From Bacteroides acidifaciens (GTDB lineage: Bacteria > Bacteroidota > Bacteroidia > Bacteroidales > Bacteroidaceae), in contig NZ_JANJZR010000017.1 of assembly GCF_024623065.1 (NCBI RefSeq), positions 1 through 64,000 of the forward strand: a DNA stretch of 64,000 nt, written 5' to 3'. A model generated the notes under the pieces. The model made no database searches and had not been told where the DNA came from. It worked only from the letters and a program-made list of their open reading frames with translations. This document shows positions 1-64,000 of this stretch, in pieces (the stretch's first letter is position 1; every line of letters starts with the position of its first letter). Both the position numbers and the translations under genes were made by a program.

Positions 1-17
1 TTAGACTTAATGGGCGG

Positions 18-74
18 GAAGTTTGCTATTAATAGCCAAGAGCGCAACTGTTAATACCCCTTCCGCCAACTACA
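18..74. repeat. Edge module of a dispersed intergenic repeat
   Basis: Bases 18-74 align base for base, without gaps, to 18861-18917. Both start GAAGTTTGCTWTTAATAG, continue with CAAG...TTAATAC and end CAACTACA or GCAACTACA, with differences in between. Inside each copy a TTAATA phrase recurs about 21-22 bp apart. No gene lies to the left within the window. Two such well-matched copies 19 kb apart suggest a dispersed non-coding repeat; its function is unknown. Confidence 0.6.
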
Positions 75-161
75 GACAGACGCGACAAGAAAAGCTGGGG
101 TAAGAGCTATAATATTATGACTGAAGAGAATTTAAACAAGCTCTAAAAATTAAAGGATTTT

Positions 162-668
162 ATGGCAAAAGTATTCTCATTCACCAGCGTGCTTCGTAAA
201 AACATGCTGGACAAGGAAAAACCGGATATGTATTACGCCCTGACAAAGTCGAGCGGCGAGATAGATATCGACGAGATGGCGGAACGCATCCAGCGTTCGA
301 GTACCGTGAACTGGGCGGACGTGCTCTGTGTGCTGCCTGCACTCCAGACGGAAATGATAGAGAGTTTCAAGAAAGCGGAAATCGTCCGCCTGGGTGGCCT
401 CGGTTCGTTCTATGTCACGCTGCGCAGTTCGGGCGCACTCATCCCGAAAGACGTGAAAGAAGGACTGATAAAAGGCGCCCGTGTCCGTTTCCGCCCCGGC
501 AAGGAAATCAAGAATGCGCTGAAAACGCTGGAATACAGCAAGTATAAACCCGAAAACAGCGACGGAGACAAGAACAACGGAGACAAGAACGACCCGGAAA
601 AACCGGATGGAACGCCCAACCCGAATCCGGGTGGTGATGACGGCGAGACTCCGGATCCGGCAGCATAA
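162..668 (+). CDS. HU-like DNA-binding protein with acidic tail
   Basis: 168 residues. The first ~120 residues resemble the Bacteroidota-specific HU/IHF-related family: a Lys-rich start, a helical part, a beta-arm stretch around GGLGSFYVTLRSSG and an RFRPG segment. The last ~40 residues are low-complexity Asp/Asn/Pro/Gly-rich (repeated GDKN, then PNPNPGGDD), as in many members. It is a nucleoid-type protein, presumably cytoplasmic. In Bacteroides this gene usually sits beside an N-acetylmuramoyl-alanine amidase and a tiny smalltalk gene; both follow here, the amidase only as a fragment. Family call is good; the DNA target is unknown. Confidence 0.85.
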   Translation: MAKVFSFTSVLRKNMLDKEKPDMYYALTKSSGEIDIDEMAERIQRSSTVNWADVLCVLPALQTEMIESFKKAEIVRLGGLGSFYVTLRSSGALIPKDVKEGLIKGARVRFRPGKEIKNALKTLEYSKYKPENSDGDKNNGDKNDPEKPDGTPNPNPGGDDGETPDPAA

Positions 669-691
669 CCGGCTGGCAGGTAACAAGGTAA

Positions 692-976
692 CGAACACTC
701 AACAAACTCCATTATGAGAATGCTCACTCAATAGGCATCTGTTATGAAGGCGGACTGGACTGCTGGGGACACCCGGCAGACACACGGACACCGGCACAAT
801 GGTCTTCACTATGGCAATTGGTGAACCGATTGAGAGAGAAGTTTCCCGGCTGCCGGGTGTGCGGACATCGCGACCTATCGCCCGACCGCAACGGAAACGG
901 AGAGATTGAACCGGAAGAGTGGATTAAGACGTGCCCGTGCTTTGAGGTGAAAGATGAATTTTCAGGAAAGAAGTAA
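692..976 (+). pseudogene. N-terminally truncated N-acetylmuramoyl-L-alanine amidase
   Basis: An open frame from just after a TAA at 689 to TAA at 974 encodes the C-terminal ~90 residues of the small Bacteroides amidase: NAHSIGICYEGGLDCWGHPA, then GHRDLSPDRNGNGEIEPEEW and CPCFEV. The missing N-terminal half should carry the first zinc-ligand histidine and the start, and no in-frame ATG precedes the conserved part. The second metal/catalytic block (GHRDLSPD) is intact. The break lies about 25 bp after the HU-like stop codon, so a deletion joining that spacer to the middle of the amidase is the simplest explanation. Inactive as a cell-wall hydrolase unless a non-standard start is used. Confidence 0.8.
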
Positions 977-1015
977 TTAACCATGTAACGTATCGGAAAG
1001 AAGGTGTAAAAAGTT

Positions 1016-1117
1016 ATGGCAATGAAAAAAGGACTTTGGGACATGATTCTGAGAGTAGTCATCGCAGTGGCTTCGGCAGTAGCAGGCGTTTTGGGCGCTA
1101 ATGCGATGAATGCGTAA
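1016..1117 (+). CDS. Smalltalk-family micropeptide
   Basis: 33 residues: a short basic start (MAMKKGLW) followed by one hydrophobic/Ala-Val helix ending VLGANAMNA. This size and pattern match the smalltalk proteins that accompany HU-like and amidase genes in Bacteroides. Either ATG (1016 or 1022) could start it; the second gives the more usual MKK beginning. The product is probably a single-span membrane peptide; its function is unknown. It lies 39 bp after the amidase remnant and looks intact although that partner is broken. Confidence 0.7.
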   Translation: MAMKKGLWDMILRVVIAVASAVAGVLGANAMNA

Positions 1118-1144
1118 AAGCAATTCCACCTACACTTAATCCAA

Positions 1145-1193
1145 GCGGGAGAACTGACAAACCACGGTAGCAACCGACTGACAGTTCTCCCGT
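1145..1193 (+). terminator. Hairpin after the HU/amidase/smalltalk cassette
   Basis: CGGGAGAACTG (1146-1156) pairs with CAGTTCTCCCG (1182-1192), an 11-bp perfect stem, with a smaller CGGT/ACCG stem nested in the loop. It lies 28 bp after the smalltalk stop. There is no strong T run, so it is a probable transcript end or a 3' stabilising structure. Confidence 0.55.
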
Positions 1194-1266
1194 CACTTCT
1201 CTATTATAAACAAAATCAATCCGGTCGAAACACATAGTCAAAAAAAAAAATACACAAAGCAGAGAC

Positions 1267-1923
1267 TTATGATTTCCCAAATTTCTCTTCAATCTCCTTG
1301 AGATACTCTTCTTTCTTCTTCTTGAATTTCTCCGAAAGCGGATTGTAATGGCAGATAGACACATGATTCAGACGGATTTCATCAGTCTTCTGATTCTTTA
1401 GTTCCAATTGTTCCTCTTCAGAAACACGACGAACATGAGTGCCCTTGAACAAATGATACTTTGACGTGTTTCTTAGTTCATGGACAAACTTCTTCTTTAT
1501 GCGCCGAATCACTTGCATTTCTCTCCACGAATAAGGTTTATTTCTTCCTTCATTCACGAAATAACAGTTCAACTTGTTTTCCAACTCACGCAAACAGCAC
1601 AAACGGGAAGAAACACTAAAAGGATTTTCAGCCGGAAGTTCCAATCTGAAGAATTCCACCCGTCCCCAAAATACAAGGTCACACTTTGCAAACTTGCAAA
1701 AAAAGCAAGGGCGGGGCAAATCACCTTGAAGCAAAGAAGACAACGACTTTATAATCCGCGTGAGAATCTCCTGTTCCACACACGAGTAAGGTTGTTCCAC
1801 CTGACGGAAGAAATGTCCATAAGTACTTGCCAGCATTTCTTCTACATTTGACAAACGGCGCAAGCGCGACCCTTTACAAAGGGAGTGTCCGCTCAACGGA
1901 CAAACGACGTAGTCTTTTTTCAT
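1267..1923 (-). CDS. Conserved Bacteroides protein of unknown function (cysteine-rich)
   Basis: 218 residues when started at the MKKDYVVCP methionine; the reading frame also allows MQLNFNMLV upstream, but MKK looks the natural start. Visible features are paired cysteines (CPLSGHSLCKG near the start, CFFCKFAKC around residues 90-100, then SSRLCCLRE), a basic middle (RRIKKKF) and a Lys/Glu-rich helical end. The Cys spacing suggests a metal-stabilised fold. It resembles short Bacteroides-only families such as DUF6078, but I cannot confirm the family. It stands alone and converges on the HU cassette. Confidence 0.6.
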   Translation of the reverse strand: MKKDYVVCPLSGHSLCKGSRLRRLSNVEEMLASTYGHFFRQVEQPYSCVEQEILTRIIKSLSSLLQGDLPRPCFFCKFAKCDLVFWGRVEFFRLELPAENPFSVSSRLCCLRELENKLNCYFVNEGRNKPYSWREMQVIRRIKKKFVHELRNTSKYHLFKGTHVRRVSEEEQLELKNQKTDEIRLNHVSICHYNPLSEKFKKKKEEYLKEIEEKFGKS

Positions 1924-2301
1924 AACCAACATATTAAAATTAAGTTGCACAGTAATTTATTTCTCTATATTAAAACTCGAAAGCCGTGTTGGAAAGATAT
2001 GCATTTACCCCTATTCCGCAACATTGGTTGCAATACATAAAAAAAGAGTGTTTATGATTGATTCTTTTTCCACTTTTGTATAGAATTTAAGAAAATAATT
2101 TCCGACTTTTGCAGTTGACGTAAGAGGAAAGCGTATCGGTTCATGTCTGATTTCGAGAAAAGAGACAGGCAGAAAGCAAACACTTCACAAGTTAAAATCA
2201 GAAAAAAGTTCTCCAAAAATGGAAAACTTTCTGTATCAGCAAGAAAGAAAAGTTTCCCGAAATTTAATGTTAAAAGCTAACCGGAGTATTGGATTATCTT
2301 C
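1924..2301. other. Gene-free, AT-rich spacer upstream of nrdD
   Basis: About 380 bp with no supported gene. It holds only A-rich runs and small local palindromes (e.g. CAACATTGGTTG near 2021). It must contain the promoter of the minus-strand gene ending at 1267, but no clear -7 box is visible for it. Confidence 0.4.
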
Positions 2302-2309
2302 TATCTTTG
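2302..2309 (+). promoter_or_regulatory. -7 box of the nrdDG transcript
   Basis: TATCTTTG matches the Bacteroides -7 consensus TAnnTTTG. It lies about 7 bp before the first paired base of the riboswitch, where transcription should start. No clear TTTG -33 box is seen. Confidence 0.6.
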
Positions 2310-2314
2310 TACCC

Positions 2315-2480
2315 GTTTTCGGAGCTAAAAAGAGGTTTAGTCAATGAGGGAACGCTGTGCAAATCGGCGACAGTACCCGCTGCTGTAATTCTCTGTGAAT
2401 CCGCACACTATGTCACTGCACCGGTAGGTGTGGGAAGGCGCTGCGAGGGAGGGATAAGTCAGAAGACCTGCCGGAATCGG
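2315..2480 (+). promoter_or_regulatory. Cobalamin (B12) riboswitch controlling nrdDG
   Basis: The leader holds the hallmark B12 box AAGTCAGAAGACCTGCC at 2456-2472. Upstream it has the GAGGGAAC...GTGCAAATC...ACAGTACCCGCTGCTGTAA core and the GTGGGAAGGCG block of cobalamin aptamers. A closing helix TTTTCGG (2316-2322) with CCGGAAT (2471-2477) frames it. The nrdD start is only ~40 bp beyond, so control is probably at ribosome access. Known logic: adenosylcobalamin binding lowers expression. Here it would repress the B12-independent anaerobic reductase when B12 is present. Confidence 0.9.
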
Positions 2481-2519
2481 AATAAACCATATTATTAATC
2501 ACTTTCGGGAGTTAAAGTT

Positions 2520-4913
2520 ATGAACTACGCGGAAATTTGTATCATCAAACGTGATGGCAAAAGAGAAGATTTCTCTATCAGTAAAATCAAGAATGCAATC
2601 AGCAAGGCATTCAGTGCAACGGGGATTCAGGATGAACAGCAGTTGGTGGCTGACATCACGATGAATGTAATCAGCCAGTTTGCCACTCCTACGATTACCG
2701 TAGAGGAGATTCAGGATTTAGTGGAAAAGGCATTGATGAAGGTGCGGCCGGAAGTAGCGAAGAAGTATATCATCTATCGCGAATGGCGGAATACGGAGCG
2801 GGACAAGAAAACCCAGATGAAGCACGTGATGGACGGCATTGTCGCTATCGACAAGAACGACGTCAACCTGAGCAACGCCAACATGAGCAGCCACACACCT
2901 GCCGGACAGATGATGACTTTCGCATCTGAAGTGACCAAAGATTATACTTATAAATATCTGTTGCCGAAACGTTTTGCCGAAGCGCACCAGTTGGGCGACA
3001 TTCATATCCATGACCTGGATTATTATCCGACCAAGACGACAACTTGCATCCAGTATGACATGGACGACCTCTTCGAACGAGGATTCCGCACAAAGAACGG
3101 CAGCATCCGTACTCCGCAAAGCATCCAGAGCTACGCGACATTGGCTACTATCATTTTCCAGACCAACCAGAACGAGCAGCACGGCGGACAGGCGATTCCC
3201 GCTTTCGACTTCTTCATGGCGAAAGGGGTGGCCAAGTCTTTCCGCAAGCATCTGGCTTCGTTCATCAATTTCTATATGGCGATGGAGAACGGCAGTCAGG
3301 CGGATGAGAAGGCAATCCGCACGTTGATTAAGGAGTATCTGCCGTCTATCAAGCCTACCGAGGCGGAACGCGAGACGCTGCGCATCGCGTTGATAGCCCT
3401 GCAAATCATTATAGACAAGGAACACCTGACACGCATCACGGAGAAGGCATACCAGCAGACCCGCAAGGATACGCATCAGGCGATGGAAGGATTTATCCAC
3501 AACCTGAACACGATGCACTCACGCGGCGGTAACCAGGTGGTGTTCAGTTCTATCAATTACGGTACGGACACTTCTGTAGAAGGCCGTATGGTGATTGAGG
3601 AATTGCTGAAAGCTACCATCGAGGGCTTGGGCACACGGGGCGAGGTGCCTGTATTCCCGATTCAGATTTTCAAGGTGAAGGACGGTGTGTCTTACTCAGA
3701 AAAGGACTTTGAGAAAGCAATGAAAGCGGAGAATATAGAGGAAGCGATGAAGGACAGTTACGAAGCTCCGAACTTTGACCTGTTGCTGAAGGCTTGCCAG
3801 ACTACCGCAAAAGCGTTGTTCCCGAACTTCATGTTCCTCGATACGCCTTTCAACACGAACGAGAAATGGAAAGCGGACGACCCGAAACGTTATATCTACG
3901 AATTGGCGACAATGGGCTGTCGTACACGTGTGTTTGAGAATGTGGCGGGAGAAAAATCGTCTTTAGGACGCGGCAATCTTTCTTTCACCACGCTGAACAT
4001 GCCGAGACTGGCTATCGAAGCCCGTATCAAGGCGGAGAGCCTGATAGAGGACGAACGCAACACGGATGCTATCGAGCAGAAAGCGAAAGAGATTTTCATC
4101 GAATCCGTACACAATATGGCTGCGCTGGTAGCCGACCAACTTTACGAACGTTACCAATATCAGCGTACGGCACTGGCACGCCAATTCCCGTTCATGATGG
4201 GAAACAACGTATGGAAAGGTGGCGCAGAGCTGAATCCGAACGAGCAGGTAGGCGATGTATTGCGCAGCGGTACGTTGGGAATCGGCTTTATCGGCGGACA
4301 CAATGCGATGGTGGCTCTTTACGGTAAAGGACACGGTCACAGCCAGAAGGCATGGGACACGCTGTATGAAACCGTGATGGAAATGAACAAGGTAGCGGAC
4401 GAATACAAGGAGAAATACAACTTGAACTATTCGGTACTGGCCACTCCTGCCGAGGGGCTTTCCGGACGTTTCACGAAGATGGACCGCCGGAAATACGGAA
4501 AAATCCCCGGAGTGACAGACCGTGACTATTATGTGAACTCATTCCACGTAGACGTGAAAGAACCTATCAGCATCGTCGAGAAAATCAAGCGGGAAGCTCC
4601 TTTCCACGCCATCACCCGTGGCGGACACATCACGTATGTGGAGCTGGACGGTGAAGCGCAGAAGAATGTGCGTGCCATCGCCAAAATCGTGAAAGTGATG
4701 CATGACGAAGGAATCGGTTACGGCTCTATCAACCATCCGGTAGACACTTGCCACAACTGCGGTTACAAAGGGGTGATTTTCGACAAATGCCCTGTCTGCC
4801 AAAGTGAAAACATTCTCCGTATGCGCCGCATCACCGGTTATCTGACGGGCGACTTGAGCTCTTGGAACTCTGCCAAACGGGCGGAAGAGAAAGACCGCGT
4901 AAAGCACTTGTAG
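2520..4913 (+). CDS. nrdD: Anaerobic (class III) ribonucleoside-triphosphate reductase
   Basis: 797 residues. It reduces ribonucleoside triphosphates to deoxy forms during anaerobic growth, using a glycyl radical installed by NrdG. An ATP-cone regulatory domain fills roughly residues 3-95 (IKRDGKREDFSISKIKNA). The C-terminus has the zinc site with Cys744, 747, 757 and 760 (CHNC...CPVC) and the radical glycine at 773 in RRITGYL. Length is normal for the Bacteroides form. nrdG follows 33 bp later, so the two are co-transcribed behind the cobalamin riboswitch. No defect seen. Confidence 0.97.
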   Translation: MNYAEICIIKRDGKREDFSISKIKNAISKAFSATGIQDEQQLVADITMNVISQFATPTITVEEIQDLVEKALMKVRPEVAKKYIIYREWRNTERDKKTQMKHVMDGIVAIDKNDVNLSNANMSSHTPAGQMMTFASEVTKDYTYKYLLPKRFAEAHQLGDIHIHDLDYYPTKTTTCIQYDMDDLFERGFRTKNGSIRTPQSIQSYATLATIIFQTNQNEQHGGQAIPAFDFFMAKGVAKSFRKHLASFINFYMAMENGSQADEKAIRTLIKEYLPSIKPTEAERETLRIALIALQIIIDKEHLTRITEKAYQQTRKDTHQAMEGFIHNLNTMHSRGGNQVVFSSINYGTDTSVEGRMVIEELLKATIEGLGTRGEVPVFPIQIFKVKDGVSYSEKDFEKAMKAENIEEAMKDSYEAPNFDLLLKACQTTAKALFPNFMFLDTPFNTNEKWKADDPKRYIYELATMGCRTRVFENVAGEKSSLGRGNLSFTTLNMPRLAIEARIKAESLIEDERNTDAIEQKAKEIFIESVHNMAALVADQLYERYQYQRTALARQFPFMMGNNVWKGGAELNPNEQVGDVLRSGTLGIGFIGGHNAMVALYGKGHGHSQKAWDTLYETVMEMNKVADEYKEKYNLNYSVLATPAEGLSGRFTKMDRRKYGKIPGVTDRDYYVNSFHVDVKEPISIVEKIKREAPFHAITRGGHITYVELDGEAQKNVRAIAKIVKVMHDEGIGYGSINHPVDTCHNCGYKGVIFDKCPVCQSENILRMRRITGYLTGDLSSWNSAKRAEEKDRVKHL

Positions 4914-4946
4914 AAGTTGAGTTATAGTTTCTTATTCTAATTTGCA

Positions 4947-5435
4947 ATGACAACTCTCAATTCTCCACTCTCCACTCTCCACTTATTAGGGACTTATCCC
5001 GAAACGATAGTGGACGGTGCAGGTATTCGGTATTCTATTTACCTTGCCGGATGCTCTCATCATTGCCACGGTTGCCACAACCCGGAAAGTTGGAATCCGA
5101 AGGCGGGGGAACCGTTGACGGAAGAGAGAGTTTCATCTATCATCAGAGAAATTCAGGCGAATCCGTTGCTGGACGGAGTGACTTTCTCCGGTGGGGACCC
5201 TTTTTTTCATCCGGAAGCGTTCCTGTTGCTTGCCAAGCGGGTGAAAGAAGAGACGGGGATGAACGTGTGGTGCTACACCGGTTATACGTATGAGGAGATT
5301 CAGGCGGAACCGCGGTTGAAGGCTATTCTTCCTTACATTGACGTGTTGGTGGACGGACGTTTCGAGCAGTCGCTCTTTTCTCCTTATCTGTCATTTCGTG
5401 GTAGCAGCAATCAGCGGATTCTGAAATTAAAGTAA
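4947..5435 (+). CDS. nrdG: Anaerobic ribonucleotide reductase activating protein (radical SAM)
   Basis: 162 residues. It uses a [4Fe-4S] cluster and S-adenosylmethionine to make the glycyl radical on NrdD. The cluster cysteines are Cys36, 40 and 43 in CSHHCHGC, followed by the SAM-contact FSGGDPF. Conserved sequence begins at about residue 15 ([20 protein letters not shown]). The first ~12 codons ([10 protein letters not shown]) come from a TCTCCACTCTCCACTCTCCA direct repeat that looks inserted over the normal start, so the N-terminus is atypical although the frame is intact. Confidence 0.95.
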
Positions 5436-5497
5436 TTCCGAAGTTGAGGTACCCAAAACAGTTGTATGATTGTCTTGGGTACTGTTACAGCATAAGT

Positions 5498-5580
5498 GGA
5501 AAGTTCGGTAAGAAGGAAAGTTCTATAAAAGAAAAGTTCTGTAAAAGAGAAATTCTGTAAGAAGAGAAGATTCAGACAAA
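5498..5580. repeat. Five degenerate 16-17 bp tandem repeats after nrdG
   Basis: Five consecutive copies of a GAAAGTTCTGTAARA-like unit start at 5498, 5515, 5531, 5547 and 5564. They lie between the nrdG stop and the hairpin at 5599. There is no coding capacity. Confidence 0.65.
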
Positions 5581-5598
5581 CTGAATTGAAAAAAAGAA

Positions 5599-5657
5599 AG
5601 GCACGGATTTCACGGTTCTCAGTCATTAAATCAGCTAAAACCGTGAAATTCGTGCCT
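5599..5657 (-). terminator. Long convergent hairpin between nrdG and rseP
   Basis: AGGCACGGATTTCACGGTT (5599-5617) pairs with AACCGTGAAATTCGTGCCT (5639-5657): 19 bp with a single G-T wobble. It sits between convergent genes and can end both transcripts. The CACGGATT/CACGGTT wording recurs in the hairpin at 9189-9239, so it belongs to a dispersed palindrome family. Confidence 0.7.
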
Positions 5658-5675
5658 AAACCTATTTTATAAAGG

Positions 5676-7031
5676 TTAGAAGAAGAATCTCAATATATCA
5701 TTGAAGTTTGCCCAAATCAGCAGACCGAAAAGTAAAACCATACCGGTCATCTGGGCGTATTCCATGAATTTGTCGCTCGGTTTGCGACGGGCTATCATCT
5801 CGTATAAGAGGAAGAGCACGTGACCGCCGTCCAAGGCAGGAATAGGCAGAATGTTCATGAAAGCCAGGATAATGGAAAGGAAGGCTGTCATGTACCAGAA
5901 CTGATGCCAGTCCCACGTTGCGGGGAAGATGCTTCCGATAGTTCCGAAGCCGCCCAGTTGCTTGGCTCCTTCTTTGGAGAAGAGATATTTCATATTGCCG
6001 ACGTAGCCTTTCAAGGTCTTCACACCAAGGGAAACGCCTGCGGGAAAGGATTCGAGGAAAGTATACTGTTTCTCCACCATTGGCAGCAGACGGTCTGTCA
6101 TCAGGCAGGCGGTTACTCCCATCATGTAGGCGGAGTCGACACGCATAGTCAAGGTGTCCGTTACGCCGCCACGTACATAAGTAAGGGTGATGAGACGAGG
6201 GTCGATGCTGTCTTTGAGCATAGTTGCTTCGTTTTTCTTACGTTCCGCCATCATTTGCCTGAAGTCGGAGAAAGAAATCGGTGTCCCGTTCAAGGCGATG
6301 ATGCTGTCTCCCGGCAGGATGCCAGCTTGTGCGGCAGGAGAGTTTACCATTACGCTGTCTACAACATACGGGAAACGGTAGGATGCAAAGCGGACGCTGT
6401 CTGCCAAAAGGCGTTGCATCAAGTCTTCGGGAATATAGACAGAGGCTTTCGCACCGTTGCGAAGCACGCTTACTTCACGGGCATCGGCAATCTGGCTCAA
6501 CATATCGCCGTCATAACGTTCGAAGGGAACACCGTCGGCAGAGAGCAGTATGTCACCGTCCTGGAAGCCGACTGCCTTGGCTGTCTCGTTGAAGTCCATA
6601 CCGAGCGGGGCTTCCTGTACCTTTATATATTGGTCGCCCCAGGCGAACAGAATCATCGAGTAGATGAACAGTGCCAGCAGGAAGTTGAACAGTACGCCGC
6701 CTACCATAATCAACAGGCGTTGCCATGCAGGTTTGGAGCGGAACTCCCACGGTTGTTCGGGCTGTTTCATCTGTTCGGTATCCATCGACTCGTCAATCAT
6801 ACCGGCTATCTTCACGTAACCGCCCAACGGCAACCAGCCTACAGCATATTCAGTATCACTTTTCTTGGGTTTGAACTTAAAAAGGGTGAACCAAGGGTCA
6901 AAGAATAAGCTGAATTTTTCTACACGCACCTTAAACAAGCGGGCAAAGAGAAAATGCCCGCCTTCATGAATGATGACGAGCAGCGAAAGGCTCATTATCA
7001 ATTGCAGGGCACGAATCAAAAATGTTTCCAT
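5676..7031 (-). CDS. rseP: RseP-family site-2 intramembrane metalloprotease
   Basis: 451 residues. It is an inner-membrane zinc protease that cleaves transmembrane segments, typically of anti-sigma factors or signal-peptide remnants. The catalytic HEGGH is at residues 22-26 in the first membrane helix. Two periplasmic PDZ-like segments occupy the middle (e.g. SPAAQAGILPGDSIIALNG). The second metal motif LDGGH is near residues 400-404 inside NILPIPALDGGH. It is the last gene of the minus-strand operon beginning at tsaB and lies 44 bp after dxr, with a strong hairpin beyond it. Confidence 0.95.
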   Translation of the reverse strand: METFLIRALQLIMSLSLLVIIHEGGHFLFARLFKVRVEKFSLFFDPWFTLFKFKPKKSDTEYAVGWLPLGGYVKIAGMIDESMDTEQMKQPEQPWEFRSKPAWQRLLIMVGGVLFNFLLALFIYSMILFAWGDQYIKVQEAPLGMDFNETAKAVGFQDGDILLSADGVPFERYDGDMLSQIADAREVSVLRNGAKASVYIPEDLMQRLLADSVRFASYRFPYVVDSVMVNSPAAQAGILPGDSIIALNGTPISFSDFRQMMAERKKNEATMLKDSIDPRLITLTYVRGGVTDTLTMRVDSAYMMGVTACLMTDRLLPMVEKQYTFLESFPAGVSLGVKTLKGYVGNMKYLFSKEGAKQLGGFGTIGSIFPATWDWHQFWYMTAFLSIILAFMNILPIPALDGGHVLFLLYEMIARRKPSDKFMEYAQMTGMVLLFGLLIWANFNDILRFFF

Positions 7032-7075
7032 GTTTATTATTTACTATTTTACTGTTACAAATTACTAATCATTGC

Positions 7076-8260
7076 TCAGAAACTTTGCCGACTCACCAGT
7101 TCGGAAGCAATTCTCCGTGCTTCCGCATCGGTGGCTACATAGTCATCGTATGTGGGGTTGGCTATAAACATAGCTTGCTCCATTGTCTTCTCTATCACGT
7201 GGCTCATGCCGAGGAAGCTGATGCCGTCTTTGAGGAAAGAGGCTACCACCACTTCGTTGGCGGCATTGACGATGCAGGGCATATTGCCGCCTCTGTGCAT
7301 GGCTTCATAAGCCAGGGCGAGGTTGCGGAACCGCTCCGTATCCGGCTGTTCGAACGTCAGGCTGGTGCACTTGGCAAAGTCGAGACGGTCGAAAGTGGAG
7401 TTGATACGGTCGGGATAAGAGAAAGCGTACTGAATGGGCAGACGCATATCGGGCATGCCCAACTGTGCTTTCACCGCGCCATCTTCAAACTGCACCATCG
7501 AGTGAATGACGGACTGCGGATGCACCACTACTTCAATCTGGCTGGGCCGGACGCCAAACAGCCATTTGGCTTCTATCACCTCAAAGCCTTTGTTCATCAT
7601 GGATGCGGAGTCGATGGTTATCTTCGCTCCCATCTCCCAGTTGGGATGTTTCAGGGCTTGTGTCTTGGTCACTGACTTGAGTTGCTCTAACGTGCAAGTA
7701 CGGAAAGGACCGCCCGAAGCGGTAAGTATTACTTTCTCTATCGGGTTGCCTACCTCTCCTGCCAAACACTGGAATACGGCGGAATGTTCGGAATCTACCG
7801 GCAGAATCGGTGTGCGGTATTGCTGTGCCAGCTGATTTATCAGTTCACCGGCCACGACCAGCGTCTCTTTGTTTGCCAGCGCGATGGCCTTCCGGGCACG
7901 GATGGCATTGATGGTCGGTTTCAGTCCGGCATAGCCTACCATGGCCGTTAGTACCATGTCGATAGGTGCGGCTTCTACAATCTGGCAGATAGCATCGGTC
8001 CCTGCGTACACTTTGATGGGCAGGTCGCTCAATGCTTCCTTCAGTTCGGGATACTTTGCCTCGTTGGCTATCACGACTACTTCCGGTTGAAACTTACGTG
8101 CCTGGGCAATAAGGAGTTCGACGCGGTTGTTGGCTGTCAGCGCATAGGCTTCGTACAGGTCGGGATGTTCCTCAATGACCTGCAATGCCTGTGTGCCGAT
8201 AGAGCCGGTAGAGCCTAAGATGGCTATCTGTTTCTTCTTTTTATTCGTTTCTATATTCAT
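7076..8260 (-). CDS. dxr: 1-deoxy-D-xylulose 5-phosphate reductoisomerase
   Basis: 394 residues from MNIETNKKKK; an upstream in-frame methionine exists but would overlap the preceding gene. The enzyme converts DXP to MEP with NADPH, the committed step of the non-mevalonate isoprenoid pathway. The NADPH loop is ILGSTGSIGTQ near residues 14-24; catalytic-domain blocks include VDSEHSA, TASGGPFR, MGAKITIDSA and MNKGFEVIEA. It is only 2 bp from the mepM stop. ispH for the same pathway is elsewhere in the window (52.6 kb). Confidence 0.97.
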   Translation of the reverse strand: MNIETNKKKKQIAILGSTGSIGTQALQVIEEHPDLYEAYALTANNRVELLIAQARKFQPEVVVIANEAKYPELKEALSDLPIKVYAGTDAICQIVEAAPIDMVLTAMVGYAGLKPTINAIRARKAIALANKETLVVAGELINQLAQQYRTPILPVDSEHSAVFQCLAGEVGNPIEKVILTASGGPFRTCTLEQLKSVTKTQALKHPNWEMGAKITIDSASMMNKGFEVIEAKWLFGVRPSQIEVVVHPQSVIHSMVQFEDGAVKAQLGMPDMRLPIQYAFSYPDRINSTFDRLDFAKCTSLTFEQPDTERFRNLALAYEAMHRGGNMPCIVNAANEVVVASFLKDGISFLGMSHVIEKTMEQAMFIANPTYDDYVATDAEARRIASELVSRQSF

Positions 8261-8262
8261 TA

Positions 8263-9123
8263 TCAAAATACGATATATTTCTCCGGATTCACCGGATGAC
8301 CTTTGTACCAAAGTTCGAAATGCAAGTGCGGACCTGTGCTGAGGGTTCCGCTGTTGCCTACCAGGGCGATGGCTTCGCCACCTTTCACACGGTCGCCTTC
8401 TTTCTTGAGCAGGGAGCCGCAGTGCTTGTAGATTGAAATCAAGTCCTGATTATGCTGAACCCCAATCAGATAACCGGTTTCGGCGGTATATGTGCTTAGG
8501 ATGACGGTTCCATCCATCGTAGCCAGCACACTTTCGTTGGGATTGGCAGCAATGTCGGTGCCGAAATGTTTCTTTTCTGCGTTGAAGTGTCCGGAAATCA
8601 TTCCGCGGGTGGGACGGTAAAGGGTGAGCCCCGTCACGTCCGGTTGGGAAGCGATGGATGTCAGGTTGTATTTCTCGCTTTCTTCGTACTGGCGGCGGAA
8701 TTCTTCTTCGCGTTTGGTGCGTTCCATCAAAGTATCCTCGCGGGCAGCAGTCAGCGAGTCGAGCGTCTGCACACTATCGACGGGAACTTTGCCACTGAAG
8801 ATGTCCTGAATGTTCATTATGTAGAGGTTCTGTCGGTTGAGAACCGCTTGCAGAGAATCTAAACGCAGGGCGTTGCCTACAATTTGGGAACGGACTTCAC
8901 TGTTCATGTAGCCCGGAAGGTAGTTGCGTAAAGGAGTGAAGGCGATGATGCAGGCAGCAATCAGGAAAAGCACCGCCAACACGCTGAGCAACACCGAAAG
9001 ACCATTGAGTTTGGATACACGAAGCCCCACAATCTCTTCAAGTGTATTCTCGTTGACAACCGTCAGTTTATACTTGAACTTGAAATTTTTCCAGAAAGCT
9101 TTACTTCGTCTTTTCTTCGGCAT
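8263..9123 (-). CDS. Membrane-anchored M23 (LytM) peptidoglycan endopeptidase
   Basis: 286 residues: cytoplasmic basic start, one transmembrane helix (~residues 43-68, LSVLLSVLAVLFLIAACII), a coiled-coil-like linker, then an M23 domain at the C-terminus. Zinc ligands are visible in KHFGTD (His, Asp) and PHLHFELW (HxH). It would cut cross-links in the cell wall or activate amidases from the periplasmic side. It is tightly coupled to dxr (2 bp) in an operon that also holds murA. MepM/NlpD-like; the exact bond cut cannot be read from sequence. Confidence 0.9.
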   Translation of the reverse strand: MPKKRRSKAFWKNFKFKYKLTVVNENTLEEIVGLRVSKLNGLSVLLSVLAVLFLIAACIIAFTPLRNYLPGYMNSEVRSQIVGNALRLDSLQAVLNRQNLYIMNIQDIFSGKVPVDSVQTLDSLTAAREDTLMERTKREEEFRRQYEESEKYNLTSIASQPDVTGLTLYRPTRGMISGHFNAEKKHFGTDIAANPNESVLATMDGTVILSTYTAETGYLIGVQHNQDLISIYKHCGSLLKKEGDRVKGGEAIALVGNSGTLSTGPHLHFELWYKGHPVNPEKYIVF

Positions 9124-9188
9124 CTCGGGTTATAAAAAATTAAACATTAAAATTAAAGACTTGTGCTGTTTCCAGACACAGATTACAT

Positions 9189-9239
9189 GGATTACACGGT
9201 TCTTATCAATCAAGATGCGCAAGGGAACCGTGTCCATCC
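9189..9239. repeat. Dispersed palindromic unit between rimM and the M23 gene
   Basis: CACGGTTC (9195-9202) pairs with GAACCGTG (9225-9232), with GGAT/ATCC extending the stem. Wording (GATTACATGGATTACACGGTT) resembles the hairpin at 5599-5657. It lies inside the operon, so it may be an mRNA processing or stability element rather than a terminator. Confidence 0.5.
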
Positions 9240-9249
9240 GTAGCTGATT

Positions 9250-9804
9250 TTATCCGGAAGTCGTGTCATCCGCTTCCAATTCGTCCAGGTCCAACAGCCC
9301 TTCGGGAAGTTCCACGGTGATGAGTTTCCGCTTCTGGTCTATTCCCTGGATAAACTCTTCTTGGGCGGGAACCAACAGCTCTTCGCCGTCTTCCTGTCCG
9401 ACTACGAAGAGGATGTTGACGGTGGTTGTATCTACGTCCACCACTTCGCCCAAGGAGCCGTGGTGAATGTCTTCCATGCGGAAACCGATAAAGAAATTCC
9501 AGGATAATTCGCCGTATCCGGCTTCTTCGGCGTGCGCCACGGGAAAATAGACCTCTATGTTGGTGAACATACGGGCACGCTCGGCGGTATCTATCCCTTC
9601 CAGTTTCACCAAGGCGGTGGAGTCGGAACGGAAACGGTATTCTTCGATGAAGAAAGGCACGAAGATGCCGTCGAGCAAGCAGACAAGATAATCACAATCC
9701 ACACGGTCGAAGATGTCGTCCGTAAAGGTGAACTGCAATTCGCCGTGGATGCCGTGCGGCTTGTTGAATAATCCTATTTTATATACTTCTTCTTTCTTTA
9801 TCAT
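9250..9804 (-). CDS. rimM: 16S rRNA processing/maturation factor RimM
   Basis: 184 residues. It binds ribosomal protein S19 and helps mature the 30S head. The N-terminal RimM barrel starts [19 protein letters not shown] (family signature GxxGxxG-like HGIHGEL). The C-terminal PRC-barrel-like domain carries [20 protein letters not shown]. The start ATG overlaps the murA stop by 4 bp (9801-9804), indicating translational coupling. A short acidic tail follows the conserved domain. Confidence 0.95.
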
Positions 9805-11105
9805 ATGCGGGTGATTCGGGCTCCGATGGCGTTCAGACGTCCTTCGATGTCTTGATAACCACGGTCTATTTGTTCAATGTTACTAATGGTGCTAGTTCCT
9901 TCGGCGCTCATGGCGGCAATCAGAAGAGCGATACCGGCACGAATATCGGGAGACGTCAGACGTGCACCACGCAGCTTGAAGCCATGATTGTGACCGATGA
10001 CTACGGCACGGTGAGGGTCACAGAGAATGATTTGCGCGCCCATATCTATGAGTTTGTCGACGAAGAACAGGCGGCTTTCGAACATTTTCTGATGGATGAG
10101 CACGCTCCCTTTGGCTTGTGTGGCTACTACGAGCATCACACTCAGCAAGTCGGGGGTCAGCCCCGGCCAGGTGGCGTCCGCTATGGTCATAATGGAACCG
10201 TCGATAAAGGATTCTATCTCGTAGGTTTCCTGTGCAGGGACGTAGATATCGTCTCCCCTTTGTTCGATCTTGATACCCAGACGGCGGAAACTTTCGGGGA
10301 TGATGCCAAGGTTTTCATAAGAAACATTCTTAATGGTTATCTCGCTTCTTGTCATGGCTGCCATACCGATGAAACTGCCGACTTCAATCATGTCGGGCAA
10401 TACGGTGTGCTGCGTGCCGTGCAATGCTTCTACTCCTTCGATGGTGAGCAGGTTGGACGCAATGCCGCTGATTTTCGCTCCCATACGGTTGAGAAGGCGG
10501 CAGAGCTGCTGCACGTAAGGTTCGCAGGCAGCGTTGTAAATGGTTGTGGTGCCTTTGGCAAGCACGGCTGCCATCACGATATTGGCGGTTCCGGTGACGG
10601 ATGCTTCGTCCAGCAACATGTAGTTGCCTTGGAGCCCGCCAGCGGTAATTTCATAGATTCCCCGCTCTTCGTCGTAGCGGAAATCTGCGCCCAGAGCTTG
10701 GATGCCGACGAAATGGGTGTCCAGTCGGCGACGGCCTATCTTGTCTCCCCCCGGTTTGGAAATCAGCGCTTTGCCGAAACGTGCCACCATCGGCCCGATA
10801 AGCATCACGGAACCGCGCAGGCTGGAGCATTTCTTCAGGAATTCATCGCTTTCGAGATAAGCGAGGTCTACGTTTTCGGCTTTAAAGCTATAAGAGTCAA
10901 TGCCTTTCTTTGCAACGGTAACGCCCATCTCACGCAGAAGCTGGATGAGGTTGTTGACATCCAAAATGTCAGGTATATTGTTCACCGTCACCTCCTCAGC
11001 GGTCAGCAACGTGGCACAGATTATCTGCAAAACTTCGTTTTTGGCACCTTGCGGATGAATCTCCCCGCAGAGCCGATGTCCCCCTTCTATTACAAATGAA
11101 GCCAT
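9801..11105 (-). CDS. murA: UDP-N-acetylglucosamine 1-carboxyvinyltransferase (Asp-type)
   Basis: 434 residues. It transfers enolpyruvate from PEP to UDP-GlcNAc, the first committed step of peptidoglycan synthesis. Substrate-binding Lys22-Asn23 (GAKNE) is present. The catalytic loop reads [12 protein letters not shown], so residue 121 is Asp (codon at 10743-10745) where E. coli has Cys115. In other bacteria the Cys-to-Asp form stays active but cannot be alkylated by fosfomycin. The gene lies between DUF4290 and rimM in one operon. Confidence 0.97.
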
Positions 11106-11144
11106 TGTTTAAGTATTAAGTTTCAAGTAGTAAGAACTGATTTT

Positions 11145-11756
11145 TCAATATCTTCTCTTATTGTTCTGACGATTGTTGATGTAGTTCGTCTTCGGACGAT
11201 AGTTCTGACTGAGACGCTCTGCCATCAGGCGGATTATGTCATCAGTCATCTGGAGCTTGCCGCCGGATAGCTCGTAGAGGTCTTGGGCAATCTTCTTATC
11301 GTCCACCGTATCTTTGTTCCAAGCCATATAGTCCTTCTTCATGTGGTTGCAGATGAGGGCTATGAGGTTTCTTCTTTCGTTTCCTTCGGGGAATTCGATG
11401 GCTTTCTTTATCAGGACTTCCAGCGTATGTCCATAGTGGCGGTAACGCATACGGGCAGTGCAGTAAGGAATAGGTTCCGGACGGGTCACCAGGTTATCTT
11501 TACGGATAATTTCGTAAGGATAGTCGATGTCCAGTTTGAAGCCGGACATGATGGCGAGGTGGTCCCAAAGCTTGTGCTTGAAGTCGGGCACGTCGCGCAG
11601 ATGGGGGAACATGTTTCCCATGATGTTGATGATGGTATTGGCACAACGCTGACGCTCTGCACGGTCTTCGATAGTCAACGCATAATCGACCATGTTCTGG
11701 ATACTGCGCCCGTATTCGGGAAGCGGCATTTTTTTCTGTTGAGTATTATATTGCAT
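11145..11756 (-). CDS. DUF4290 family protein
   Basis: 203 residues from MQYNTQQKK. The frame is open to 11801, but the added residues come from a locally repeated stretch (ATTATCC...CATCCATTG) and conserved sequence starts at MQYNT. The protein is soluble and helical, with no signal peptide; recognisable blocks are PEYGRSIQNMVDYALTIEDR, MGNMFPHLRDVPDFKHKLWD and AYIM-like helices near YMAWNKD. It is a Bacteroidota-restricted family next to murA in many genomes; molecular role unknown. The C-terminus is short and basic/Asn-rich. Confidence 0.85.
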   Translation of the reverse strand: MQYNTQQKKMPLPEYGRSIQNMVDYALTIEDRAERQRCANTIINIMGNMFPHLRDVPDFKHKLWDHLAIMSGFKLDIDYPYEIIRKDNLVTRPEPIPYCTARMRYRHYGHTLEVLIKKAIEFPEGNERRNLIALICNHMKKDYMAWNKDTVDDKKIAQDLYELSGGKLQMTDDIIRLMAERLSQNYRPKTNYINNRQNNKRRY

Positions 11757-11816
11757 ATCTTTTATGGATAATTCTACAATGGATGACGGATAATTCTTCA
11801 TATATATGGACGAGGC

Positions 11817-12506
11817 TTATAAAAGTTTCTTCGGCATGGAAGCAACGAATTCTTTCAGGTAGAAAGGTTCGAAATAAGCTACGTCTTTATAGTCTTCGTT
11901 GGCTATTGCCTTTTCTGCGAGCGGGAACATCATTTTCGCCAGCGGGTGGATGTCGTCGATGAAATGTGCGTTGGGATGCGTTATCTTTTCGCGGCATTTG
12001 GCAGCTCCGTTGCCGTAGAAGTAGACTGGTTGGCGGTCGAGATATTCCAGGTAGGAAGTTTCGTCCACAATATCGGCGGCAATGGCACGCTCCACGTTCA
12101 GTCCGCGGTCGTAGACGGCTGCGTAGACTTCCATGCGGCGGGCGTCAATCATCGGGCAGAGCAACGCGTCTTCGGGCAGGTCGTGATACAACAGCACGGG
12201 AACGCTCAATACTTCGAGCGTCGGTATTCCTATCAAAGGAACATTACGTCCGTAACAAACTCCTTTCGCCATCGAAACTCCTATCCGAAGCCCTGTGTAG
12301 GAACCTGGGCCGCAACTCACGGCAACCGCGTCCAACGGAATAGCATGACTGTCAATGAACGACAACGCTTCATCTACAAATACTCCTAAAGACACGGCGT
12401 GTGAAGGGCCTTGCAAGTCTTCTTTCACAAAAATCGTCTGTCCGTCTTGACTCACCGCTACCGAACAAACAGAGGTAGAGGTTTCAATATTCAGTGTACA
12501 CGACAT
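11817..12506 (-). CDS. tsaB: tRNA threonylcarbamoyladenosine biosynthesis protein TsaB
   Basis: 229 residues from MSCTLNIETSTSVCSVAV; the longer frame upstream runs into the divergent promoter region, so that start is rejected. TsaB is the non-catalytic partner of TsaD in making t6A37 on ANN-decoding tRNAs. The ASKHA-fold signatures are IETSTSVCSVAV and VSCGPGSYTGLRIGVSMAKG. It is the first gene of the minus-strand operon through rseP, divergent from yicC. Confidence 0.95.
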   Translation of the reverse strand: MSCTLNIETSTSVCSVAVSQDGQTIFVKEDLQGPSHAVSLGVFVDEALSFIDSHAIPLDAVAVSCGPGSYTGLRIGVSMAKGVCYGRNVPLIGIPTLEVLSVPVLLYHDLPEDALLCPMIDARRMEVYAAVYDRGLNVERAIAADIVDETSYLEYLDRQPVYFYGNGAAKCREKITHPNAHFIDDIHPLAKMMFPLAEKAIANEDYKDVAYFEPFYLKEFVASMPKKLL

Positions 12507-12530
12507 AAAAATCATCTTATTAAATTGTCG

Positions 12531-12538
12531 CAAATTTA
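12531..12538 (-). promoter_or_regulatory. -7 box of the tsaB-rseP operon
   Basis: On the minus strand this reads TAAATTTG, a match to TAnnTTTG, 25 bp upstream of the tsaB ATG. The -33 element is not clear. Confidence 0.5.
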
Positions 12539-12570
12539 CATGATTATTTCTAATTCTTAAAATATTCGTG

Positions 12571-12578
12571 TACTTTTG
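12571..12578 (+). promoter_or_regulatory. -7 box of yicC
   Basis: TACTTTTG matches TAnnTTTG and lies 17 bp before the yicC ATG. A TTTC (12547-12550) 20 bp upstream could serve as -33. It is divergent from, and close to, the tsaB promoter. Confidence 0.5.
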
Positions 12579-12595
12579 CACAAAACTTTAAGGAT

Positions 12596-13477
12596 ATGAT
12601 ACAGTCTATGACAGGATACGGCAAAGCTACGGCCGAACTTCCTGATAAAAAAATAAATGTAGAAATCAAGTCGCTCAACAGCAAAGCGATGGACTTGTCC
12701 ACCCGTATTGCTCCGGCTTACCGTGAAAAAGAGATTGAAATCCGCAACGAGATTTCTAAAGTGCTGGAACGTGGGAAGGTGGATTTCAGCCTGTGGATTG
12801 AGAAGAAAGAGGGTGCGGACGCTATCCCTGTCAATAAGGCTATTCTTGAAAATTACTACCTTCAATTGGATTCAATCTGCAACGAACTGGGTATTCCCCG
12901 TCCGGAACCGGGAGACTGGCTTCAGGTATTACTCCGCATGCCGGACGTGATGTCGAAAACGGAAATCCAGGAACTTTCGGAAGAGGAATGGAATATGGTT
13001 CATGCCACTGTGCTCGAAGCGGTAGGTCATCTGGTGGATTTCCGTAAACAGGAAGGCGCCGCACTGGAAAAGAAATTCCGCGAGAAGATTGAGAATATAC
13101 ACAGCTTGCTCGAAAAAATCACTCCGTATGAAAAGGAACGTGTGGAAAAGGTGAAAGAGCGTATTACGGATGCTCTCGAAAAGACTTTGAACGTGGACTA
13201 TGACAAGAACCGCCTGGAACAGGAATTGATTTATTACATCGAGAAACTGGACGTGAACGAGGAGAAGCAACGTTTGGGCAATCATCTGAAATATTTTATC
13301 AACACGATGGAAAGCGGCAACGGACAGGGAAAGAAACTCGGATTTATCGCTCAGGAAATGGGACGTGAAATCAATACGTTGGGCAGCAAGTCCAATCACG
13401 CAGAGATGCAGAAAATCGTCGTTCAGATGAAGGATGAGTTGGAACAGATTAAGGAACAGGTGTTGAACGTTATGTAA
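12596..13477 (+). CDS. yicC: YicC/YloC-family endoribonuclease-like protein
   Basis: 293 residues. The start MIQSMTGYGKATAE is the family signature; the C-terminal DUF1732 part contains NRLEQELIYYIEKLDVNEEKQRL and the ending GSKSNHAEMQKIVVQMKDEL. Family members are implicated in RNA decay. It precedes gmk, a conserved neighbour pair in many bacteria. Length is normal. The stop codon sits at the start of an 18-bp tandem repeat. Confidence 0.93.
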   Translation: MIQSMTGYGKATAELPDKKINVEIKSLNSKAMDLSTRIAPAYREKEIEIRNEISKVLERGKVDFSLWIEKKEGADAIPVNKAILENYYLQLDSICNELGIPRPEPGDWLQVLLRMPDVMSKTEIQELSEEEWNMVHATVLEAVGHLVDFRKQEGAALEKKFREKIENIHSLLEKITPYEKERVEKVKERITDALEKTLNVDYDKNRLEQELIYYIEKLDVNEEKQRLGNHLKYFINTMESGNGQGKKLGFIAQEMGREINTLGSKSNHAEMQKIVVQMKDELEQIKEQVLNVM

Positions 13478-13527
13478 TTCAAATTCCGAACGTAATTCAA
13501 ATTTTGAACGTAATTTAAATCATTTCA
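13474..13527. repeat. Three 18-bp tandem repeats between yicC and gmk
   Basis: GTAATTCAAATTCCGAAC, GTAATTCAAATTTTGAAC and GTAATTTAAATCATTTCA follow without gaps at 13474, 13492 and 13510. The first copy contains the yicC stop codon. The array fills the whole yicC-gmk spacer. Confidence 0.75.
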
Positions 13528-13530
13528 CCA

Positions 13531-14100
13531 ATGACAGGCAAATTAATTATTTTCTCTGCTCCGTCAGGGTCGGGCAAGTCTACTATTATCAATTATCTGC
13601 TGACGCGGAATTTGAATCTTGCATTTTCTATTTCTGCCACCAGTCGCCCGCCACGGGGCACAGAACAACATGGAGTGGAATATTTCTTCCTCACGCCTGA
13701 AGAGTTTCGGTGCCGCATAGAGAATAATGAGTTTCTCGAGTATGAGGAAGTATATAAAGACCGCTATTACGGCACGCTGAAAGCGCAAGTGGAGAAGCAA
13801 CTGGAAGCAGGGCAGAATGTGGTATTCGACGTTGACGTGGTAGGCGGATGCAACATCAAGAAGTTTTATGGCGACCGGGCTTTGTCAGTGTTCATACAAC
13901 CGCCTTCGGTAGAAGAATTGCGTTGCCGGCTGGAAGGTCGCGGAACGGATGCGCCCGAAGTGATTGAAAGCCGCATTGCGAAGGCGGAATATGAATTGGG
14001 ATTTGCCCCGCAATTCGACTGTGTGATTGTCAATGACGATTTGGAAACTGCGAAGGCAGAAGCGTTGAAAGTAATCAAAGAGTTTTTAGCCGAAGAATAA
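13531..14100 (+). CDS. gmk: Guanylate kinase
   Basis: 189 residues. It phosphorylates GMP to GDP. The P-loop is SAPSGSGKST (residues 9-18). The GMP-binding block is SRPPRGTEQHGVEYFF, with EYEEVYKDRYYGTL following, and the lid is near GRGTDAPEVIESRI. Complete and of normal length. It probably shares a transcript with yicC. Confidence 0.97.
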   Translation: MTGKLIIFSAPSGSGKSTIINYLLTRNLNLAFSISATSRPPRGTEQHGVEYFFLTPEEFRCRIENNEFLEYEEVYKDRYYGTLKAQVEKQLEAGQNVVFDVDVVGGCNIKKFYGDRALSVFIQPPSVEELRCRLEGRGTDAPEVIESRIAKAEYELGFAPQFDCVIVNDDLETAKAEALKVIKEFLAEE

Positions 14101-14142
14101 GACTTGAGAATGTGCAAGAAGAATTGTAATACCCGGTAATGG

Positions 14143-14292
14143 ATGTATCTGTGTGCCGTCATCGGTGTGACGAATCTTCTTGCTTTTATTGTATGCCTTT
14201 ATTTTCAACAATGGGTAATAAGCGGCATTACGCTACTTCTCACAATCAGACAAGCTATTGTTTTGACCGAAGTGGAGAAAGAAAATGAATAA
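14143..14292 (+). CDS. Possible small two-helix membrane protein between gmk and nadD
   Basis: 49 codons starting MYLCAVIGVTNLLAFIVCLY and ending VEKENE. The frame has two hydrophobic stretches (~residues 4-20 and 24-36) separated by QQW and a charged tail. An in-frame stop lies 2 codons upstream of the ATG. It fills the otherwise empty gmk-nadD gap. No clear Shine-Dalgarno is seen, which is common in Bacteroides. Without a homologue it could be chance. Confidence 0.35.
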   Translation: MYLCAVIGVTNLLAFIVCLYFQQWVISGITLLLTIRQAIVLTEVEKENE

Positions 14293-14340
14293 AGAAAGAA
14301 TTGTGGAAAATGAAGAAAGAAAGAATTGCGGAAAATGGAG
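14291..14340. repeat. 25-bp tandem duplication over the nadD start
   Basis: Bases 14291-14315 and 14316-14340 differ at only two positions; both begin AAAGAAAGAATTG. The second copy carries the nadD ATG (14335); the first carries an out-of-frame ATG (14310). Confidence 0.75.
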
Positions 14341-14922
14341 AAAATTAAAACAAGCAAAACCGGAATCTTCAGCGGATCATTCAATCCGATTCATATCGGG
14401 CATCTCGCTTTAGCCAATTACCTTTGTGAGTATGAAGGGTTGGATGAGATTTGGTTTATGGTCAGCCCACAGAATCCATTAAAAACGAAGACCGAATTAT
14501 GGAGTGACGAGCTTCGTCTTCAATTAGTGGAGTTATCCATCAGTGATTATCCCCGTTTTCGAGCTTCGGACTTTGAATTTCATTTGCCCCGTCCTTCGTA
14601 TAGCGTATATACACTGGAGAAACTTCATGAAGCGTATCCCGACCGGGAATTCCATTTTATTATCGGTTCCGATAACTGGGCGCGTTTCGACCGTTGGTAT
14701 CAGTCGGAGCGTATCATCAAGGAGAATCAAATCATCATTTATCCCCGTCCGGGCTTTCCCGTGAAAGAAGAGGAATTGCCGGAAACCGTGTGTCTTGTTC
14801 ATTCCCCTGTGTTCGAAATCAGTTCTACGTTTATTCGTGAGGCCTTGGATGCTGGAAAGGATATTCGATATTTTCTGCATCCGAAGGTTTGGGAAGTAAT
14901 CAAAAACTTAAGAAACACTTAA
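14335..14922 (+). CDS. nadD: Nicotinate-nucleotide adenylyltransferase
   Basis: 195 residues from [10 protein letters not shown]; a TTG three codons upstream is a less likely start. The enzyme adenylates nicotinate mononucleotide in NAD synthesis. Nucleotidyltransferase motifs are [15 protein letters not shown] (HxGH-type, residues 10-24) and [10 protein letters not shown] near the end. Its 3' end overlaps the convergent ATPase gene by 4 bp. Its start lies in the second copy of a 25-bp duplication. Confidence 0.95.
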
Positions 14923-16208
14923 AGTACATATCCGACGGAATACAACGGGTAATTTGTCATCCAATCCTGCTCCCGATAATCGGACATAGAAAATCGAACA
15001 CCATGTAGTGCTGTATTCTTTTCAATAAAGGAACGCAGGCTTTTTGACTGCAAATTCTCCTCAGCTTTTACTTCGACCGGAATAATCCGAATATCCTTTT
15101 GCAGAAGAAAATCCAATTCTCCCCTGGAGGTATCCGAAGACCAATAATATATATTCAATCCTTTTATAGACTTCAATTGCTGCAATACATATTGCTCGGT
15201 TATTGCTCCTTTATAATCAGTAAATAAGACATTACTCTCCAGTAAAGCCTGTGGCGGCAGTCCACTCATTGCCCCCATCAGTCCGGTATCCAGCAGAAAC
15301 AATTTAAAAGCCGAAAAGTCTTCATAGGCGGACAAAGGAATCCCGCCTTTCTTTACCCGGTTTACCTTATAAATAAGTCCTGCATCCATCAACCACTCTA
15401 TAGCCAGTTCAAAATCTTTAGCTCTTGCCCCTTCTTTCACCATTCCATAGATAAACTTACGATTCTCTTTCGCCAACTGCGCCGGCACCGAACGCCACAC
15501 CATACGAATACGGGGTACTTCGGCAATTGGCGCATGCTTGGAGAAGTCACGGTCATAAGAATCCAAAATATTTTGTTGCAACCGGCGTACTTCCGCATAG
15601 TCTTTATGCTCTATAAAAGCATTCACTACCTCGGGCATTCCACCTATAAAATAATATTGCTTCAGAAAATCAATGAACTTCGAGCGAAAAGCAGATATCA
15701 ACTTCCAGTCTTGTTTTACAAGCAAGCGGGCAAAAGACTCCTGTCCCGCAGCTTCCAGAAACTCGGAAAAAGAAAGCGGATACAAATCTATAAAATCAAC
15801 CTTTCCCACCGGAAATGAGTCATTCTTGTGCATAGCAATACCCAGCAAAGAACCTGCCGCAACCACATGATATTGTGGCGCCTTCTCCTGAAAATATTTC
15901 AAAGCTGTCAGTCCGCGCGATGCCTCTTGAAGTTCATCAAAGATAATTAATGTATCAGTATCCACTACTACTCCGGTGACCAACTGTATGGCCATCAGAA
16001 CACGTTCTATATCAAAATCCTTCTGAAAAACGTCCTTCATCACTTCGTTATCTTCGAAGTTGATATAAGCAAACTGTTTATACGAAGTTGCAGCAAATTC
16101 TTTCATCAGCCATGTTTTCCCCACCTGACGTGCACCACGAATTATCAAAGGTTTCCTCGAAGCCTTTGATTTCCAATCATACAACTGCTGCATTGCGTCT
16201 CTTCTCAT
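14919..16208 (-). CDS. AAA (AAA_14/DUF4143) ATP-binding protein
   Basis: 429 residues. The N-terminal P-loop is [16 protein letters not shown] (~residues 22-37), with Walker [11 protein letters not shown] near residue 110. The C-terminal DUF4143 part ends with a restriction-like stretch ([16 protein letters not shown]...[16 protein letters not shown]), whose D...E-x-K resembles a PD-(D/E)XK core. These ATPases are numerous and variable in Bacteroides. Their substrate is unknown; suggestions include toxin-like or DNA-related roles. It is a lone accessory gene, convergent with nadD. Confidence 0.85.
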
Positions 16209-16271
16209 TCTTCTTTTCTTTTATTATCAACTACTTATGAGATACAAATATAAACAGCAAAGAGGAGACTT

Positions 16272-16392
16272 ACAAAAAGTCGTACCAAAAAGTGCAGGAT
16301 TTAACACAAAGTGGTACAGAAAAGTGTAGCAAACATGCAAAAAGTCGCGCAAAAAAGTGTGATATTCTACAGAAAGTGGTGCAAGAAAGTGT
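16272..16392. repeat. Four degenerate ~32-bp repeats (AAAGT phrases)
   Basis: ACAAAAAGTCGTACCAAAAA-like units recur with their first AGT at 16278, 16310, 16343 and 16375 (spacing 32, 33, 32). Each unit holds two AAAGT words ~15-17 bp apart. The array fills the upstream region of the ATPase gene and ends at the stop of the phosphoesterase gene. Confidence 0.65.
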
Positions 16393-16394
16393 AC

Positions 16395-17459
16395 TTACTC
16401 CGTCAGCCGATGAAGCGTTATCACTACTATTTCTGCCGGAGCGCCGATACGGATCGGCACTTGTGAGGTGCCGATGCCATTGGTGACAATCAAAGGAATC
16501 TTTGCCGAGTTATAAGCCAGTCCGGTCACAAAACGATTGCCGTAATGCGAGGGCAGTATCGGAGCAACTCCAAAGATACGGACTTGTCCGCCATGTGTAT
16601 GCCCCGCCAAGGCGAGGTCGGTATTGGCTATCGAAACGTCTTCTATGTAATCCGGTGTGTGCACAAGCAGGATTACGAAGTCTTTGGGAGAAAGTGCCAA
16701 AGACGGTGATACGCCATTACGGGCAAGGTCGAAAGGATTGCGCACTCCGGCGATAAGAATCTGCTGGCCGTCTTTGCGAAGCGTATCCACTTTATGTTCC
16801 AACACACGCATTCCGTAATGTTCCATCGTACGTACAATATCATCGTGACAGCGTTCGTAGTCGTTATTTCCCATCACTCCGTAAGTTCCCATCGGTGTCT
16901 TTACACGCGAAAGTGCAGCAAACAAAGGTTCTACATATTCGCAGCCTTCCTGATAATCACCACCCATCAAAAGAACATCTGCCTTTTGAGCAATCAAAAG
17001 ATTAACAAGGCTGTTCAAGCCTTGTTCTTTGAATAAACTCTTATAGTGCAGGTCGGAAATGAAAGCAATGCGGAAACCCTCGAATGCTTCGGGAACGTCA
17101 CGGTGAGTAAAGTCATAGTTCACAACACGGTCTATACCTGCATAGGCAGAAGAGAGTTTGGTTGCCGAAGAGGTTATCTTTGTACCACGAAGCACCCAAT
17201 CTGAGTGTTTGTCGTCGATAACCGATTCTTGTTTTTTGGGTTTACGTGTCTTATTTTTCGAGACGTCCAAGTCTTTGAGTTGAGAATGGTCGGGGGTGAA
17301 TATTCCGGCAATGGAAACGGTTGTATCCGTTATATGTGCAGAGACAGAGTCCATGTTCAAGACAGGGCGCGGCAAAGTGGATACGACATTCTTTTTCGAT
17401 TTACAAGAAACCAGCAAAAGTAACGCCAACAACATAAAAGGGTATATCGTTTTCTTCAT
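16395..17459 (-). CDS. Calcineurin-like metallophosphoesterase lipoprotein
   Basis: 354 residues. A lipoprotein signal (MKKTIYPFML...LLLVSC, Cys at about 19) is followed by a linker and a metallophosphoesterase domain. The metal-binding blocks FISDLHY, GGDYQEG, GNNDYERC and GHTHGGQ are all present, so it should be active. The YkuE-like architecture suggests hydrolysis of lipid-head or nucleotide phosphates at the envelope; substrate unknown. It is a single gene, and its 3' end abuts the AAAGT repeat array. Confidence 0.88.
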   Translation of the reverse strand: MKKTIYPFMLLALLLLVSCKSKKNVVSTLPRPVLNMDSVSAHITDTTVSIAGIFTPDHSQLKDLDVSKNKTRKPKKQESVIDDKHSDWVLRGTKITSSATKLSSAYAGIDRVVNYDFTHRDVPEAFEGFRIAFISDLHYKSLFKEQGLNSLVNLLIAQKADVLLMGGDYQEGCEYVEPLFAALSRVKTPMGTYGVMGNNDYERCHDDIVRTMEHYGMRVLEHKVDTLRKDGQQILIAGVRNPFDLARNGVSPSLALSPKDFVILLVHTPDYIEDVSIANTDLALAGHTHGGQVRIFGVAPILPSHYGNRFVTGLAYNSAKIPLIVTNGIGTSQVPIRIGAPAEIVVITLHRLTE

Positions 17460-17514
17460 TTTCCCGTTTATAAATGCAGATGATTGAATGGAACCAACAA
17501 GTTCATATTTTCTT

Positions 17515-18435
17515 TCAGATTCTCTCTATTTCCCCAATCGGAAGCCCTGTGTATTTGGAAATCACGTCATCAGGCAATCCGTCCGACTTCATCTTCCTGA
17601 CTATTTCCATTTTTTCTTCTTCACGGCCTTTTTCCACCCCTTCTTTCAGTCCTTTTTCCAACCCTTCTTTCAGCCCTTTTTCCAACCCTTCTTCATGTCC
17701 TTCTTTCCGTGCCGTATTCACAGCATTTACGATATCCCGATACGCTTTCACGCTGTCTTCATATTCTCTCAACTGTTTTGGGGTGAAACGGGCTATTGAA
17801 GCAGCTTCGAACAAACGGTTGAAGACGCGTTCCTGCAACGCAGCCGGACGTTCCAACAGACGGGACAGATTCTTCAGGACGAATATCCATTTTTCGAACA
17901 ATGTTTTCAGTTCATCTTCCGTCTTGGTAAACTTGGGGAGTTCCAGATAGATGAATGTAAGTTTGTCGTAGAATACTTTCCGGGTGTTTACATCCATCAA
18001 TTTTACCTCATGATGGAAATAATCCTTTGAATTCTTGTCTTCATCGAACACAAAATTGAGTATTCCTACCGTATAGACCGATTCGAGCCGATAATCCCAA
18101 TCTCCCCGTTTGGCCTGTTCGCGGATGGGGAAGGTGGAATAATAGACACTGCGGTCTTTGAAGAATTGCTGGAACACATTTTGCATTTCAACAATGAATT
18201 TTTCACCGCTTTCCGTTTCGCAATACACATCAAAGATGGCACGGCGGTCTTCTTTACGAATACCCAGTTGCTCGCTGTTAAGATAAGTAAGGTCTTTGAT
18301 GATATATGTCCCATGAAAAAGCGCGTTCAGAAAGCCGATTAGCAGTTCTTTGTTCATGGGCGTTCCGAAAAGGTATTTGAATCCGAAATCGGTTCTCGGG
18401 TCAATATATCGTTCTTTCCATTCACTTATTGGCAT
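17515..18435 (-). CDS. Rpn-type PD-(D/E)XK nuclease family protein
   Basis: 306 residues from MPISEWKERY; an ATG two codons upstream (18441) is equally possible. The start RYIDPRTDFGFKYLFG and the core FDVYCETESGEKFIVEMQN (D...ExQ) mark the PDDEXK_2/Rpn family, annotated as transposase-related or recombination-promoting nuclease. The C-terminal third has EGLEKGLK repeats encoded by near-identical DNA repeats (17622-17700), typical of this family and prone to length change. Bacteroides genomes carry many paralogues. Role unproven. Confidence 0.85.
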   Translation of the reverse strand: MPISEWKERYIDPRTDFGFKYLFGTPMNKELLIGFLNALFHGTYIIKDLTYLNSEQLGIRKEDRRAIFDVYCETESGEKFIVEMQNVFQQFFKDRSVYYSTFPIREQAKRGDWDYRLESVYTVGILNFVFDEDKNSKDYFHHEVKLMDVNTRKVFYDKLTFIYLELPKFTKTEDELKTLFEKWIFVLKNLSRLLERPAALQERVFNRLFEAASIARFTPKQLREYEDSVKAYRDIVNAVNTARKEGHEEGLEKGLKEGLEKGLKEGVEKGREEEKMEIVRKMKSDGLPDDVISKYTGLPIGEIERI

Positions 18436-18441
18436 AAACAT

Positions 18442-19004
18442 GAGGTTTAAATAATTAGAGAGCAAAGATAAGTGTTTTAATTTGATATCCGATACACTCA
18501 ATGAAAGATTATATCGGATGACAGATTATTCATATCTGTTATTTTCGTACGTTTCTTCTCAATCAGTCCACCGCTACCTAATCAGTCCACTACTACCGGT
18601 TCTCACAGGAAGCGGCACTTCTCTTCCAGTCTATTAATAGAAAACTTCTTCTCCATTAAATATAAACATCGTCTCATCAAATAGAAAACTTATCTTCAAT
18701 TAATCATAAACTATAAACGCAAGCTTTGATTATAAAAACGCAAGTTTTGATTCTATAAATGCAAGCTTCATTTATAAAAACAAAACTTGCGTTTATAGTT
18801 TGGATTTAAACAAGAAAAAGTTTATAATTAGAAGAGAAGAAGTTTGTTATTAATATAGAAGAAGTTTGCTTTTAATAGACAAGCACTCATCTATTAATAC
18901 TCTTGCCCGCAACTACAACACCGCATAAGTTGACAAAACTCTGTTTCGCAACACGTCTATTCAATTTATCACTGCTGAATATAAGACAGATTCAGCATTT
19001 TCAA
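18442..19004. other. Gene-free region with 21-bp tandem phrases
   Basis: There is no supported gene. From about 18630 to 18917 the DNA is built of successive ~21-bp phrases: GCAAGCTTTGAT at 18719, GCAAGTTTTGAT at 18740, GCAAGCTTCAT at 18761, CAAAACTTGC at 18781; then AGAAGTTTG at 18839 and 18860. Bases 18861-18917 match the window edge (18-74). Earlier CAGTCCAC phrases (18564-18590) repeat too. Confidence 0.7.
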
Positions 19005-19012
19005 TATCTTTG
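19005..19012 (+). promoter_or_regulatory. Possible -7 box
   Basis: TATCTTTG fits TAnnTTTG. If used, the transcript would run through the palindrome at 19209-19332 to the gene at 19380, giving a ~360-nt leader. No -33 box is clear. Confidence 0.35.
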
Positions 19013-19208
19013 TGCCGGAAACGTAAGTATTAACCCTTTAAAACAGTATGCGAATGAATTGAATAAACAGGAATCAGACATTTAGAGAAACATTTGCAAA
19101 TTTTGCAAAAGGATTTCCACAGAATGAATTAAACAATAAGTAATAATCACGGAAAGCGTTCCTGTTCATACTTGAAAATATTGAATTGAGCTTTTAGCTC
19201 TTGTTCTC

Positions 19209-19332
19209 CTTCATTTGAATACCGCCAATATTCGCTACGCGAGAACAAGCAGACTGAAGGTTCACGTCCATAAGGCGTGGACCATTCTGTGCTTGTTGCG
19301 TAGCAGGTCACTTGGCGGTAACCAAAATGAAG
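19209..19332. other. Long imperfect palindrome / structured RNA candidate
   Basis: A multi-stem fold is visible: CTTCATTTG/CAAAATGAAG (one bulge); TACCGCCAA (19220-19228)/TTGGCGGTA (19312-19320); GCTACGC (19234-19240)/GCGTAGC (19298-19304); AACAAGCA (19244-19251)/TGCTTGTT (19290-19297) with a GAG bulge; and an apical 10-bp stem GGTTCACGTC (19259-19268)/GGCGTGGACC (19274-19283) with a CATAA loop. Over 40 base pairs in 124 nt. It could be a 5' regulatory RNA of the gene at 19380, a cruciform DNA site or a mobile palindromic unit. It does not fit the attC core consensus. Confidence 0.7.
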
Positions 19333-19379
19333 ACAAGTAATGAATGGTTGCACGCCTTTCTTATAAACAAGAAATAACA

Positions 19380-20087
19380 ATGAACAAGATTTTATCAGTT
19401 GTGATGCTACTCACCATTTCTACAATTTTATATGCACAAAAAGACGTGACACGATTTCTTGGCATCCCTGTTGATGGCAGCAAATCGGAAATGATACAGA
19501 AACTGAAAGCTAAAGGATATCGATACAATAGTACATTGGATTGTCTGGAAGGAGAATTTAATGGCAGCCAAGTACATTTGAGCGTAGTGACCAATAATAA
19601 TAAGGTATGGCGAATTGTAGTCATGGATGCAGTACCATCAAATGAAGCTGACATCAGAATAAGATTTAACGCACTCTGCCGACAATTTAAAAAGAATCAA
19701 AGATACATACCAGTTTCATCATCTTCCGATTACTATTTATTTGAAGATGAAAATATATCTTATGAAATGACAGTCAAGAACAAACGATATGAAGCTATTT
19801 ATAACCAAATACCTACCGTAACTGAGCCCATAAACAAAGTACTTCCGGACATGCTAAAGCAAAAACTGGATAATGAGGAACTTCTAAATTTAAAAAAATA
19901 TATTCTTTCAAAATATACAGCAGAGCTAATCGCAGACAATACAAAATGGGAACAAATTATATATGAATCATTAGAAGCTATTTATAAAAATTCAGTATGG
20001 TTTATGATAGACCAACAATACGGCGAATACAGAATCGTGATGTTTTATGACAACGAGCATAACCGTTCAAACGGAGAAGACTTGTAA
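19380..20087 (+). CDS. Secreted protein of unknown function
   Basis: 235 residues from MNKILSVVML; the frame extends upstream to 19344 but the signal peptide (cleavage after LYAQ) fixes the start. The mature part begins KDVTRFLGIPVDGSKSEMIQ and is rich in Lys/Asn/Tyr. It looks like a Bacteroides secreted family (FLGIPVDG...KLKAKGY...LEGEFNG) often found in several copies per genome. Codon use is AT-richer than that of flanking housekeeping genes. The upstream palindrome may regulate it. No function can be assigned. Confidence 0.7.
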   Translation: MNKILSVVMLLTISTILYAQKDVTRFLGIPVDGSKSEMIQKLKAKGYRYNSTLDCLEGEFNGSQVHLSVVTNNNKVWRIVVMDAVPSNEADIRIRFNALCRQFKKNQRYIPVSSSSDYYLFEDENISYEMTVKNKRYEAIYNQIPTVTEPINKVLPDMLKQKLDNEELLNLKKYILSKYTAELIADNTKWEQIIYESLEAIYKNSVWFMIDQQYGEYRIVMFYDNEHNRSNGEDL

Positions 20088-20183
20088 CCATCATGACCGT
20101 CTTCATTCCTGTGAATGACGTTGTGTATTCTTTCGACTGGGATGTGAGGTAAAAGTAATAGAGAATTATTTCCCAAATAGTGT

Positions 20184-20191
20184 TATCTTTG
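20184..20191 (+). promoter_or_regulatory. -7 box of menA
   Basis: TATCTTTG matches the -7 consensus, 55 bp before the menA ATG at 20247. Confidence 0.5.
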
Positions 20192-20246
20192 TCCGTCAAA
20201 ACTTTTATGGAATATAAAAGTACGGAAACAAAAAGAAGATAACAGC

Positions 20247-21185
20247 ATGGAAGAAGCAGAACGCAACAGCAGGAAAGATGTAAAACGTAACAGCATGGAA
20301 GAAGTAAAGTGTAACTCATTGCAAGCATGGATATTAGCAGCACGTCCTAAAACACTCACAGGAGCCATTACACCCGTCTTGATAGGTACGGCACTCGCCA
20401 CGATGGACGGACATTTTCATTGGTTGCCCGCACTCGTCTGCTGCCTGTTTGCGGGTTTGATGCAGATTGCCGCCAATTTCATCAATGACCTTTTCGACTT
20501 CCTCAAAGGAACCGACCGCGAAGACCGTCTAGGCCCGGAACGTGCCTGCGCGCAAGGCTGGATTTCTCCGCAAGCGATGAAAACAGGAATCATTGCGACT
20601 GTCGCTCTTGCCTGTCTTATCGGTTGCACACTGCTTTTCTTTGCAGGATGGGAGCTGATTATCGTAGGGATACTTTGCGTACTGTTTGCCTTTCTTTACA
20701 CCACAGGTCCCTACCCCCTCTCCTACAATGGCTGGGGAGATGTGCTGGTTATCATCTTTTTCGGATTCGTACCCGTGGGCGGAACTTATTATGTGCAAGC
20801 ATTGACATGGACACCGGACGTCACCATCGCTTCCCTTGTCTGCGGACTACTTATCGATACCCTATTGGTGGTGAACAACTATCGCGACCGCGAAGCGGAC
20901 GCACAGAGCGGAAAACGGACGGTTATCGTCCGCTTCGGCGAGAAGTTCGGACGCTACTTTTATTTGTCACTGGGGATTGCCGCTTCTCTTCTCTGCCTGT
21001 ACTTTCTTTTTGAAGGACATATCTATGCCGCCCTTCTCCCGCAGCTTTACCTGATTCCGCACGTACTCACCTGGAGACGGATGGTAAAGATACATAGCGG
21101 TAAAAAATTAAACAGCATATTAGGCGAGACTTCGCGCAATATGCTGCTTATGGGTATTCTTTTATCAATCGGAATGGTTCTTTAA
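20247..21185 (+). CDS. menA: 1,4-dihydroxy-2-naphthoate polyprenyltransferase
   Basis: 312 residues. It attaches a polyprenyl chain to DHNA in menaquinone synthesis at the inner membrane. UbiA-family motifs are NFINDLFDFLKGTDR (first Asp-rich site) and NNYRDREADAQSGKRT (second), with about eight hydrophobic helices. The conserved region starts SLQAWILAARPKTLTGA. The first 16 residues are partly a duplication: AACAGCATGGAAGAAG recurs 48 bp apart, so ATG 20295 (MEEVKCNS) may be the older start. Complete. Confidence 0.93.
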   Translation: MEEAERNSRKDVKRNSMEEVKCNSLQAWILAARPKTLTGAITPVLIGTALATMDGHFHWLPALVCCLFAGLMQIAANFINDLFDFLKGTDREDRLGPERACAQGWISPQAMKTGIIATVALACLIGCTLLFFAGWELIIVGILCVLFAFLYTTGPYPLSYNGWGDVLVIIFFGFVPVGGTYYVQALTWTPDVTIASLVCGLLIDTLLVVNNYRDREADAQSGKRTVIVRFGEKFGRYFYLSLGIAASLLCLYFLFEGHIYAALLPQLYLIPHVLTWRRMVKIHSGKKLNSILGETSRNMLLMGILLSIGMVL

Positions 21186-21231
21186 AAATGAAGAATAAAG
21201 AAAACTCTTCATTCAATTTAAGAACTCTTCT

Positions 21232-22368
21232 TTATTTTCCGTACATCTTTTCGTAATAACCCTGATAATCGCCACTGGTAACTTCTTCCACCCAAGCCTG
21301 GTTTTCCAAGTACCATTCGATGGTCTTGACAATCCCGACTTCGAATTTCGTCTCCGGACGCCAGCCTAAGGCATTGGTAATCTTCGTCGGGTCGATGGCA
21401 TAACGCTGGTCGTGTCCCAAACGGTCTTTGACGAAAGTAATCAGGTCTTCGTTAATCCAGTCGATAGATATTTCACCGTTGGCATCCTTCACTTTCTTCT
21501 TGAGAATCTTGCGATATTCGGAGTTATCTGCCATCAGGCGGTGAATGGTAGCGATAGTCAGCTTCACGATTTCAAGGTTGGTCTTCTCGTTGTGTCCGCC
21601 TACGTTATATACTTCGCCTTCCTTGCCTTCGCGCACAACGAGGTCGATAGCCTTGCAGTGGTCTTCCACGTAGAGCCAGTCGCGCACGTTGCTGCCGTCA
21701 CCGTAGACGGGCAGACGCTTTCCTTCAAGGATATTCTTGATAATCAACGGAATCAGTTTCTCCGGAAAATGATACGGCCCGTAGTTATTAGAGCAACGGG
21801 TAATCGTAACCGGCATTTTATACGTATCGCGGTAAGCCATTACGAACATATCGGCACTCGTTTTGGAAGCGCTGTACGGGCTGTGAGGACAAAGCGGGGT
21901 CGTTTCGGTGAAATAACCTTCGGCTCCGAGCGAGCCATACACTTCGTCGGTAGACACCTGATGATAGCGCACCCCCCTTCTCCAGGTCGGATACCCCTGT
22001 TCGTCTTTACCCATCACCCATGCACGACGTGCACAGTCCAGCAGGTTCTGTGTTCCGAGGATATTCGTAATCAGAAACAGTTGCGGATTTTCGATGCTGC
22101 GGTCCACATGACTTTCGGCAGCAAAATTCACTACATAGTCAAAGCGATACTCAGCAAAAAGACCATCTACGACATCGCGGTTACAAATATCTCCCTTGAT
22201 AAAGAAACAGCGTTCGTTGTCAATGTCTTTGGCAATCGTTCCCAAGTTACCTGCATACGTCAGAGCGTCCAGTATCACGACTTTGACATCGCTGTATTTG
22301 GCTAAGATGTACTTGACGTAATTCGCACCGATAAAACCTGCGGCACCGGTCACTAGATAAGTTTTCAT
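21232..22368 (-). CDS. rfbB: dTDP-glucose 4,6-dehydratase
   Basis: 378 residues. It converts dTDP-glucose to the 4-keto-6-deoxy intermediate for rhamnose and other deoxysugars of surface glycans. The NAD-binding GAAGFIGANY is near residues 8-17, the catalytic TDEVYG around residue 145, and the active-site YSASK follows SPHSP-type sequence. It lies 21 bp after rfbA on the same strand. rfbC and rfbD are not adjacent here. The tail is longer than the E. coli form, as usual in Bacteroides. Confidence 0.95.
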   Translation of the reverse strand: MKTYLVTGAAGFIGANYVKYILAKYSDVKVVILDALTYAGNLGTIAKDIDNERCFFIKGDICNRDVVDGLFAEYRFDYVVNFAAESHVDRSIENPQLFLITNILGTQNLLDCARRAWVMGKDEQGYPTWRRGVRYHQVSTDEVYGSLGAEGYFTETTPLCPHSPYSASKTSADMFVMAYRDTYKMPVTITRCSNNYGPYHFPEKLIPLIIKNILEGKRLPVYGDGSNVRDWLYVEDHCKAIDLVVREGKEGEVYNVGGHNEKTNLEIVKLTIATIHRLMADNSEYRKILKKKVKDANGEISIDWINEDLITFVKDRLGHDQRYAIDPTKITNALGWRPETKFEVGIVKTIEWYLENQAWVEEVTSGDYQGYYEKMYGK

Positions 22369-22389
22369 ATTTTATTTATTATGTTGATT

Positions 22390-23259
22390 TTAGGATTGTT
22401 TTGCCAGTTCGATGAGGTATTTGCCATACTCGGTCTTTTCGAGCCGTTGTCCCAACAGAAGCAGTTGCTCGGTCGGAATCCATCCTTGACGCCAAGCTAT
22501 TTCTTCAATACAACTGACGTAGAATCCCTGACGGTTCTGAATGGTAGCCACGAAGTTGGAAGCCTCGAGCAGACTGTCGCAATTTCCCGTATCCAGCCAG
22601 GCGAATCCGCGTCCGAACAGCTCGACTTTCAACGTACCTTCTTCCAGATAAAGACGGTTCAAATCCGTTATTTCATATTCTCCACGAGCCGAAGGGCGAA
22701 GAGCCGCCGCTTTTTCAGTCACGCTGCCATCATAAAAGTAGAGTCCGGGTACGGCATAATGGCTTTTCGGAATTTTCGGCTTTTCTTCCAGGGAAATTAC
22801 ATTCCCCTGTCCGTCAAATTCCACCACCCCGTAGGCACGCGGGTCTTTCACATAATAGCCGAAGATGCAGGCTCCTTTCTCCATACTTACCGCCCGGCGG
22901 AGCATGACAGAGAAGCCTTGTCCGTAGAACATATTATCGCCAAGAATCAGACAGCCCGGTTCGCCGTTCAGAAAGTCGGCCCCCAGGACAAAAGCCTGTG
23001 CCAGTCCGTTGGGTTGCTCCTGAATCTTATAAGAAAAGGACATTCCCAATTCCTCACCCGTCCCCAGCAAGTCGCGGAACATCGGCAAGTCACGTGGAGT
23101 AGAGATAACCAACACCTCGCGTATGCCTGCCAACATCAGTGTGGACAGCGGATAGTAAATCATCGGCTTGTCATACACAGGCATAATCTGTTTGGAAATC
23201 GCTTTGGAAAGAGGATAAAGGCGTGTAGCACTCCCTCCGGCAAGAATAATTCCTTTCAT
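22390..23259 (-). CDS. rfbA: Glucose-1-phosphate thymidylyltransferase
   Basis: 289 residues. It makes dTDP-glucose from glucose-1-phosphate and dTTP, one step before RfbB. The nucleotide-binding start [17 protein letters not shown] and [16 protein letters not shown] are canonical, as are [12 protein letters not shown] and [20 protein letters not shown]. It is the first gene of a two-gene rfbA-rfbB unit. Confidence 0.96.
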
Positions 23260-23386
23260 GTTCGTCTAAGTTAATTCATTAACTGTGTGCAAAGGTCGGA
23301 AAGAAATCTGAGATGGCAAAAATAATGTGTCATTATTTCAATGCGCCGCTATGCCGATTCTTGCCTGCAACTCATATGATGAAGCA

Positions 23387-23881
23387 TCATTTATCCGCCA
23401 GCTCGATTACTTCCAAGTCGCTGAACGCCCCCTGGTTGATAACAAAACGCACCAACGTCCGCACCTTATGGAAACCGGACATCCCTGCCGCTCCCGGATT
23501 GATGTGCAGCATATCCAGTGTTTTGTCATATTTCACCTTTAATATATGAGAGTGTCCGCTGATGAAAAGTTTTGGCGGACGAGCCATCAGGCTGCCGATA
23601 ATCGAAGGGTCATACTTCCCCGGATAACCACCGATATGCTTTATCAGCACTTCCGCACCATCCACCGTAAAACGGTTGACCTGCGGAAACAGTTTCCGGA
23701 GTTCTTGTCCGTCGATATTTCCATAGACGGCACGGAACGGGCGAAACGCCGCCAACTTCTCCGCAACGTCCACTGAGCCAATGTCTCCGGCATGCCAAAT
23801 CTCGTCACACGGCTCAAAATATTCCAAGTATTTCTCGTCCCAGCAAGCGTGAGTATCAGATAATAATCCAATTCTTGTCAT
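23387..23881 (-). CDS. YfcE/MJ0936-type metallophosphoesterase
   Basis: 164 residues, soluble, no signal peptide. Metal-binding blocks are GLLSDTHAC, HAGDIGS, VYGNIDGQE and ISGHSH, the small phosphodiesterase pattern of YfcE/MJ0936. The natural substrate is unknown. It is divergent from ppk1, with the two promoters overlapping between 23903 and 23919. Confidence 0.88.
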   Translation of the reverse strand: MTRIGLLSDTHACWDEKYLEYFEPCDEIWHAGDIGSVDVAEKLAAFRPFRAVYGNIDGQELRKLFPQVNRFTVDGAEVLIKHIGGYPGKYDPSIIGSLMARPPKLFISGHSHILKVKYDKTLDMLHINPGAAGMSGFHKVRTLVRFVINQGAFSDLEVIELADK

Positions 23882-23888
23882 AAAATTC

Positions 23889-23919
23889 TTTGTTTAATCC
23901 CACAAAGATACTATATTTG
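23889..23919 (+). promoter_or_regulatory. Promoter of ppk1 with both boxes
   Basis: TTTG (23889-23892), 19 bp, then TATATTTG (23912-23919): exact consensus and spacing for the Bacteroides primary sigma factor. The ATG is 17 bp further on. On the minus strand, TATCTTTG (23910-23903) faces the phosphoesterase gene, so the divergent -7 elements are interleaved. Confidence 0.7.
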
Positions 23920-23936
23920 GAAAAATCTTAAAGTAC

Positions 23937-25991
23937 ATGGAAAGCAAATATAATTATTTCAAGCGAGATATAAGTTGGCTCTCATTCAATTACCGCGTAT
24001 TGTTGGAGGCTCTGGACGAGCGTCTGCCGCTTTACGAACGTATCAACTTCATCTCTATCTACTCTTCCAACCTCGAAGAGTTTTACAAAATCCGTGTAGC
24101 CGACCATAAAGCTGTCGCCTCGGGAGCTACGGAAAGTGACGAAGAAACCGTACAATCCGCCCGCGAACTTGTAGAGGAAATCAACCGGGAAGTCAACCGG
24201 CAGCTAGATGACCGTGTGCGCATCTACGAACAGAAGATACTGCCTGCCCTGCGCAAGAGCCACATCATATTTTATCAGGACAGCCATGTAGAGCCGTTCC
24301 ATCAGCAGTTCATCAAAGACTTTTTCAAAGAGGAAATCTTTCCTTATCTCCAGCCCGTACCTGTGTCTAAGGATAGAATCGTCTCCTTCCTGCGAGACAA
24401 CCGGCTTTATCTTGCTATCCGTGTCTATCTGAAAAACACCGAGCCACACACCCCCTATTACTTCGTCATGAAGCAACCCTATGCCAAAGTGCCCCGCTTC
24501 ATCGAGCTTCCTTCTCACGAAAAGAACCACTATCTGATGTTCACCGAAGACATCATCAAGGCGAACCTCGATCTCATCTTCCCCGGCTACGACATCGACT
24601 CGAGCTACTGCATCAAAATCTCCCGCGATGCCGACATTCTGATTGACGACACCGCCAGCAGCGCCGACCTCGTAGCCCAACTGAAAAGGAAAGTGAAGAA
24701 ACGCAAGATAGGCGACGTATGCCGTTTTGTCTACGACCGCGCCATGCCACAAGACTTTCGGGACTTCCTCGTAGACGCCTTCCGCATCCAGCGTGACGAG
24801 CTCGTCCCAGGCGACAAGCACCTCAATCTGGAAGATCTGCGCCATCTCCCCAACCCGAATAAATCCCTGCACAGCGTGGAAAAGCCGAAACCGATGAAGC
24901 TCACCTTCCTCGACGAAAAGGAATCCATCTTCAACTACGTCGCCCAGAAGGACTTGCTGCTTTACTACCCCTACCACTCTTTCGAGCATTTCATCCACTT
25001 CCTCTACGAAGCCGTGCACAACCCGGAAACCCGCGAAATCATGGTGACGCAATACCGCGTAGCCGAAAACTCCGTTGTCATCAACACTTTGATAGCCGCT
25101 GCCCAAAACGGTAAGAAAGTCACCGTATTCGTAGAACTGAAGGCCCGTTTTGACGAAGAAAACAACCTCGCCACCGCCGAAATGATGCAAGCTGCCGGCA
25201 TCAAAATAATATACAGTATCCCCGGACTGAAAGTGCACGCCAAAGTTGCACTCATCCGCCGCCGCGGAATGAACGGCGAAAAGCTCCCCGGCTACGCCTA
25301 TATCAGCACCGGCAACTTCAACGAGAAGACCGCCACCCTCTACGCCGACTGCGGACTCTTCACCTGCCGCAAAGAAATAGTGAACGATCTCTACAACCTC
25401 TTCCGCACGCTCCAAGGCAAGGAAGACCCGAAGTTCAGCACCCTCCTTGTCGCCCGTTTCAACCTCATCCCAGAGCTGAACCGCCTCATCGACCGCGAAA
25501 TAGCCCTCGCTGACCAAGGCAAACAAGGACGTATCATCCTCAAAATGAACGCCCTTCAAGACCCCACCATGATAGACCGCCTCTACGAAGCATCCGAACA
25601 CGGCGTACAAATCGACCTCATCGTCCGCGGCATCTGCTGCCTCATCCCTGGCCGGTCATACAGTCGTAACATCCGCGTCACCCGTATTGTAGACAGCTTC
25701 CTGGAGCACGCCCGCATCTGGTACTTCGGCAACGACGGCAACCCCAAAGTCTTCATGGGCTCACCCGACTGGATGCGCCGCAACCTCTACCGCCGCATCG
25801 AAGCTATCACGCCCATCCTTGCCCCCGACCTGCGCGACAGCCTGATAGAAATGCTCAACATCCAACTCGCCGACAACCAAAAAGCCTGCTGGGTGGACGA
25901 CCAACTGCAAAACATATTCAAAAAAAGAACACCCGGCACACCAAGCATCCGGGCGCAATATACCTTCTACGACTGGCTGAATAAACAATGA
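23937..25991 (+). CDS. ppk1: Polyphosphate kinase 1
   Basis: 684 residues. It polymerises the gamma phosphate of ATP into polyphosphate (reversible). The start YFKRDISWLSFNYRVLLEA is the PPK1 N domain. The phosphorylated catalytic His is residue 434 in GLKVHAKVALIRR. STGNFNEKTATLYAD and a second His in FLEHARIWYF complete the PLD-like active site. Codons strongly favour C endings, like the transporter downstream. The stop codon is buried in a 14-bp hairpin. The pairing with PiT-PhoU suggests joint phosphate handling. Confidence 0.96.
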   Translation: MESKYNYFKRDISWLSFNYRVLLEALDERLPLYERINFISIYSSNLEEFYKIRVADHKAVASGATESDEETVQSARELVEEINREVNRQLDDRVRIYEQKILPALRKSHIIFYQDSHVEPFHQQFIKDFFKEEIFPYLQPVPVSKDRIVSFLRDNRLYLAIRVYLKNTEPHTPYYFVMKQPYAKVPRFIELPSHEKNHYLMFTEDIIKANLDLIFPGYDIDSSYCIKISRDADILIDDTASSADLVAQLKRKVKKRKIGDVCRFVYDRAMPQDFRDFLVDAFRIQRDELVPGDKHLNLEDLRHLPNPNKSLHSVEKPKPMKLTFLDEKESIFNYVAQKDLLLYYPYHSFEHFIHFLYEAVHNPETREIMVTQYRVAENSVVINTLIAAAQNGKKVTVFVELKARFDEENNLATAEMMQAAGIKIIYSIPGLKVHAKVALIRRRGMNGEKLPGYAYISTGNFNEKTATLYADCGLFTCRKEIVNDLYNLFRTLQGKEDPKFSTLLVARFNLIPELNRLIDREIALADQGKQGRIILKMNALQDPTMIDRLYEASEHGVQIDLIVRGICCLIPGRSYSRNIRVTRIVDSFLEHARIWYFGNDGNPKVFMGSPDWMRRNLYRRIEAITPILAPDLRDSLIEMLNIQLADNQKACWVDDQLQNIFKKRTPGTPSIRAQYTFYDWLNKQ

Positions 25992-26016
25992 GGGGTGCTT
26001 CGAGCACCCCTCATTG
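25986..26016 (+). terminator. Perfect 14-bp hairpin over the ppk1 stop codon
   Basis: CAATGAGGGGTGCT (25986-25999) pairs exactly with AGCACCCCTCATTG (26003-26016) around a TCG loop. The TGA stop is within the stem. No T tract follows, so it may only attenuate or protect the mRNA between ppk1 and the transporter. Confidence 0.65.
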
Positions 26017-26107
26017 TAACACAAATGTCACACATATGTCACCTCCCTGCAATGTCGAATCCCGTCCTTTGCAACCAAATAAAGAAACATACACACCTAT
26101 TTCATTT

Positions 26108-28357
26108 ATGGAGACAATTTATTTATGCATCATCATCTTCCTCTTCGTCCTTGCCGTCTTCGACCTGATAGTCGGAGTAAGCAATGATGCGGTCAACTTC
26201 CTGAACTCGGCGGTAGGCGCCAGGGCCGCCTCATTCAAGACCATCCTGTTCATAGCCGGCATAGGCATTTTCATCGGCGCCTCCCTGTCCAACGGAATGA
26301 TGGACATCGCCCGTCACGGCATCTACCAACCCGAACACTTCTACTTTGCCGAAATCATGTGCATCCTGCTCGCCGTCATGCTGACCGACGTGGTACTGCT
26401 CGATGTATTCAACTCCATGGGCATGCCCACCTCCACCACCGTATCCCTCGTCTTCGAGCTCCTCGGTGGAACCTTTGCCCTCTCCCTTATCAAAGTACAC
26501 AACAGCGACACCCTCGGCCTGGGCGACCTCATCAATACCGACAAAGCCCTCTCCGTCATCATGGCCATCTTCGTATCCGTCGCCATCGCCTTCTTCTTCG
26601 GAATGCTCGTGCAGTGGACAGCCCGTGTGGTCTTCACCTTCAACTATAAGAAAAAGATGAAATACAACATCGCACTCTTTGGCGGTATCGCTGCAACCTC
26701 CATCATCTACTTCATGCTCATCAAGGGACTGAAAGACAGCTCCTTCATGACCCCCGACAACAAACATTGGATACAAGAAAACACATGGATGCTCATCACC
26801 GTCTTCTTCGTATCCTTCACCATACTGATGCAAGTGCTCCACTGGCTCAAAGTCAACGTCTTTAAAGTCGTTGTCCTCATGGGTACCTTCGCCCTTGCCC
26901 TCGCCTTCGCCGGCAATGACCTCGTCAACTTCATCGGTGTCCCCCTCGCAGGCTTCTCCTCCTTCATGGACTACACCGCCAACGGAGCAGGCAACGCCAA
27001 CGACTTCCTGATGACCTCACTGCTAGGCCCCGCCAAAACCCCGTGGTACTTCCTCATCGGCGCCGGCGCCATCATGGTCTACGCCCTCTGCACCTCCAAG
27101 AAAGCCCACGCAGTAATCAAGACTTCCGTCGACCTCTCCCGCCAAGACGAAGGCGAAGAAACCTTCGGAAGCACCCCGATAGCCCGCACCGTAGTCCGCA
27201 TCAGCATGACACTTGCCAACAGCATCTGCCGCATCATGCCCGAGAACACCAAACAGTGGTTCAACTCCCGCTTCCGCAAGGACGAAGCCATCATCGCCGA
27301 CGGAGCCGCCTTCGACCTTGTCCGCGCATCTATCAACCTCGTACTGGCAGGCCTGCTCATCGCTCTGGGAACTTCGCTGAAGCTCCCCCTCTCCACCACC
27401 TACGTCACCTTCATGGTAGCGATGGGTACTTCACTCGCCGACCGTGCCTGGGGACGTGACTCCGCCGTCTACCGTATCACGGGTGTACTGAGCGTCATCG
27501 GTGGCTGGTTCATCACCGCCGGAGCCGCCTTTACCATCTGTTTCTTTGTCGCCCTCGTACTCCATTACGGTGGCAACATCTCCATCATCGCCCTTATCGC
27601 CCTCGCCGTATTCATCCTGATACGCAGCCAGGTGATGTACAAGAAACGCAAAGCGAAAACGCAAGGCAACGAAACTTTGAAACAACTCATGCAGACCACA
27701 AACAGCGAAGAAGCCCTGCAACTGATGCGCAAACACACCCGCGAAGAGCTCTCCAGAATACTGGAGTATGCTGAAACGAATTTCGAACTCACCGTCACCT
27801 CTTTCCTGCACGAGAATCTCCGCGGACTGCGTCGTGCGATGGGTTCCACCAAGTTTGAGAAGCAACTCATCAAGCAGATGAAACGCACGGGAACCGTAGC
27901 CATGTGCCGCCTCGACAACAACACCGTGCTCGAAAAAGGACTCTACTACTACCAGGGCAACGACTTCGCCAGCGAACTGGTGTACAGCATCGCCCGCCTC
28001 TGCGAACCATGCCTCGAACATATCGACAATAACTTCAATCCTCTCGACGCTATCCAGAAAGGTGAATTCAGCGATGTCTCCGAAGACATCACTTACTTGA
28101 TTCAGCAATGCCGCAAAAAGCTGGAAAGCAACGAGTACGCCAATATGGAAGAAGAAATCCGCCGTGCCAACGACCTCAACGGACAACTCTCACTGCTGAA
28201 ACGCAAGGAACTGCAACGCATCCAAAGCCAGTCGGGAAGCATCCGCGTAAGCATGGTCTATCTGACAATGGTGCAGGAAGCACAGAACGTAGTGACTTAC
28301 ACAATCAACCTGATGAAAGTAAGCCGCAAATTCCAAATGGAAAACGAAATGCCCTAG
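26108..28357 (+). CDS. PiT-family phosphate permease fused to a PhoU-like domain
   Basis: 749 residues from METIYLCIII; the frame runs back to the ppk1 stop, but the upstream part is low-complexity. Residues ~1-520 form the PiT transporter, with the duplicated signatures GVSNDAVNFLNSAVGARAAS and the matching GNDLVNFIGVPLAG, plus STTTV and STTYV motifs. Residues ~540-749 are a soluble helical PhoU-like region (SFLHENLRGLRRAM...). Inorganic phosphate would enter with H+ or Na+. It lies ~115 bp after ppk1 with the same C-rich codon style. Such fusions occur in Bacteroidota. Confidence 0.92.
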   Translation: METIYLCIIIFLFVLAVFDLIVGVSNDAVNFLNSAVGARAASFKTILFIAGIGIFIGASLSNGMMDIARHGIYQPEHFYFAEIMCILLAVMLTDVVLLDVFNSMGMPTSTTVSLVFELLGGTFALSLIKVHNSDTLGLGDLINTDKALSVIMAIFVSVAIAFFFGMLVQWTARVVFTFNYKKKMKYNIALFGGIAATSIIYFMLIKGLKDSSFMTPDNKHWIQENTWMLITVFFVSFTILMQVLHWLKVNVFKVVVLMGTFALALAFAGNDLVNFIGVPLAGFSSFMDYTANGAGNANDFLMTSLLGPAKTPWYFLIGAGAIMVYALCTSKKAHAVIKTSVDLSRQDEGEETFGSTPIARTVVRISMTLANSICRIMPENTKQWFNSRFRKDEAIIADGAAFDLVRASINLVLAGLLIALGTSLKLPLSTTYVTFMVAMGTSLADRAWGRDSAVYRITGVLSVIGGWFITAGAAFTICFFVALVLHYGGNISIIALIALAVFILIRSQVMYKKRKAKTQGNETLKQLMQTTNSEEALQLMRKHTREELSRILEYAETNFELTVTSFLHENLRGLRRAMGSTKFEKQLIKQMKRTGTVAMCRLDNNTVLEKGLYYYQGNDFASELVYSIARLCEPCLEHIDNNFNPLDAIQKGEFSDVSEDITYLIQQCRKKLESNEYANMEEEIRRANDLNGQLSLLKRKELQRIQSQSGSIRVSMVYLTMVQEAQNVVTYTINLMKVSRKFQMENEMP

Positions 28358-28432
28358 CCCCACCGGCTACACCCAAAAAACAGGCAGATACAGAACAAGT
28401 CATTGCAAACGAATCTTGAAATCACAACTATG

Positions 28433-28482
28433 GACTTGGGCAAATGAAGCAGATGAAACCATGTACTTCATTTGCCCAAGTC
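28433..28482. terminator. 17-bp perfect inverted repeat after the phosphate transporter
   Basis: GACTTGGGCAAATGAAG (28433-28449) pairs with CTTCATTTGCCCAAGTC (28466-28482). It is placed to end transcription from both sides, and the right arm overlaps the last codons of the small minus-strand frame at 28468. Confidence 0.65.
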
Positions 28483-28674
28483 TTCTATATCATTGGCTTG
28501 AACGTAGTACTTGCCACCATCAAGTCTTCTACATCTTCTCTCATACTCAAGTAGATGTTTTTCCTCCCCCAAAAAGGTAATAATTGGTACTCTATGCAAA
28601 CATACTGAAAACATGTCATCATCCTCGGCCACCAGAATCAGTGGACGGAATCCATTGGTTTGTACGCCTTCCAT
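28468..28674 (-). CDS. Small protein of unknown function
   Basis: 68 residues starting MEGVQTNGFRPLILVAEDDD and ending NDIEDLGK. It is soluble and charged, with balanced amino acid use and a LLEYERRCRRLDGGKYYV stretch that looks like real protein. It occupies the gap between the transporter and the ABC-F gene, and its 3' end lies in a 17-bp inverted repeat. I recognise no family. A small independent gene or a fragment are both possible. Confidence 0.45.
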   Translation of the reverse strand: MEGVQTNGFRPLILVAEDDDMFSVCLHRVPIITFLGEEKHLLEYERRCRRLDGGKYYVQANDIEDLGK

Positions 28675-28762
28675 CTTGTTTTACTATTGTCATTTTATCT
28701 GTTTTTTAAAGACAGTCTCCCTTTTCAACACGCAAGGCATAAAGAATATTCATATATTTCGC

Positions 28763-28770
28763 TATCTTTG
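28763..28770 (+). promoter_or_regulatory. -7 box of the ABC-F gene
   Basis: TATCTTTG, 22 bp before the ATG at 28793; fits TAnnTTTG. Confidence 0.55.
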
Positions 28771-28792
28771 CGCTTCAAATTAAAAGAATAGT

Positions 28793-30430
28793 ATGATTTC
28801 TGTTGATGGATTGGCCGTTGAGTTTGGCGGCACTACTTTATTTAGTGACATTTCCTTCGTAATTAATGAAAAAGACCGCATCGCCCTGATGGGCAAGAAC
28901 GGGGCGGGAAAAAGTACACTGCTGAAGATTCTGGCGGGTGTACGGCAGCCTACCCGTGGCAAGGTTTCCGCACCGAAAGATTGCGTGGTGGCTTACCTGC
29001 CGCAGCACTTGATGACGGAAGACGGCCGGACGGTGTTTGACGAAACGGCACAAGCATTCGCGCATCTGCATGAGATGGAAGCAGAGATTGAGAGGTTGAA
29101 CAAGGAGTTGGAGACACGGACGGATTACGAGAGTGACAGTTATATGTCGCTGATTGAGGAAGTTTCCGCTTTGAGCGAGAAGTTTTATTCGATTGATGCC
29201 ACGAATTACGAGGAAGATGTAGAGAAAGCATTGCTGGGACTAGGGTTCAAGCGGGACGACTTCCAGCGCCAGACAAGTGATTTCAGCGGCGGATGGAGGA
29301 TGCGTATCGAGTTGGCAAAGTTACTGTTGCAAAAACCGGACGTGTTGTTGCTCGATGAGCCGACGAATCACTTGGACATCGAGTCTATCCAATGGTTGGA
29401 AGATTTTCTGATTAATAACGGCAAGGCTGTGATTGTGATTAGTCACGACCGCAAATTCGTGGATAATATCACGACACGCACTATCGAGGTGACGATGGGG
29501 CGTATCTATGACTACAAGGTGAATTACTCACAATATCTGCAACTGCGCAAGGAACGCCGCGAACAACAACAGAAGGCGTATGACGAGCAGCAGAAGTTTA
29601 TCGCTGAGACGAAGGAGTTTATCGAACGGTTCAAAGGGACATACTCAAAGACGTTGCAGGTGCAGAGCCGCGTAAAGATGCTGGAGAAGCTGGAGTTGCT
29701 GGAAGTGGACGAAGAGGATACGTCGGCATTGCGGCTGAAATTCCCGCCTTCGCCGCGGTCGGGCAGTTATCCGGTGATTATGGACAGTGTAGGCAAGGCA
29801 TACGGTGAGAAGACGGTGTTCCGCAACGCAAATCTGACGATTGAGCGCGGAGACAAAGTGGCTTTCGTCGGCAAGAACGGTGAGGGTAAGTCTACACTCG
29901 TGAAGTGTATCATGCGGGAGATTGAGCATGACGGCACGCTGACGTTGGGGCATAATGTGCAAATCGGATATTTCGCACAGAACCAGGCATCGCTGATGGA
30001 TGAGAACCTGACGGTATTCCAGACGATTGACGATGTGGCGAAGGGTGAGATTCGGAACAAGATTCGTGATTTGCTGGGTGCTTTCATGTTTGGCGGACCG
30101 GAAGAGTCGATGAAGAAGGTGAAAGTGTTGTCCGGCGGTGAGCGGACGCGGTTGGCGATGATTAAGCTGCTGCTGGAGCCTGTCAATCTCCTGATTCTCG
30201 ACGAGCCGACGAATCATCTCGACATGAAGACAAAGGATATTCTGAAACAGGCGTTACTCGATTTTGACGGGACGCTGATTGTCGTTTCGCACGACCGTGA
30301 CTTCCTCGACGGACTAGTGACAAAGGTGTATGAGTTCGGCAACCAAAAAGTGACGGAACATCTTTGCGGCATCTACGAGTTCCTGGAGAAGAAGAAAATG
30401 GATTCGTTGCAGGAACTGGAAAAGAAATAA
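28793..30430 (+). CDS. ABC-F family ATPase (translation factor type)
   Basis: 545 residues with two ABC domains and no membrane part. Walker A motifs are GKNGAGKST (first) and GKNGEGKST (second). Signatures are FSGGWRMRIELAKLLL and LSGGERTRLAMIKLLL, each followed by LLDEPTNHLD-type Walker B. The linker is charged and coiled (REQQQKAYDEQQKF). It lacks the long C-terminal extension of Uup. This architecture fits ribosome-associated EttA/YdiF/YbiT-like proteins rather than a transporter; an antibiotic-protection role cannot be inferred from sequence alone. Confidence 0.92.
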   Translation: MISVDGLAVEFGGTTLFSDISFVINEKDRIALMGKNGAGKSTLLKILAGVRQPTRGKVSAPKDCVVAYLPQHLMTEDGRTVFDETAQAFAHLHEMEAEIERLNKELETRTDYESDSYMSLIEEVSALSEKFYSIDATNYEEDVEKALLGLGFKRDDFQRQTSDFSGGWRMRIELAKLLLQKPDVLLLDEPTNHLDIESIQWLEDFLINNGKAVIVISHDRKFVDNITTRTIEVTMGRIYDYKVNYSQYLQLRKERREQQQKAYDEQQKFIAETKEFIERFKGTYSKTLQVQSRVKMLEKLELLEVDEEDTSALRLKFPPSPRSGSYPVIMDSVGKAYGEKTVFRNANLTIERGDKVAFVGKNGEGKSTLVKCIMREIEHDGTLTLGHNVQIGYFAQNQASLMDENLTVFQTIDDVAKGEIRNKIRDLLGAFMFGGPEESMKKVKVLSGGERTRLAMIKLLLEPVNLLILDEPTNHLDMKTKDILKQALLDFDGTLIVVSHDRDFLDGLVTKVYEFGNQKVTEHLCGIYEFLEKKKMDSLQELEKK

Positions 30431-30439
30431 TATTCTTTA

Positions 30440-30563
30440 GACAAAAGAACATAAGAATAAAAGAACAAAAGAACAAAGATTGAACAGCAGTTAAATAACT
30501 GCAGCAGGAATAATTTTCTAAGCATAGCCTTTATGTTCTTTTGTTCTTATGTTCTTATGTCTG
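30440..30563. repeat. Imperfect inverted repeat of AAGAACA words with nested hairpin
   Basis: AGACAAAAGAACATAAGAAT (from 30440) mirrors the sequence ending at 30563 (reverse complement AGACATAAGAACATAAGAAC...), ~30 bp with 2 mismatches. A GCAGTTA/TAACTGC stem (30488-30503) lies in the loop. It follows the ABC-F stop. Composition is AT-rich and its words are repetitive. Confidence 0.65.
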
Positions 30564-30643
30564 AATTTACCAGCTTATACTTATAACACCCTAATAAATA
30601 ATAAAAAGAGGGTGATGGCTAGAAAAGAAAATAAAAGTATTTG

Positions 30644-30651
30644 TATATTTG
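30644..30651 (+). promoter_or_regulatory. -7 box of the metal-efflux operon
   Basis: TATATTTG; the transcript would begin near 30658, 45 bp before the leader frame at 30702. Confidence 0.5.
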
Positions 30652-30701
30652 CGCACATTAAAACTCCTAAGTCAAAGGTACGCAGGATGGAAAAGTAGTT
30701 T

Positions 30702-30788
30702 ATGTCTCGGCAACTAAGTTGCGGGAACGCTTGCGGGAAAAAAGAAAAAGAACCACTAAAAAACAAATTCTCTAAAAAGAAAGGATGA
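30702..30788 (+). CDS. Possible 28-residue leader peptide coupled to the efflux operon
   Basis: ATG at 30702 opens a frame MSRQLSCGNACGKKEKEP... of 28 codons, with two Cys and a Lys-rich end. Its TGA (30786-30788) overlaps the ATG of the next gene as ATGA. Such overlap usually means translational coupling. The Cys pair in front of a metal-efflux operon suggests a sensing or attenuation leader, but chance cannot be excluded for so short a frame. Confidence 0.35.
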   Translation: MSRQLSCGNACGKKEKEPLKNKFSKKKG

Positions 30789-31198
30789 AGGGGAAGAAAC
30801 GAATTATAGTAACTCTGTTGTTTTTTATCAACATTATCATGTTGATGGCAGCCGTTATCCCCCATCACCACCACTCCGACGGAATGATTTGCATGAAGCA
30901 GGACTTGCCGGTAGAGCAACAATGCCCCATGCATCATCATCACCACCCGGCAAACGATTCGTGTTGCAGCAACGAGTGTCTGACGCGTTTCCAATCGCCT
31001 GTGCCATCCGTACATACGGATAGCGACCCGGATTATGTATTCATCGCTACGCTGTTCACGGATGTAATCATAGAACATTTATTGCGACCGCTAGAGAGAC
31101 GGGGCAAGAACTACTACGTCTATCGAGACTCTCTGCATGGTACGGACACTCCCCGTGCCACCCCCCTTCGTGCTCCCCCCTACTCTGTTTTTGCATAA
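30785..31198 (+). CDS. DUF6769-like His-rich envelope protein
   Basis: 137 residues. An N-terminal hydrophobic helix (IIVTLLFFINIIMLMAAVIP) is followed by HHHHSDGMIC, CPMHHHHHP and SCCSNEC. The His/Cys clusters point to metal binding at the periplasmic face. The family is known as a companion of CzcCBA-type operons in Bacteroidota. It is first among the recognised genes of the efflux operon, and its start overlaps the stop of a 28-codon upstream frame. Confidence 0.75.
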   Translation: MKGKKRIIVTLLFFINIIMLMAAVIPHHHHSDGMICMKQDLPVEQQCPMHHHHHPANDSCCSNECLTRFQSPVPSVHTDSDPDYVFIATLFTDVIIEHLLRPLERRGKNYYVYRDSLHGTDTPRATPLRAPPYSVFA

Positions 31199-31227
31199 AA
31201 ACGTGAATGCAAATCTGTTGCATCCGC

Positions 31228-31247
31228 GTTACTTTATCTTTGTAACG
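31228..31247 (+). promoter_or_regulatory. -7 box inside a short palindrome before the adaptor gene
   Basis: TATCTTTG (31235-31242) lies between CGTTAC (31228-31233) and GTAACG (31242-31247). The symmetry around the -7 box could be an operator for a dimeric, perhaps metal-responsive, repressor. No regulator gene is adjacent. Confidence 0.4.
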
Positions 31248-31286
31248 TACAAAAAAAACAGTAAAACTTAGTAGGAAATATCACTT

Positions 31287-32531
31287 ATGAAGAAGATTTT
31301 TTTGATGGGAATCCTGGGCTTGTTCGCTTTGGGCTCCTGCACTAACAAAAATGCGCAAGGACATGACCACGAAGGACATGACCATAGTATCGTCACACAC
31401 AACCACGATGGACATGACCACAAAGGGCACAACCACGAAGCGGAAGGTGCCGGGCACTCTCACGAAGGAGAATGTAACGGCGACCACAACGAAGCCGCCA
31501 ACGCCCACAGCGACGAAATTATTCTTCCGAAAGCGAAAGCTGACGCTGCCGGAGTAAAGGTGAGCATCGTAGAGCCTGCCCCTTTCCGGCAAGTTATCAA
31601 AACCAGCGGACAGGTATTGCCTGCACAAGGCGATGAATCCGTAGCCGTAGCCACAGTAGCGGGGGTTGTCTCTTTCCGCGGAAAGGTGACGGAAGGCATG
31701 AGCGTAGGAAGCGGCACTCCGTTGCTCACCATTTCTTCGCACAACATCACAGACGGCGACCCGGTGCAACGTGCGCGCATCGCTTACGAAGTCTCAAAGA
31801 AAGAATACGAACGCATGAAAGCACTTGTAGCCAACAAAATCGTATCCGACAAGGATTTTGCACAGGCGGAGCAGAATTACGAAAATGCCCGCATCAGCTA
31901 CGAAGCGCTCGCAAAGAATCATTCGGCAATCGGACAGAATATTACCGCACCCATCGCCGGATACGTGAAGAGTATCCTCGTGAAAGAGGGGGACTATGTG
32001 ACCATCGGCCAACCGCTAGTCAGCGTGACGCAGAACCGCCGCCTGTTCCTTCGTGCCGAAGTGTCGGAAAAGTATTATCCGTATCTCCACACAATCAGTT
32101 CCGCCAATTTCCAGACGCCTTATAATAATAAGGTGTACGAGTTGGGTGCACTGAACGGACGGCTTCTTTCTTTCGGAAAGACATCGGGCGACAACTCTTT
32201 CTATGTACCCGTGACTTTTGAATTTGACAATAAAGGCGATGTCATCTCCGGCTCGTTCGTTGAGGTTTATCTGCTTTCTTCGCAACTGGATAATGTGCTT
32301 TCCCTTCCCCGCACGGCATTGACCGAGGAGCAGGGAGTGTTCTTTGTATATCTGCAACTCGACGAGGAAGGATACAAGAAACAGGAAGTCACTTTAGGCG
32401 CCGACAACGGCAAGAGCGTGCAAATCCTCACCGGAATTAAAGCGGGCGACCGTGTCGTGACCGAGGGGGCTTATCAGATTCGTCTGGCAAGTGCAAGCAA
32501 CGCCATCCCTGCGCACAGCCACGAGCATTGA
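31287..32531 (+). CDS. czcB: RND efflux periplasmic adaptor (CzcB-type) lipoprotein
   Basis: 414 residues. A lipoprotein signal (LGLFALGSC, Cys ~19) is followed by a long His/Asp-rich stretch to about residue 75 (HDHEGHDH, HDGHDHKGHNHE). The membrane-fusion domains then follow: VIKTSGQVLPAQGD, coiled-coil region 150-200, lipoyl/barrel parts (GYVKSILVKEGDYV, GIKAGDRVVTEGAYQIRL). It links CzcA to the outer-membrane channel. The His-rich arm probably binds Zn, Co, Ni or Cu; the metal cannot be told from sequence. Confidence 0.9.
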   Translation: MKKIFLMGILGLFALGSCTNKNAQGHDHEGHDHSIVTHNHDGHDHKGHNHEAEGAGHSHEGECNGDHNEAANAHSDEIILPKAKADAAGVKVSIVEPAPFRQVIKTSGQVLPAQGDESVAVATVAGVVSFRGKVTEGMSVGSGTPLLTISSHNITDGDPVQRARIAYEVSKKEYERMKALVANKIVSDKDFAQAEQNYENARISYEALAKNHSAIGQNITAPIAGYVKSILVKEGDYVTIGQPLVSVTQNRRLFLRAEVSEKYYPYLHTISSANFQTPYNNKVYELGALNGRLLSFGKTSGDNSFYVPVTFEFDNKGDVISGSFVEVYLLSSQLDNVLSLPRTALTEEQGVFFVYLQLDEEGYKKQEVTLGADNGKSVQILTGIKAGDRVVTEGAYQIRLASASNAIPAHSHEH

Positions 32532-32544
32532 TTCAACGGATTAG

Positions 32545-32655
32545 GGGCTAGTGATTAACGAAGACTATCAGTCGGCCAATCATTAACTAAATCAATCACT
32601 AACCATTAATCACCAAATAAGTTTATCACTAATCATTAACCATTAATCACTAAAT
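32545..32655. repeat. Low-complexity ATTAACCATTAATCAC repeats before czcA
   Basis: The phrases ATCACTAA, CATTAACCATTAATCAC and AACCATTAATCAC recur several times between the adaptor stop and the czcA start. The last copy ends 4-5 bp before the GTG, so any ribosome-binding signal lies in the repeat. Confidence 0.6.
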
Positions 32656-32658
32656 AAC

Positions 32659-35600
32659 GTGCTTAATAAAATCATACATTACTCCCTGCACAACCGCCTG
32701 GTTGTGCTCTGCGCGGCCGTTCTCCTGCTCATCGCTGGAACTTACACCGCCATGAATACGGAAGTAGACGTGTTTCCCGACCTCAACGCCCCTACGGTGG
32801 TCATCATGACCGAAGCCAACGGCATGGCAGCTGAGGAAGTGGAACAGCTCGTCACCTTTCCAGTCGAAACAGCCGTGAACGGTGCTACCGGTGTACGCCG
32901 TGTACGCTCCTCTTCCACCAACGGTTTTTCTGTCGTATGGGTGGAATTTGACTGGGGAACAGACATTTACCTCGCCCGTCAGATTGTCAGCGAGAAACTG
33001 GCGGTGGTCAGCGAATCGCTTCCAGTCAATGTCGGCAAGCCGACTCTCGGTCCTCAGTCTTCGATTCTCGGTGAAATGCTTATCGTCGGCCTGACTACCG
33101 ACTCGACCTCAATGCTCGACCTTCGGACGATTGCCGACTGGACGATTCGCCCTCGCTTGCTGTCTACCGGCGGTGTGGCGCAGGTGGCGGTACTGGGCGG
33201 AGACATCAAAGAATACCAGATTCAGCTAGACCCGGAACGGATGCGCCACTACGGTGTCTCAATGGACGAAGTGATGGCTGTCACCCAGGATATGAACCTC
33301 AACGCTAACGGTGGCGTGCTCTACGAATTTGGAAATGAGTATATTGTGCGTGGCGTTCTTTCCACGCCAAAGACAGAGGAACTCGGCAAGGCTGTCGTAA
33401 AAACGGTGAATACTTTCCCCGTGACACTGGAAGACATTGCCGATGTGAAAATCGGCCCGAAAGTCCCGAAACTGGGAACAGCTTCCGAACGCGGCAAACC
33501 TGCCGTACTGATGACTGTCACTAAACAACCTGCCACAAGCACGCTCGAACTGACGGACAAACTGGAAGCTTCGCTGAAAGACCTTCGGAAGAACTTGCCT
33601 GCGGACGTGAAAGTATCCACCGATATTTTCCGTCAGAGCCGTTTTATCGAAAGTTCTATCGGCAACGTGAAGAAGTCACTTTTTGAAGGCGGTATCTTTG
33701 TGGTTATCGTTCTTTTCCTGTTCCTCGCGAATGTGCGCACAACGGTGATTTCGTTGGTGACACTGCCTATCTCACTGCTTGTTTCTATTCTGACGCTGCA
33801 TTATATGGGGCTGACCATCAATACGATGAGTCTCGGCGGTATGGCGATTGCCATCGGTTCGCTGGTGGACGACGCGATTGTTGATGTGGAAAATGTGTAT
33901 AAACGGCTGCGGGAGAACCGCCAGAAACCGGAAGCCAGACGGCTTAGTACGCTCGAAGTGGTGTTCAACGCTTCGAAAGAGGTGCGTATGCCTATTCTTA
34001 ATTCGACGTTGATTATCGTTGTCAGCTTCGTTCCGTTGTTCTTCCTGAGTGGAATGGAAGGACGTATGCTGGTTCCGCTGGGCATCGCGTTTATCGTGGC
34101 GCTGTTTGCTTCGACGGTAGTCGCGCTCACGCTGACTCCGGTGCTTTGCTCATATCTACTGGGCAGCAACAAGACGAACAAGGAGCTGAAAGAGTCTTTC
34201 ATAGCCCGTTGGATGAAAGGGATTTACGGAAAAGCGCTCACATGGGTACTGGCGCACAAACGGGTGACTTTGGGTAGTACTATCGGACTGTTTGTTGTCA
34301 CTCTCGGTGTGTTCTTCACACTCGGGCGCAGTTTCTTGCCGTCTTTCAATGAGGGGTCTTTCACTATCAATATCAGTTCGCTGCCGGGTATTTCGCTGGA
34401 AGAGAGCAATAAAATGGGGCATCGTGCCGAGGAACTGTTGCTAACGATTCCCGAAATACAGACAGTGGCCCGCAAAACGGGGCGTGCCGAACTGGACGAG
34501 CATGCGCTCGGCGTGAACGTGTCGGAAATCGAGGCACCTTTTGAACTGAAAGACCGTCCGCGCAGCGAGCTTGTTGCCGAGGTTCGCGAGAAGTTGGGGA
34601 CAATCACCGGCGCGAATATAGAAATCGGCCAGCCTATCAGTCACCGTATTGACGCTATGTTGTCCGGTACAAAGGCGAACATTGCTATCAAACTGTTCGG
34701 TGACGACCTGAACAAGATGTTCTCGCTCGGCAATCAGATAAAAGAAGCTATCGGAGACATTCCGGGCATTGCCGACCTCAACGTGGAGCAGCAAATAGAA
34801 CGCCCGCAATTGAAGATTCAGCCGAAACGGGAAATGTTGGCGAAGTTCGGAATTACTTTGCCGGAATTTTCGGAGTATGTCAACGTGGCTCTCGCAGGAA
34901 AGGTTATCTCGCAGGTTTATGAGCAAGGAAAGAGTTTTGACCTTATTGTAAAGGTGAAGGACGACGCACGGGACGAGATGGAGAAAATCCGCAATCTGAT
35001 GGTGGACACCAACGATGGCCGCAAGGTTCCTCTGGACTATGTGGCGGAAGTGGTTTCGTCCATGGGGCCGAATACCATCAACCGCGAAAACGTGAAACGC
35101 AAAATCGTGATTTCAGCCAACGTTGCCGACCGCGACTTGCGTAGTGTGGTGAACGACATCCAGAAACGTATCGACACGTCGGTGCAACTTCCTGAAGGGT
35201 ATCATATCAAATATGGCGGACAGTTTGAAAGTGAACAGGCGGCTAGCCGGACATTGGCGCTGACTTCATTTATCAGTATCGTCATCATCTTCCTGCTGCT
35301 TTACCATGAATTCCGCAGTGTGAAGGAGTCCGGCGTCATCTTGTTGAACCTGCCGCTTGCACTGATTGGCGGTGTATTTGCACTGGTCGTCACTACGGGA
35401 GAGGTGAGTATTCCGGCTATCATCGGCTTTATCTCTCTGTTCGGTATTGCGACCCGAAACGGTATGTTGCTTATCAGCCACTACAACCATCTGCAAAAGG
35501 AGGAAGGACTGAATGTCTACGACAGTGTGCTACAAGGCTCTCTCGACCGTCTGAACCCGATTCTGATGACTGCATTGTCTTCTGCCCTGGCACTGATTCC

Positions 35601-35790
35601 ACTTGCACTGGGTGGCGACTTGCCCGGAAATGAGATTCAAAGTCCGATGGCTAAAGTTATCTTGGGCGGACTCTTAACATCTACGTTCCTGAACGGTTTC
35701 ATCGTCCCGATTGTTTACCTGATAATGCACCGGCACCAGCGTAGTGCTGGAGCAAGGGTTACTTCCGGCACGTTGCCGTCTGAGGGGTAA
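32659..35790 (+). CDS. czcA: Heavy-metal efflux RND transporter (CzcA/CusA type)
   Basis: 1043 residues, GTG start. It is an inner-membrane proton-driven pump with twelve helices and two large periplasmic loops. HME-type signatures include NGATGVRRVRSSS near the front and the proton-relay pair in GSLVDDAIVDVENVYKRL (TM4). The second half starts with HKRVTLGSTIGLFVVTL, and the late helices LLLYHEFRSV and FGIATRNGMLLISHYNHL are conserved. Adaptor upstream and channel downstream complete the tripartite system. Complete. Confidence 0.94.
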   Translation: MLNKIIHYSLHNRLVVLCAAVLLLIAGTYTAMNTEVDVFPDLNAPTVVIMTEANGMAAEEVEQLVTFPVETAVNGATGVRRVRSSSTNGFSVVWVEFDWGTDIYLARQIVSEKLAVVSESLPVNVGKPTLGPQSSILGEMLIVGLTTDSTSMLDLRTIADWTIRPRLLSTGGVAQVAVLGGDIKEYQIQLDPERMRHYGVSMDEVMAVTQDMNLNANGGVLYEFGNEYIVRGVLSTPKTEELGKAVVKTVNTFPVTLEDIADVKIGPKVPKLGTASERGKPAVLMTVTKQPATSTLELTDKLEASLKDLRKNLPADVKVSTDIFRQSRFIESSIGNVKKSLFEGGIFVVIVLFLFLANVRTTVISLVTLPISLLVSILTLHYMGLTINTMSLGGMAIAIGSLVDDAIVDVENVYKRLRENRQKPEARRLSTLEVVFNASKEVRMPILNSTLIIVVSFVPLFFLSGMEGRMLVPLGIAFIVALFASTVVALTLTPVLCSYLLGSNKTNKELKESFIARWMKGIYGKALTWVLAHKRVTLGSTIGLFVVTLGVFFTLGRSFLPSFNEGSFTINISSLPGISLEESNKMGHRAEELLLTIPEIQTVARKTGRAELDEHALGVNVSEIEAPFELKDRPRSELVAEVREKLGTITGANIEIGQPISHRIDAMLSGTKANIAIKLFGDDLNKMFSLGNQIKEAIGDIPGIADLNVEQQIERPQLKIQPKREMLAKFGITLPEFSEYVNVALAGKVISQVYEQGKSFDLIVKVKDDARDEMEKIRNLMVDTNDGRKVPLDYVAEVVSSMGPNTINRENVKRKIVISANVADRDLRSVVNDIQKRIDTSVQLPEGYHIKYGGQFESEQAASRTLALTSFISIVIIFLLLYHEFRSVKESGVILLNLPLALIGGVFALVVTTGEVSIPAIIGFISLFGIATRNGMLLISHYNHLQKEEGLNVYDSVLQGSLDRLNPILMTALSSALALIPLALGGDLPGNEIQSPMAKVILGGLLTSTFLNGFIVPIVYLIMHRHQRSAGARVTSGTLPSEG

Positions 35791-35838
35791 GCATCAGTAA
35801 AATGTAATACGTACTTAGCAACAAATAACAGAAAAAGT

Positions 35839-37032
35839 ATGAAACGAATTATTATCATAGGTTCTTTGACTGCCACTGCACTCTTTGCCCCAACGGGCGG
35901 TGTGCAGGCCCAGAGCAGCATAGAGCAGGTATTAAAAAATATAGAAACGAATAATAAGGAATTGCAGGCGAACGCCCAACTTATTACTTCGCAAAAATTG
36001 GAGTCACGAACGGACAATAACTTGCCCGACCCCACACTTTCTTACGCGCATCTTTGGGGTGCGAAAGATAAGAGTGAAACGATTGGTGAGTTGGTTGTTT
36101 CACAAAGTTTCGATTTCCCCAGTTTGTATGCAACGCGCAATAAGCTGAATCGGTTGAAGGCAGGAGCTTATGACAGTCAGGCTGATGTTTTCCGCCAAGA
36201 GAAATTATTGCAGGCGAAAGAAATCTGCCTGGACATTATCATGCTTCGTCAGCAGAAAAATATCTTGGAAGAGCGTCTGCGTAACGCGGAAGAGCTTGCC
36301 AAGATGTACGCCAAACGTCTGCAAACGGGAGACGCTAATGCGCTTGAGACGAACAAGATTAACCTGGAACTGCTGAACGTGAAAACAGAAGCGTCTCTGA
36401 ACGAGACGGCACTCCGCAATAAGTTGCAGGAACTGAATACATTGAACGGAAATATTCCGGTGGTTTTCGAGGAGAACCAGTACGTGGCTGTACCTTTTCC
36501 CTCTGATTATCAGATTTTGAAATCTGAGGTGATGTCCGCAGACCGCACGTTAATGGCACTTGGCAACGAGAGTCTGGTTGCCCGCAAACAGATTGCTGTC
36601 AACAAGTCTCAGTGGCTGCCGAAACTGGAGTTGGGATATCGGCGGAATACGGAGACGGGAGTACCGTTCAACGGTGTAGTGGTCGGCTTTTCTTTCCCGA
36701 TTTTCGAAAACCGGAATAAGGTAAAGATTGCCAAAGCACAAGCGCTGAATATTGACTTGCAAAAGGATAATGCCACATTGCAGATAGAGTCTGAACTGGC
36801 ACAACTTTATCGGGAAGCTCAAACGCTGCATGCTTCGATGGAAGAATACAGCAAGACGTTCCAGTCACAACAGGACTTGGCATTGCTGAAACAGGCGTTG
36901 ACGGGCGGACAAATCAGCATGATTGAATATTTTGTCGAAGTATCCGTGATTTATCAAAGCCACCTGAATTTTCTACAACTGGAAAATCAGTACCAAAAGG
37001 CGATGGCACGGATTTACAAAAGTAAGCTATAA
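35839..37032 (+). CDS. czcC: TolC-like outer-membrane channel (CzcC type)
   Basis: 397 residues with a signal peptide ending GVQAQ. Two outer-membrane-efflux (OEP) repeats of long coiled helices follow: SSIEQVLKNIETNNKELQ and, in the second half, QKDNATLQIESELAQLYREA. It forms the exit duct for the CzcBA pair, 48 bp downstream of czcA. Its last 6 bp overlap the convergent methyltransferase gene. Confidence 0.9.
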   Translation: MKRIIIIGSLTATALFAPTGGVQAQSSIEQVLKNIETNNKELQANAQLITSQKLESRTDNNLPDPTLSYAHLWGAKDKSETIGELVVSQSFDFPSLYATRNKLNRLKAGAYDSQADVFRQEKLLQAKEICLDIIMLRQQKNILEERLRNAEELAKMYAKRLQTGDANALETNKINLELLNVKTEASLNETALRNKLQELNTLNGNIPVVFEENQYVAVPFPSDYQILKSEVMSADRTLMALGNESLVARKQIAVNKSQWLPKLELGYRRNTETGVPFNGVVVGFSFPIFENRNKVKIAKAQALNIDLQKDNATLQIESELAQLYREAQTLHASMEEYSKTFQSQQDLALLKQALTGGQISMIEYFVEVSVIYQSHLNFLQLENQYQKAMARIYKSKL

Positions 37033-38490
37033 TGTCTTTATCTCATCCGGCAAATATCCGCTGCGGATACGCCACTCCTGTGGATAAAGATTATTTGCAC
37101 GCTTACCGATATTCTTTACGAAACCGAGAGGAATATTCCGGTAAGTAAGTAAAATATAACCGCGAGGGGCTGTTGCCGGCAAGGCAATAGCCTCTTTCCG
37201 TAAATAGGCAATCGCTTGTTCGTAGGTTATATCTTCGGTCGCAAAAACTCCCTGCCGCAATAGCACGGAACTCATCGCCAAAGCGTGGCCGGGAATTAAA
37301 TCTTTCCCTTTCACCTCTCCTATGCCAACTCCCGCCGATACGATTTTCAAGCTTTGCTTCATAGCTGCCAATTCGTCAACATATTGCTGCGGAAAGACTT
37401 GAATCTTTGTTCCCTCTACCGATACTATATATCCGGGGAGTTTCTCTTCATTCAGCCAATTCTTAGCTATATTCAGATGCTCTTTAGAGACAAGTGAAGG
37501 GGTTGCCCCACCTTTCTTATCCTTTCTCTTTGCTGCCTTGCTTTTTGAAGAAGAAAAAGCGGGCATGGTATCTTCTTCTGTCTCCGGTTTGCGAAGGACG
37601 GCGAGAAAGAAGCCTTCACCTTTGGTTTTGTGCGGAAAGAAATGGTAGACAGGAGCTTTTTGTTCGGAATTTCCAACTGCTTTAGAATCATCAGACCCTT
37701 TATATAGAAGATTGCCTGTAATATTCCAGTCTTCCCGGATTTCCAAAGCCAACGGTTCGGCTCCGAATTCCTGCTGAATCCAATGGACGTTTTCTTCATC
37801 TTCTTTTGTATTATAGGTACACGTACTATATATAAGGATTCCGCCCGGCTTCAAGCTAGGCCAAATATCTGCGATAATTCTCCGCTGCCGTTGCCAGCAT
37901 ATTTCCACATTCTCCGGACTCCACTCTTCAACAGCCACCGGGTCTTTGCGGAACATTCCTTCACCGGAACAGGGCACATCGGTCAGAATCACGTCAAAGA
38001 AAGACAGCAAGGACGAAAAGTCAGCAGGGGCATTATTCGTGACGACTACATCCGGATGTCCCCACTTTGTCAAGTTCTCCGCCAAAACCTGCGAACGGTT
38101 TCGGATGACTTCATTAGCAACCAGCAGACTTCCCTCAGGAAGCACGCTACGGGCATGAGTCGATTTCCCACCGGGGGCAGCGCAAAGGTCTAGCATCACC
38201 ACCGGCTCTGTAACGTATTGCCGGAGCACCTGCTCTACAAACATGGAAGAGGCTTCCTGAACATAATAGCCCCCCGCATGGAACAACGGATCGAACGTAA
38301 AAGTAAGACGCTCATCAAGATAAAAGCCATCGGATGCCCAAGGAACCGGGAGAAGCGGAGAGTCCACTCTCAACTTATTCAACCTTATGCTGACAGGCGG
38401 TTCCTGCTGGATAGCAACAGCCAGTTTGTCGTATTCTTCGTCACCCAATAAAGAGCGGGTGTAAACTGTAAAAGAAGCGGGTAAATCCAT
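37027..38490 (-). CDS. rsmF: RsmF/NOL1-NOP2-Sun rRNA cytosine-C5 methyltransferase
   Basis: 487 residues. The SAM-binding core has LDLCAAPGGKSTHA, the releasing Cys is in TDVPCSGEGMFRKD, and the nucleophile is in STCTYNTKEDEENV. The C-terminal part carries the RNA-binding domains of RsmF-like proteins. Target is probably 16S rRNA C1407, but a tRNA target is possible. Single gene, convergent with czcC (6-bp overlap). Confidence 0.92.
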   Translation of the reverse strand: MDLPASFTVYTRSLLGDEEYDKLAVAIQQEPPVSIRLNKLRVDSPLLPVPWASDGFYLDERLTFTFDPLFHAGGYYVQEASSMFVEQVLRQYVTEPVVMLDLCAAPGGKSTHARSVLPEGSLLVANEVIRNRSQVLAENLTKWGHPDVVVTNNAPADFSSLLSFFDVILTDVPCSGEGMFRKDPVAVEEWSPENVEICWQRQRRIIADIWPSLKPGGILIYSTCTYNTKEDEENVHWIQQEFGAEPLALEIREDWNITGNLLYKGSDDSKAVGNSEQKAPVYHFFPHKTKGEGFFLAVLRKPETEEDTMPAFSSSKSKAAKRKDKKGGATPSLVSKEHLNIAKNWLNEEKLPGYIVSVEGTKIQVFPQQYVDELAAMKQSLKIVSAGVGIGEVKGKDLIPGHALAMSSVLLRQGVFATEDITYEQAIAYLRKEAIALPATAPRGYILLTYRNIPLGFVKNIGKRANNLYPQEWRIRSGYLPDEIKTL

Positions 38491-38598
38491 TTTCGTCTAA
38501 TAATTTGCGCAAATATCAAAAATATTTCGTCTCTTTGCAACTTTCTTGGATATTAACTACGTCTAACAAACAAAGAAACAAATTAAAAAACTATTTAT

Positions 38599-39273
38599 AT
38601 GAAAAATTTTCTACTTGCTTTGATGGCCATACTGACCACTTGCACATTGGCCATCGCCCAAAATAATACGACTATCAAACATGACTCCGTTGGAAACGTA
38701 AAAATTAGTGTAAAGAAAGGCAGCAAAGCGAATACGAACAATACTGCCGTGACAGTGATTGGCGTGGATACTGCGGATGCTGATTCGGCCGAGATAGATG
38801 ATGATTCAAATAGTGTCAGTCATGGTAGCACCTGTTTTAGCATAGATACGGATAGCGACGATTTTCCATTCAACAAAATTGAAAATACTATCGATGGTGG
38901 TATTTTAGTAGCTATTGTCGCCATAGTTGCCGTATTCGGGCTGCCGGTGTTTATTCTGTTTGTCATATTCTTCTTCCGCTACAAAAACCGGAAGGCACGC
39001 TACCGCCTTGCCGAACAGGCACTTGCCGCCGGGCAGCCGTTACCCGCGGACTTTATCCGCGAAAACAGACCCGTCGTCGACCAACGCTCACTAGGTATAA
39101 AAAATACATTTACCGGCATAGGGCTTTTCATCTTCCTTTGGGCTATCACGAACAAGTTTGGTATTGGTACCATCGGCTTGCTAGTGGCTTTTATGGGCAT
39201 CGGACAATGGATTATAGGTTACAAGCAGCAACAGAATGAGCCTAACAAAGACAAGAACGAGGAAGAAAGATGA
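38599..39273 (+). CDS. DUF6249-type membrane protein of an ECF sigma operon
   Basis: 224 residues: signal peptide (ATCTLAIAQ), an Asn/Asp-rich periplasmic stretch to about residue 95, one strong helix (ILVAIVAIVAVFGLPVFILF), a basic cytoplasmic loop, then two more helices near the end. Its stop overlaps the sigma-factor start by 4 bp (39270-39273). The layout suggests an envelope sensor or effector tied to the sigma factor. Function unproven. Confidence 0.8.
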   Translation: MKNFLLALMAILTTCTLAIAQNNTTIKHDSVGNVKISVKKGSKANTNNTAVTVIGVDTADADSAEIDDDSNSVSHGSTCFSIDTDSDDFPFNKIENTIDGGILVAIVAIVAVFGLPVFILFVIFFFRYKNRKARYRLAEQALAAGQPLPADFIRENRPVVDQRSLGIKNTFTGIGLFIFLWAITNKFGIGTIGLLVAFMGIGQWIIGYKQQQNEPNKDKNEEER

Positions 39274-39821
39274 GTCAACTCAACGATATATCGCTAGTCG
39301 CACAGGTCGTGGTGTTCAAAAACACCAAGGCCTTCGACCAGTTGGTGGGAAAATACCAGTCGCCTGTCCGGCGCTTTTTCCTGAACCTGACTTGCGGCGA
39401 CAGCGAATTGAGTGACGACCTGGCACAAGATACATTTATCAAGGCATACACGAACATCGCCTCTTTCCGAAACTTATCCAGTTTCTCTACGTGGCTGTAC
39501 CGTATTGCTTATAATGTTTTTTATGATTATATTCGCAGCCGGAAAGAGACGGCTGAGTTGGATACAAGAGAAATAGACGCCATCAACAGTACCGAACAGG
39601 AGAATGTAGGTCAGAAAATGGACGTCTACCAGTCACTCAAAACGCTCAAAGAAGTGGAAAGAACCTGCATCACGTTGTTCTACATGGAAGATGTAAGTAT
39701 CGACAAGATTGCGGGTATAGTAGGAATACCGGCAGGAACGGTGAAAAGCCATCTGTCGCGTGGGAAAGATAAATTAGCAATGTATTTAAAACAAAACGGT
39801 TATGACAGAAGTAGACAATGA
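39270..39821 (+). CDS. ECF-type RNA polymerase sigma factor
   Basis: 183 residues. Region 2 is visible as LAQDTFIKAYTNIASFRNLSSFSTWLYRIAYNVFYDYIR, described here by its key DLAQDTF and FSTWLYRIAYN blocks. Region 4 is TLFYMEDVSIDKIAGIVG followed by PAGTVKSHLSRGKDKL. It directs a small regulon in response to an envelope or stress cue. It is coupled upstream to DUF6249 (4-bp overlap) and downstream to DUF5056 (20-bp overlap). Confidence 0.93.
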   Translation: MSQLNDISLVAQVVVFKNTKAFDQLVGKYQSPVRRFFLNLTCGDSELSDDLAQDTFIKAYTNIASFRNLSSFSTWLYRIAYNVFYDYIRSRKETAELDTREIDAINSTEQENVGQKMDVYQSLKTLKEVERTCITLFYMEDVSIDKIAGIVGIPAGTVKSHLSRGKDKLAMYLKQNGYDRSRQ

Positions 39822-40131
39822 TAAGCTCTTGCGGGATTTCTTTGCGGAAAACAAGCAGGAAATAGCGGACAATGGATTCAGTCGCCGTGTCATGCGCCAC
39901 CTGCCCGACCGCAGCCATCGGCTGGCGCGTATCTGGAGTGCTTTCGTGATGGCGGTGGCAGTGGTGCTTTTCTTTTGGCTGGACGGTTTCGAAGCTGCTT
40001 GGAGAACGATAAGGGAAGTGTTCATCGATATGGTTAACCATGGTATCACAAGCCTTGACCCGAAATCAATAATTATCGCTACGGTTGTTCTGCTATTCAT
40101 GGCAACACGGAAAGTAGCTTCTTGGGCGTAA
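39802..40131 (+). CDS. DUF5056-type small membrane protein (probable sigma partner)
   Basis: 109 residues. The N-terminal ~40 residues are cytoplasmic and charged (DKLLRDFFAENKQEIADNGF). Two helices follow (IWSAFVMAVAVVLFFWL and SIIIATVVLLFMAT). The start overlaps the sigma gene by 20 bp. Short cytoplasmic head plus membrane helices right after an ECF factor suggest an anti-sigma or regulator, though no zinc-binding ASD motif is present. An intrinsic terminator follows. Confidence 0.8.
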   Translation: MTEVDNDKLLRDFFAENKQEIADNGFSRRVMRHLPDRSHRLARIWSAFVMAVAVVLFFWLDGFEAAWRTIREVFIDMVNHGITSLDPKSIIIATVVLLFMATRKVASWA

Positions 40132-40158
40132 GCGCCTATCGGAAGGATATATAATTAC

Positions 40159-40196
40159 AAGCCCGGAGAACTTCTGTATATCTCCGGGCTTTTTTT
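40159..40196 (+). terminator. Intrinsic terminator of the sigma operon
   Basis: AAGCCCGGAGA (40159-40169) pairs with TCTCCGGGCTT (40181-40191), followed by a run of T to 40196. Confidence 0.92.
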
Positions 40197-40301
40197 ATTC
40201 TTCAGACTAAGAAGTCTTCATTAGTTCTTCATTAGCCGGCCGGTCTGTTAAACAATGGTAAATTTACTCTTTCTTCCGGGCAGCCCAAAACTTAGATGTT
40301 G

Positions 40302-40309
40302 TATCTTTG
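40302..40309 (+). promoter_or_regulatory. -7 box of the PLD-family gene
   Basis: TATCTTTG, 32 bp before the TTG start at 40342. Confidence 0.5.
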
Positions 40310-40341
40310 TTGTCATGTAAACTAAAATAGAGAGAAGAGTT

Positions 40342-41613
40342 TTGAAACTACATATATTTATTTTATTTCTGTTCCTGTCTTTTGTGCGCGCCCAAGCGGA
40401 TGTTATCGACAGTTTGATGACACAATCCGGAGACTCAATCAGATTAACAAGTGATTCTCTTGTACTGAATTTCCTGAAAGAATCAGGAATTCCGATCTCC
40501 GATAACAATAAAGTGAAACTGCTGAAAAGCGGACGGGAAAAATTTATCGATTTATTTGAAACCATACGCGAAGCCAAACACCATGTACATTTGGAATATT
40601 TCAACTTTCGAAACGACTCCATAGCCAATGCCTTATTCGATTTGTTGGCAGAGAAAGTGAAGGAAGGTGTCGAAGTACGGGCTATGTTTGATGCTTTCGG
40701 CAACTGGTCGAACAATAAACCGCTCAAAAAGAGGCATCTCAAGAAAATACGCGAAAGGGGTATCGAGATTGTCAAGTTCGACCCATTTGCCTTCCCTTAC
40801 ATCAACCATGCCGCCCACCGCGACCACCGGAAAATTGCCGTTATCGACGGAAAAGTGGCTTATACAGGGGGGATGAATATCGCCGATTACTACATCAACG
40901 GCTTACCCAAAATCGGAACGTGGCGGGATATGCATATGCGCATCGAGGGGGATGCGGTCAATGACTTGCAAGAAATCTTCCTCACGATTTGGAATAAGGA
41001 GACTAAACAGAATATAGGTGGGGAAGCCTATTTGCCGCAACATGAGGGACAGACAGACAGTACCAATATCGTGGCTGCCATCGTCGACCGTACTCCGAAG
41101 AAAAATAGTCGTATGCTGAGTCATGCGTATGCAATGAGCATCTATTCGGCACAGAAGAACGTGCACATCGTCAACCCTTATTTCGTGCCGACTTCTTCCA
41201 TCAAGAAAGCGTTGAACCACTCCATCGACCGGGGAGTAGATGTGACAATCATGGTTTCTTCCGCATCCGACATTCCGTTTACGCCGGATGCTGCGCTTTA
41301 CAAACTTCATAAACTGATGAAAAGAGGAGCCACCGTCTATATGTACAACGGTGGATTCCATCATTCGAAAATTATGATGGTGGATGACCTGTTCTGCACG
41401 GTCGGTACTGCCAACTTGAACAGCCGAAGCCTGCGATACGATTATGAGACGAATGCTTTCATCTTCGACAAGAAAACGACTGCCGAACTGAATACAATGT
41501 TTCACAACGACATCGAACACTGTACCCAACTGACACCCGAATTTTGGAAAAAGCGTTCGCCTTGGAAAAAGTTCGTCGGCTGGTTTGCGAATTTATTCAC
41601 CCCATTTTTGTAA
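40342..41613 (+). CDS. Phospholipase D-family enzyme, cardiolipin synthase-like
   Basis: 423 residues with a TTG start; no in-frame ATG precedes the signal peptide (KLHIFILFLFLSFVRAQA). Two HKD-type motifs are present: HRDHRKIAVIDGKVAYTGG and HHSKIMMVDDLFCTVGTAN, the second as HSK. These make phosphatidyl transfers; cardiolipin synthase is the closest class. Unlike ClsA it has a cleavable signal instead of two N-terminal membrane helices, so it may act in the periplasm. Single gene before thyA. Confidence 0.85.
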   Translation: MKLHIFILFLFLSFVRAQADVIDSLMTQSGDSIRLTSDSLVLNFLKESGIPISDNNKVKLLKSGREKFIDLFETIREAKHHVHLEYFNFRNDSIANALFDLLAEKVKEGVEVRAMFDAFGNWSNNKPLKKRHLKKIRERGIEIVKFDPFAFPYINHAAHRDHRKIAVIDGKVAYTGGMNIADYYINGLPKIGTWRDMHMRIEGDAVNDLQEIFLTIWNKETKQNIGGEAYLPQHEGQTDSTNIVAAIVDRTPKKNSRMLSHAYAMSIYSAQKNVHIVNPYFVPTSSIKKALNHSIDRGVDVTIMVSSASDIPFTPDAALYKLHKLMKRGATVYMYNGGFHHSKIMMVDDLFCTVGTANLNSRSLRYDYETNAFIFDKKTTAELNTMFHNDIEHCTQLTPEFWKKRSPWKKFVGWFANLFTPFL

Positions 41614-41618
41614 TTTTG
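41611..41618 (+). promoter_or_regulatory. -7 box of thyA-folA overlapping the previous stop
   Basis: TAATTTTG fits TAnnTTTG and includes the TAA stop (41611-41613) of the PLD gene. It is 44 bp before the thyA ATG. Confidence 0.4.
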
Positions 41619-41661
41619 TACGGAGAATGATTTTCACCACAGATTATGTAATTTATTCATT

Positions 41662-42456
41662 ATGAAACAATACCTGGATTTGCTTAATCGTGTACTTACC
41701 GAAGGCACGAAAAAAAGTGACCGCACCGGAACGGGAACCATCAGCGTTTTCGGTCATCAAATGCGTTTTAACCTCGAAGATGGTTTCCCTTGTCTGACAA
41801 CAAAGAAACTGCATCTGAAATCAATCATATACGAGCTGCTTTGGTTCCTGCAGGGGGACACCAACGTAAAATATCTGCAAGAACATGGAGTACGTATCTG
41901 GAACGAATGGGCGGACGAGAATGGTAACTTGGGACACATCTACGGTTACCAGTGGCGTTCATGGCCTGACTACAATGGCGGATTCATCGACCAAATCAGT
42001 GAAGTGGTGGAAACACTCAAGCATAACCCGGATTCACGCCGTATTATCGTAAGTGCCTGGAACGTGGCCGATCTGAACAATATGAATCTTCCACCCTGCC
42101 ATGCGTTCTTCCAGTTTTATGTAGCGAACGGACGGTTGAGCCTGCAACTTTACCAACGCAGTGCGGACATTTTCCTCGGTGTGCCTTTCAACATCGCTTC
42201 TTACGCATTATTATTGCAAATGATGGCGCAAGTGACAGGATTGAAAGCCGGCGACTTTGTACATACTTTCGGTGATGCGCACATCTATCTAAACCATCTG
42301 GAACAGGTAAAACTGCAACTGTCACGTGCCCCCCGCCCGTTGCCGCAAATGAAAATCAACCCGGATGTGAAAAACATCTTCGACTTCAAATTCGAGGATT
42401 TCGAATTAGTTAATTACGACCCTCATCCGCATATTGCCGGAGTAGTAGCTGTATAA
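41662..42456 (+). CDS. thyA: Thymidylate synthase
   Basis: 264 residues, the standard length. It methylates dUMP to dTMP with methylene-tetrahydrofolate. The catalytic Cys is in [12 protein letters not shown], with folate and dUMP contacts in [20 protein letters not shown]. folA, which regenerates tetrahydrofolate, starts 5 bp after the stop, a functional pair. Confidence 0.98.
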
Positions 42457-42460
42457 CCCT

Positions 42461-42961
42461 ATGAGTAAAATATCAATCATCGCCGCCGTAGACCAACGTA
42501 TGGCAATAGGCTTTCAGAATAAACTTCTTTTTTGGTTACCCAACGACTTGAAGCGTTTCAAGTCGCTGACTACCGGAAATACGATTATAATGGGACGTAA
42601 AACTTTCGAATCTCTTCCGAAAGGCGCGTTGCCTAATCGCAGAAACGTGGTATTATCCTCGAATCCGGCAACCGAATGTCCCGGCACAGAAGTTTTTCCT
42701 TCACTCGAAGCTGCCCTGCAAAGCTGCCGGGAAGATGAACATGTATATATCATCGGCGGTGCAAGCATTTATCGTCAAGCGCTCCCTTTTGCAGACGAAC
42801 TCTGCCTGACTGAGATAGACAGCACTGCTCCGGAAGCCGATGTCTATTTTCCGGAAGTCTCTCCGGAGATATGGCAAGAAAAAAGCAGAGAAACTCATCC
42901 TGCGGATGAGAAACATCTCTGCTCCTATGCTTTCGTGGACTACGTGAAAAAACAATTATAG
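42461..42961 (+). CDS. folA: Dihydrofolate reductase
   Basis: 166 residues. It reduces dihydrofolate with NADPH. Signatures are IIAAVDQRMAIG, LPNDLKRFKSLT, the MGRKTFESLP block and YIIGGASIYRQAL. Starts 5 bp after thyA. Its last 23 bp begin a three-unit tandem repeat that continues past the stop (42938-43006). Confidence 0.97.
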   Translation: MSKISIIAAVDQRMAIGFQNKLLFWLPNDLKRFKSLTTGNTIIMGRKTFESLPKGALPNRRNVVLSSNPATECPGTEVFPSLEAALQSCREDEHVYIIGGASIYRQALPFADELCLTEIDSTAPEADVYFPEVSPEIWQEKSRETHPADEKHLCSYAFVDYVKKQL

Positions 42962-43006
42962 ACTACGTGAAAAATAATTTGCAGACTATGTGAGATAGTT
43001 TGCCTG
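42938..43006. repeat. Three exact-period 23-bp repeats across the folA stop
   Basis: GACTACGTGAAAAAACAATT (start of unit 1, 42938), GACTACGTGAAAAATAATTT (unit 2, 42961) and GACTATGTGAGATAGTTTGC (unit 3, 42984) are each 23 bp. Unit 1 is coding; units 2 and 3 are decayed copies of the gene end. Confidence 0.75.
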
Positions 43007-43036
43007 TTTTCTCTTTCCGTCTGCCCCGAATATTGA

Positions 43037-43516
43037 TTAATCTTCGTCTTCTACGTCGACCATTATAGGCATTTGCCGCTTAATGGCTTCGTGGAAGGAG
43101 ATTAGCGTTTCCGTACGCGCCAAGCCCAATGGCTGCAACTTATCGTGAATGATACTCAGCAAGTGATGGTTATTCTTGGCGTAAATCTTGATAAACATAT
43201 CATATTTTCCGGTAGTGAAATGACATTCCACCACTTCCGGGATAGCTTCCAATGCTTTTGTCACCGAATCAAAAGATTCGGGGTCTTTTAGGTATATGCC
43301 AATATAAGCACAAGTTTCGTATCCTACTTTTTCGGGGTCAATAACATATTCCGAGCCTTTAAGTATTCCCAAGTTAGTCAGTTTCTGAATACGCTGATGA
43401 ATAGCAGCACCGGAAACATTGCAAGCTCTTGCCACTTCCAGAAAAGGAATGCGGGCGTTACCTGCTATCAGCTTCAGTATTTGCTCATCTAAAGTATCTA
43501 ATTGATGATGTCCCAT
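43037..43516 (-). CDS. Lrp/AsnC-family transcription regulator
   Basis: 159 residues. The N-terminal winged HTH is LDEQILKLIAGNARIPFLEVARACNVSGAAIHQRIQKL, recognisable by ARIPFLEVA and IHQRIQKL. The C-terminal RAM (ligand-binding) domain follows, with ECHFTTGKYDMFIKIYAKN. It probably senses an amino acid and forms octamers. No amino acid gene is adjacent, so the regulon may be global. Confidence 0.92.
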   Translation of the reverse strand: MGHHQLDTLDEQILKLIAGNARIPFLEVARACNVSGAAIHQRIQKLTNLGILKGSEYVIDPEKVGYETCAYIGIYLKDPESFDSVTKALEAIPEVVECHFTTGKYDMFIKIYAKNNHHLLSIIHDKLQPLGLARTETLISFHEAIKRQMPIMVDVEDED

Positions 43517-43556
43517 GTTTTTAAATCAAATTGTCTTTGTCAGTGAATCTTTTGTG

Positions 43557-43564
43557 CAAAGTTA
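43557..43564 (-). promoter_or_regulatory. -7 box of the Lrp-family gene
   Basis: Minus-strand TAACTTTG, about 41 bp upstream of the ATG at 43516. Confidence 0.45.
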
Positions 43565-43637
43565 GCGATTTTCCGGCAACAAATACTATGATCTATTACT
43601 TTTATTTGTAGGAAGCAGACAAATCAATAATAGTTTG

Positions 43638-43645
43638 TATCTTTG
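43638..43645 (+). promoter_or_regulatory. -7 box of the M64 peptidase gene
   Basis: TATCTTTG, 26 bp before the ATG at 43671. It shows that the longer frame beginning at 43635 starts inside the promoter and cannot be the true start. Confidence 0.6.
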
Positions 43646-43670
43646 TAAAAAACATAAATATACCATTTAT

Positions 43671-44951
43671 ATGAAACAAATTTGCTGTATCGTTCTATTC
43701 TTCTTCATTGTCGTAGAAGTTCATGCACAGAACTTTGCCGACTATTTTCAAAACAAAACATTGCGAGTGGACTATATCTTTACCGGAGATTCCAAGCAAC
43801 AGGCTATCTATCTGGACGAACTGTCACAGTTCCCTTCCTGGGCGGGTCGCCAGCATCATTTGTCCGAACTTCCGCTGGAAGGCAACGGACAAATCATCGT
43901 AAAAGACCTCGCTACCAAACAGTGTATTTATAAGACTTCCTTCTCTTCCCTATTTCAAGAGTGGCTGACCACGGACGAAGCTAAAGGAACAGCAAAGGGA
44001 TTCGAGAACACATTTCTTCTCCCATTCCCCAAACAACCGGTTGAAGTGGAAGTGGCTCTCTATTCTCCACGTAGAGAAGTTATAGCGAACTACAAGCATA
44101 TTGTCCACCCTGATGATATTCTGATTCATAAACGTGGCGTGTCACATGCCACTCCACACCGTTATATGCTCCAAAACGGTAATGAGAAAGATTGTATCGA
44201 TGTCGCTATCCTTGCCGAAGGGTACACTGAAAAGGAAATGGATTTATTTTACCAGGATGCGCAAATAGCCTGTGAAAGCTTGTTCTCACACGAACCATTC
44301 CGTTCCATGAAGGATAAGTTCAATATCGTTGCCGTCGCCAGTCCGTCTACGGACAGCGGTGTCAGTGTCCCCCGCGAGAACCAGTGGAAACAAACAGCCG
44401 TCCACTCACATTTCGATACTTTCTACTCGGAACGTTATCTGACTACAAGTCGGGTGAAAGCCATCCATAACGCCTTGGCGGGTATTCCTTACGAGCATAT
44501 TATTATTCTTGCCAATACCGACGTATATGGTGGCGGTGGAATCTACAACTCCTATACGCTGACTACCGCCCATCATCCGATGTTCAAACCGGTAGTAGTC
44601 CACGAATTCGGACACAGCTTCGCCGGATTGGCTGACGAATATTTCTATGAGGACGATACAATGACAGATACTTATCCGCTGGATATTGAACCGTGGGAAC
44701 AGAACATCTCAACGCGAGTGGACTTTACTTCCAAATGGGAGAACATACTCCCTTCCGACACGCCAACACCCACTCCTATTGCTGAAAAGAAAAAATATCC
44801 GGTAGGTGTCTATGAAGGGGCTGGTTATTCTGCCAAAGGTATTTATCGCCCCGCCTATGATTGCCGTATGAAAACAAACGGATACCCTGAATTTTGTCCG
44901 GTTTGCCAACGCGCCATCCGCCGGGTAATCGAATTTTATATTCCTCAATGA
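43671..44951 (+). CDS. M64 (IgA peptidase family) secreted metalloprotease
   Basis: 426 residues from MKQICCIVLF with a signal peptide ending EVHAQ. The N-terminal ~150 residues form the M64 N-terminal domain. The zinc motif is VVHEFGHSFAGLADEYFY (HExxHxxxGLxDE). A late CRMKTNG...FCPVCQRAI segment is typical of the family. It is exported, probably periplasmic or surface-linked. The Clostridium prototype cuts IgA; Bacteroides members have unproven substrates. Single gene. Confidence 0.9.
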   Translation: MKQICCIVLFFFIVVEVHAQNFADYFQNKTLRVDYIFTGDSKQQAIYLDELSQFPSWAGRQHHLSELPLEGNGQIIVKDLATKQCIYKTSFSSLFQEWLTTDEAKGTAKGFENTFLLPFPKQPVEVEVALYSPRREVIANYKHIVHPDDILIHKRGVSHATPHRYMLQNGNEKDCIDVAILAEGYTEKEMDLFYQDAQIACESLFSHEPFRSMKDKFNIVAVASPSTDSGVSVPRENQWKQTAVHSHFDTFYSERYLTTSRVKAIHNALAGIPYEHIIILANTDVYGGGGIYNSYTLTTAHHPMFKPVVVHEFGHSFAGLADEYFYEDDTMTDTYPLDIEPWEQNISTRVDFTSKWENILPSDTPTPTPIAEKKKYPVGVYEGAGYSAKGIYRPAYDCRMKTNGYPEFCPVCQRAIRRVIEFYIPQ

Positions 44952-44988
44952 TTAGATTATATTTAGTATAAACTTAACCCTCAACCGC

Positions 44989-45525
44989 ATGATTAGACTT
45001 CAACCGATTAACACATCGGATTTCCAACATTACAAGTTTATGGAAGAACTGCTTATAGATGCATTTCCACCAGAAGAATACCGCGAGTTGAACCAACTGC
45101 GCGAATACACCGACCGCGTGGGCAACTTTCACAACAACATCATCTTTGATGATGACCTGCCTATCGGCTTTATCACCTACTGGGACTTCGACAGTTTCTA
45201 CTATGTAGAGCATTTCGCCACTAATCCCGCCCTACGAAATTGCGGATACGGGAAACGTACTCTCGAATACCTATGCAACTACTTGAAACAGCCCATTGTT
45301 CTCGAAGTTGAACGCCCAATAGAAGACATGGCAAAACGCCGCATCGGATTCTACCAGCGCCAAGGTTTTGTCTTGTGGGAGAAAGACTATTATCAGCCGC
45401 CTTATAAGCCGGGAGATAACTTCCTGCCTATGTACTTAATGGTACATGACAATCTTGATCCTGAAAAAGATTATGAAGAAATAAAACATAAACTTCATAC
45501 AGTCGTTTACGGGGTAAAAGAATAA
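44989..45525 (+). CDS. GNAT-family N-acetyltransferase
   Basis: 178 residues. The acetyl-CoA motif A is in HFATNPALRNCGYGKRTLEYL (RNCGYG matching Q/RxxGxG), preceded by a beta strand FITYWDFDSFYYVE. The substrate is unknown. It lies 37 bp after the M64 gene and may be co-transcribed. A strong bidirectional hairpin follows. Confidence 0.82.
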   Translation: MIRLQPINTSDFQHYKFMEELLIDAFPPEEYRELNQLREYTDRVGNFHNNIIFDDDLPIGFITYWDFDSFYYVEHFATNPALRNCGYGKRTLEYLCNYLKQPIVLEVERPIEDMAKRRIGFYQRQGFVLWEKDYYQPPYKPGDNFLPMYLMVHDNLDPEKDYEEIKHKLHTVVYGVKE

Positions 45526-45641
45526 AAAGGTAAGCACATCAGTAATCACATAAAATGGCTATATACAATCACAATCCTACAACTTAACCAAAGAATAGAA
45601 GACTGATAAAATGAAGATTACAAATAAAAGATTAACCAAAT

Positions 45642-45681
45642 AAAGAAAGGGCTTCCAAATGATTTTGGAAGCCCTTTCTTT
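45642..45681. terminator. Bidirectional intrinsic terminator (18-bp stem)
   Basis: AAAGAAAGGGCTTCCAAA (45642-45659) pairs perfectly with TTTGGAAGCCCTTTCTTT (45664-45681). It ends the GNAT transcript on the right and the ExbB/ExbD transcript on the left. Confidence 0.92.
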
Positions 45682-45701
45682 CATATAGTTGAATTAACTA
45701 A

Positions 45702-46172
45702 TTATTTTTCACCACGTTTAGTAGCAGAGTAGTTAATCTTCAAAGCGTAAGATTTTCTAAGAGCATTTTTTACGTCAGTAATAATACCCATCTTAGTCTT
45801 TTGGTCTACTTTCAGAGACACAGTCATTTTTGCTGCGTCACCCTCATTCATACTAGCACGTTCCTGGAAGATAAAGTCTTGTACCTCGCCAACTTCAGCG
45901 TAGCTGTCGTTGAGCTGAATACGACTTTCAGTACCCATTTTCGCGCGATATTCCTGAGTAGGTTCACCTACATAAATGAATGTCACCAGTGATTTCTTCT
46001 CCAGTTTTTCGAGTTCAGTACCTTGCGGAAGTGTAAACTGCACCTTTAATGTTACCTCACGCATTGTTGTTACAATCATAAAGAAGAACAACAAAGTAAA
46101 GATAAGGTCAGGCAACGAAGAAGTATTCAATGCCGGCATTTCACGTTTACCAGTCTTATTAAATTTTCCCAT
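45702..46172 (-). CDS. exbD: ExbD-family biopolymer transport protein (second copy)
   Basis: 156 residues. An N-terminal cytoplasmic part (GKFNKTGKREMPALNTSSLP) is followed by one helix with the proton-path Asp in SLPDLIFTLLFFFMI, then a periplasmic domain. With ExbB it harvests proton-motive force for TonB. It is three bases after the first ExbD and last in the operon. Confidence 0.92.
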   Translation of the reverse strand: MGKFNKTGKREMPALNTSSLPDLIFTLLFFFMIVTTMREVTLKVQFTLPQGTELEKLEKKSLVTFIYVGEPTQEYRAKMGTESRIQLNDSYAEVGEVQDFIFQERASMNEGDAAKMTVSLKVDQKTKMGIITDVKNALRKSYALKINYSATKRGEK

Positions 46173-46175
46173 TAC

Positions 46176-46769
46176 TTACTTCTTTTTTTCTCCGTATTTT
46201 TTAGGTTCTGCCTCAGAAATTCTCTGCGGGAAGATTTCACGAATAGCTTTCTGCTGTTCATCACTCAAATCCGCATAGGGTCTTTGCCATTTTTCCTGAG
46301 CTATCTCGTCTCTCAATTCATTATATGCAGCAACGAGTTCGTTCTGCACACTGATGTATGCCTGATAAGAAGATCCACGGTCATTCTGCAAAGAAATTAC
46401 ATGCTTGTCGTTAACCAGATATGTACCGAAAAACTCCACATTTTTCTGTGTCTTTTCAGGCATGTTCTCTGCGTTATTAACGTTAGCAATAAATTCTTTA
46501 GCCTTATCTCTCAACTGATCAACGCCGATATAATCATTACCGCACATCAAAGCATCATCCTTATTCAGATAAACCTGCAAGACGTTACGTTCTTTGATCT
46601 TATCCGTATTCTGTTGGTCTTGATCTTCGGGTGGCGGTGGCAAAAGTCTTGCCAAACCACGGTCCGTATCCATTGATGTCGTAATCAAGAAGAAGATCAG
46701 CAACAAGAAAGCGATATCTGCCGTAGAACTTGAGTTAATATCAGGAACTTTTCTTTTTCCTTTTGCCAT
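46176..46769 (-). CDS. exbD: ExbD-family biopolymer transport protein (first copy)
   Basis: 197 residues. The helix STADIAFLLLIFFLITTSMD contains the conserved Asp. The periplasmic part is ~40 residues longer than in the second copy and includes an inserted helical region (FFGTYLVNDKHVISL...). It is 35 bp downstream of the 161-residue membrane protein. Two different ExbDs with one ExbB is common in Bacteroidota. Confidence 0.92.
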   Translation of the reverse strand: MAKGKRKVPDINSSSTADIAFLLLIFFLITTSMDTDRGLARLLPPPPEDQDQQNTDKIKERNVLQVYLNKDDALMCGNDYIGVDQLRDKAKEFIANVNNAENMPEKTQKNVEFFGTYLVNDKHVISLQNDRGSSYQAYISVQNELVAAYNELRDEIAQEKWQRPYADLSDEQQKAIREIFPQRISEAEPKKYGEKKK

Positions 46770-46804
46770 TGTTATTACTTATTTAATTGAGTCTCCCCAA
46801 TTGA

Positions 46805-47290
46805 TTACGATAATTTTTTCTTTATACCACTTGCGATGATTGCAACAATTGTCACAAACAACAAGATGTAAATAGAATAAAGGAACATATCAGTCAGTTT
46901 CAGCCAGAAAGGAACGTTGTCCGTACCGCTATAACCCGGAATTTGCATCGGTGTACCGTCACCCATAGACCAAGCTACGACTAAAACAACAACCAAAAGC
47001 ACCAAACCAAGTAAAGACTTAATTGCATTTGCCGGACTATCTTTCAAAGCTGCGCCAAATTGGAATACAGCAGCAATAACAGTAGCAGCAACAGCCAAAC
47101 CAAACAATACATAAATAAGAATCAGCAAAGTATTGGTATGTGCCGGTTGCCACATTTCAGGATCTACTCCTACAACAACATCCGCACCCTGAGCATCACC
47201 ACCGAGATAGAAAAGTCCCAGCACAATGAGGATGACAGCAAACATCGCATACAAAGCATAATACGATATTCTATATGTTAACTTACTCAT
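46805..47290 (-). CDS. Membrane protein of the ExbB/ExbD operon, function unknown
   Basis: 161 residues with about four hydrophobic helices (YALYAMFAVILIVLGLFYL, LLILIYVLFGLAVAATVIAA, SLLGLVLLVVVLVVAWSM, YSIYILLFVTIVAIIASGI). It lies between exbB (6 bp away) and exbD, so it is probably an added subunit of the TonB motor. This gene is conserved at this position in Bacteroidota. No catalytic motif. Confidence 0.85.
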   Translation of the reverse strand: MSKLTYRISYYALYAMFAVILIVLGLFYLGGDAQGADVVVGVDPEMWQPAHTNTLLILIYVLFGLAVAATVIAAVFQFGAALKDSPANAIKSLLGLVLLVVVLVVAWSMGDGTPMQIPGYSGTDNVPFWLKLTDMFLYSIYILLFVTIVAIIASGIKKKLS

Positions 47291-47296
47291 TTCGAA

Positions 47297-48097
47297 TTAT
47301 TTTTTGTATTTCAGATCATATTTGATTACCATGTCAAGCAGAGAGATAGAAGAATCTTCCATTTCGCTTGTAAGAGCTTCAATCTTAGCAAGTACGTAGT
47401 TGTAGAACACTTGAAGGATCAAAGCAACGATCAAACCGAAGATAGTTGTAATCAAGGCAACTTTCATACCACCAGCAACAACCGTCGGAGAGATATCACC
47501 TACCTGTTGGATTTTGTCGAACGCTTGCACCATACCAATTACAGTACCCAAGAATCCGAGTGACGGAGCCATTGCGATAAACAGTGTGATCCAAGAACAT
47601 CCTTTTTCAAGGTAACCTGCCTGTACACCACCGTAGGATACAACTGACTTTTCAACAACGTCAATACCCTGGTCAATTCTCATCAGACCTTGGTAGTAGA
47701 TAGAAGCAACCGGACCTCTCGTGTTACGAGCAATGTCTTTAGCAGCTTCAACATCACCTTTTTCCAAAGCAGCTTCGATAGATGCCATAAATTTCTTTGT
47801 GTTGATTTCAGCCAAACTCAAATAGATGATACGTTCAATACAGAAAGCCAAACCGATCACCAAAGCGACAGCTACCAAACTCATGAAAGATGCAGTACCT
47901 TCAATGAATTTAACTTTCAGTTCTTTGTGAATACCACCTTCTTCTGCAACAGGAGCAACAGCGGTAGTCTCAGCAGCAGGAGCAACAGCTTGTTGTTCAG
48001 TTTGTTCTGCTGCAGGAGCATCTTGAGCCTGAGCAAGTTGAATAGAGCCAAATGTAAAGGCACCAATCACAGCAACAATTGCGAATAACTTTTTCAT
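47297..48097 (-). CDS. exbB: MotA/TolQ/ExbB proton-channel protein
   Basis: 266 residues. It has a signal-like N-terminus, an Ala/Glu/Gln-rich periplasmic stretch (residues ~25-55, EQTEQQAVAPAAETTAVAPV), then three helices of the ExbB fold. The channel helix signature is APSLGFLGTVIGMVQAFDKI, followed by VALITTIFGLIVALILQVFYNY. It forms the pentameric stator around ExbD that powers TonB receptors such as the XusA-like protein here. First gene of the minus-strand exb operon. Confidence 0.93.
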   Translation of the reverse strand: MKKLFAIVAVIGAFTFGSIQLAQAQDAPAAEQTEQQAVAPAAETTAVAPVAEEGGIHKELKVKFIEGTASFMSLVAVALVIGLAFCIERIIYLSLAEINTKKFMASIEAALEKGDVEAAKDIARNTRGPVASIYYQGLMRIDQGIDVVEKSVVSYGGVQAGYLEKGCSWITLFIAMAPSLGFLGTVIGMVQAFDKIQQVGDISPTVVAGGMKVALITTIFGLIVALILQVFYNYVLAKIEALTSEMEDSSISLLDMVIKYDLKYKK

Positions 48098-48168
48098 TGT
48101 GTGTCTAATTTTTAAGATTAATTAATTGATTATTATTGTTATTACTTCTCGTTCCGTTTTCAATTCTG

Positions 48169-48256
48169 CGGAGAGACGGGGATTCGAACCCCGGATACGC
48201 TTTAGGCGTATACACGCTTTCCAGGCGTGCCTCTTCAACCACTCGAGCATCTCTCC
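48169..48256 (-). tRNA. tRNA-Ser (anticodon GGA)
   Basis: The minus strand folds as a class II tRNA. Acceptor GGAGAGA pairs with TCTCTCC, discriminator G. The anticodon loop reads CTGGAAA. There is a long variable arm (TATACGCC...GGCGTAT-like) and the T-arm GGGGTTCGAATCCCC. 88 nt, no encoded CCA. Confidence 0.97.
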
Positions 48257-48376
48257 TTATAAGTTTTCCGCATTTTCAGCTACAAATGTATCCTTTTTTT
48301 TCTTTTCTTGAAGCATTATCTCTTTTTTATCTTGAATAAATACTGCAAATTAATATAATTTAAAACCTTTCGAACC

Positions 48377-49153
48377 TTATTTGCGGATTCCAAACACTTT
48401 TAGTGCATTTTCCGAAGTGACCTGAGACACGTATTCAGAGGGCATCCGATAAATTTCCGCCACTTTTGCGAGAGTGTCCTTCACATTCGCGCTTTCATTC
48501 CGCTTGCCACGGTTCGGAACCGGAGTTAAATACGGAGAGTCTGTTTCGAGCACGATACGTTCCAAAGGAACTGTCAGCAATGTCTCCGGCAGAGTTGATT
48601 TTTTAAAGGTGACTACTCCATTAATGCCTAGCATGAATCCTTCAAATTCCAGCAACTTTGAAGCTTCTTCAGGCGTACCGGTGAAACTATGAAAAATACC
48701 GGTGAGCGAAGTATGTTTATAGGGTTCCATTACCTTATATATATACTCAAAAGCATCTCTTGAATGAATGACAATCGGCAACCGATATTCGAGCGCCCAT
48801 TCAATCTGCTTTTCAAAGACCAGCAGTTGTTCCTTCAAGAAGGTCTTGTCCCAATAAAGGTCAAGGCCAATTTCACCGATAGCGACATACTGATTGAAGC
48901 CAGCCAACTGCTCCTGCACAACTGCCAATTCCTGTTCATATGTTTCATTGACCGAGGTGGGATGCAATCCGACCATCGGATAGCAAAAACCCGGATAATC
49001 AGCACATACAGACAGCATCGGTTCAATTGTCGTACTATCTATATTCGGCATAAAGATAGACGAAACGCCGACTTTGCGTGCACGCTCCATCACTTGTGGC
49101 AAATCTTCCGAAAATTCTTCTAAAAAAAGATGAGAGTGAGTATCTACAAGCAT
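48377..49153 (-). CDS. tatD: TatD-family metal-dependent deoxyribonuclease
   Basis: 258 residues. Metal-binding blocks are VDTHSHLF (start), EIGLDLYWDK, VIHSRDAFEY, GIFHSFTG and LETDSPYLTP. It acts as a 3'-5' exonuclease or D-aminoacyl-type hydrolase in the cytoplasm. It overlaps the upstream 239-residue gene by 10 bp, so the two are translated together. Confidence 0.93.
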   Translation of the reverse strand: MLVDTHSHLFLEEFSEDLPQVMERARKVGVSSIFMPNIDSTTIEPMLSVCADYPGFCYPMVGLHPTSVNETYEQELAVVQEQLAGFNQYVAIGEIGLDLYWDKTFLKEQLLVFEKQIEWALEYRLPIVIHSRDAFEYIYKVMEPYKHTSLTGIFHSFTGTPEEASKLLEFEGFMLGINGVVTFKKSTLPETLLTVPLERIVLETDSPYLTPVPNRGKRNESANVKDTLAKVAEIYRMPSEYVSQVTSENALKVFGIRK

Positions 49154-49863
49154 GATATTTTGTTTTCTTCTTTTACTTTTTCACTGGAACGGTAATAATA
49201 TATCAAACCGTAATCACGGCATTTTTCCAGTCGAGCTTCATTGGGAGTAACGTCCTGATAGTTAGCTTCAACCTGATTCCAAATATCCAATATCAATTCG
49301 TCGGCACGATCGCGCATGGAAGCCAGTTCGTCAAGACTCCGACTCGTCAGTGCCTGATAATTCTTCTGGCGTTCGTAACTGTCAAGAAAGATATCATAAT
49401 GCACTTTCACACGGGCAATAGTAGGATTATAAATAGGTATGCCACCTTGGGACATCCGCCGTTGCTCACCATCAATGATTCTCTTTCCCCACTCCACCAA
49501 CGCCGCTTCGCTCAGCAAATCCGGCACAGTGTTCGTATCGGGCAGACCGTATAAATCTTTATGTGCTACTTTTATTTCATCGCGAAGCACAGCCAGATTG
49601 AGCACTTGGATAAAATGAGAGATATACAGCCGGGCGGTTTTCACATTCGACTGATGTTTTCGGCTCGCTCGCGACTGGTTATCATAGCATTGCGTATAAT
49701 AAATTTGCGCCGCTTCGAATCTTTGCAGGAAATTGCGTGCTTCAAACAAAGTCTTTAGTGTAATTGCCAAGTCGCGTACATTATACAGTTCTCCTTTTTC
49801 GACCGCTGTTTTCAACGCCCGCACCCTTGCCTGGTCTGTATTTGGTAATCGTCTGTATGGCAT
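49144..49863 (-). CDS. Conserved Bacteroidota protein of unknown function
   Basis: 239 residues, soluble and helical, no signal peptide. Notable blocks are KSTARLYISHF-like helices (VKTARLYISHFIQVLNLAV) and the repeated Tyr/Arg motifs (YDIFLDSYERQKNYQ). It overlaps tatD by 10 bp and follows the polyprenyl synthase by 15 bp, so the three form one operon. I do not recognise a named domain. Confidence 0.75.
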   Translation of the reverse strand: MPYRRLPNTDQARVRALKTAVEKGELYNVRDLAITLKTLFEARNFLQRFEAAQIYYTQCYDNQSRASRKHQSNVKTARLYISHFIQVLNLAVLRDEIKVAHKDLYGLPDTNTVPDLLSEAALVEWGKRIIDGEQRRMSQGGIPIYNPTIARVKVHYDIFLDSYERQKNYQALTSRSLDELASMRDRADELILDIWNQVEANYQDVTPNEARLEKCRDYGLIYYYRSSEKVKEENKISCL

Positions 49864-49878
49864 ATTTCAAGAACTTAG

Positions 49879-50853
49879 TTACACTTCACGATACATCAGT
49901 AATTTTACCAAGTTTTTCAGTTCTTTTTTTCTGTCCTCTGGCACAGCTACCGCCGAAAGGCTTTCCATGGCAAGTGTATAATATTCGCGCATCTTGTTTT
50001 CGCAGACATTACGAATATTCAGTTGATTATACAGTTCCGTCACTGCCGCTATTTTCTCAGCAGGCTGACAGGTTTCAGCATTCAGCCAACGGTCCAGTTC
50101 TTCTCTTTGCTTTTCGTCCGCACGATCCAGTGCCTTGATAAGCATATATGTTTTTTTGTTACAAAGAATATCGCCGCCTATTTTCTTACCGAACACTTCC
50201 GAATCACCATAAACGTCCAACAAATCATCTTGCAACTGGAATGCGACTCCTATATGCATTCCGAAATTATACAGGTTGTCGGCATCTTCGGCAGTCGCTC
50301 CTGCCAGAATAGCACCAATTTTGAGACTACCTGCCAGCAACACAGCTGTTTTCAGGCGAATCATTTCGATATATTCATCCTCGGTGACATCACAGCGGGA
50401 TTCAAATTCCATATCCAGTTGCTGTCCTTCACAAATTTCAAGTGTAGTCAGGTTGAACAGTTCCATCACTTCTTTCAAATGCTCCGTCGGACAAGCTGTC
50501 ATGTAGCGAATCGCCAAAATCAGCATAGCATCTCCTGAAAGCACGGCAGTGTTATCGTTCCAGACCTTGTGTACGGTGGGCTTCCCCCTGCGCATATCCG
50601 AACGGTCCATCAAATCATCATGCAGCAATGTGTGGTTGTGATAAACTTCGATAGCTATGGCAGGATCGTAGACAGATGCTACATCCTCACGATACAAGTT
50701 ATACGCCATCAACATTAATACAGGACGTATCCGCTTCCCCCCTAAAGAAAGAATGTATTCAATTGGTTCATAGAGCCCTTTCGGTGTCCGAGTAAACTGT
50801 ATTTCAGAAATATGATTGTTTATTTTATCAAGTAGTTGAGAAGCTGTGAACAT
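49879..50853 (-). CDS. Polyprenyl (octaprenyl-type) diphosphate synthase
   Basis: 324 residues. It condenses isopentenyl diphosphate units onto an allylic primer. The Asp-rich sites are LLHDDLMDRSDMRRGKP (FARM) and FQLQDDLLDVYGD (SARM), preceded by GGKRIRPVLMLMA. It supplies prenyl chains for menaquinone or undecaprenyl-type carriers, a link to menA and dxr/ispH in this window. Product chain length cannot be read directly. Confidence 0.92.
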   Translation of the reverse strand: MFTASQLLDKINNHISEIQFTRTPKGLYEPIEYILSLGGKRIRPVLMLMAYNLYREDVASVYDPAIAIEVYHNHTLLHDDLMDRSDMRRGKPTVHKVWNDNTAVLSGDAMLILAIRYMTACPTEHLKEVMELFNLTTLEICEGQQLDMEFESRCDVTEDEYIEMIRLKTAVLLAGSLKIGAILAGATAEDADNLYNFGMHIGVAFQLQDDLLDVYGDSEVFGKKIGGDILCNKKTYMLIKALDRADEKQREELDRWLNAETCQPAEKIAAVTELYNQLNIRNVCENKMREYYTLAMESLSAVAVPEDRKKELKNLVKLLMYREV

Positions 50854-50880
50854 GATGGATGAAAATATTAATGAATGAAA

Positions 50881-50907
50881 AAAGAGGCTGCCGTAAGCAG
50901 CCTCTTT
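50881..50907 (-). terminator. Intrinsic terminator of tonB
   Basis: AAAGAGGCTGC (50881-50891) and GCAGCCTCTTT (50897-50907) form an 11-bp stem. On the minus strand a TTTTTT run follows, ending the tonB transcript before the prenyl synthase gene. Confidence 0.9.
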
Positions 50908-50924
50908 AATTATTGAGTTACAAA

Positions 50925-51608
50925 TTACTGCAGTCTGAACATCACAGGAACTGTAAATTTAACACGTACCGGTTTACCACGCTGCATACCTGGTTTCCAC
51001 TTCGGCATGGTGTTTATCACACGGAGAGCTTCTTTGTCCAGATACGGGTCAACACTACGTACAACTTTTGCATCTACAATACTACCGTCTTTGTTAACAA
51101 CGAACTGTACGATAACACGTCCTTGAGTTCCGTTTTCCTGTGCGATAGTAGGATATTTGATATTCTTAGCCAGATACTGCATCAAAGCTGCCTGTCCGCC
51201 CTGGAACTCCGGCATGTTTTCTACAACTTCAAAAATGGTTTGTTCTTCCGGCTCTTCTTCAACAACCTGTACCGGCACGTATTTTACCTCTACAGGAGCG
51301 GCATTATCTTCATTGATAATGGTTGTTGTTTCATCAATCTCGGCTTTATCATCGACAATCTCCAACAATTCGGCCACTTTCGGGGCTTCGGGTGGTGGTG
51401 GAGCTGCTTGTTCAGGGGTTTCGGTAATAGGAATAATTTCCTCTTCAAACACGACATCAGCTACAGCCTGGCTTGTATCAATCTTCACGTCACGCTGGGT
51501 CCATTCGAACGCCACGAACATGAAAGCTAGCACTACCACGTAACCAACGAGCAACCATGTAGACTTCTTGCCTTCCAGGTCTGCTTTGGGTGATTTTTTA
51601 ACTTCCAT
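50925..51608 (-). CDS. tonB: TonB-family energy transducer
   Basis: 227 residues: short cytoplasmic start, one helix (STWLLVGYVVVLAFMFVAF), a Pro/Glu/Val-rich periplasmic linker (PEQAAPPPPEAPKVAELL), then the C-terminal TonB domain (GRVIVQFVVNKDGSIVDAKV...MPKWKPGMQRGKPVRVKFTVP). It spans the periplasm to drive outer-membrane receptors. It is monocistronic, with its own -7 box and terminator. The exb genes are 3 kb away on the same strand. Confidence 0.94.
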   Translation of the reverse strand: MEVKKSPKADLEGKKSTWLLVGYVVVLAFMFVAFEWTQRDVKIDTSQAVADVVFEEEIIPITETPEQAAPPPPEAPKVAELLEIVDDKAEIDETTTIINEDNAAPVEVKYVPVQVVEEEPEEQTIFEVVENMPEFQGGQAALMQYLAKNIKYPTIAQENGTQGRVIVQFVVNKDGSIVDAKVVRSVDPYLDKEALRVINTMPKWKPGMQRGKPVRVKFTVPVMFRLQ

Positions 51609-51664
51609 AAAAATAATTAATATAATGATTAATAAAAAAAAGTGTCTTCCTATGTGTCTTTGGG

Positions 51665-51672
51665 CAAATATA
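51665..51672 (-). promoter_or_regulatory. -7 box of tonB
   Basis: Minus-strand TATATTTG, 57 bp upstream of the tonB ATG. Confidence 0.5.
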
Positions 51673-51797
51673 GTACATTTTCAGTTAACCATCCGTCTCT
51701 TCCTGTCTTTTTATCCGGCTTTTTAACTTTTTTAATTCTTTCGTAGTTACTTCACTCTTTTTTATACCGATCGTTCGGTCTGTTTTCAAAATAAACG

Positions 51798-51805
51798 TAT
51801 CTTTG
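51798..51805 (+). promoter_or_regulatory. -7 box of cmk
   Basis: TATCTTTG, 25 bp before the ATG at 51830. The longer reading frame starting at 51803 begins inside this box and is rejected. Confidence 0.6.
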
Positions 51806-51829
51806 GCGGACAAATTAGATGAACTGAAT

Positions 51830-52516
51830 ATGAAAAAGATAGTAATAGCAGTCGACGGTTTTTCCTCTTGCGGAAAAAGCACTATGGCCAAGGATCTTGC
51901 CCGTGAAGTGGGGTACATTTACATTGACAGCGGAGCCATGTATCGCGCGGTCACTTTATATAGTATAGAGAACGGAATTTTCGACGGTGACGTCATCGAC
52001 GTGGGAAAACTGAGAAATGAAATCAAGAACATTCATATTTCTTTCCGTTTGGATCCGGAAACGGGACGCCCGGACACCTACCTCAACGATGTGAATGTGG
52101 AAAGCAAAATCCGCACGATGGAAGTTTCGTCCAAAGTCAGCCCTATCAGCGCGCTCGACTTTGTACGCGAAGCAATGGTAGCCCAACAGCAGGCGATGGG
52201 AAAAGAAAAGGGAATAGTAATGGACGGCAGAGACATCGGGACTACCGTTTTCCCGGATGCAGAATTGAAAATATTCGTAACTGCCACACCGGAAATCCGT
52301 GCACAGCGCCGTTATGACGAACTGAAAGCGAAAGGACAAGAAGCCAGTTTCGACGAAATATTGAAGAACGTGAAGCAACGGGATTACATTGACCAAAACC
52401 GGGAAGTAAGCCCACTGCGCAAAGCCGAAGATGCTATCTTACTGGACAATACGAATTTGACAATCGAGCAGCAGAAAGAATGGTTGTTCGAGAATTTTAA
52501 TAAGGTCAGCAAATAG
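51830..52516 (+). CDS. cmk: Cytidylate kinase
   Basis: 228 residues from [10 protein letters not shown]. It phosphorylates CMP and dCMP. The P-loop is [26 protein letters not shown] and [19 protein letters not shown] are family blocks. ispH lies ~110 bp downstream, with the 20-bp repeat array in between; the two may share a transcript. Confidence 0.96.
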
Positions 52517-52544
52517 TCTTTCTTCATTGCTTGAGACATATTCT

Positions 52545-52621
52545 TTATAATACGAGTGATACCCTTATAATACAAGTGATATTTTTATAGTATAAGTGAT
52601 ACTATTCAATATATAAGTAGT
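52545..52621. repeat. Four exact-period 20-bp tandem repeats upstream of ispH
   Basis: TTATAATACGAGTGATA at 52545, TTATAATACAAGTGATA at 52565, TTATAGTATAAGTGATA at 52585 and TTCAATATATAAGTAGT at 52605 form an array of period 20. The last unit ends 7 bp before the ispH ATG, so the array covers the leader. Confidence 0.8.
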
Positions 52622-52628
52622 TTTCTAT

Positions 52629-53501
52629 ATGATTAAAGTAGAGATAGATGAGGATTCAGGTTTCTGTTTTGGAGTAGTGACTGCCATTCACAAAGCGGAA
52701 GAAGAGTTGGCAAAAGGAGAAACGCTTTATTGTCTTGGAGATATAGTACACAATAGCCGGGAAGTGGACAGGCTGAAAACGATGGGATTGATTACCATCA
52801 ACCGCGAAGAGTTCAAGCAGTTGCGGAATGTCAAGGTTCTGCTCAGGGCACACGGAGAACCACCGGAAACTTACATGATTGCCCGCGAAAATAATATAGA
52901 GATAATAGATGCTACCTGCCCGGTAGTGCTGCGTTTGCAGAAGCGTATCAAGCAGGAATTCCTGCAAGATGGGAAGCAAGAAAAGCAAATTGTCATATAC
53001 GGCAAAACCGGTCACGCAGAAGTGTTGGGACTGGTGGGACAGACAGACGGAAAAGCGATTGTCATCGAAAAAGCCGAGGAAGCGAAGAAACTGGACTTAA
53101 GCAAGAACATCCGGCTTTTCTCGCAGACAACCAAGTCGCTCGACGAATTTCAGGAAATTGTAGGATATATCAAAAAACATATCTCACAGGACGCGACTTT
53201 CGAGTATTACGACACGATTTGCCGCCAAGTTGCCAACCGCATGCCCAAGCTCAGGGAGTTTGCAGCTACACATGATTTGATATTTTTCGTGAGCGGAAAA
53301 AAAAGCTCGAACGGAAAGATGCTGTTTGAAGAGTGTCTGAAAGTGAATCCTAATTCACATTTGATAGACAACGAAAGGGAAATAGACGTTTCTTTACTCC
53401 AAAACGTACAGTCGATTGGTGTATGTGGAGCTACTTCAACTCCTAAATGGCTGATGGAAAAGATATACAACCACATTCGGGCACTTATAAATAAAGAATA
53501 A
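52629..53501 (+). CDS. ispH: 4-hydroxy-3-methylbut-2-enyl diphosphate reductase
   Basis: 290 residues. The Fe-S enzyme makes IPP and DMAPP in the last MEP-pathway step. Cluster cysteines are Cys13 (GFCFGV), the Cys of DATCPVV near residue 98, and a third in YDTICRQVANR. The ending GVCGATSTPKWLMEKI is conserved. It complements dxr at 7-8 kb. The leader consists of 20-bp tandem repeats. Confidence 0.96.
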   Translation: MIKVEIDEDSGFCFGVVTAIHKAEEELAKGETLYCLGDIVHNSREVDRLKTMGLITINREEFKQLRNVKVLLRAHGEPPETYMIARENNIEIIDATCPVVLRLQKRIKQEFLQDGKQEKQIVIYGKTGHAEVLGLVGQTDGKAIVIEKAEEAKKLDLSKNIRLFSQTTKSLDEFQEIVGYIKKHISQDATFEYYDTICRQVANRMPKLREFAATHDLIFFVSGKKSSNGKMLFEECLKVNPNSHLIDNEREIDVSLLQNVQSIGVCGATSTPKWLMEKIYNHIRALINKE

Positions 53502-53635
53502 CAGCAAAGTTATAGATAAAAATGAAAAGCAACAGATAAGAATAAAAAGAAAGCAAAGAACGGATATTTGAACATTTTTAATGGTTTCGCCATGCGAAAA
53601 AAAACTTCATAAACATTGCTTTCAACTTTTTATTG

Positions 53636-53643
53636 TACATTTG
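53636..53643 (+). promoter_or_regulatory. -7 box of pfkA
   Basis: TACATTTG fits TAnnTTTG and lies 33 bp before the pfkA ATG. Confidence 0.5.
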
Positions 53644-53676
53644 CCACATCAAACTAATTAATGAAAAGATTGTGTT

Positions 53677-54657
53677 ATGGGAACAGTAAAGTGTATCGGC
53701 ATTTTGACTTCCGGCGGTGATGCTCCGGGAATGAACGCAGCTATACGTGCAGTGACACGTGCGGCTATCTATAACGGACTACAAGTTAAAGGTATATATA
53801 GAGGATACAAAGGCTTGGTGACAGGTGAAATCAAAGAATTCAGGAGTCAGAATGTGAGTAATATCATCCAACTGGGTGGAACTATCTTGAAAACAGCCCG
53901 CTGCAAGGAGTTCACCACTCCTGAAGGACGCCAATTGGCTTATGATAATATGAAAAAAGAAGGCATTGATGCCTTGGTTGTCATTGGTGGAGACGGTTCG
54001 CTGACAGGTGCACGCATCTTTGCACAGGAATTTGATATTCCGTGTATCGGTCTGCCGGGAACTATTGATAATGACCTTTACGGTACAGACACTACCATCG
54101 GATATGACACTGCATTAAATACGATATTGGACGCTGTGGATAAAATACGTGACACGGCCACTTCACACGAGCGTTTGTTCTTTGTTGAAGTGATGGGACG
54201 TGACGCCGGTTTCCTTGCACTGAACGGAGCGATCGCTTCGGGAGCGGAAGCTGCTATTATTCCAGAATTCAGTACGGAAGTCGACCAACTGGAAGAGTTT
54301 ATCAAAAACGGATTCCGAAAATCAAAAAACAGTAGTATTGTATTGGTAGCCGAAAGCGAACTGACCGGAGGAGCCATGCATTATGCCGAACGTGTGAAAA
54401 ACGAATACCCGCAATACGATGTACGTGTGACGATCTTAGGTCACTTGCAACGTGGCGGTAGCCCGACTGCCCACGACCGTATCCTGGCAAGCCGCCTCGG
54501 TGCTGCTGCTATCGACGCTATTATGGAAGATCAACGTAACGTAATGATCGGTATCGAACATGATGAAATCGTTTACGTACCGTTCAGCAAGGCTATCAAG
54601 AATGACAAACCGATCAAGAGAGATCTTGTCACTGTATTGAAAGAGCTTTCAATCTAA
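53677..54657 (+). CDS. pfkA: ATP-dependent 6-phosphofructokinase
   Basis: 326 residues. It phosphorylates fructose-6-phosphate in glycolysis. ATP and substrate blocks are [41 protein letters not shown] and [11 protein letters not shown]. The GGDGS form (not GGDDT) indicates ATP rather than pyrophosphate as donor. Single gene with an intrinsic terminator. In B. thetaiotaomicron a pfkA likewise borders the Xus siderophore genes. Confidence 0.97.
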
Positions 54658-54702
54658 TCTTTTTGTTTTTAGGAGTTCAGCTTATATCAGTATTATAAGA
54701 TA

Positions 54703-54752
54703 AAGAGCGGTGGGTGAACGGGAGGTTTTCTAATCATTCACCGCTCTTCTTT
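54703..54752 (+). terminator. Intrinsic terminator of pfkA
   Basis: AAGAGCGGTGGGTGA pairs with TCATTCACCGCTCTT (two G-T wobbles, 15 bp), followed by CTTTTTT. Confidence 0.85.
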
Positions 54753-54767
54753 TTTCATTTTCACCAC

Positions 54768-54795
54768 AGAGGACACGGAGGACACAAAGGTGAAC
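54768..54795. repeat. Degenerate ACCACAGAGGACAC phrase
   Basis: CACCACAGAGGACACGGAGGACACAAAGG contains three GAGGACAC/AGGACACA words. Such phrases are scattered in intergenic DNA of Bacteroides. They do not encode anything here. Confidence 0.45.
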
Positions 54796-54888
54796 TTTGT
54801 TCATGACTATACTGGAATGAATGAAATTTTGTTTTCAATTACTGATTTGCATAAGTATAACATGAACTTTTGATTCATAAGTTCCACC

Positions 54889-55398
54889 CGTTTCACCTTA
54901 TAGCTGAAACATCGATGAATAAGGAGATAGCGGGTGAAAGCGTAGGAAAAAAACAGGTGAAGTCTTCCATTATCGCTTTCACCTTTTGAATTTATTTATA
55001 CCGATTACTGGACATATATAGCCATCGTGATAGACATATATAGCCACCATGCTGAATATATAGATGCAATACGGTGAGTATATAGATGCAATACGGTGAG
55101 TATATAGATGTACCAATTCAAGTATTAATAGATGAGAGCCAAGGTGTTAATACCTGACGGCTAGGCTATTAACATCTGACAGTTCATCTATTAATACCTG
55201 ACAATGGATTTGCTATAAGCATATTTTCATTAGCTATAAGGATATCCGGATTAGCTATAATGATATTGATTTTAGCTCAAAGGATATTTTGAAAAGCCAA
55301 GGTGAAACCGATAATGTTCTGTTTCACCTGATTTCACCCCTCGCTTTCACCCGCTATAGCCTTATTCATCGGCATTTCAAGAATCAGGTGAAAGCGAT
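54889..55398. repeat. Gene-free element: ~100-bp inverted arms around three 21-22 bp repeat families
   Basis: The left arm (54889-54986) and the reverse complement of the right arm (55299-55398) align throughout, with a 30-bp core of 28 matches: CGATGAATAAGG at 54913 against CGATGAATAAGGCTATAGCG on the other strand. TTTCACCT/AGGTGAAA words recur at least eight times. Between the arms are five TATATAG phrases (55015, 55037, 55057, 55079, 55101), four TTAATA/TTAACA phrases (55125, 55147, 55169, 55191) and four GCTATAA-like phrases (55212, 55233, 55254, 55275). No open frame of note. The layout could be a non-autonomous mobile element, a structural locus or a silent repeat field. Confidence 0.75.
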
Positions 55399-55504
55399 GA
55401 ATGGCAATAATCTTATAGTGGCATTGATGATACTTTATTTATAAAGAAAGAGGCAAGTTACGCAGTATTCCGCTATCGAATGAGTCAGAACTGCACAATT
55501 TAGC

Positions 55505-56632
55505 TCATTTTTGTACCGTTTTGAGTTTTTTTATCCATAAATAATATCCAGTCAACGGCAATGCAGCCCCAATCAAAGCAGCAATAAAGGCAAGTATGCG
55601 GGTAAACATTCCTCCCCAGTTACCGACATGTATAGAATAAATCCAACCGCGAATCTTTCCTGACTTGTCTTGATGTTGATAAAGACTTGTTTCTGTAAAT
55701 TCACCATTATCCGTATTGAAAGAATAACGGTCAGATGCCCGCTGGTTCCCAAAACGGTTGAAAGACACGCTTGCCGTACCGGAAGAAATACTGATTTGCT
55801 TATATTCCGGATTCTGACGGCTTAGTTTATCATAAACCTCCTGCCAATAAGCGAATGGTTTCTTTTTCTGATGAGATGCCGGTTTGGTACCACCTTTTTG
55901 AACATCACTTTTCTGTTCATGTCCTTGGGCGACACGTTGCTGTACTTCTACCCCGAAGATCTTATAGAAAGCCATCCGATACCACGGAAAAGACCAGGTC
56001 AATCCCGTCAGTGCCATAGCCAACAGAAAGATCAGAGCATACATTCCACCTGCCACATGCAAGTCATACCAAAACCTTCGCCATCCTTTAGTTGCTGTTA
56101 TCTTCAAGCTATTCTTCAATGCTTTACGTGTACGCGGCCACCAAATGACAATTCCCGAAATCAGAACGAATACAAGTAAAAGCGTACTGACACCTACAAT
56201 CATCTTGCCCCAAAAGATCCCTTCATTTCCCGGATTCATACTATCCAGCAGCCAGCGATGCATTCGGAACATAAACATAAAGAAGCCGCTACGCTCGCTT
56301 TTTCCTTTTACTTCACCCGTATACTGGTCTACATACAAAGATGCACGGCGTGGTTTGGAAAGACTAACCTGATACGCACGTCCGGGATCAGAAGATATGC
56401 TGACACCGGTCACTGATACACTGTCAGGCAATGTCATTGCTACTTTTTCAAGCAGTTTATCCATAGGTAGAGAAGATTCCTTTACCGTTTCCACGTAGTA
56501 AAGGTCGGGTCGAGACCACTCATTCACCTCGTTTTCGAACACCAGCATGGCACCGGAGAAACAGATTAGAGTTATTACCAGCCCGAAAGGGACGGAAAGC
56601 CACAAATGTATTTTTCTGAATATTTTTTTCAT
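55505..56632 (-). CDS. xusC: PepSY-associated inner-membrane protein, XusC-like
   Basis: 375 residues from MKKIFRKIHLW; an upstream in-frame Met is less likely. It has four main helices (e.g. VPFGLVITLICFSGAMLVF and the final FIAALIGAALPLTGYYLWI) and PepSY-type periplasmic domains. Conserved His/Trp around KIHLWLS and FMFRMHRWLLD suggest heme or electron transfer. It is last in a receptor - DUF4374 - PepSY operon equivalent to B. thetaiotaomicron xusABC. There it is proposed to reduce or import ferric siderophore iron. Confidence 0.85.
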   Translation of the reverse strand: MKKIFRKIHLWLSVPFGLVITLICFSGAMLVFENEVNEWSRPDLYYVETVKESSLPMDKLLEKVAMTLPDSVSVTGVSISSDPGRAYQVSLSKPRRASLYVDQYTGEVKGKSERSGFFMFMFRMHRWLLDSMNPGNEGIFWGKMIVGVSTLLLVFVLISGIVIWWPRTRKALKNSLKITATKGWRRFWYDLHVAGGMYALIFLLAMALTGLTWSFPWYRMAFYKIFGVEVQQRVAQGHEQKSDVQKGGTKPASHQKKKPFAYWQEVYDKLSRQNPEYKQISISSGTASVSFNRFGNQRASDRYSFNTDNGEFTETSLYQHQDKSGKIRGWIYSIHVGNWGGMFTRILAFIAALIGAALPLTGYYLWIKKLKTVQK

Positions 56633-56724
56633 GTTTTCAATCCTATTTCTTGAAAAAGCCTGCAAAGCTTTCTGCTCGGCAGACTTTTATCTACAACAAA
56701 AGATTCTCTACTTAACCGGCTGTA

Positions 56725-60569
<3,845 letters not shown>

Positions 60570-60620
60570 CTCCTTTTTACCTTTTTACTTTATAACCTTT
60601 TCATTGTTCTAAAAGCGATG

Positions 60621-60628
60621 CAAAGGTA
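60621..60628 (-). promoter_or_regulatory. -7 box of the Xus-like operon
   Basis: Minus-strand TACCTTTG, with a TTTG (60649-60646) 17 bp upstream. A Fur site is expected here but no clear palindrome is seen. Confidence 0.45.
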
Positions 60629-60761
60629 AGCAGAAAAAGAAGTGCCAAACAATCCCTATCTATTGGTAAAAATAAGACAACAAAAATGAGATATATAGAT
60701 ATGTACAATACCTATATATAAGTAAATACTGGATAATTTAAATAAAAAAAGAAAAGAAACC

Positions 60762-61613
60762 CTACTTCAGCCAACTCGCTAACGCACGTTCCGTTACCTC
60801 CCACAACTGCTCTTTCTGCACATGATTCGTGTATTTATCAGACAAATTTTTCCGGTGGTTATTGACATACAGTTGTCCTGTCACACCAGCTTCCTTCTCG
60901 TCCAACAGTAAACCGATTGCCGTAGAAGCCCCTTTCTTCGGTTTACGGATAAAAGGACGGAAAAAAATATCGGTCAACGGATCGAACCACTTGTGCATAG
61001 TGATGATATCAGTAGAAACAATTCCCGGGTCGGCAGCATTGACGGTAATCCCCTTCTCCCGAAGTTGTTCGGAAAGTTCGAAAGTGAACAACAATAAAGC
61101 CAGCTTCGTGTTGCTGTAAACAGATATTCTCCAAAACGTTCCCGTTTTCCCCCTATGAAAGAAATCCGGGAAGTCGAGCTTGCCGATTGCGTATGTACAG
61201 GAAACCATATTTACGATACGCGCTCCACGCACCATCAGTGGAATTAATTTCCGGGTAAGCAGATAAGGTCCTATATAGTTCACACTTACTGTTCGTTCGA
61301 ATCCTTCGGAAGTAGTATGAAAGCCTGTCTCCATTGTTCCGGCATTATTCATCAACAAAGCGATAGGAAGGTTCCTCTCTGAGATCCGGCTGACAAAAGA
61401 AATCACGGATTGCATGGAAGATAAGTCAAGAGCCATAACCTCCAAATCCGGGTTTCCGGTTTCCTTGCTCAAACGTTCACGAACAACCTCCGCTTTCTTC
61501 GGATGATAACAAGCCATAATGATTCGATAACCGGCTTTGGCTACGGCACGTGTTATTTCTGTTCCCATCCCTCCGTCCGCACCGGTGATGATTGCCCATT
61601 TCATTTCACTCAT
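60762..61613 (-). CDS. Short-chain dehydrogenase/reductase (candidate hydroxysteroid dehydrogenase)
   Basis: 283 residues. The Rossmann start is AIITGADGGMGTEITRAV; MNNAGTME is the NNAG motif; and the catalytic pair is in SVYSNTKLAL (YxxxK). It reduces a ketone or oxidises an alcohol with NAD(P)H. It overlaps the flavin reductase gene by 4 bp. In Bacteroidota bile-acid clusters the equivalent gene is a 3-beta-hydroxysteroid dehydrogenase. Retinol-dehydrogenase-like SDRs look similar, so the substrate is inferred. Confidence 0.88.
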   Translation of the reverse strand: MSEMKWAIITGADGGMGTEITRAVAKAGYRIIMACYHPKKAEVVRERLSKETGNPDLEVMALDLSSMQSVISFVSRISERNLPIALLMNNAGTMETGFHTTSEGFERTVSVNYIGPYLLTRKLIPLMVRGARIVNMVSCTYAIGKLDFPDFFHRGKTGTFWRISVYSNTKLALLLFTFELSEQLREKGITVNAADPGIVSTDIITMHKWFDPLTDIFFRPFIRKPKKGASTAIGLLLDEKEAGVTGQLYVNNHRKNLSDKYTNHVQKEQLWEVTERALASWLK

Positions 61614-62833
61614 TTTTTCTCCAGTTTATCAATCTCCTTTTGTAAAGAGGAAGGTAATTGTTCTTTCAAATGTTGATGACAAGCCATTTCTATCGTATAC
61701 ATACGTCCTATACAATAATTACTGTGTCCACAGTTGCAGCGTGCTTGTTCTTCCTGCTTCATCCGGTTCACGAATCCCGGTTCGTTGAGCAAAGCTCTCG
61801 CCATCTGCACAGCATCAAAACCGGAATTGAGCACTTCATCTATTTTCTGACGGGAAACAAGACCACCGACATAAATCAACGGCGCATCCGGAAGAGCCGC
61901 ACGGAATTTCAGCGCATCTTCAAGGAAATAAGCCTCTTTAAAAGGCACAGAGGGTATCATCCATTTGCCAAACATACGGACTCCGCATTTCAGCCACCAA
62001 CAATTCATATAGTAAGACATCGAACGAATCGGCATGGCACCCCTCATTACATACATGGGTGCTTTGCTGACAAAACCACCGCTCAACACCAATCCATGAA
62101 CGCCAAGTTCCAACAGACGTTTGGCCACTTGTATGGATTCGTCAATCTCCATTCCTCCTTTGAAGCCGTCGCGCATATTCATTTTGACGAAAACAGCCAT
62201 ATCATTGCCCGCCGCTTTCATCACTTCTTCCATCACCATATCCATAAAACGCATCCGGTTTTCGAGCGAACCGCCACATTCATCTTTCCGGCGATTGGTG
62301 TAGGGAGACAGGAATTGACTAATCAAATAGCCGTGCCCCGCATGTACTTCAACGGCGTCAAACCCGGCTTCCCTCGCCAGATTGACTGCATTTCCATACG
62401 CTTTCGCCATCTCCGGCAACTCCTCTTTTTCCATTCCACGCACAAACGTAGGAGAATAGAGGTTGAAGCCTGAAGATGCGGATATAGGAGTGACACCACA
62501 TATATTTTTATGGGACATATTTCCACAATGCCCGATTTGTATACCTACTGCGGCACCTTCATCGTGCACGGCTTTTGTCAGTTCGTGTAAACGGGGAATA
62601 ATGGACGGACGCAACCACAACTGACGGTCGAAAGAGAGTCCGCTTTGTGTCACGGCAGCATAAGCCACTGTTGTCATACCCACTCCGCCGGCAGCTACCG
62701 AGCGGTGGTAGTCCAATAACATTTGTGAAGGATTATTCCCCGGACACATGCTCTCGAAAGCTGCCGAACGAATCGTTCGGTTCCGCAGCGTCAAAGGTCC
62801 GAAAGTGACCGGAGTAAAAAGCTTGTTTCTCAT
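61610..62833 (-). CDS. Old-yellow-enzyme flavin reductase (candidate steroid 5-beta/ene reductase)
   Basis: 407 residues, a single FMN TIM barrel. Typical blocks are GPLTLRNRTIRSAAFES (start), QIGHCGNMSH, EVHAGHGYLISQFLSPYTN (His/Tyr catalytic area) and MARALLNEPGFVN. A C-terminal Cys set (CNCGHSNYC...C) resembles the Fe-S site of longer dienoyl-CoA reductases, but the FAD/NAD domains are absent. Related enzymes saturate the delta-4 bond of 3-oxo-steroids. Operon position between an SDR and a 5-alpha-reductase supports a steroid or bile-acid role. Confidence 0.88.
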   Translation of the reverse strand: MRNKLFTPVTFGPLTLRNRTIRSAAFESMCPGNNPSQMLLDYHRSVAAGGVGMTTVAYAAVTQSGLSFDRQLWLRPSIIPRLHELTKAVHDEGAAVGIQIGHCGNMSHKNICGVTPISASSGFNLYSPTFVRGMEKEELPEMAKAYGNAVNLAREAGFDAVEVHAGHGYLISQFLSPYTNRRKDECGGSLENRMRFMDMVMEEVMKAAGNDMAVFVKMNMRDGFKGGMEIDESIQVAKRLLELGVHGLVLSGGFVSKAPMYVMRGAMPIRSMSYYMNCWWLKCGVRMFGKWMIPSVPFKEAYFLEDALKFRAALPDAPLIYVGGLVSRQKIDEVLNSGFDAVQMARALLNEPGFVNRMKQEEQARCNCGHSNYCIGRMYTIEMACHQHLKEQLPSSLQKEIDKLEKK

Positions 62834-62911
62834 AGTAGTCGAAATTTATTCAAATCTCATTTAATTTGTGATAATATTCATTCTTTATGATTCATCCTTT
62901 ATGGTCTATTC

Positions 62912-63673
62912 TCAATAAAGGAAAGGGAATACCCGTTTCCTCTCTCCCACCGCATCACCGAATTCTTCACGGTAACGGCACCAAATAGCGTTAGCACGGG
63001 GAACAAGGTTAGCAATCGTCCACCAAAGGAAGACCATACCGGAAAGTGAACAAGTGAGTATCGCCCAACCTGCCCATTCTACTATCTCACCGAAATAGTT
63101 GGCGGACGTGACATAACGGTACATACCTTTCTGCGGCAGATAATGCCGTGTATCTCCCGGTTTGCGCAAGTGGCGGATGACATAGTCCGAATGCCAGTTG
63201 ATCAGCATACCTGTGAAAAACAACAGAGTACCTATGATAAACCACGGAGACGTAAACCATTCGCTCTGATACATCGTTCCGGGAGCCAAATAAAATATCC
63301 ATTCGCCTTGCATATAACCATTCAGCAGGTTAAAAAGAATTCCCATCGACATGATTGCCAGCGGCATCTTACTTTTCCCTTTCAATAGCAAAGGGAAGAT
63401 GAAAGCACGCTGAAAATAATGAATTTGAAAGAAGAGAAAGAAGGCCAATATCGCCGGTTCAAAACGGCGGTCGGAATGCATCCACATGAAGCACATCACC
63501 AGAAAGACGGGAGCTTCCATCAATACCCAAGCTAATTTGTTAGATATGGCCGCTCCCCACGATGCCGTGCGAAAGATGCCGTATCCGGCTTTCACAAAGT
63601 AAAGGGCAACGAAGACAAATAAAGCAATCAGACTCATTATACCCAAAAACAGATTAAAAGCAGTCGTAGTCAT
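62912..63673 (-). CDS. Steroid 5-alpha-reductase family membrane protein
   Basis: 253 residues from MTTTAFNLFLG; the frame extends upstream but the hydrophobic N-terminus starts here. It has about six helices. The C-terminal 3-oxo-5-alpha-steroid 4-dehydrogenase signature is visible: HSDYVIRHLRKPGD, then YRYVTSANYFGEIVEWAGWA and a NADPH-binding W..R end (WCRYREEFGDAVGERKRVFP). It would reduce a delta-4 steroid or an enoyl lipid in the membrane. It lies 78 bp upstream of the flavin reductase, same strand. Confidence 0.88.
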   Translation of the reverse strand: MTTTAFNLFLGIMSLIALFVFVALYFVKAGYGIFRTASWGAAISNKLAWVLMEAPVFLVMCFMWMHSDRRFEPAILAFFLFFQIHYFQRAFIFPLLLKGKSKMPLAIMSMGILFNLLNGYMQGEWIFYLAPGTMYQSEWFTSPWFIIGTLLFFTGMLINWHSDYVIRHLRKPGDTRHYLPQKGMYRYVTSANYFGEIVEWAGWAILTCSLSGMVFLWWTIANLVPRANAIWCRYREEFGDAVGERKRVFPFLY

Positions 63674-63862
63674 ATAGAAATTCTTTTGCAACATGCAAAA
63701 GTAAAAAAAATGGGGAAATTTGTAGCACAAAACTTCCTAAATTAAAAACTCCATGATACATAAACAGTTTTCATCACAAAGTTTTAGTTAATCAAACAAC
63801 ACCTATCCCTCTTTCCGCTAAAATAACCCTCCCCAGACCGTTTCGCCTATTTTCACAGATAG

Positions 63863-64000
63863 CATCTTGATATACAGAAGAAAAAAAACGTTCTTGTAGG
63901 CAGGACGGATGATACGTTTGCTGTCGACAATGCAATCCTTTATACGCTTGTATCAAGTGGTCGCAATGCACCGTTGAAGGTACGGCTGACCGGTCTTTAC
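63863..64000 (+). other. Open frame running off the right edge
   Basis: After a TAG at 63860 the frame stays open to the window end and reads KKKNVLVGRTDDTFAVDNAI, then LYTLVSSG and RLTGLY. There is no ATG. It may be the decayed 5' part of a gene or chance. The 63674-63860 spacer holds the 5-alpha-reductase promoter region but no clear box. Confidence 0.25.

Follow-up and report, generated by a model that had tools for sequence, protein, structure and literature searches.

Three adjoining minus-strand genes near the end of the window (the whole stretch of DNA analysed, 64,000 bases, taken from a contig of 74,941 bp as its bases 1-64000, in a genome of 4.85 Mb) raise the question of which reactions they encode and on which steroids or bile acids the enzymes would act. 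We found the genes in the order 5AR, OYE and SDR between 63673 and 60762: a membrane steroid 5-alpha-reductase homologue (5AR; 62912..63673, 253 aa), an FMN old-yellow-enzyme protein (OYE; 61610..62833, 407 aa) and an SDR protein (60762..61613, 283 aa). An earlier note had described a single minus-strand reduction operon whose genes are first separated by 78 bp and then overlap by 4 bp, and the coordinates agree exactly: 78 bases separate 5AR from OYE (62912 / 62833), and OYE and SDR overlap by 4 bases (61610-61613). All three frames are open, corresponding to intact genes, and none of them is truncated by the window edge since the contig extends to 74,941 bp. The 5AR open reading frame was listed as 62912-63730 from a TTG codon, while translation more likely begins from the ATG at 63673, which gives the 253 aa. 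This is an intact trio of the gut-Bacteroidota kind. It would likely turn bile acids or steroids of the 3-oxo-delta-4 form, and probably also of the 3-oxo-5-beta form, into flat 5-alpha, 3-beta-hydroxy products.

A weak candidate promoter, TACTTTTG (63696..63703, minus strand), lies 22 bases before the 5AR start and fits the consensus of the Bacteroides -7 element. No exact -33 TTTG was found at the usual spacing upstream of 5AR, the nearest candidate being TGTG with a spacer of 22, and a promoter with both Bacteroides elements was not found there. Just upstream of 5AR we also observed a 165-aa minus-strand open reading frame (window 63792 to end; L002:3793-4290). It matched the N-terminal end of aconitase (PF00330) barely over the cut-off (29.0 bits against 28.7) and is probably a gene remnant.

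The three enzyme families claimed for the locus were all recovered by profile matches (PF02544, PF00724 and PF00106). In particular, 5AR matched the Steroid_dh profile PF02544 with an E-value of 9.4e-39 (133.2 bits, cut-off 22.6), and this was the only match of the profile in the whole genome. Alignment to characterised proteins had been suggested as a check; run for 5AR, it gave matches over nearly the whole length to a bacterial SRD5A structure (7c83, E 1.1e-53) and to human SRD5A2 (7bw1, E 1.2e-38), both of which have the Glu/Tyr and cofactor-site residues in common with the window protein and are homologous to it over the full length. Residues E53, Y86, N159, D163, R170, E196 and Y234 were invariant in 81 out of 81 aligned rows; E53 and Y86 correspond to the catalytic Glu-Tyr pair of SRD5A2, and residues of its cofactor site are among the others. 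In contrast, the His-rich stretch that precedes Y235 in human SRD5A2 is replaced in the window protein by I230, W231 and C232, a difference that we counted against the trio explanation.

Clusters of this kind are known from Bacteroidota, as had been claimed. According to the accessible text of PMC10382948, strains of P. merdae, O. laneus and B. dorei turn 3-oxo-delta4-LCA into isoalloLCA, P. merdae no longer gave allo-LCA derivatives once its 5AR gene had been disrupted, and the 5AR gene clusters with a predicted 3-beta-HSDH and an NADH:flavin oxidoreductase that was hypothesised to be a 5-beta-reductase. The route, as outlined in the accessible portion of PMC10672800, runs from 3-oxoLCA through 3-oxo-delta4-LCA and 3-oxo-alloLCA to isoalloLCA; its first step is an oxidation by the 5-beta enzyme. 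Excerpts of two further papers describe an equivalent indirect pathway for DCA (PMC9645264) and 5-alpha-reductase activity demonstrated for B. uniformis and Odoribacteraceae (PMC12589954, citing Sato 2021). The window trio, likened by description, has its three enzyme families in common with the isoallo-bile-acid cluster (Sato et al. 2021; PMC10382948, PMC10672800, PMC12697870, each as far as its accessible text goes), and its 5AR gene lies in a cluster together with those of a flavin oxidoreductase and an SDR, as in the cluster definition given in the available part of PMC10382948. Because the same enzyme families are clustered in Bacteroidota, the window trio joins this published kind; it adds one more case to a cluster type that was known from gut bacteria before and is no new system. 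A Parabacteroides MAG locus (L070) carries the trio in the window order, with 61, 78 and 57% identity. The earlier reading is right for the enzyme class and the cluster kind and is partly supported overall: the three enzyme families, the operon-like layout and the cluster kind stand, while the word 'reduction' may misdescribe the middle gene, since the published 5-beta enzyme oxidises 3-oxo-LCA to 3-oxo-delta4-LCA (PMC10672800, accessible portion). No link between B. acidifaciens and isoalloLCA or 5-alpha-reductase was found within the accessible text of one paper from a literature search. A search with the tags BT_2067/BT_2068, which were our guess for B. thetaiotaomicron, found no paper.

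In the chemistry that we propose, OYE would interconvert the kinked 5-beta 3-oxo form and the 3-oxo-delta-4 form, and the membrane 5AR would reduce the delta-4 bond with NADPH on the alpha face, a reaction class suggested by the SRD5A homology. SDR would turn the 3-ketone into a 3-beta alcohol, the chemistry being indicated by the conserved Ser-Tyr-Lys and the stereochemistry by the published cluster. In sum, the A/B ring would be epimerised and the 3-oxo group then reduced, leading to isoallo-type bile acids or 5-alpha-reduced steroids; both the substrate and the stereochemistry of the trio we infer. One homologue of the CBAH family (bile salt hydrolase / penicillin acylase; E 7.7e-67) is encoded elsewhere in the genome and could release free bile acids for the trio, although the family includes penicillin acylases as well.

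SDR matched the adh_short profile PF00106 (E 2.1e-32), and the Ser-Tyr-Lys of the SDR superfamily was found as S138, Y166 and K170 in 65 out of 65 rows of an alignment of 64 loci and the window, which takes in distant SDRs as well as reads that are short at the N terminus. The glycine motif residues T10 and G11 were present in 55 of the 65 rows, the other 10 being the N-terminally short ones. The predicted structure (mean pLDDT 78.4) had protochlorophyllide reductases and (polyketide) ketoreductases as its nearest solved folds, with 17-beta-HSD14 further down the list, and these neighbours leave the substrate undecided. We propose that SDR may be a 3-beta-hydroxysteroid dehydrogenase, with the stereochemistry suggested by the published cluster.

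OYE matched the Oxidored_FMN profile PF00724 (E 1.6e-56, 192.5 bits, cut-off 27) and gave one match in a search of the genome; the closest named protein among the matches listed (best 120 of 7999) was from Bacteroides acidifaciens, with 98% identity, and it is this label that the species name depends on. The predicted structure is an OYE barrel (mean pLDDT 87.3) that resembles YqjM-like ene-reductases, and the active-site residues H164, H167 and Y169 were found in 66 out of 66 rows. That alignment comprised 65 of the 68 loci with an OYE match plus the window, after rows below 85% length had been dropped; the ones left out were, as read, two cut by contig ends (L032 and L055) and one split (L012). 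BaiCD and the Clostridial steroid 5-beta-reductase ci2350 are OYE-family flavoenzymes proposed to act on the same carbon-4/5 bond (PMC12238238, accessible text), and their catalytic Tyr is kept in the window protein as Y169. However, OYE scored 176.6 bits against the BaiCD model NF041087 (cut-off 825), over model positions 2-261 of 642, which leaves it outside that family. In the accessible text of PMC12238238 (Arp et al. 2025), two positions separate the Clostridial reductases, with N/S in hormone enzymes and Tyr or Ser/Glu in bile-acid enzymes. Placed on OYE by way of FadH, these positions hold G168 (64 of 66 rows, Ala in 2) and Q173 (66 of 66), matching neither Clostridial clade, so the substrate cannot be inferred from them. 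The low BaiCD score and G168/Q173 appear to speak against the trio explanation and were counted so. Two other assignments of OYE were rejected, namely bilirubin reductase (127.7 bits, cut-off 425) and N-ethylmaleimide reductase (128.9, cut-off 403). The role proposed for OYE is that of a 5-beta-reductase / delta-4 dehydrogenase, which we infer.

The architecture of OYE is odd. It consists of the barrel and a C-terminal cysteine segment, without the FAD/NAD(P)H domain of the long FadH/BaiCD-type enzymes: its 407 aa compare with 642 positions in the BaiCD model, which has this C-terminal half, and with 672 in FadH, and nothing follows in it beyond the segment where FadH bears its Fe-S cluster. 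In contrast to OYE, 2-naphthoyl-CoA reductase, trimethylamine dehydrogenase and E. coli FadH all run on into further domains. C368, C374, C385 and H386 were conserved in 66 out of 66 rows and C366 in 48, while the spacing of the cysteines is unlike the C-x2-C-x3-C-x11-C of the [4Fe-4S] motif in E. coli FadH. A metal site in OYE is an unproven candidate, since the tail of the model is of low confidence (residues 372-377, pLDDT under 50). By VIA-align the model matched Fe-S flavoenzymes over 1-407 and most of the short OYEs listed only to about 364; the two groups lie within few Z units of each other, so the fold comparison cannot decide on the metal site, and the absence of BaiCD among the fold matches listed has no bearing either way. 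About 34 residues (roughly 256-290, depending on the aligner) have no counterpart in FadH, and a predicted helix (279-292) falls mostly within them.

There is a more specific reading, which as a whole we regard as unlikely: OYE would be a cut-down Fe-S flavoenzyme that has lost an NAD(P)H module of its own and provides the oxidation in a ring-flipping system with almost no net redox change. It would remove hydrogen from 5-beta steroids to give the delta-4 intermediate, and the electrons would leave through a non-standard metal site of three cysteines (plus His or a fourth Cys) to a separate carrier such as ferredoxin or flavodoxin. The membrane 5AR would return hydrogen on the opposite face, and the inserted helical stretch of OYE (roughly 256-292) may dock at the membrane beside it.

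We then examined how often the three genes occur together. A scan of named genome records with 5AR as the query gave 253 matches, and the best 80 by 5AR similarity were kept, a set that leans towards Bacteroides. The trio was found on one strand with the partners downstream of 5AR in 56 of these 80 loci, in line with the operon-like layout of three adjoining same-strand genes proposed earlier. The incomplete loci (24 of 80, nine of them ending soon after 5AR at contig ends) were counted against the trio explanation: 12 had OYE without a window-type SDR (4 at contig ends), 6 had SDR without OYE (2 at contig ends) and 6 had neither (3 at contig ends). These counts require an SDR identity of at least 36%, and L066 and L067 carry distant SDRs right behind 5AR. 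A different SDR-like gene adjoins OYE in 3 of the 9 OYE-only loci inspected (L042, L043 and L052); several lineages lack or replace SDR. Whole-genome searches of 11 genomes with incomplete loci recovered OYE elsewhere in three (those of L065, L066 and L077) and not in the other eight.

Across 99 genomes that sample the order evenly, OYE (E<=1e-60) was present in 11, all among the 14 genomes with a PF02544 match below 1e-30 (hypergeometric 2.9e-12, relatedness ignored). OYE and 5AR were adjacent in 9 of the 11, about 9 kb apart in one and on separate contigs in one. In the genus sample (60 genomes), OYE was present in 30, each time within 1.5 kb of 5AR, and 5AR in 33. The pattern in both samples is that of OYE depending on 5AR as its partner, and not vice versa. 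The trio is kept by selection, as follows from its joint presence in the majority of the 80 loci and from the constant proximity of OYE to 5AR in the genus sample. Among the 56 complete loci, mean pairwise identity was 62% for SDR, the most variable, 67% for 5AR and 79% for OYE. Distances correlated at r 0.94 between OYE and SDR, and at r 0.74 and 0.69 between 5AR and the other two, with significance taken from label shuffles that ignore relatedness; 5AR is co-inherited less tightly than OYE with SDR, which we counted against the trio explanation. The homologue listings covered the best 120 of 5941 proteins and, for OYE, the best 120 of 7999. We also noted one genome of the genus sample (G163, contig C47:28383-30432) with 5AR and OYE both interrupted, side by side, as if the whole function had been lost.

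The substrates are where the main alternative lies. With the chemistry unchanged, the principal natural substrates may be steroid hormones or dietary sterol ketones instead of bile acids, the delta-4 bond serving as an electron sink, and we hold this to be a real, if lesser, possibility. B. reticulotermitis (L011) retains 5AR and SDR while OYE was found nowhere in its genome, and the same holds for five MAGs (L023, L026, L053, L064 and L074). These genomes, counted against the trio explanation, suggest that the pair may work without 5-beta substrates and so favour a wider steroid role. The host of B. reticulotermitis is a termite, and termites are not known to make bile acids. Paludibacteraceae MAGs, several of them from ruminants or horses by title, retain 5AR and OYE; the closeness of 5AR to SRD5A enzymes points the same way, as does the tracking of women's DHT/T ratio by gut 5-alpha-reductase genes (PMC12589954, accessible text). 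Against this, bile acids were what the published Bacteroidota cluster acted on, as far as its accessible descriptions go.

Two other readings alter the role of a single gene. SDR may be a 3-alpha-HSDH, or act on another steroid carbonyl, so that the end product would be allo and not isoallo; this seems improbable to us, given that the published cluster couples 5AR to a predicted 3-beta-HSDH (PMC10382948, accessible text) and that the SDR distances follow those of OYE so closely. On the other side, stereochemistry is not fixed by sequence, no NCBIfam model among the matches listed (best 25 of 192) reaches its cut-off, and both the nearest solved folds and the lowest conservation in the trio speak for this reading. 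That OYE is a general xenobiotic or enoate ene-reductase unrelated to steroids is very doubtful. Its barrel is YqjM-like, and among curated models the broad OYE ones score best, all well short of their cut-offs, but OYE always occurred in genomes with a strong 5AR (11/11 in the order sample and 30/30 in the genus sample). We retain the conversion to 5-alpha, 3-beta-hydroxy products as the preferred explanation.

The trio is a solid but mostly expected finding, of which the odd OYE architecture is the notable part, as it raises the concrete question of the source or destination of the electrons. Isoallo bile acids from such clusters are reported to inhibit Gram-positive bacteria. If the B. acidifaciens match is right, the window would derive from a mouse-gut commensal in which each gene is intact and present once, so that a single-locus deletion could probe isoallo effects in mice.

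Downstream of the trio, a TonB receptor, a DUF4374 lipoprotein and a PepSY membrane protein are encoded consecutively on the minus strand (55505-60569), a make-up that corresponds to the XusABC xenosiderophore system in the accessible text of PMC13142918. We rejected these genes as part of the trio unit and treated them as its neighbour: besides the XusABC make-up, they lie 192 bp further on and occur beside the trio or its parts in 4 of the 80 loci (L003, L006, L011 and L013; loci unequal in length). Finally, there are two clusters each in B. finegoldii and in a Bacteroides MAG (L004 and L049; L006 and L017), with 5ARs about 90% and 63–75% identical to that of the window, the second clusters being an old duplication or an acquired copy.
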